Shown: one piece after another, positions 1 to 29,102 of the stretch
How positions within the stretch are numbered: position 1 is the first letter of the stretch
How the letters are laid out: every line of letters starts with the position of its first letter
Assembly (NCBI GenBank): GCA_009602725.1
Contig: WELB01000232.1
Location: 1 to 29,102, forward strand
Length of the DNA stretch: 29,102 bases
Source: Spirogloea muscicola
Lineage: Eukaryota; Streptophyta; Zygnematophyceae; Spirogloeales; Spirogloeaceae
Direction of reading: 5' to 3'
Notes under the pieces: model-generated
Told to the model about the DNA's origin: nothing
Database searches by the model: none
What the model saw: the letters and a program-made list of their open reading frames with translations, nothing else
Made by a program: the position numbers and the translations under genes

Positions 1-100
1 CGGCCGCCGCCGCCATGGCCGTCCCGCCGCGCGGCTGCGCCATCCGGTGGCCCGCCGCTGGGGGAGACGGCGCGCGCGTTGCGCATGAACTAACGGGCGG
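1..100. other. GC-rich window edge, possible gene 5' end
   Basis: The first 100 bases are very rich in GC and resemble the first exon/promoter regions of the three genes in this window. Both strands have short open frames with an ATG (plus at 15, minus at about 50), but nothing recognisable is encoded. It could be the 5' end of a gene lying outside the window. This rests on composition only. Confidence 0.2.
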
Positions 101-132
101 CCAAAAGCAGGCAACTCATTGCCTGTTCATTG

Positions 133-192
133 GCTTAAGTTGGCCTCCCTTCCAATTCATGCAACCGCGCGCCTTTCACAAGAGAAAGTGTG
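133..192 (+). repeat. Retroelement 3'-tail fragment (type B)
   Basis: This resembles the 3' tail seen on the minus strand at 28569-28620 and 13590-13640 and on the plus strand at 3650-3700. Shared blocks are 'TTGGCCTCCCTTYCAATT' followed by 'CGCGCGCCTTTC'. No coding part is attached here, so it is a very short 3' remnant. Confidence 0.55.
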
Positions 193-354
193 CATGAACC
201 AAAAAGGGAAAGATCGAGGTTTACGTGGGGCTTAAGGTAACCGGGGGGGGCCTGTAGGTGGGGCCCTTGTGTTGGCGGGAAACGGTTGTTTGTCGATGGG
301 GTGTGATGGGAGACATGTAGAGGAAGACGCTTCCAGGAGAGGCCGGTGGCTGGG

Positions 355-665
355 AGAGGCCGGCCTAGAAAAAGAAAGAAGTGGCACTCCCAATGGGGGC
401 AAGGGCTGCGAAAAGCCAGCCCAAAAAGAATTCACAAAGGTTCAGAGGGGCCTAAGAGCGGTGAGCAGCTACAAAGGGGCCTGAGGATGCAAAAGAAGAA
501 AGATAGGGAGGCTCGCCCATAGAGAAAGAGGGGCTGGCAAAGCCAGCCCAAAAAGAATGGACAATGTCCAAAGCCGAAGAATGAGATGCCGAGGAAGGAC
601 TCCTCTACGCTACCAATCACGACAACATACTAGGGAAGCTCAGTACCCGCGAGTGAGCAACATCA
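355..665 (-). repeat. Two joined retroelement 3' ends (type A)
   Basis: Read on the minus strand, this holds two copies of the type A 3' UTR. Each has a GGGCTGG-type hairpin: 531-549 is a perfect 8-bp stem with an AAA loop, and 403-422 is an imperfect stem. Each hairpin is preceded by 'TCCATTCTTTTT' or a close variant. The upstream end, at about 640-665, matches the coding end of the retroelement (the 'SDLMLLTRGY' stretch). No full gene is present. Confidence 0.65.
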
Positions 666-905
666 GGTCCGAGTAGCTCAAGAAAGAGCTCGCCCATTGA
701 GGATAGGGGCTGGAACAGCCAGCCCAAAAAAGAATGAGCAGAGTACAAGAAGCCCAAGAAGAAGGGGGCCAGGCGAAGCACTGAGGCGAAGCACTAAGAA
801 AGAAGCACACAAGAAGAAACGAAGCAGCTACTGATTACTCAGTAACCCCTGCTAAGCAGTCGCAGGTCAGAGAGGCTATGTTCCTGGAAGGACGTCCCCT
901 AGAAA
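666..905 (-). repeat. Retroelement 3' end (type A)
   Basis: A minus-strand type A 3' end. Near 832-880 it encodes the conserved terminal peptide ending 'LLSRGY' plus a stop, followed by a C/T-rich 3' UTR with the hairpin at 707-725 and 'CCTCAATGGGCGAGC'. The 5' part is missing. A small direct repeat, 'GCGAAGCACT', occurs twice at about 773-802. Confidence 0.65.
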
Positions 906-989
906 AAGGATTAACCAAATCCGACGGAAAGGCTTACTGAATGTCTCGTAGCTACTTGAGACATGTAGGTGCTCACGTATGATGGGAAA

Positions 990-1271
990 GAAGAAGTGGC
1001 ACTCCCAATGGGGGCAAGGGCTGCGAAAAGCCAGCCCAAAAAGAATTGACAAAGGTGTGGAGGGGCCAACAAGCGATTAGCAGCTACAAAGGGGCCGGAA
1101 GGTGCTATGGCAGAACAGGGGGAGGAAGGATCACTCAGTAGGTACGAGTGAGTAGCCTCAGATCCGACAGACTAGCTGCCGGGAACTATCCCCCTGACAA
1201 AAGCCGGAGGCCGCAGCGAGAGCACGGCCAGCACGCAGATGCAGAGCGTGGGCCATGGACCGCTGGAGGGA
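990..1271 (-). repeat. Retroelement 3' end, left arm of inverted repeat 1
   Basis: A 5'-truncated copy on the minus strand. It encodes the C-terminal 'LQR...HA...AGRALAAASG' segment and the 'SDLRLLTRTY' end with its stop, then the 3' UTR with the hairpin at 1018-1037. By eye it matches the opposite-strand copy at 1533-1814 almost base for base. Confidence 0.8.
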
Positions 1272-1374
1272 AAGAGAGTACGCCGATCAACCCCGCCAGA
1301 CATTGTCCTAGGCTACTTCCAACAACAGCTGAAAATGACGAGCTTTGTGAAGCCTGACTGAGCACCAAGACAGA

Positions 1375-1515
1375 AAGGGCGCGCCCATAGAGAGAAGAGG
1401 GCTGGTAAAGCCAGCCCAAAAAGAATGGACAATGTCCAAAGCCAAAGAAAGAGGACTACGCTACCAAGCACGACAACGGACTAGGGAAGCTCAATACCCT
1501 CGAGTCAGGTATATC
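1375..1515 (-). repeat. Retroelement 3' UTR fragment (type A)
   Basis: A hairpin-bearing 3' UTR fragment (hairpin 1399-1417) with the flanking 'GAATGGACAATGTCCAAAGCC'-like block also found at 551-580. It lies in the loop between the arms of inverted repeat 1. Confidence 0.6.
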
Positions 1516-1532
1516 GTATGAGGTTGTCAGTA

Positions 1533-1814
1533 TCCCTCCAGCGGTCCATGGCCCACGCTCTGCATCTGCTGCTGGCCGTGCTCTCGCTGCGGCCTCCGGC
1601 TTTCGTCAGGGGGATAGTTTCCCGGCAGCTAGTCTGTCGGATCTGAGGCTACTCACTCGTACCTACTGAGTGATCCATCTTCCCTCTGTTCTGACATAGC
1701 ATCTTCCGGCCCCTTTGTAGCTGCTAATCGCTTGTAGGCCCCTCCAAACCTTTGTCAATTCTTTTTGGGCTGGCTTTTCGCAGCCCTGGCCCCCATTGGG
1801 AGTGCCACTTCTTC
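1533..1814 (+). repeat. Retroelement 3' end, right arm of inverted repeat 1
   Basis: A plus-strand copy that pairs with 990-1271. In order: the C-terminal 'LQR..AHALHLL' segment, 'SDLRLLTRTY' and its stop near 1668, the 3' UTR, then the GGGCTGG hairpin at 1767-1786 and the 'CCCCCATTGGGAGTGCCAC' block. Confidence 0.8.
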
Positions 1815-2060
1815 GAGTGAGCAACATCAGGTCGGAGTAGCTCGTTGCAGGGAAGGAGGCACTCCGCCGAGACCCAGAGGCGGCGGCCAGAGCACGGCCT
1901 GCTCGCGTGTGGACGGCGTGGGCAAGTGATCGTTGGAACGATACCGCCAGGCGCATGCGGCAGACCTGGGCTAACGAACCGGCGGCGTTGAAGCCGGGCA
2001 GCACCCCGGGCAGACCCGGCCGCCGGTCAATGACCTGCGGGCAAGCCGCTGGAGGAGATC
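1812..2060 (-). pseudogene. Retroelement ORF C-terminal fragment
   Basis: The minus strand encodes 'RMRLAVSFQRSLAHAVHTRA' followed by 'GRALAAASG' and 'YSDLMLLTRR', the conserved C-terminal block of the retroelement protein found repeatedly in this window. Upstream coding sequence is missing, so this is a 5'-truncated non-functional copy. Bases 2060-2600 beyond it hold nothing I recognise. Confidence 0.7.
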
Positions 2061-2600
2061 CAGCCAGTGGCTGCCGAAAGCCCCGTGAAGATCAATCGCC
2101 AGGGCCGCACCCGCCAGCTGCATTGCATGAATTGCATGCTCTCAAGAGTGGAAGCATGTTGACAGTCCCGCAGGTCTCTTGAATTCAGTTTCAGCTCTCC
2201 TTGGAAGAGAAGTCCAGTGCCTTTGAGAAGTTACACAAGCATGTCATGTCCACACCAAAAAGCAGTGCAACAAATTACTATCTTGCTGGTCAATTACCCC
2301 ATAATCACTTCGAATGATAATTTCATCCTGCTCCTCAGTTTCGCAGTGCAACTTGGTGTGAAGGAAGAGCTGGCAAACTCGTGTGCAACACTCTCCAGTC
2401 AAGTTGTCTCTTGCTTCACACGTCTATTAAATTCATATGCCCTTGGGACAGCTCAATGTTGCTACCGTTTGTCAATCACAGTGCTTGTATAGCCATGTAC
2501 GATGCTTGGCAGTGACATATGGCAGGCTACCCTGTTGGATGCCTACTGAGCTGTTAGGATGGGGAGCTGGCATTTAGGTTTAGGGCTGGCTTTTAAGACC
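2061..2600. other. Intergenic, no recognised gene
   Basis: Mixed-composition sequence with only short chance open frames. A degraded GGGCTGGCTTTT motif near 2583 suggests one more remnant of the repeat family. No splice-supported exons or RNA genes were recognised. Confidence 0.4.
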
Positions 2601-2623
2601 AGGCCCAGACGTGTGCCTGGGCA

Positions 2624-3226
2624 GCACTGCTTTCAAAAGCAAAGCAGTAAAGGCCTTGGAACGTGTGTAAGCATGTGCTCTGCCCCAGTCCTTACACCAC
2701 TATGTGTATGCGTTCAGACATGTACTAGAGCGGCAATGGCTAGCCCTTGACTGCTAGCTTTTGCCCAACTTTTGCTCGGACCAAACCTGGAAACAGCAGC
2801 TTTGCAGAGTGGCTCTCGGTTGCTGTGCCTAAAATTGGCCAATGTCACAGTTTGTGTGGAAAGGATTCCTACAGGATCTCCTATAGGAGGATATGGCTGC
2901 CACCGAATTCCTTCATAGGCTCGTCGTTATATAATTTTCTGAGCCGATAAGCCTCCATCTCCTCCACTGTGACCTGCAACCACCAGCAAGAATAGTCCCC
3001 AGCTCACCCTCATTCCCACGACATGTGAAAAAGACCACATCCACAACTCCCTTGTTACGGCTTAATATACTTGGACTGGACTGCAAGATGAACAAAGTGA
3101 TGCACTCTTACACCCGGTTCACAATCCCTCAAATTATTATGTGCTTGAAAACTCGTGAGAACACACAAAGACATTCCAACTGGCAGCAGGTGCTTCACTA
3201 CATACCTCATTATTGTAAGTCACATA
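2624..3226 (-). repeat. Segmental duplicate of SLU7 3' end (copy A)
   Basis: Bases 2624-3226 align along their length with 4372-5002, clearly related but diverged with small indels. The block contains the end of SLU7 exon 10 (3226-3206, encoding YVTYNNE), the exon 10 donor (GTATGT), the whole of intron 10, a terminal exon and the 3' flank. The duplication breaks inside exon 10. Next to the break lies a plus-strand retroelement 3' end (3300-3500). Both copies keep a TGTAA on the minus strand (2692-2696 here), a candidate green-algal poly(A) signal. Confidence 0.85.
2881..2973 (-). pseudogene. Duplicated SLU7 terminal exon (possible alternative last exon)
   Basis: This is a second copy of the last SLU7 exon, 93 nt including a TAG stop, exactly the length of the exon at 4750-4658. 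It is preceded by an intact acceptor (TTGCAG). It encodes [20 protein letters not shown] followed by KEFGGSHILL. The first half matches the family's conserved VT.EEMEAYR...DPMK ending; the last ten residues differ from the other copy. The open frame and splice site would allow use as an alternative last exon by skipping the nearer one. It may equally be a slowly decaying relic. Confidence 0.7.
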
Positions 3227-3299
3227 CTACCAAGGGTGGCCACTGCAAGCCACAACGCTGGACAGGCAGAAGCTACTGCAGGAAAGTGGGGCTACAGGA

Positions 3300-3500
3300 A
3301 ACGAGAGGAGGGGTGGGAGGTGGGCCATGGCGCGCAGGTGCAGACAAGCGGGCGGCGTGTCCGCTGGCGTCCTTTGCGTTCTTGTACTCTGCTCATTCTT
3401 TTTTGGGCTGGCTGTTCCAGCCCCTATCCTCAATGGGCGAGCTCTTTCTTCTTTGCGGGCATCCCCTGCCCCCTTTGTGAATCCCTTTGGGCCTCACAGC
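3300..3500 (+). repeat. Retroelement 3' end (type A)
   Basis: A plus-strand 3' UTR with the hairpin at 3405-3423 (GGGCTGGCTGTTCCAGCCC), then 'CCTCAATGGGCGAGC' and a C/T-rich tail, as at 666-730 and 12850-12900 on the opposite strand. No coding part is recognisable upstream. Confidence 0.65.
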
Positions 3501-3639
3501 CATCGTTGCCTTGCATTGTTAAGAGCTGTTCCTCCTTTGAAGGCTAGAGACGCGCCGGGGCCCTCGCGGGACCCCACGCCGCCAATCGTTTAGGGCTGGC
3601 CTCTTTTGACCATCTTCTCTGACATCTCTCTGAAAAAGA

Positions 3640-3705
3640 CATTTGTAAGGCTAGAATTGGCCTTCCTTTCAATTTCATGCGCACCGCGCGCCTTTCTCTG
3701 AAGAG
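3640..3705 (+). repeat. Retroelement 3'-tail fragment (type B)
   Basis: It contains 'GGCTAGAATTGGCCT', 'TTTCAATTTCATGCGCACC' and 'GCGCGCCTTTCTCT', matching the tails at 28569-28620 and 13590-13640 (minus strand there). Confidence 0.7.
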
Positions 3706-4371
3706 CTTTCTGTTTTACTGTTTCTGCAGGACTTTCTCCTCTCTTGAGAGACAGTAACATCATGTAGCAAAAGGGCTTAGCACTGTGCTTCTGTACATTT
3801 TCCTCTCGTCTGCGACATCACTGCAATTACTACCCTTCTACGGCTTGTGATGAACATGATCAGATTGTACACCATCAAACTTCTTGACGGATATAAGAAA
3901 GACTAATGTTGGGCAAGAGCTGCATTGTCAGGAAAGGACAGAGTTGTTCTTGGATATAAGTTTTGCTGTGATATCATTCTCGCCCTCGTCTGTCACGAGA
4001 GGAACATGGTCGAAGCGTTGCGAAAGAGTTGAGGTGCAGTACCAATCCTAGTAATCTGACTCTTGTGGACTGACTACTTTGCGTACCCAGACTGCATGGA
4101 AACAAGTGCGAATGATTCCTTGGTCGCCACTCTCAAGAATGACTTAGATCAACGCAGCAGACTTTCGTGCTCCAAGTTGCCATATCTCAGCAGCAGATAA
4201 TAATATTGAGCATGCATGTATGTGCAGCAAAACGTCAAGACATGTTCAAAGTGACAGCACACTGTTCAGCACCGGATCATGAGCAGGTGCACTTATCAAC
4301 GGGCCATGCTACCCTACGTTACACTTGCTGCAATTGCATGCACTGCTACATGTATGTCGGTCGACTATGCG
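3706..4371. other. Intergenic, no recognised gene
   Basis: Sequence between the two SLU7 3' duplicates. No coding exons, RNA genes or repeat family members were recognised. It is downstream of SLU7, so part may belong to a long 3' UTR. Confidence 0.4.
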
Positions 4372-5002
4372 GCACTGCATTCAAATGCAAGACAGTGGAG
4401 GCCTTGGAACGTGTTAAGCATGTGCTCTGCCCCAGTGCTTACACCACCACGTGAATGCTACCAGACTTGAAATAGAATGGCAATGGCTGGCCCTTGACTA
4501 GGACTAGAGCGGTGACTAGAGCGGTAACGGCTAGCCCTTGACTAATAGGGTCTGCCCACCTTTGCTTGACCGACTCTGGAAACAGCAGCTGTGCAGAGTG
4601 GCTCTGCAAGTGCTGTGCCTAGAATGGGCCACTGTCAAGTATGTGTGGAAGGGACTCCTAGACGACATTATTGCTGTCAAGGTATCCCTTCATGGGATCG
4701 TCGAAATGTGATTTTTTGAGCCGATACGCCTCCATCTCCTCTGCTGTGACCTGCAACCACCAGCAAGAATAGACCCCAGCTCACCCTCGTACCACAACAT
4801 GTGAAATAGACCACATCTACAACTCCCGTGTTGTACGGCTTGAATAAACTTGGTTGACTGCAAGGTGAACAAGGTGATGCACTCTTACACCTGGTGAACA
4901 ATCCCTCAAATCAGAAATGGCTTGAAAGCTTGTGAGAACACACAAAGACATTCCAACTGGCAGCAGGTGCTTCACTGCATACCTCATCACTGGAAATCAC
5001 AT
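4372..5002 (-). repeat. Segmental duplicate of SLU7 3' end (copy B, in the gene)
   Basis: The in-gene partner of 2624-3226. It covers the end of exon 10, intron 10, the terminal exon (4750-4658) and 3' flank. A local tandem duplication of 'GACTAGAGCGGT' lies near 4502-4525 and is absent from copy A. TGTAA on the minus strand at 4439-4443 is conserved in both copies. Confidence 0.85.
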
Positions 5003-8000
5003 TGTATTTTCGCTTTCTCTCATCCGTCTCCTCATTGGACCTCACTTCTTCCTGCACAACGTGAGGCCCATAGTCAGCAGGCCTCTTCAAAGCAACATGC
5101 TCATTCCCCTTAGCGGTCCGTACCAGACCCACCCACCCATTACTGAAGTTGCTGTGTACTACATATGCTGAAGCCAGGAGTGAGAGTGATCACGGAATTG
5201 GCTTATCACAAAGTCAAGCACTTCAGAAAATTGCAGATAAGGGAGAACAGGAAAAGACATAGTAGCCAACAATCTAGTAATGCAAAAGCATCATACATGA
5301 CTTGCTCCCTCATACTGACCTTCTTGAGGGCCTCCTTCAGCTTCTTCTTGTCAAGCACCAAATCGTCGGGAGTATCAGTCCCCCAGCTGGCAGGATTTTT
5401 TTCTTCGTTCACAGATTTTGCTTCTGATGACATTTGAAAAGGCCCAAGTCCTGTAGTTGGACATGTTCCTGTGCGCATGTGCCTCGCAAGCGCATGATAT
5501 CCTGACACGTGTGTAACATCAACGCTTCACGGCGATGCACAGATTGTACTCATATCCATCAATCAGAATGGACAACTTCTGAAGGCAATTGCGGGATGGC
5601 TCTTATTGTTGGAATTCGGTATCACAGTGCATCTTGCATCTCAAGAGGCAGACCACCAGTTGCTGCCAGATGAAGACGGGAGACCTCACGAGCGCAGTGG
5701 CTGGACTTAGGCAAGATGCAATCATCAGAGAAGACATGTGAGCATACAGTGCTTACCTCCAATAGCCTCCTTGCGCTCAATGTTGGAGCGCAGGAGGTCC
5801 GGAGATGCTTCAGCAGCATCAATGCCAGCGTGGCCTGTACAGTAGCCAAGGTGGGCAACCCCTCGGCAGCATCGAAAGCCCCACTGGCCGTCCTTCCACC
5901 ATGACCCCCACACTGTGGTGTGATTATTGATATATACATCCTCCTCATATTTGCTCCTTGCCACAGCCTTGTCCTGCCATCCGAAGGCCAGAGAATTCAT
6001 GGTTGCTCAATCAACAGCTCCTTGTCAACGGTCACAGCAACAAGTTCCCCTTATTTCCATGTAGCTTTTGACAAGTAGGGGGCGTCATATCTGCATGTAA
6101 GCCCAATCACCTGCACCTGTGCCTGCAACTGTGTGTTCAATGACATACAGCGTGGTAACGACAACAATGAAAGAAAGAGAGGAAAGCATCATGCACCTGC
6201 CCCTTGACAACTCGACCGGCACGATCGTACTCCACGATACTTTCCGTCTGACCCAGGAGAAGTTCGCCTGGCAACTTCTCGGTGGACGAAGCACTCCCAT
6301 AACACTCCCTAATGCTGTCCTTGACTTTCTTTTTCAACGACTCTTCCTTGAGTTTGAAGTTGCGGTGCAGGAGCTCCGCCTGCCAATGAATTTTGTATTT
6401 CAGCTCAGTGCTTACAGAGAGTGTAAAATTGTCACCAGGGAGTGACCGGAGAGAAACTCATCATCACTTCAAGACCTAAACAACCTCTTAAAGCCAACAA
6501 ACACTATTGACAGCTTCAAGACCTGGCACATCACCTTTGACTCTTGGGCTTGCTTCACACAGCAATGTGAACACTTCAAGCAAGAGCCCACCTGTGAGGG
6601 AGCTGCCTGCAGGTGTACATCTTGCCCCTTCTCAAAGGCTTCCCAAGCGTGGACGTTAAGCTGCCGGTGCTCGCTGGCTTGTCCATTCAGCCTATTCTGA
6701 TTGTCACCCTGTAAACATATGGAACGAACCTCAAAATAGAAGCTCCGAGCAGAAAGGTATAGGTCACTGGCTGGTCTAAAAGCTACGTCAGTGTTTAGGT
6801 AGACACAGTAGGCACTTCAGCCGTTGGCTGAATTACTTGATCGATCGTGATCTGGCAAGGAGCAGCTAAAATAGGCCTGATCCCATCTTGCCTTTTGAAG
6901 TACAAGCATCATGAGGTGAGGAGCTGTGCATACCATGTAGAAACGGTCATTGGCATCGCTGCCAGGATTATGATCCTCCCGCATTGACCGAGTTTTGGGG
7001 TCGTAGTAAGCTGAATTGATATCCAGATTGAGGAGATACTTGGCGGTGTCCTCGCGAATACGCAGGTTCCTAGAAGCACACGGTTGTGCAGCTGTATGTG
7101 AGAATTGAGCATCTTGCAGACATCTTGTGCACGTGACTTAGGAATCTGTGCGATTGCAGACGTCTTTACCATATTATCCTTGCAGAGAACGTGCAACAGC
7201 CCTACAGACAAGACCTTGTCCTCGTCATCAAGCAGCAAATCTCCTTGCCTTGACTGAAGCCAGCCCAAAAAGAATGGACAATATCCCCAGCCAAAGAGAG
7301 GAGCCGAAAAAGAACTACACTACAGTCCATGCCTGTGGACTAGGACGAAGACATCAGCCAGAGGACGCTCAGTAACCTCTAGTCAGGAGATGCAAGTCGG
7401 AGTAGTCCTTTAAGATGTATCAAACAGGCTCACCTCACAGTTCCTGTGCTTCCGCCACCTGTAGTACGTACACGCTTCTCTACCTTAGCAAAATCCATCT
7501 GCTCGCTCTCATCCACCTTTGCCTCATCCTCACCAATCATCTCCCCCAGTCCTTCATCTTCGCCTTCCTCGCCTTCCGTTGCTGCACTCTGCAAGTCAGA
7601 AGGTGCAACTTGTGTAATGGTTATCAGAGCTGGACAGCTTTAGCAGCTGGAAAATTGTGTGACGTGTCATCAAGTAGGTAGAACATGGACGACTTTCAGG
7701 CGGCTTAAGCAAAGCCTGTTGCAAGTCTCGAACATGCCAATCAACAGTAACACATCACCCATACTACTTATACACAGCCATCCAAATACACAGCAATATC
7801 TGTATCTTCAGCAATAACAATCTGATCCAGGTCCTTAGATAGGCAAGCACGCTTGCACGTGCATGCTTGACAGAAGCAAGTGAAGATAAGGTACTTGGAG
7901 ACACGAGCCAGATTGCAGAGCTGTCCACAAGTACACTACCAGTCTCGTATAGCGAGAAATACCTTCTCAGTGAGCTTCTTCAGCTGCTGTTCCTTTTTAT

Positions 8001-8765
8001 ACTTCTGCCGGGCCTCATCACGCACTTCATACGAGTCAATGACTCTGGAATATGCTGCTGCGTCGTACCCATTCCATCTATCTCTCTTTCCCTCAAAGTT
8101 GAGCTCGAATTGCTCAAGCTTGTCATCAGGAGCAATGTGCTTATTTGTGTGCTTCGCAGCCAACTTCCTTGGCCTCTCCATGCAACCCTTCACATCATGT
8201 GTCATGGGGCCGCAGCTGGTATGGCCAAGAAGGACAGAAGTATGGTGTCATGAGAACACATGTTTCTGAGAGAAACACAGAAACACAGAAAAACGCATCA
8301 TGTGATCCTGCATGGCACCTTGCTATGAGACCTCATGATATATACATTGTCAATATATAGCATGACGAGGCTACGAGAAGGAACTCTCAAGAGAGTTTTT
8401 TTTTTGCTGCCCTGCAGTAGGACCAAGAAGATCCTCACTTCTCACAGGCGCCCTTCCGGTACTTGTTGGCCTGGAAAGTCTTGGCGCCTCGGTCGTACCA
8501 TTTTTTGGTGTAATTGGGGTCTTGCTTCCAGTTCGTCTGATGCTTCAGACTCTATTGCACAAAGGATGGGAGTCAACAATTGCTGAAACGATTACGAAAG
8601 CTTGATATACTACTGAAAACATCATGTCTGGCAGTGATCCTTCGCGACCTAGCAACTCAAGCTCTGGCATGGTGGACTCACTGGTCGCTCGGCGTTGAGG
8701 TACCAGGGTGCCGAGGACACGTACTGTGGGATATGCGGGTTGATCTCTTTTCCATCTTCGTCGAG
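4658..8765 (-). CDS. SLU7: Pre-mRNA-splicing factor SLU7 (5' end unresolved)
   Basis: SLU7 acts in the nucleus at the second step of splicing, in 3' splice-site choice. Coding exons: 8765-8682, 8551-8439, 8215-7963, 7588-7434, 7069-6934, 6708-6592, 6379-6197, 5973-5757, 5423-5320, 5051-4983, 4750-4658. They join in phase to 507 residues plus a TAG stop; all introns are GT-AG. Visible family blocks in order: [37 protein letters not shown]; the CCHC zinc knuckle [121 protein letters not shown]. It resembles the plant form closely. The family's usual N-terminal stretch (about 20-25 residues before LDEDGKE) was not found, so an upstream exon joined to the AG at 8767-8766 is likely. The same frame is open to an ATG at 9119, but that stretch is low-complexity. 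Intron 4 carries a retroelement fragment. Confidence 0.95.
7250..7410 (-). repeat. Retroelement 3' end inside SLU7 intron 4
   Basis: It contains 'GCCAGCCCAAAAAGAATGG' (7257-7277) and, near 7370-7408, the 'CTCAGTAACCTCTAGTCAGG' stretch that matches the element's RGY-stop region. It is in the same orientation as SLU7 and ends only about 25 bases from the exon 4 donor at 7433. Confidence 0.65.
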
Positions 8766-8779
8766 CTCCAGGGCGCGGC

Positions 8780-9175
8780 GGAGTCGGAGGAAGGAGGTGG
8801 GGAGGCGCGACGGAGCCGGAGGAGGGGGGCGGGGGGGCCGCCGCAGTCGGGCGCCGGCAGCGGGGCCCGTCTGGCGGAGGAACGGAGCGGGGAGGGAGGG
8901 GAGAGAGAGAGAGGAGAGGGAGATAGAGAGCGAGAGTGAGAGAGGGGAGGGGGGAAGGAGGGATATAACCCGCGGGGGACGCCCGCCGGGGCGAGGAGGG
9001 GAGGGGGGGGAGGCGAGCGCCAAGGCCCGGCGACAGTTGGGCCATGGGAATGGATCTCCGCCAGTGCCGGATCCTTCCCGGCGTACGTGCGCGCGCGCCC
9101 ATCCCCGATGCCGGCCCACGTGGTGAGCGGGGCCGCAAGCTCGCGCCGCGTGGCGGGGGGGCCGCCCCCCCTTCC
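8780..9175. promoter_or_regulatory. GC-rich, GA-tract region at the SLU7 5' end
   Basis: A strongly purine-biased plus strand with long GA runs (about 8885-8960) and several runs of four or more Gs lies just upstream of the first recognised SLU7 exon. A G7-CCG-C7 palindrome occurs at 9155-9171. The region probably holds the promoter, the 5' UTR and perhaps a first intron whose pyrimidine tract is the minus-strand CT repeat. Long frames here on both strands are low-complexity and not believable as proteins. Confidence 0.45.
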
Positions 9176-9254
9176 CTCCCTCCTCACCCCCCTCCGTCCC
9201 TCCTGCCTAGCCTGTGGCTAATGGACAGAAACAGCTCTCATTATTCACGGCAGA

Positions 9255-9290
9255 TGCTGTACGTGAGAAGCCAGCCCAAAGGAATGTACA
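9255..9290 (-). repeat. Retroelement 3' UTR scrap
   Basis: It contains 'GAAGCCAGCCCAAAGGAATG', the core of the type A 3' UTR on the minus strand, with one hairpin arm only. Confidence 0.45.
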
Positions 9291-9499
9291 AGGCTGATTG
9301 TTTTTCGTGTCTTTGAAACAAACGAGGACCAAAATGGCCAAGTGCAACGGCAAGCACATCTAATGACGTACATCACCCACAGCAGCAGGTCTGAAAGGTG
9401 TTCATGACCGCTTAACAGCTGTGAACACCCTCCTCATGCACCTCGCTGGCATATATAGCAGCTCTTTCCAAGTGAATGTCCTACATGGTCCTTGCTTAT

Positions 9500-9620
9500 T
9501 GATGTCTTCTCAGCGCTTTCCGGCCCCGCTTGACCTTGTCAACTCTTCTAGGTCTGGCTGCTCACAGCCCTCGCCCCCTTTGGGCGAGCCACTTTCTCCC
9601 TTCATTTTGATGTTCTTCTT
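9500..9620 (+). repeat. Retroelement 3' end (type A) with two hairpins
   Basis: A plus-strand 3' UTR fragment with hairpin 1 at 9551-9570 and, directly after it, hairpin 2 at 9570-9588 (CTCGCCC, CCTTT loop, GGGCGAG; perfect 7-bp stem). It is preceded by 'TTGACCTTGTCAACTCTTC', the usual lead-in. This is the clearest copy of the second hairpin in the window. Confidence 0.65.
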
Positions 9621-10552
9621 TCTCATTCTCCTTCCCCCGAGCGCCCGGGCCAAGCCCCTGTCGTGTCACAGGGCGTCGACTGCAAATGACGTCGACAAGT
9701 CAGATCAGTACGGAAGTAGGCGACAAATTAGCCTGTACGTGGTGGGCACGCAAAGAGAGGAGGTGGAAGGCAGGTTTGCGAGGTATATTTAGGAACTACA
9801 TTGACATTGAATGAAAACAACCGGGAAGAGAATAACAGAATAGGAGTAACCAAGAGATGGCGTGACTGGCAATCTAGGACTTGGGATGGATGAACATCAT
9901 ACAACAGGTCGAAAGACACGGCACAAGCAAAGTATGTGAACAAGAGACTGGAACGAAGCCAAATAGTACCCTCAGAGAGGCTTTCCCATGCAAACGGGAA
10001 CAGAATGGGGTACCCTCAGAGAGGGGTTTCAATAGAAATAGTAACGGATCGTAATGGAAAAGTACCTGCGGATCAATGATAGGGGACAGTGACAGCGAAC
10101 GTTTTGGGCACTTACCTTGATAATAGATCCGAGCTGGGATATGTCCAAAGGAGAAACTTCCACGGAACGCAGTAACAAGGACGAGAGATGCAAATAGAGC
10201 AATCTCAGGATGCAAGTAAATGCAATCACACAATGAGAGTAGCTTGCGCATACAAGTCGAGACTTTCCTAACATCCAAGTTAGGTTTGGATGCAGTTTCG
10301 CACAAGGTCGCGGTATTGCTGCTTCCCAAGTATGCGCCAGTCTGACGCGGCCGGATGCTGGGCTCCTCGGGGTTAGGCTCTCTGCGGAGGTTGCGTCTCG
10401 TGCCTGTGCACACGCCTTCTTGGCTGGCCCTGGACGCGCGCTCTACGCTTACTGGGCAATAGCAGCGGCGGCGGCCAAGGTTGGCAACAGCCAAAGGGGG
10501 AGATTCGGGGTTCGCGGCTTGCAGCATGTCTTGGGGTAGAAGACTATCCCAT
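9621..10552. other. Intergenic; one long but unrecognised minus-strand frame
   Basis: A 243-codon open frame runs on the minus strand from 10605 to 9874. I recognise no domain, its N-terminal part overlaps a retroelement fragment in antisense, and composition gives no support, so I do not call it a gene. A 14-bp direct repeat (TACCCTCAGAGAGG) occurs at 9967-9980 and 10011-10024. Confidence 0.35.
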
Positions 10553-11073
10553 TGATTGAAAGTGTTGTGGTTCACGAGGTTGGGGTATTGATGATTGCTG
10601 GCCACGCAGTGGGAGGTGCAGAGCAGAAAATGCTCCTACACTACTCTGACTACCCCCGCAGCGATCACCTCCTACCAGCCGCCATTGACACTTTCGGCTG
10701 CATGGGTCCTCGCTTCCATACCCTACTACTTGAGATAATTGCAAGTCTGGGATATGCTCGACGTGAGGGATATGCTTCCAGCTTATCTGGGCATGCCGGC
10801 AGCCTACTTGTCATTTTTGCGACGTTGAGTGTCAGCATGTCTGCAGCGAGCTCAGGCTCATGCGTTGCATCAGAAAGCTGGTCGAACCTAAGTTGGCGGC
10901 ACAAGAGCTTGTCAATTGCCGTCCGATATTCGGGCATCAGTTAGCCTCTATGTGCTGATTCGTGGTTACTGAGCGGGTCCGCTTAGCAGCAGGTGATGTG
11001 CATTCATGATTGTGCTTGCCTTTGTACTTGGCCACGCAGGCCCTCCATCGCTTAATACACTCTCCATTCCCGT
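10553..11073 (+). pseudogene. Retroelement endonuclease-region fragment (type C), arm of inverted repeat 2
   Basis: The plus strand encodes IAGHAVGGAEQ, HYSDYPRSDHLLPAAIDTFG and, after frame breaks, 'SLYVLIRGY' plus a TGA near 10970. This is the restriction-like endonuclease and C-terminal region of the retroelement. The 3' UTR after the stop is unlike type A: no GGGCTGG hairpin, but a stretch shared with the opposite-strand copy at 11348-11460. The copy is 5'-truncated and frame-shifted. Confidence 0.75.
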
Positions 11074-11347
11074 GTCAGCAGTAGGAAGTCAGATGAGCTG
11101 GGGGGAGGAAGAGAAACCCCGCTGCGCAAGCCAGAGGCTGCTGCAAGGACGAGTCCGGCGCGACGGTGCAAAGCAAGCGCTTGGTATCGCTGGAGGGCGT
11201 GCGGTAGCAGGACACAAGACCCAAAGGCACCGAGCCTTCAGGCAGTGCCGCACCCCCTGTTCCCGGCGCCGCTGGTCAGCTTGAGTATGCCAGCAACGAA
11301 AGTAACGGGGACCACCGACCCCGGTGACACCCGTGGATGTCCATGGC

Positions 11348-12640
11348 CAGGGGAATGGGTGTGTATTAAGAGATGGAGGGCCATGTGTGGCCAAGTACAA
11401 AGGTAAGCACAGCACATTGACTTATGTACTTCACCTGTTGCTAAGCTGACCCGCTCAGTAACCACGAGTCAGCACATAGAGGTCGCTAATGCATGAGCCT
11501 GAGCTCGCTGCAGACAAGCTGACACTCGCGTCGCAAGAATGACAAGTAGGCTGCCGGCATGCCCATCTGAGCTGGAAGCATATCCTCACGTCGGGCGTAT
11601 CTCAAGCTTGCAATGTTCTCCAGTAGGGTGTGGAAGCGAGGCCCATGCAGCCGAATGTGTCAATTGCCGCCGGTAGGAGGTGATCGCTGCGGGGGTAGTC
11701 AGAGTAGTGTCGGAGCTTTCTCTGCTCAGCACCTCCCACTGCGTGGCCAGCAATATGCGTCAAAGCGGAACTCTTATATGCCTCCGTCACCACCACATCA
11801 ACCAAGGCTCTTGGGCCACCGCCAGGTTGTACACCCACAATGTCCAGGGTGCGACGGTGATGGCGTCCTTGGGCATCCGTGGTGATGGGCATTACATTGC
11901 TTACTTCCGCTTACTTCCACAATGGCGCGGTAGCCGGCGTCGCGCATCAGGCCCGCCAGGGCGTCCCGAAGGAGGTAATGGACGCCCACCACCTCAGGGC
12001 CTGTGGGACACCGCAGCATGAGGGTGGCAAGGTCTCCGCCCTCCGCACGGAAGCCGCACTCACACTGAGTCACTCCAACCAGGCAGGTCGGGGGCAAGCC
12101 TGGGAACAGCTGGAGAAGCGTCCGGAGATGCTTCAGGGCTGATTCTGAAAGCGTTGTGGATTGCGTGTGTGGTGAGCCAATCCGTTTTCCCAGGCGTTGG
12201 GAGCGATGTGAGACGTGCCAGACTCCTGCATTGGTCATGATATCCGGCATCGTCCTCAACGACTTGCGGCGCTCGTCCTCAACTGCAGCCACAAGTCTGG
12301 CCTGTGCCCCTTTGTCTGATGCTTGAGCAAGCGCTGAGAAGGGAGTGAAGGGGGGTTGCAGGGAGGGGAAGGAGCAGAGTGCTGACTCGCAAGTGCTCCT
12401 CAGTGGCACTTGGAATGCCGAGGAGCCTTCCTCCACCTCGGCTGCAGGGCCCGCCAGACAAGGGAAGCGCAAGGGGAGGAGGGAGGCAACCTGGTGCCAG
12501 CAACCGAGAAAGGCTGCCTGCGCCGTCTGTTCAAGTGACCAGCAGCCCAGGCCGCCCATGCGTGTGGGAAGCGATGCCTGCAGGGAGGATGAAGGTGAGG
12601 GCCAGGCCATGGCCAGGGGGTAAAACGTATCACCCGCCAG
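11348..12640 (-). pseudogene. Non-LTR retrotransposon ORF fragment (RT end, endonuclease, C-terminus)
   Basis: The longest element copy here. On the minus strand it encodes, in order: an RT-thumb-like 'LPTRMGGLGCWSLEQTA.AAFLG' stretch (about 12575-12500); a degraded Cys-rich 'CECGF...LRCPTGPEVVGVH' knuckle (about 12080-11980); then, in another frame, 'LDIVGVQPGGGPRALVDVVV' (about 11840-11780), which has the D-x14-D spacing of the R2/CRE-type restriction-like endonuclease motif; then RHYSDYPRSDHLLPAAIDTF. The RGY-stop end lies near 11457. Frame changes show it is dead. Its 3' half is an inverted copy of 10594-11073. Confidence 0.8.
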
Positions 12641-12779
12641 TGATACCGAGGAAGCGGCGCAGCGAAACGATGAGGCAGGTGGGCTAATAGTTAAAGCTGA
12701 CGGCGCAGTCAGAGACAGTGACCCGTATCTGGATACAGGGACCGTCGTGAGGCAGGGGTTATCGTGCAGTTGAGACCTT

Positions 12780-13445
12780 GCACAAGACGGAATGAATCAC
12801 TCCTCCAAATTGACTGGTGGCTGTGAGAGGCCAGCCCGAACAAGAGAACAAGAAGAAAGTGCTCGCCCATTGAGGATAGGGGCTGGAAAAGCCAGCCCAA
12901 AAAAGAATGAACAATGAACAAAGTACGAGAAGGGGGCCAGGGGAAGCGCTAAGGAAAACAAGCACAAAAAGAAACAAAGCAGCTACAAATCACTCAGTAA
13001 CCCCTGCTAAGCAGCCGCAGATCAGAGATGCTAGGCTCCTGGAAGTGGGTCCCCTGGCCAGAGCCAGAGGCAGCAGCGAGGGCTCTGCCGGCACGAAGGT
13101 GCAGCGCGCGGGCCATAGACCTCTGCAGCGAGACGGCCAGGCGCATACGGTATACGTGCGCCAGCGACCCGGCTGCAGGAAAGTCTACCGGGATCCCCAT
13201 GGAAGCGACGGGCGATGGCGTGGCGGGCGAGCTCGGTGAGCAGCTCGAGCCACCGAGCGCCCACCGCCCCATGGGTGTCAATTGCCAACGGGAAGAACTC
13301 GTCTTCCTGCGGATGGTCGGCGTACTTGAGCTCTTTTGCCCGAGCGGCGCAGGCGCTATCGTTCCGGCCAGAGAACAGCGCTTCCAAGTTGACTGGTGGC
13401 TGTGAGAGGCCAGCCCAAAGAGAAGAAGAAGGAATGGACAAGGTT
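12780..13445 (-). pseudogene. Retroelement 3' fragment: endonuclease region, C-terminus and type A 3' UTR
   Basis: The minus strand encodes AKELKYADHPQEDEFFPLAI and 'DTHGAVGARWLELLTELA', then in another frame RMRLAVSLQRSMARALHLRA, 'GRALAAASG' and 'SISDLRLLSRGY' with a TGA at 12996-12994. The 3' UTR follows with the hairpin at 12880-12898, 'CCTCAATGGGCGAGC' and a second hairpin unit ending near 12790. A further short hairpin unit abuts the 5' side (13380-13440). Confidence 0.8.
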
Positions 13446-13484
13446 CGAAGATTACGGAGGTAGAATAGCTAGCAAGCGGATAGC

Positions 13485-13560
13485 GAACAGCGCTTCCGAA
13501 TTGACTGGTGACTGGGAGAGGCCAGCCCAAAAGAATGGACAAAGTCAAGAGGATAGACGT
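13485..13560 (-). repeat. Short hairpin unit (about 70 bp)
   Basis: On the minus strand: 'TTGACTTTGTCCATTC', 'TTTTGGGCTGGCCTC', 'CAGTCACCAGTCAATT' and 'CGGAAGCGCTGTTC'. The same unit occurs at 13380-13440, 12790-12845 and 16728-16785 (minus) and at 16200-16269 (plus). It stands without coding sequence, in tandem with the 13380-13440 unit. Confidence 0.65.
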
Positions 13561-13589
13561 CGCCCTGCCGAGAACGGGAGGCTGAGAGA

Positions 13590-14240
13590 AGGCGCGCGGT
13601 GCGAATGAAATCGAAAGGGAGGCCAATTCTAGCCTTACACATGTCCTGTTAGCTGGGAAATGAGCTGGCTAAGGGGGACATAATATCCCCGAGTGAGCAC
13701 ATGCATATCTGACAAGCTATGCTGAGTAGCCAAACCACCTTCACGGAAGCCATTAGCCTGGGCTAATGCACGCCCAGCACGTTGGTGTATCGCGAGTGCC
13801 TGGGAGCGCTGTAGACTCAATGATAGCCGCAATCTACAGCATGCAAGATGGCTTGCGGGACGCTGGAATGCCGTAAGCTACCCGCCCGGCTACGTCGGCG
13901 GACATCGACATGCAGAGCCAGGCAATGAAGGAGGGAAGACCACTTCGTTCCGTAGCCGCCGTATATGTCCATGGCGCATGGGAAAAGTGGTCGTCCCGGG
14001 GGTGGTCATTATAGTGCCTCTCCTTCTTCCTCTCCGCACGATGTGTCGCCCAACCTGGCACAGTCGGTGTGGGTGCCCCTGGTTGGAATGCGTCGATGAG
14101 AACGACGTCGAGGAGAAGACGAGGCCCACCACTCCGGGGGGGTGGCAACCACATCCAGACGCCTGACGTGGAAGCTGCAGCCAAGGCGTGGCCTGTACGC
14201 AAGTGGACAGCGAAGGTCTCGCCATCAAGTCCTAAACGCC
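13590..14240 (-). pseudogene. Retroelement 3' fragment with type B tail
   Basis: The minus strand encodes 'LLLDVVLIDAFQPG' (endonuclease motif region), HYNDHPRDDHF, then in another frame '[19 protein letters not shown]', 'GRALAQANG' and [12 protein letters not shown]. The tail, 'CTAGAATTGGCCTCCC' to 'CGCGCGCCTTCTCTC', ends at about 13590. Its last roughly 278 bases are close to identical to the copy in FN3K intron 1 (28569-28846). Confidence 0.8.
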
Positions 14241-14369
14241 CCGTGTACGTCGACGGCGAGCGGGACGATTTCGTCCCCCACTGAGTGACCGGCGTATTTG
14301 CGTTCCTTGACACCCGCCGCTTGGCGGACTGCGTTGCCCGCCTCCTCCGACGAGCGACGACGGATTGGG

Positions 14370-14512
14370 GTTGGACCTTGTCCATGTCCTGGGCTGGCTC
14401 TTCGCAGCCCTCGGCCCCAAGGGCCCCTTTCTTGCGAGGGGCCAGGGGACCTGCTACCAAGAGCCCAGTTCCTCCGACCTGCGGTTGCTTAGCAGGGGTT
14501 ACTAAGTGTTTC
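14370..14512 (+). repeat. Retroelement 3' UTR and C-terminal scrap
   Basis: On the plus strand, the hairpin at 14391-14410 with its 'CCTTGTCCATGTCCT' lead-in is followed by a second, separate end that encodes SDLRLLSRGY plus TAA (14475-14508). The order (UTR before coding end) shows two joined fragments. Confidence 0.65.
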
Positions 14513-15734
14513 TTGCGCATAGAGGCATGTCGAGCGATGCTCTTAACAGGTAGGTGATAGCAACTTCATGTCAAGTTGAATGAGTCTAGCATTGGTGCTG
14601 GAGCTCTAGCTCCTTGTGCATAAGGAACAAATGGTCAGGCACAACAACAGGAACGGCCACCATAATGCACACCTTGAGGGGCTCAAGAGTGGCCGCAGCG
14701 GGCAGGATCAATGCAATATCAGAGAGAGCCTGCCATGACCACTGGTATTGGTTAGAAAATGCATAACACAAGTGCATGGAGCTCTTTAATGAAAACACAA
14801 CGATTGGCAATGCCATTCTGCCTAGTCACTGTGCAGGAGATGGCACACAAGTTGCTGCGCAAGTGTGCTGTCCTTGGGAAATGTTGAAGCAAGATATAAG
14901 CAGCTAGATGTGGGTGATGGTTTGCAGGGTCCTTGCTCGCAGTTTGTTGGCGACGCCGGCTTGTTCGATTGACTTAGTGCAGGGTGACGCAGGCAGGGCC
15001 ACTCTGAAGCTCTTGGCTGGGCTGCTGCACCATATATTGGCCTCGAATTGATGAGGGCATTGCACCCCGTGCTTATAAGAATGACAATTTGTTGATACAG
15101 GCGTCTGCGACACAAAATAATAGGAATGCTATCAGGCATGGCACTCTGTAGCTCAGCTCACCCTTTACCAACCCTTGAAGTAACGCGTCGTGCATTTGTT
15201 TGCTGGGATGCTCAAAGCTTACACAAAGCAAGAAAATACCAAGTCTCTAGGAAGGGTGCTCAACGAACTGAGAGGTGTGCATGCCTCAGCGCCTGCTCTG
15301 GAGCCATACCATACTCGACCTCTCAGTCAAGCACACGCTGTGAAGCTCCCAGGCTTTGGCTTCTGCCAACACGCAGCGGTCATAGCTGGGCGCAGCAGCA
15401 GGTGTTTCCAAGATTTCCTGCATGGGCTTCAATAGGATGACTAGAAGGGATTGCGGCCCCTGGCCTTCTGGATTTGGCCAACCACCTTGAAGATTAGGGG
15501 TTGCATGAGGCTCCCTCACAATTTACCGTGTCCTTGAGGAGAAGGCCGATGAGGGCGAGGGCGTAAAGAAGGAACTGTGCCTCAGATAGTTGCGCTTATG
15601 ATTGCTTTCTCTTGTCAAGCACCACACTGTCAGCTGTATGAAATCTCCAGCTCGCTAAGCCCAATTCAACAGTCACACAACGATAAGAGATATTGCATGA
15701 GCAATACCACACGAAACGACACACCTGACGGGGA
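14513..15734. other. Intergenic, no recognised gene
   Basis: Only short open frames on both strands, none with a recognisable domain or a convincing exon chain. No repeat family members were seen except at the right edge. Confidence 0.4.
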
Positions 15735-15780
15735 CTCTAGTACCCACGAGTGAGCACATATATCTCTACCAGACTTTCTT
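15735..15780 (-). repeat. Retroelement C-terminal scrap
   Basis: The minus strand encodes 'YVLTRGY' followed by TAG (about 15757-15737), the conserved end of the retroelement protein. Confidence 0.5.
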
Positions 15781-15894
15781 GGAGCGCCTTACTTGTACAT
15801 GTTTGTAGCACACGGCTAAGATTGTTCCCTGGAGCTTATTTTGGTGATTCCGCACCTTTCTTGCGCTACAATAGAGAAGCTTTTTTCTGTCTAG

Positions 15895-16330
15895 ACCTTG
15901 TACACTACTTTGGGCTGGCCTCTCACATCCGGGATGACACGACTTCGCTCCACTGGTCATCGATGTGCACGGGCTTACGGGTCTCAGTGGCTGGAACTTT
16001 TGACCAGGCTTCCGCGCCACGCTATGTCCCGCAGGCGGGGCGAGGAGGCTAATTTCGCGCTGCCGACTCGTTAGCGCGGGTGTTTCGTATTCCCCTAAGG
16101 ATTTCCCTCCAGCGGCCCTTGGCACATGCCTTGCGCATGGGAGCTCGCCGTGCTCTAGCTGCCGCCGCTGGCTAACGTTAAGGGAACTGCTTTCCGGCGT
16201 TGACCTTGGTACATTCTTTTGGGCTGGCCTCTTACAGCCACCTGTCAATTAGGAAGCGCTATTCTTCTTTTTCCGGCGGCTAGTCTTTCTGACTTGCGGC
16301 TGCTTCCAAAGGTTACTAAGTGACCTTCCT
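15895..16330 (+). pseudogene. Retroelement C-terminal fragment split by a nested insertion
   Basis: On the plus strand, a hairpin unit at 15911-15930 is followed by coding sequence for ISLQRPLAHALRMGARRALA (from 16101) and, after a 70-bp interruption at 16200-16269, 'FPAASLSDLRLL' (from about 16270) ending near 16318. Removing the insert restores the order of blocks seen in other copies. Confidence 0.75.
16200..16269 (+). mobile_element. Nested 70-bp hairpin unit with 9-bp target-site duplication
   Basis: The insert is flanked by TTTCCGGCG at 16191-16199 and again at 16270-16278. Inside are 'TTGACCTTGGTACATTC', the GGGCTGGCCTCTTACAGCC hairpin (16221-16239), 'GTCAATTAGGAAGCGC' and a T-rich end. 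It has no coding capacity. It resembles the 3' end of type A elements, so it is probably an extremely 5'-truncated or SINE-like copy. Confidence 0.75.
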
Positions 16331-16369
16331 TCGTGGTGCTTGCTTAGTTGTGTGTTTCACGCTTTTCGG

Positions 16370-16520
16370 CCCCTTTGGATCTTGTCCATGCTTTGCAGGC
16401 TGGCCTGTTAAAGCCCTCTGGATGAGCTTACTTCTCACAACCATTACCTTACACTGGAGCTGTTTTTGCTATCTTCTCTTCCTTTCTGTCCGCATGGGTT
16501 GTCGCCCAGCCAGGCACAGT
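16370..16520 (+). repeat. Retroelement 3' UTR fragment (type A)
   Basis: A plus-strand UTR block: 'TTTCGGCCCCTTTGGATC', then a degraded hairpin 'GGCTGGCCTGTTAAAGCCC' at about 16398-16416. Confidence 0.5.
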
Positions 16521-16639
16521 CAGAGTGGATGCCCTCGGAAGAAGCAGCTCTAAAAAAAGGAACAGCTCTTCAACTTACGGCAATGTGAGATGCCAGTCCA
16601 AAGCAATGTACAAGGAAGAGAGACAATTCCAGTAAACGC

Positions 16640-17045
16640 TGTCATTGGCCAGCCTAGGAAAAAATATACAAATGTCGAAGGGCCAGAAAGAGAGTGCCAC
16701 AGAAAGGGCCAGAAAGCGTTTAAAAACAGCTCTTCCAAGTTGACAGCAGTTGGCTGTAAGAGGCCAGCCCAAAGAAAGCTCTAAAGCACACAGCCAAAAG
16801 AGGCGAGGAAATGCTTTGAACCCTTAATCCTGAACCTAAATATTCTGAAAAAGTAAACAAGGCCCAAAAGAAGAAACTCGCCCAATTTAAGAAGGTGGCT
16901 GGGAATGGCCAGCCCAAAGAGAATGGACAAGGTCCAAAGTGCCGAAAGGTGCCTAAGCCACACAGCTATGCACAAGACTACAGCGAAGGCGAGCTTACTA
17001 TAAACCCGGGTTAGCAGCAGCAAGTCGGAGTAACTTGCAGCTGGA
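16640..17045 (-). repeat. Cluster of retroelement 3' ends
   Basis: Minus-strand fragments: a hairpin-unit scrap near 16645-16680, a full short unit at 16728-16785, and a longer end at 16860-17045. The longer one encodes YSDLLLLTRVY (about 17035-17000) followed by the UTR with 'GGCTGGGAATGGCCAGCCC' near 16896-16914. Confidence 0.65.
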
Positions 17046-17989
17046 AACGAGACACCTTGACGTGATGTGCACTACCAGGCGCACTTTAAGATTCAAGTGT
17101 AGATTGCAGTGAAGCAGGCAGTTAGTCAGAAGCGTCCTAGGCACAGAGCTACCAACTCATTTGCCCTGCATCAGCATGACAGTGCTGCTCAAGGATATAA
17201 GCCATGCAAGCAGCTGAATGTAGAGCTTGCTAATCGCGAGCTCGGAGCCAGAGCTCAGACAGACTACCACAGCTTGCGCCTGTCCATGCAGTCTACCTTT
17301 GTTGAGTATGCAAACTGTTGGCACATGCATTCCTCTGACGTGAACAACACGAGCCATATCACAGCAGCAATCTCTTTACCACTCTCTGCTCTAGCAACTC
17401 ATGCTCCTCCATCAATGATGCAATGAACCCCTGTTGTTTGATGTGTACACAATGCGTACTGGAGCAAGCAATGCAGGAGACTGTCAGAGCCTTTTTGTAA
17501 ATCCATGCATCACTGCCGAGGATGGAAACGGCAGAGAATCCCACTCTGCACAGACCCTACCGTAAATATACCGTCCTATATTTCTACGGCATTGCCTGCC
17601 ACCATATTTACCCGACTGTTCTAGAGGAGAAGTTGAGACCCACCGCGCAGCTTAGCTGCAGGAGTTTATGTTGTTCCGGACTTGAGGAGAATGCTGGCAG
17701 TGGTGCTCAGATCTGGTGGCTAGTCAGACTTGCTGTGATTGCCAACAATAGCCCCCTGGGGTTGTCTGAGATACTGTACGAAGATGGGGGCATCACTGTC
17801 GGCCGCACTCACCACCTGCATGCACAGGGCTCAAAGACTTGCTGAGCAGATAGTGGAGGACATGGCGAGCTGCATTAAGCAGAGATAAAGCAGGTACTGT
17901 AGCCCATACAGATGGTTGACAATTGGTACTGTGGCCGGTCGAGCTGATTTGGTGGCCTCCGCCACCTATTACAAGGCCTAGCAGCTCAC
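17046..17989. other. Intergenic, downstream of the SelD fusion gene
   Basis: No gene or repeat family member recognised. TGTAA on the minus strand at 17973-17969, 17 bases past the SelD stop, is a possible green-algal poly(A) signal. It is close to the stop, so this is uncertain. Confidence 0.4.
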
Positions 17990-20900
17990 TCAACGAGTCC
18001 ACATAAGCCGCCAGGGCTCATAAGAGTGCCAGACCTGCCCGATGATTGACGCGGAGGGGTATCCAGAGTGGCGAAGCTGGTGGATGCAGTCCTGAGCACG
18101 GCCAGCAGGCACCGAGGCCAGGAGGCCCCCGGCGGTCTGTGGATCAAATAAGAGCGGGAATAGTGGATCCTTGTTTGCCTGGAATCGAACAGTGCAACTC
18201 AGGTCAGTCTCGGGGCTGAAATGTGACCTACATTTATATACTATATACAAAGTGTTGCTGTAAGTAATGTAGGTGGTCTTGATATTTACTCTTCGGTCCA
18301 AAAGTATCAGAATTCACAGTGTCATGCATAGGTGATCGGCGCTTCTTAGCAAGCGGCGCCTTCGGTCTGCTCATAAGAGAACCTCGTCAAGGTTCTGTAT
18401 TGAGCGTCTCAGCTGCAAATTGCTGGGCTGGAGCGAGCTAAGGAGTCCAGCCCCCACACACTCCTCTGCTCCTTCCTGCCAAAGGAAGTACTGCTGTCAG
18501 CCCAGATCATTGTCTTCCTGTAATCTTGCCAATCATTTACCTCAAGCGTACACTGGAATGGCAGTGTTGATGTCGTCCAATTGACGATTAAATACCTGCA
18601 TATCTGGATACTTTCAGATGTTATTTATAGATTTTATTATATATACGAACATAAATAAGGTCAAACGTGGTAGGGGCTATTCACCAATATTGGGACTGCA
18701 GCAAGGTCAAGATGTACATGGATGCCAGAGGCCTTCACCATTTCCACCAGGTGCCCTGTCGCAGCAAGGTATGTCATGCATTCAACGAAGTGGGGCAGTC
18801 ATTACATTCTTCCTATGTCCAGCTGAATAGACAACATAATCTAACTTAGATGTAGGCCGGAGCCACTTTTGATGTGCAATTTTATCAATTGGCACAGAAG
18901 CACAGACATACTTTACCCTTTGCATAGCAATCTCATGTACTGAAGTGTCTTTCAGCCATGGCATATTTGGTTCCACCTGAGCATTGACACTCTGATGTCC
19001 CATGCATCATCTAGACCTCGTAAGGACCTGCACTTTCTGATCCATAGAAGGCAACATTACTGCTGAACTCACCGAGGAGGCCAAAGCCTGTGACGTCTGT
19101 GCAGGCTGTGGCACTGGATGTGCCAAGAATCTCTGCTGCGACCTGCCAATTAATAGAATATGACACGAGCATCTGAGAGGTGCGCACGCAGGCATTAAAT
19201 GAGTGATCAGGAGCAACCTCCAAGAGAAAAGTTACTAATAAGTGCGACAGCACAGTTTAAAATAGCATCTGCACCTTGTTGGGAAGTAACATGGAGCGAA
19301 GTGCTGCTTCAATCCAGAAGCCCTGCATCAGTATACATGTAGTCCTCGCATCAGCTTGTCCAAGCTACGCTGTAAGCATCAGATGCTGAAGTGACCAGCA
19401 CTTCTATAAAGCATGATGTCTGTTGTCCCTATTGCAGAGTCAGATCATAATTCCCCAGTGCCTAATATAAGATACTGGATGCTGCAACCACAATATCCCA
19501 TGTCAAAAGCAGTGAAGCTGCACAGAAAGGCACAGAGGAACGAGAAGGATGCAGTGCCTGTCTATGAGGTGCAAGGCATACCTTGGCTTTGGCGCGCATG
19601 TCAGCAGCAAAGAGGGTGCCTGTCCCAATGGCCTTGGTCAGTATGAGTACATCGCCAACCATCATGCCTCCCTGCAAGAGACTCAGAACCCAATTGAGTG
19701 GCTCACGCAAGTCTCTGAGGACCTACCCTCAAGGCCCTCAAAGCCAACATACGGAGATACACAAGATCGACAAGCAGGGCCTTGATGCATTCAGAAATGG
19801 TTGCAAACCCCAAGTGGGCAATGACTGGCCAAGACGTAGAGGATCTTAATGTACCTTGCGCAGTAAGGAGCTTTCCTCAATCATTCCGTTGATTGAGAAG
19901 CCCAAGGACAACTCCACTCCTTCAGAAGTGTGCCCTCCTACCAGCTGGCACCTGGCAGCATTCAGGACGTCCGTCGCACCGGCCATTGCCTGATACAGCT
20001 CCTCTTCCACCTGGACAAGGATGCGATTGCAATGGTATGAGGTTATTCTCAGCCTGATGCTCGTGCTACTAACAAGCTAAAGCTGACCAGATTGCGAGGA
20101 GACTTCTGCAACAACCACGACTACAACAAAAACAATATCAACAATGGTCGCCTGCTCCAATTTGGTGCCATTTACTTATGTCCTGGATGGCTACTTCGTG
20201 CAGGGCTTCTTTGATAGAGAAGCCACCCGCATTTACTTGCCTTTCATCTATAACATACTCTTTATTCTCTGAATCCAGAAATCTATCAGCAGTCCTGCAA
20301 AGTCAGCTGCAGATATCACCTCTTTTGGCCAGGCAAGGGAGCAGGTTGAGATCTTGCCTTGTCCTCAGTATTGTAGGGCACTGTAGCAATGGCGAGAGCT
20401 GTGAGTGGCTCGGCACCCATGGCATAGCAGTCGCCAAGCGCGTGTGTTGCTGCAATTCTTCCAAAGAGATAAGGGTCCTCTACAAAGGATCTGAAGAAGT
20501 CCACTGTGTGTACAGACACCTGCTCAGGCATCTCATAGTTGCCAATGTGCTCAGTCAGAGCTAGAAGCAGCGGGACTGCTGGCAATGCTGAGAAGCCTTG
20601 ACAGGATCACTCCTGCAGATGCCGCTCTCACAGCACACAACCAGATTATGGTAGATAGTGTGGGCCATGCAAGGATGGCCTCTTGTGCATCAGAAAGTAG
20701 AACAAAACTCAACAAACTACACACATTGTTGATGTGTACCTGCATGCTTCTGCTTCACTTATAGCCTTTCCTTGCCTCCTGAAGAAGCTGAATGAATGGA
20801 ATGCATGCTCTTTGGTGCAGGAGCTTCACCTTGCCAGGTGGTAGTCGCACCACAGACGCATCATCAGGAGACTCCAGTCCAATGACCACCTATAGTCAGT

Positions 20901-23900
20901 GCACGACACCTCACTCAAACCACCATGACTCCATGCGATGCATGCAAGCAAATTGGACAGACAAGGAGTGCCAGGCATTGCAGCCTTCTGCTAATCATGA
21001 TTCTGCTTATGGCTGGGGCCTGCAAGATTTGGACGGTCATTCCTTAGCTGCTAACAGTCAAATGTGGGCTAATGTCGGACAGCAAGGAGCATGAATGGCA
21101 GCACAACCTCACCTCAGGCCGAGACATGACCTTCAGTCGTGCAAGCGCCCTTGATAAGACTGTAGCACCCACCTGTAAGATTGTCAAGTCATTCAGAACA
21201 ACCAAGGATTGCGGTACTGCTTGGAGGACCTTGAGCACTCGCTACTGATAGGCAAGATAGAGAGGTGCCCAAGTCCCAGACCTTTGCTCCGCAGCCACCA
21301 CACCGCATGGGGAGCGCAGCCAGGGCAGCCATGACGCCCTCCCCAGCTGCCCTGGCCACTGGAAGGTTCAGACTGGGCTTTGCTTCCATGTCAGGTAGCT
21401 CTGAGAATTTTCTCATGAAGCCCCTGTCAATCCAGTCCTGTCCAGCAGAAGAAGTCAAACATGCATTTATATTATGCTTTTCCCAGCAAGCACGCACATG
21501 AGAAGTGTCACGGGCAGCCATTATGCTCTATCATATGTCCTGTAAATGTGCAGTATCAGATAACGTCTATCATCCTCAAACGGAGCTGGAGCATATCACA
21601 ATATAGTCTCTGGATTTGCAAGCTTCACATGACTGGCGGATGGCCCTGCACTAGGGCCTTCTTGTATGCCTAAGAGCTCCTTCTCATGGTAAAGATGTGC
21701 AGCTTCAACTCTGACCCTGCCTAGCACTTAGTCACTAACAGGCCCCACACATGCTGGCGATGACGTCTTCATCAACTAAGTGAGCAACTCATACCTTGAG
21801 CAGCCACAGAAATGAGCCTTCAAATGCCAGGTCCCCTCGTGTGGCAATTGCGTACTTGTTGCCAGTGCTGTGGCAAATACATTTTCTTGGGCATCTTTTC
21901 AGCATCTTGACATGGACACAGTTGCTGAATGCTCTCTACATTGCATACTTGACTGCGCTAGTGCTGAAGCTTCCAAGTAGATCTTGCCAGCTTGCACGTG
22001 GCAACTACCTGATCAAGCTGAGATACTTTAGTTGCGGTTTGAATGGCTTAAGTGATTTGCCGAGTAGGTGCCTTTGCAGATTTTCTGCTAGTGGAGGGCC
22101 CTGCCGTATCAACAATAAGCTTAGCATTGTGACAGCAGATGGAATCAATCAAGACCTCAATTAGCGCTTATCAGCTCACCAGCTTACAGACAAGGCGAAG
22201 AAGATTTGAAACCTTTAATACTTACTAATAGCTGACCTGTCGAACTGCGAAAACGCCTGCCTTTGGCCTGGGGTGGACGTCCGAGGCATGGATATCCCCT
22301 GCAGCAAAGATGCCAGAATGGCTAGTGGATTGTAGAGTCTCCTCAATGGATACAAAGCCGTTCCGGTCAAGGGCTAATTCCGTGCCCTTTAACCAAGCTG
22401 CGGCACCGCCCTGTTCAGGTCAAGTGACATTGTTGTGATATTCTTGTATTCTTAATGAAGAAGAGGATGTCAATGACATACTGAGAAGGTGTTGGTCAAT
22501 CAGGATATAGATAGACCCCTCAAGCCTACCTCTGTGCACCAAAAGCATTCACTGAAGGCAAACTTCTGGCCAGTTGTTGACAGAAGAACGTTTTCTTGAA
22601 CCTCTGCAATCCCATCTGACTGCAAAATCTGTACACCTGAACATGAGGAGCATGGAATGGTGGGTGCTTGGTCTTGGCAGGAAAGACATTTAGAACATGG
22701 AAGTGTGAAGCAGAGGAACTGCATAAACGGACCAGACAAAGGAGTTGAGGGGTTCTGTGCAGCAACTCATAAGCTGTGCTGCACAATTGGATGCTAAACA
22801 TGTCACGAAGCAGGAAGCTAGAGGGGTGCACGACCTCGGTCATGTAGTATCTGCTCAAACATCTTGCCAGCAGCTGGCGCGTGCATTGGCAGCAACCGAC
22901 TTCGAGTATACAGTTGGAATGAGAGCCCCCCAGTGCTTTTGCCACGATTCTGCAACCCAAAAAGCAAAAGTCAGGATGTGCTCTTGTAGGCTTCCAAGCA
23001 CAGAATGGGCGTACAATTGCAGGCTGTAGAGATCTTACCATGACTGTCAAACACACGCACAATTGAACACTATGCACTATGATGTTAACCCCAAAGTCAG
23101 CCCTCCACACACTCAAGCTTGCCAACAGCTAAGTGTCGTTATCATAGTCATATACTCCTGGCTGCAGCCAGGAGTTCTAGCAGAGAAGCTAATTGGTTGG
23201 TTGCTTATATAGTTGGTCTTTGAGCACAAATGCCACGAAGGTGTTGTTACTGCTAAGCACCTTAAGCTCTTCAACCAGGCGATGCTGCATAGCCAGGCAG
23301 AGCTCTACGCCGCCTGCCCCACCACCTACGATCGCAATTCTCTCCTCCTGGCTCAGCTAAGTGCAAGGGCGAGTCACAAGCAGGAAACATCCACGACTGA
23401 AGCTGGGTACGATGGGACAATGAATAAGTGCCTCTGCTTGAAGGGCCTGCAGCGCAATCATGTAAATGCCACACTCTTGAGAATCATGTAGATAAAATAG
23501 GTGGCAGCTTCGTGGAAGTCTATCTCGAGGTCGCAGGAGCTTTGTACCTCAGAAGGGCAGGATGTGATCCGATCCAATGTCTTTTGCCAGCGCTCGTGGA
23601 AGAGGTTGATAGGCTTGACCGGTGTCGTATACTTGGCAGCTCCTGAGACTTGTTGCTGCAATATGCCAGCGCTTGTAGACGACTTCAAGACCTCAAGCTA
23701 CATTGCCAGGCGGAAGGAGCAAAGAGCAGTGGTATGCACGCTGAGATAACATGTCCAGCAGGTGGGTGGGTCTACATGATTGCAACAGCCAGTGATAGAG
23801 CATTTGGTATGACAGCATACGAGAGAAGTGACACCGATGTCAAGCGAAAGAACATCAAACTTCATGGGGGGCCGCCCATCGAGAAGAACTTGCTTGAGCT

Positions 23901-24986
23901 GCACAGCAAGTATCCCAAGAGCAGCTGAAGAAAACGCTAGCAGTGCACTACTGCAAAGCATGCTGACAGGCATCTCTACTATAATCAAGAACGTCATCTT
24001 CATGTGCTGCATCGTTTAGGAGGACATCACAACACCTGCATGTCAATGCCACTTGCTGAGCAGTGGATCAGACGTGCGCCCGCAAACCGTGCTAGCCTAC
24101 GCAGGTCGATGTGACAGTCCTCGTATGTATAATGGCCTGTCAGCAGAGGCGCTCATACTCACTTTAATGGCCTGTCAGCAGCAGGCCCTTATGACGGAAC
24201 ACCACAAGTAGATCAGAAGCCATCTACATAGGTACTGGGAATGCTTACGGACCATCCACTTGACCCATGATTGGATACTTAGGGGTCTAAATTGAGGCAA
24301 CTGGTCCCATCTCTTCTCCTTTAGTCTTCAATTCAGCACAGTACAAAGATGACAATCTACAGCTCGGATATGTGCAGACAGTGTAACTCCAGGGATCTGC
24401 CATAGGGTTTGAAGAGGACCTGCCACGTAGCCAGGGAGCATGCCACTGTATGGTGTATGAACATCCCTACTAACGAGCGTCAATCTCACGCCAGGCATGG
24501 GCTTCATACCGAAGCTCTTTAGCACAATGACGTGACTGCACAAGTACATACATGCCAAGATGTTAGACGATAGGAAGGCTCTTCTAGTCACTTGCAGTCA
24601 CGCATGGCCGTGTTAACAGAAGCTGCAAAGTCTGTTTCACGGCACGCCACTAAACCACGTCCCAAGGCCAGATCATGATTAGCTGTCTATTTAAGCTTTC
24701 AGACGCTGGATGTAACGGTAGCTCAGGCTTGTGAGCACAAAAAGCTCAATCAATGGCACTTGAGTACCCGCTCTGTAGGCCACCAGCAGATGAACGTTAA
24801 ACCGTCCGCATGGCAGCTACCTTGACGTGCTGAGGACTTGCTCAGGTGCATATCTACACTAGCCATCTCAATGGCGTTGAATTGAAACTCTGGTAAGTGC
24901 AATAGGGTGCGTGTGATGCACCTGTGGCCACCGCCGAGGAGCACGAGGTCCTTCACCACGGGCGTCGGCTGCTGCGAGGCCCTCAT
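17990..24986 (-). CDS. selD: Pyridine nucleotide-disulfide oxidoreductase-SelD fusion (selenophosphate synthetase)
   Basis: Makes selenophosphate from selenide and ATP for selenocysteine synthesis; the N-terminal half is an NADH-dehydrogenase-like flavoprotein. Exons: 24986-24922, 24535-24420, 24136-24036, 23898-23821, 23655-23548, 23356-23261, 22949-22835, 22636-22530, 22410-22237, 22100-22009, 21867-21795, 21437-21282, 21172-21131, 20889-20830, 20519-20358, 20010-19855, 19671-19582, 19322-19275, 19142-19073, 18755-18685, 18475-18383, 18178-17990. Total 753 residues, phases consistent. Oxidoreductase: FAD glycine motif GGGH at 18-21, NAD(P)H motif GGGAGG at 167-172, FAAGD at 297-301. Sel[10 protein letters not shown] with catalytic Cys424 (not Sec) and Lys427; PDD at 449-451; GGHTSEG at 540-546; CTDVTGFG at 627-634; FDPQTAGG at 702-709. 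The ATG at 24986 follows an in-frame stop. Intron 15 is GC-AG (donor at 20357). The 3' end could instead splice at GTCTGG after IIGQ. Such fusions are known in bacteria and some eukaryotes. Confidence 0.95.
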
Positions 24987-24989
24987 GAC

Positions 24990-25140
24990 GGAACGCGCAG
25001 CTTGAGCCCTGCTGAGCTCGTGCCACGCTCAGCTCGCCAGTCGCCAGAGACGGGCAGGTGGCTCCGAGCTGCATGGAGAGCTCCAGGCAGCCGGCGACGG
25101 CCCGGCCGCCGAGACGTACGCAGCTGATCGGCCTGCCAAG
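24990..25140 (-). promoter_or_regulatory. GC-rich 5' region of the SelD fusion gene
   Basis: GC-rich sequence directly upstream of the start codon at 24986, in contrast to the AT-richer gene body, with an in-frame TGA about 65 bases before the ATG. It probably holds the 5' UTR and promoter; no specific element was identified. Confidence 0.35.
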
Positions 25141-25329
25141 AGAAGCTGAGACTCGGCGGTGGCGGCTGGGCGAGCAGGTTGCAGGGTGAGCGTGAAGCTA
25201 AGAGCTTCCGTTGATTACAGTTGGTAGAGGCAAAGAAAGCCGCTATGCATATAGAGAGGAGGCTTCCACCACTTCTTTGAAAGCCAGCCGAAAGCGGATC
25301 GATCGCTCAGGTGTCCTGCATGGTCCTAC

Positions 25330-25470
25330 CAGTCTCGCTCCAGCGATCCCAGGTGTTTGCACTGCATTCGCGGGCAGGCTGCGCTTTGGCTGCTGCTGTC
25401 GTCGCTGTGTGAACACTCTTCCGGATGCACGCTACTCTGACTTGAGGCTGCTGAATGGGGATAATTGAGC
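25330..25470 (+). pseudogene. Retroelement C-terminal scrap
   Basis: The plus strand encodes a degraded 'AGCALAAAVVAV'-like segment and YSDLRLLNGDN with a TGA (to 25468), matching the YSDLRLLTRGY end of the other copies. Confidence 0.55.
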
Positions 25471-25499
25471 ACCCATTTGTAGTAGTCACTTGCCTAGCA

Positions 25500-25640
25500 A
25501 GAGAATGTATGCCCTTCCAGAAAGAGCTCTTCCAATGATCAGCATTGGCTGGGAAAGGAAAGCCCGAAGAAGAAGAACAATGTCCAAAGGGGCCAGAGAG
25601 CTCTTAGTCACATGACTATGCAAGTACCACGAAGGATAGT
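25500..25640 (-). repeat. Retroelement 3' UTR fragment (type A)
   Basis: A minus-strand UTR with a degraded hairpin (GGCTGGGAAAGGAAAGCCC near 25548-25566), the 'ACAATGTCCAAAGGGGCC' block and 'AGAGCTCTTCC'. Confidence 0.5.
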
Positions 25641-25699
25641 CGCTTAGTAGTCCCTAGTTAGCACTTGTGTAGCTGGTGGTTAAGCGATGTCCGGACCCT

Positions 25700-25815
25700 G
25701 CAAGCCTTGACCATCAATAAGTGGGCTGGCCTTTAACAGACCATCGCCCCCTTTTCCCTTCATCTCGGCCTGGCCTTTTGCAGCCATCGCCTTCTCTAGA
25801 GAACCTGCTTCTTGC
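25700..25815 (+). repeat. Retroelement 3' UTR fragments, two in tandem
   Basis: Plus-strand degraded hairpins 'GGGCTGGCCTTTAACAG' (about 25723) and 'GGCCTGGCCTTTTGCAGCC' (about 25768), each followed by 'ATCGCC'-type C-rich sequence. Confidence 0.5.
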
Positions 25816-25904
25816 TTTTCTACAGCCACCGCACCCTCTGAAGAGTTCGTTCGTGCTTTCTGATTAATCTAGTGGAGATAAATGAAAGTACCAAAGATTT
25901 GTTG

Positions 25905-26060
25905 TACGAGGGGGGGGGAGGGCAACCAAAGCTACCCTTTTCCCCAATAAGGGGGCGAGGGCTGCAGACCGCCAGCCCAAGATGACTAGAAAAGGGTCCA
26001 AAGGGGCCAGATAGCTTGGTCCACATAAGCATGCACGTTGTTACTTGAAATGGGTGCTCA
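25905..26060 (-). repeat. Retroelement 3' UTR fragment
   Basis: A minus-strand UTR: 'AAGGGGGCGAGGGCTGCAG', 'CCGCCAGCCCAAGATGAC' and 'GGTCCAAAGGGGCC'. A run of nine Gs lies near 25911-25919. Confidence 0.5.
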
Positions 26061-26239
26061 GTAATGCCTGAACGGTTGCCACACGCCAGAGAGATGCATA
26101 CTCACAATAAGGAGCCGCTGTTCCAAAACGAGGAGCGCAATGTGCATAAATGAGATGGAGGCCACTTCGAAGCTTACACACTGGTCAGGCAAAAGCTAGA
26201 GCAGCGGATGGGCTACACAAAGTGAAGCCCTAAGCTGAA

Positions 26240-26410
26240 GGGGTCCAAAGTCACTGGGCGAGAACTCCCTCCATAGGGGGGCGAGGGCTGAAAAGGGCCA
26301 GCCCACAGAATTGACCAGATTCAGAGGAGCTGATGGGCAGGAGCGGTGCCAAGGAAGAAATCGGCTCTTCCAAGGGGGCGAGGGCCAGGAAATAAATAAA
26401 GGTCAACTAC
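26240..26410 (-). repeat. Retroelement 3' UTR fragments
   Basis: The minus-strand block 'GGGGGGCGAGGGCTGAAAAG' with 'GGCCAGCCCACAGAATTGAC' (26274-26312), then a second piece ending 'CTTCCAAGGGGGCGAGGGCC' (about 26367-26388). Confidence 0.5.
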
Positions 26411-26479
26411 CAAAGAAGTAGCTCCAGCTTAAGCTGTACTTCATGCTGTGCTACACCAACAATAAAGCTTGGCTGCTTG

Positions 26480-29056
26480 TCAAGTAAATTTCTGGATGAT
26501 AGACATGCATGATGAGCGGTAACCAGAGCCAAAGAGGTTGTAATGATTCAGATAGTGGTATAGCTTGTAGAGCTCCGCTCGCTGCTCAAAGCCAGGCTGC
26601 TTAGGTAGCACCTGCAGTATTCGTGGCCGAATTTAATATCAAAGCAACCCGGCTGACAAGGCACAGCACTGTGTATATGTCATGGCCCTCGCGTTCTGCA
26701 CAAGAGCTGCTGCATTAAAGATAATCGCAGGCATTTCTTATCCTTCGCAAAGTGACATGCGCATGACTAATTTACATGTTGCAAGGATGTTGCAAGGATG
26801 TCACAAGTACTACTTAAGCAGCAACAATCAGGACAATGACAACAACTAGATAAGCAATTCTCACCGCAAAATAAGCGCTGTAGAAAGCAGGGCCAAAGCC
26901 AGCACACCAAGACATTCCAAATTCAGCTTCGCTGTGCCCATCTGATCAAAGGAAAAGGAGCTCTATCATTCAGATCATGGAGGAATCCCGAAAATTGCTA
27001 CTCATTATTATCAGCAAGCATGGATGGTATCTACTGATGCAAGCCCATAGTGCAGCATAAGAAAGTCCAAATAGGCCCACGCCGGACACAACTCACAGTA
27101 TGTAGCTGGGTCCAATATGACATATTTCCCCTGCTTGTCAGCAGTGATGTTGCCACTCCAAAGATCGCCATGGAGGAGGGCTGGCTTTACCTCTACATCT
27201 CCCAGTAGTTCCGGCAACTTCCCCAGGAGCCTTTGACCTGTTGAGAAAAGCAAACAGAGTGGCCGCATCCACACCGTACGAAGTTAGTAGATACAGGAAA
27301 ATCGTCCTTCGGAAGTACAATGAGGAGCCCAGCATCAATGAGCTGTTGACTGCCTTTAACATGTACACAAGCTCTAGAGCTTGTGTAAAAGAATGCCAGA
27401 TTATGCCCTGTTGCCCATGATAGAGATGTCACAAGCACCAACACAACTTCAAGCCATTATGCCAGCTTGCGCAATTATCAAGTGCGATAGATCACCGAGC
27501 TGGAAGATCTCGTTGTCCTGATACTGCTGCTGTGCAAGCTGGAGTTGGTAACCCAGACGGTGGTCTTTGAAGAAGGTCGTCCAGTCCTTGGTCCAGGGGT
27601 TCGGCTGGGGCGTGCTTCACATTTGCCAGCCAGACAACCATCCTCAACATCGTCAGCACATCAAAGCATGCTTTAAGGTACTCGACATGCCTGCAAAGCG
27701 GGGGGACACTAGCTCCTGGTTAGCTTTCACCTGCCAATTGTGTTGTCAAGGTCGAAACCAAAACCCCTGGTGCTTGTCGAGTTGCTGTGCATCTCTGCTA
27801 ACTGCCTACCCAGAACTGCCTGTCAACCAAGGTAGAAGAGCATAACGCTGTCACTTCTACTTTAGCACAACAGCATCTGGAGCTCCCGTAGACTACTCAA
27901 CAATGGGAGTCAACGACAGGACGTTTCTTGGAGAGATGCAGGCTGCCCACTTGTGCAAAGAACATGCATTCCACGATGTCATGCTTCATGCTACTTACAG
28001 GTCATTCTTCTTGAAGGAGGCAAGGGGAGGTGTATGGCCCAAGTCTGCTATGTGCCATTGCAGGAGATTGCAGAATATGGCACTCACTTGTCCCCCTTGG
28101 GGTGAGCCGAGCTCGATATACTCCATGATGATGAACGAGCCCCTCCCAGGCAGGGACCCGACCTGTTTCAGGCCTGCCAAGGGTTGAGCTTCAGCTTAAG
28201 AAGAGCTGGCACAGCAAAGCTGGTCTGGCCAGCAATGCTGCTTTCCTAGCCAATCACGTAACACCCCCATCCTCGGAGAGTTGCAGCATAACTCTTTCGT
28301 TTGGGCAATGTGACTGACGTGTACGGCAATGGCAGATGAAGCGCAATGTACGTTAGATTGGTGCTGCGTCGGCCCACCTTGAAAGGCTTGGGGATGCGCA
28401 GCGTGTGCGTCTCCCACATGGCCTGCAGGCCTCGGGCCTCCGCCTCGAACATGGACGGGCCGATGCTCCTGGCCAGCCCACAAGACACCGCCACATTCAG
28501 CAGCCCGGCGCCGCGCTCGAGCTGAGAGCTAGAGCCCCGCTAGCGTCAGCTAGATGGAAGCAAGAGAGAAGGCGCGCGGTGCGCATGAAATTGAAAGGGA
28601 GGCCAATTCTAGCCTTACAAATGTCCTGTTAACTGGGTAATGAGCTGGCTAAGGGGGACGCTAATATCCCCGAGTAAGCACATGCATATCTGACAAGCTA
28701 TACTGAGGAGCCGAACCACCTCCACGGAAGCCATTAGCCTGGGCTAATGCACGACCAGCACGCTGGTGAATCGCGAGTGCTTGGGAGCGCTGCAGACTCA
28801 ATGATAGCCTCATCCTATAACATGCAACGATGGCATGCGGGACGAAGGCAAAGGGAAACGTCAAGTGCCGTTTCCGACGTTGGGGATTGGAAGCGGCGGC
28901 GGGGGCAGACCTGTTGGTCTTGACGAAGAAGGGGCCGGCGTCGGTGTCGTAGCGGTGCGCCGTATTGATGCAGCCGCCGGAGACCGGCGACACGCGCGCG
29001 ACGGCCGAGGCGCCGCCCTCGGACGTGATCCAGGCCGTGACGGGGTCCGTCTCCAT
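26480..29056 (-). CDS. FN3K: Fructosamine-3-kinase / ketosamine-3-kinase
   Basis: Phosphorylates the sugar moiety of glycated proteins, which destabilises the adduct and lets it fall off (protein deglycation). Exons: 29056-28911, 28468-28378, 28162-28088, 27819-27731, 27614-27496, 27237-27097, 26941-26865, 26611-26480. They join in phase to 289 residues plus TGA. Visible: P-loop SGGCINTA with Cys29 at the position of the redox-sensing Cys known in plant and human family members; FFVK with Lys46; MFEAEARGL (55-63); [30 protein letters not shown] catalytic loop (196-203); ILDPATYYGH (from 214); [26 protein letters not shown] near the C-terminus. Length fits the family, with a slightly short tail (SIIQKFT). 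The reading frame stays open upstream through the window edge in Ala/Arg-rich sequence, so an N-terminal transit extension outside the window cannot be excluded. Intron 1 holds a retroelement end. The exon 5 acceptor (GTGAAG) lacks a pyrimidine tract. Confidence 0.95.
28569..28846 (-). repeat. Retroelement 3' end (type B) inside FN3K intron 1
   Basis: About 278 bases that match 13590-13867 with few differences. On the minus strand it encodes '[19 protein letters not shown]', 'GRALAQANG' and '[12 protein letters not shown]' with a stop at 28663-28661, then the type B tail. It lies in the same orientation as FN3K between donor 28910 and acceptor 28469. High similarity to the other copy suggests a fairly recent insertion. 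Confidence 0.85.
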
Positions 29057-29102
29057 GGCCGCGGCGCCGGCGGCGGCGGCTGCGGCGCGCGCCGCCCGGG
29101 GG

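Follow-up and report, generated by a model that had tools for sequence, protein, structure and literature searches.

In the 29,102-base stretch of DNA analysed here (the window), the 70 bp at 16200-16269 of the forward strand probably represent a non-LTR (LINE-type) retroelement copied with extreme 5' truncation and inserted within an older copy. In the window as a whole a history of nested LINE-type insertions can still be read, with inserts that go down to 60-70 bp: copies have a common 3' end and varying 5' ends, eight inserts are accompanied by direct repeats of 7-11 bp (putative target-site duplications), and some insertions lie within others. As it stands, 5' truncation explains the short unit, and the preliminary description, which had offered both a 'SINE-like' and an 'extremely 5'-truncated' reading, is on balance right in its truncation part; the insert would then be an ordinary product of known biology.

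Copies that carry the hairpin are built in one orientation, with C-terminal coding sequence that closes with variants of SDLRLLTRGY-stop, then a 3'UTR containing GGCCCCTTTGGACCTTGTCCATTC, the hairpin itself and a pyrimidine-rich tail (e.g., CTTTCTTCTT); how much of each part is kept varies from copy to copy. A hairpin model built from 17 seeds gave 33 matches in the window at E<=1, seeds included, of which 30 anchor positions were carried forward, i.e., some 30 hairpin matches within 29 kb. The C-terminus of these copies is one that we take to resemble other LINE C-termini. Pfam detected neither a reverse transcriptase nor an endonuclease in the 58 stretches searched out of 111 stop-to-stop stretches of at least 85 aa, and the copies recognised are 3' fragments; the assignment to LINEs therefore rests on anatomy. 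An AlphaFold prediction for the C-terminal fragment (pLDDT 42) was too low in confidence to use, and a profile search of solved structures returned one chance-level match. Exact hairpin patterns had no matches in viral contigs or in genome contigs, protein searches of viral contigs gave no confirmed relatives (316 stretches fitted a pattern, none of them confirmed, and another search found none), an 88-bp query had no match among plasmids, and a word-based literature search found no description of the family.

Among the first ten stretches put to Pfam, a SLU7 exon was found above cut-off at 7939-8247, which marks the window as eukaryotic and perhaps, at a guess, green-algal, with fructosamine kinase and AIRS_C below cut-off; weak matches to EpmC (E 0.073) and Pro_CA (E 0.21) were taken as chance, as were one-member matches to SEEK1, NYAP_N, YqjK and Troponin-I_N (E 0.0014 to 0.024) in the 48 further stretches, from repeat-rich parts. 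One hairpin copy (7256-7405) lies amid SLU7 coding stretches, and a copy of a second 3'-end family, here called F2, lies directly after a fructosamine-kinase-like first exon (28564-28844; Pfam match below cut-off); both copies thus adjoin gene pieces, and they probably sit in introns. The window also holds a direct repeat, 2621-3225 against 4369-5002 (~650 columns, 77% identity), which shows no obvious connection with that family of hairpin copies.

The 70-bp insert consists of a partial 3'UTR, the hairpin GGGCTG..CAGCC and a pyrimidine tail, and over its full length it aligns with the terminal ~70 nt of those longer copies in which 3'UTR and C-terminal coding sequence are also present; this alignment, along with the wide spread of insert lengths, supports the 'extremely 5'-truncated' reading. 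As had been claimed, the 9-mer TTTCCGGCG stands at both ends of the insert (16191-16199 and 16270-16278, forward strand), and these are its only two copies in all 29,102 bases, the other strand having none. The further claim that removal of the insert reunites the host copy was likewise borne out: with 16200-16269 and one 9-mer taken away, homology is restored across the site, at best as 83 ungapped nt with 74.7% identity to 1571-1653, and the joined flanks also align with 1237-1123 (71% over 118 columns, seven gaps) and 13103-12990 (68% over 114 columns, one gap). Direct 9-mer repeats occur at 405 of 19,538,780 position pairs 21-700 nt apart in the window, and at this rate ~0.006 would be expected near the insert's ends (17x17 position grid). 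When the 30 hairpin copies were compared with shuffled upstream flanks, this copy reached p ~0.01 when 80 nt of upstream flank were used and 0.07 when 600 nt were; the 80-nt scan also gave p<=0.05 at 3591, 13419 and 16918, where in each case one or both sides of the repeat fall inside repeat-element sequence.

The host is itself an insert, a 5'-truncated LINE-type copy of 505 bp (15928-16432, forward strand) with C-terminal coding sequence, 3'UTR and a hairpin at ~16394, set into the hairpin of an older unit whose 5' part lies at 15890-15927 on the same strand and whose 3' part lies at ~16440-16462. Its putative duplication is TCTCACA (15921-15927 and 16433-16439), and joining its flanks rebuilds a hairpin unit that scores 33.0 bits, versus 21.5 and 3.5 for the separate halves.

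In all, eight inserts (60, 62, 70, 276, 505, 519, 523 and 637 bp, some with nested copies) end in 3' tails, with repeats that are exact in seven of them and match at 10/11 positions in the other. The 637-bp case (321-957, reverse strand) is a hairpin unit of ~103 bp once the 523-bp insert inside it and one of that insert's repeats are subtracted, and its putative duplication is CTACATGTCTC (11/11; 958-968 and 310-320); the 523-bp insert (375-897, reverse strand) has CTTTTTCTAGG (11/11; 898-908 and 364-374), and joining its flanks raises the score to 14.5 bits from 11.0 for the right half alone, a small gain. Within 375-897, three LINE 3' ends follow one another head to tail, each beginning in or beside the pyrimidine tail of the preceding copy, as if old tails had been targeted by new copies. 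The 276-bp 5'-truncated copy (992-1267, reverse strand) is flanked by the putative duplication TCTTTCCC (1268-1275 and 984-991); it and 1533-1814 are inverted copies with 96% identity over 283 columns and nearly equal 5' truncation points, and a putative duplication was found for just one of the pair.

Further along, a LINE-type copy of 519 bp (12851-13369, reverse strand) has either TGTTCTCT (13370-13377 and 12843-12850) as its putative duplication or, alternatively, the repeat CTTCTTsTTCTCTT, and the unit score stays almost the same when its flanks are joined (48.2 vs 47.5 bits). A second isolated unit, 62 bp long (13484-13545, reverse strand), is the one with the imperfect repeat, CTATCCTCTTG at 13546-13556 and CTATCCGCTTG at 13473-13483. 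The 60-bp insert (3635-3694, forward strand; putative duplication TCTCTGAA, 3627-3634 and 3695-3702) belongs to F2 and has a different 3' end. Other members of F2 lie at 132-184, 13584-13862 and 28564-28844, the last (reverse strand) being a longer copy with C-terminal coding sequence and the F2 3' end, of which 13584-13862 is a second copy; a hairpin particular to F2, AAGGCUAGAAUUGGCCUU, is predicted in 3635-3694, about as far from the end as that of the first family.

These repeats do not all carry the same weight. Per boundary grid, 0.035 exact repeats would be expected at 7 bp, 0.013 at 8 bp, 0.006 at 9 bp and 0.003 at 11 bp; the 7-8 bp repeats (at the 505-, 276-, 519- and 60-bp inserts) are therefore only suggestive, and weak taken singly, the repeats of all inserts having been picked by search, with support strongest for the 70-, 523- and 637-bp inserts. 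The 600-nt scan gave p 0.00 for the copies bearing the repeats of the 523- and 637-bp inserts and the alternative repeat of the 519-bp insert, 0.25 for the 62-bp unit (~0.06 with an 80-nt flank) and 0.28 for the 276-bp copy.

Synthesising these observations, we suggest a model for how the 70-bp insert might have arisen, whose enzyme, nick, priming event and premature stop are all inferred. The RNA of the element would end in the hairpin and a U/C-rich tail; within the older copy's C-terminal region, an endonuclease would nick the target strand opposite TTTCCGGCG, such that an A/G-rich primer end could anneal to the U/C-rich RNA tail; target-primed reverse transcription would then copy ~70 nt and stop, and second-strand joining would bridge the staggered cut and so duplicate 9 bp. 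In 8/8 inserts the repeat starts with a pyrimidine, a count to be read with the caveat that the pyrimidine tail itself biases where the repeat is placed; repeats of this kind would suit the annealing step proposed here.

We count several observations towards the truncated-copy reading, namely the ungapped fit of the empty site to its paralogue, the rebuilding of a unit by the flanks of the 505-bp host, and the presence of a 60-bp copy in F2 as well, a separate 3'-end family. Counted against it are the lack of a recognised reverse transcriptase or endonuclease in the 58 stretches searched, the likeness of the left 9-mer to the element's 3'UTR, the shortness of the 7-8 bp repeats, the small or absent gain from joining the flanks of the 523- and 519-bp inserts, the missing duplication signal of the isolated units as a group, and the finding that the 70-bp and 62-bp inserts have 5' ends no more than ~3 nt apart, which random truncation does not predict, and which therefore leaves room for a discrete short family.

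Such a family, SINE-like but without a small-RNA head, would be a non-autonomous one of ~65-70 nt, its short RNA mobilised in trans via the shared 3' hairpin and tail. Besides the nearly common starting point of the two inserts, a GTCAA-type 3' segment shared by 5/30 copies (12840, 13419, 13531, 16218 and 16773), and not seen in the longer copies listed, speaks for it; however, in two of these five (16218 and 16773) the upstream sequence is somewhat like the longer 3'UTR (p 0.00 and 0.04, respectively, from 300 base shuffles), the ~103-bp hairpin copy starts elsewhere and reaches further upstream, and the unit holds no segment that is absent from LINE copies. Nor was a small-RNA head found: ARAGORN returned no tRNA gene in the window, and Rfam gave nothing at the gathering threshold in the window, with one chance-level match (E 3.2) in 12700-17100.

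The isolated units bear on the same question. The preliminary description had placed the unit, standing alone, at four further sites, and it is indeed present at all four, on the opposite strand: BLAST matches of 90-100% identity lie at 13489-13537, 13372-13419, 12808-12837 and 16751-16773, and score 59.7, 56.7, 47.6 and 55.0 bits against the hairpin model, all four being among its 17 seeds. 'Standing alone' is wrong for the unit at 12790-12845, which adjoins the tail of the 519-bp insert and is separated by that insertion from the unit at 13380-13440. No duplication of their own was detected for the reverse-strand units delimited at 13369-13439 and 12789-12840, and that of the unit at 16721-16806 (reverse strand) was not above chance. 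The idea that every isolated unit carries a duplication was not borne out: across 13 isolated or partial units, matched flanks had a score of 6.73, and 156 mismatched pairs one of 6.20 (permutation p 0.16, or 0.44 once the two best, the 70-bp and 62-bp inserts, are left out), a group signal not significantly above the mismatched controls, which tells in part against the account originally given of these units. Apart from the 70-bp, 62-bp and ~103-bp copies, the units lack defined ends.

The 'SINE-like' label is thus unsupported, the unit having neither a small-RNA head nor a segment of its own, and its isolated forms no group-wide duplications; the SINE-like reading is less likely than a 5'-truncated LINE-type copy, and we regard the independent ~65-70 nt family as unlikely. 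Its more specific form, a head-less retroposon family moved in trans solely by the LINE 3' hairpin and pyrimidine tail, and preferring the pyrimidine tails and hairpins of its relatives as insertion sites, we hold to be slightly less likely again.

A different reading concerns the left-hand repeat, TTTCCGGC, which might be the element's own 3'UTR, the junction then being 8-9 nt of microhomology (through a template switch or recombination between copies) and not a target-site duplication. The left 9-mer does resemble GCTTTCCGGC, a sequence that the 3'UTR at 9515 has in the corresponding position and that recurs with a single mismatch at 16361 and 16708, and the upstream-only match to the 3'UTR gave p 0.00 in 300 base shuffles; part of the left repeat could thus come from the element, whose own 3'UTR contains GCTTTCCGGC. 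That said, the ninth base (G) agrees with the target but differs from the 3'UTR, the paralogue aligns with the joined site without gaps, and the CCCC that intervenes in the 3'UTR is missing from the unit, such that we consider microhomology improbable as the origin of the junction.

A short DNA transposon (a MITE or introner-like element) would account for a short, repeated sequence with a 9-bp direct repeat on both sides, but it appears very improbable, as no terminal inverted repeats can be seen (TTGACC.. at one end is not complementary to ..CTTCTT at the other), the repeats are anywhere from 7 to 11 bp long, and the unit lines up with the 3' end of longer coding copies. That the 9-mer is a chance repeat within a decayed repeat cluster is scarcely credible: 27 of 1,450,425 position pairs spaced 60-110 nt apart in the window do share a 9-mer, and 30 copies were scanned, but this repeat falls at the very limits of the unit, where the expectation is the ~0.006 given above, and the empty site restores homology.

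Returning to the truncated LINE-type copy, the hairpin had also been put forward as marking the RT recognition structure, on the ground that the insert is about the minimal sequence that can be copied. This does not follow, because a 5'-truncated copy marks the point at which cDNA synthesis came to a halt and says nothing of what the enzyme has to bind; moreover, the 60-bp F2 insert has a different 3' end, and no covariation was seen in the stem. RNAalifold on 13 copies gave five pairs, 0/5 with a compensatory change; for a specified inner-plus-outer stem, 0/17 pairs covaried in 13 copies, with 75.6% of cells paired versus 76.2% after shuffling, a test with little power for the inner pairs because the inner stem is nearly invariant. 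Pairing between the 5' and 3' arms gave p 0.03 in 20 copies and 0.025 in 16 non-redundant copies, both values being uncorrected and with flanks included. Of ten stretches folded one at a time, two fell below z -2 (at -3.4 and -2.2); the 70-bp unit was unremarkable (z -0.8). We accordingly claim the structure no further than as a short, nearly invariant hairpin.

The window illustrates how little of a LINE-type element a copy can retain, and it locates the 3' end of the hairpin family. Were the independent family to prove real, it would offer a very small natural substrate for testing the RNA needs of a LINE enzyme and, if truly head-less, would be among the shortest retroposons.

The stringent-type LINEs UnaL2, ZfL2-1 and ZfL2-2 likewise have a stem-loop close to the 3' end of their RNA, where, in the part of the source concerned with them, it is needed according to retrotransposition and binding assays (PMC4176376); for the present family the likeness would be an analogy from sequence, for a stem in which no covariation was seen. 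In Chlamydomonas, the RandI/Dualen LINEs are partnered by SINEX elements, described in the relevant section of PMC3747384 as short elements with a LINE 3' end and non-poly(A) 3' repeats, including (CTTT)n in SINEX-2_CR. Compared by description only, and as far as that section goes, the short unit is like them in sharing a LINE 3' end and a non-poly(A) tail, and unlike them in having no separate head. The Zepp LINE of Chlorella/Coccomyxa, in the passages that treat it, inserts in nested fashion into existing copies and is frequently 5'-truncated, leaving mostly 3' ends (PMC8226300, PMC3446292; Higashiyama 1997 as cited there), and ends in poly(A) (PMC3747384). Unlike Zepp, again by description only and within the compass of those passages, the family in the window has a pyrimidine-rich tail with a hairpin; like Zepp as portrayed there, its copies are nested and 5'-truncated.
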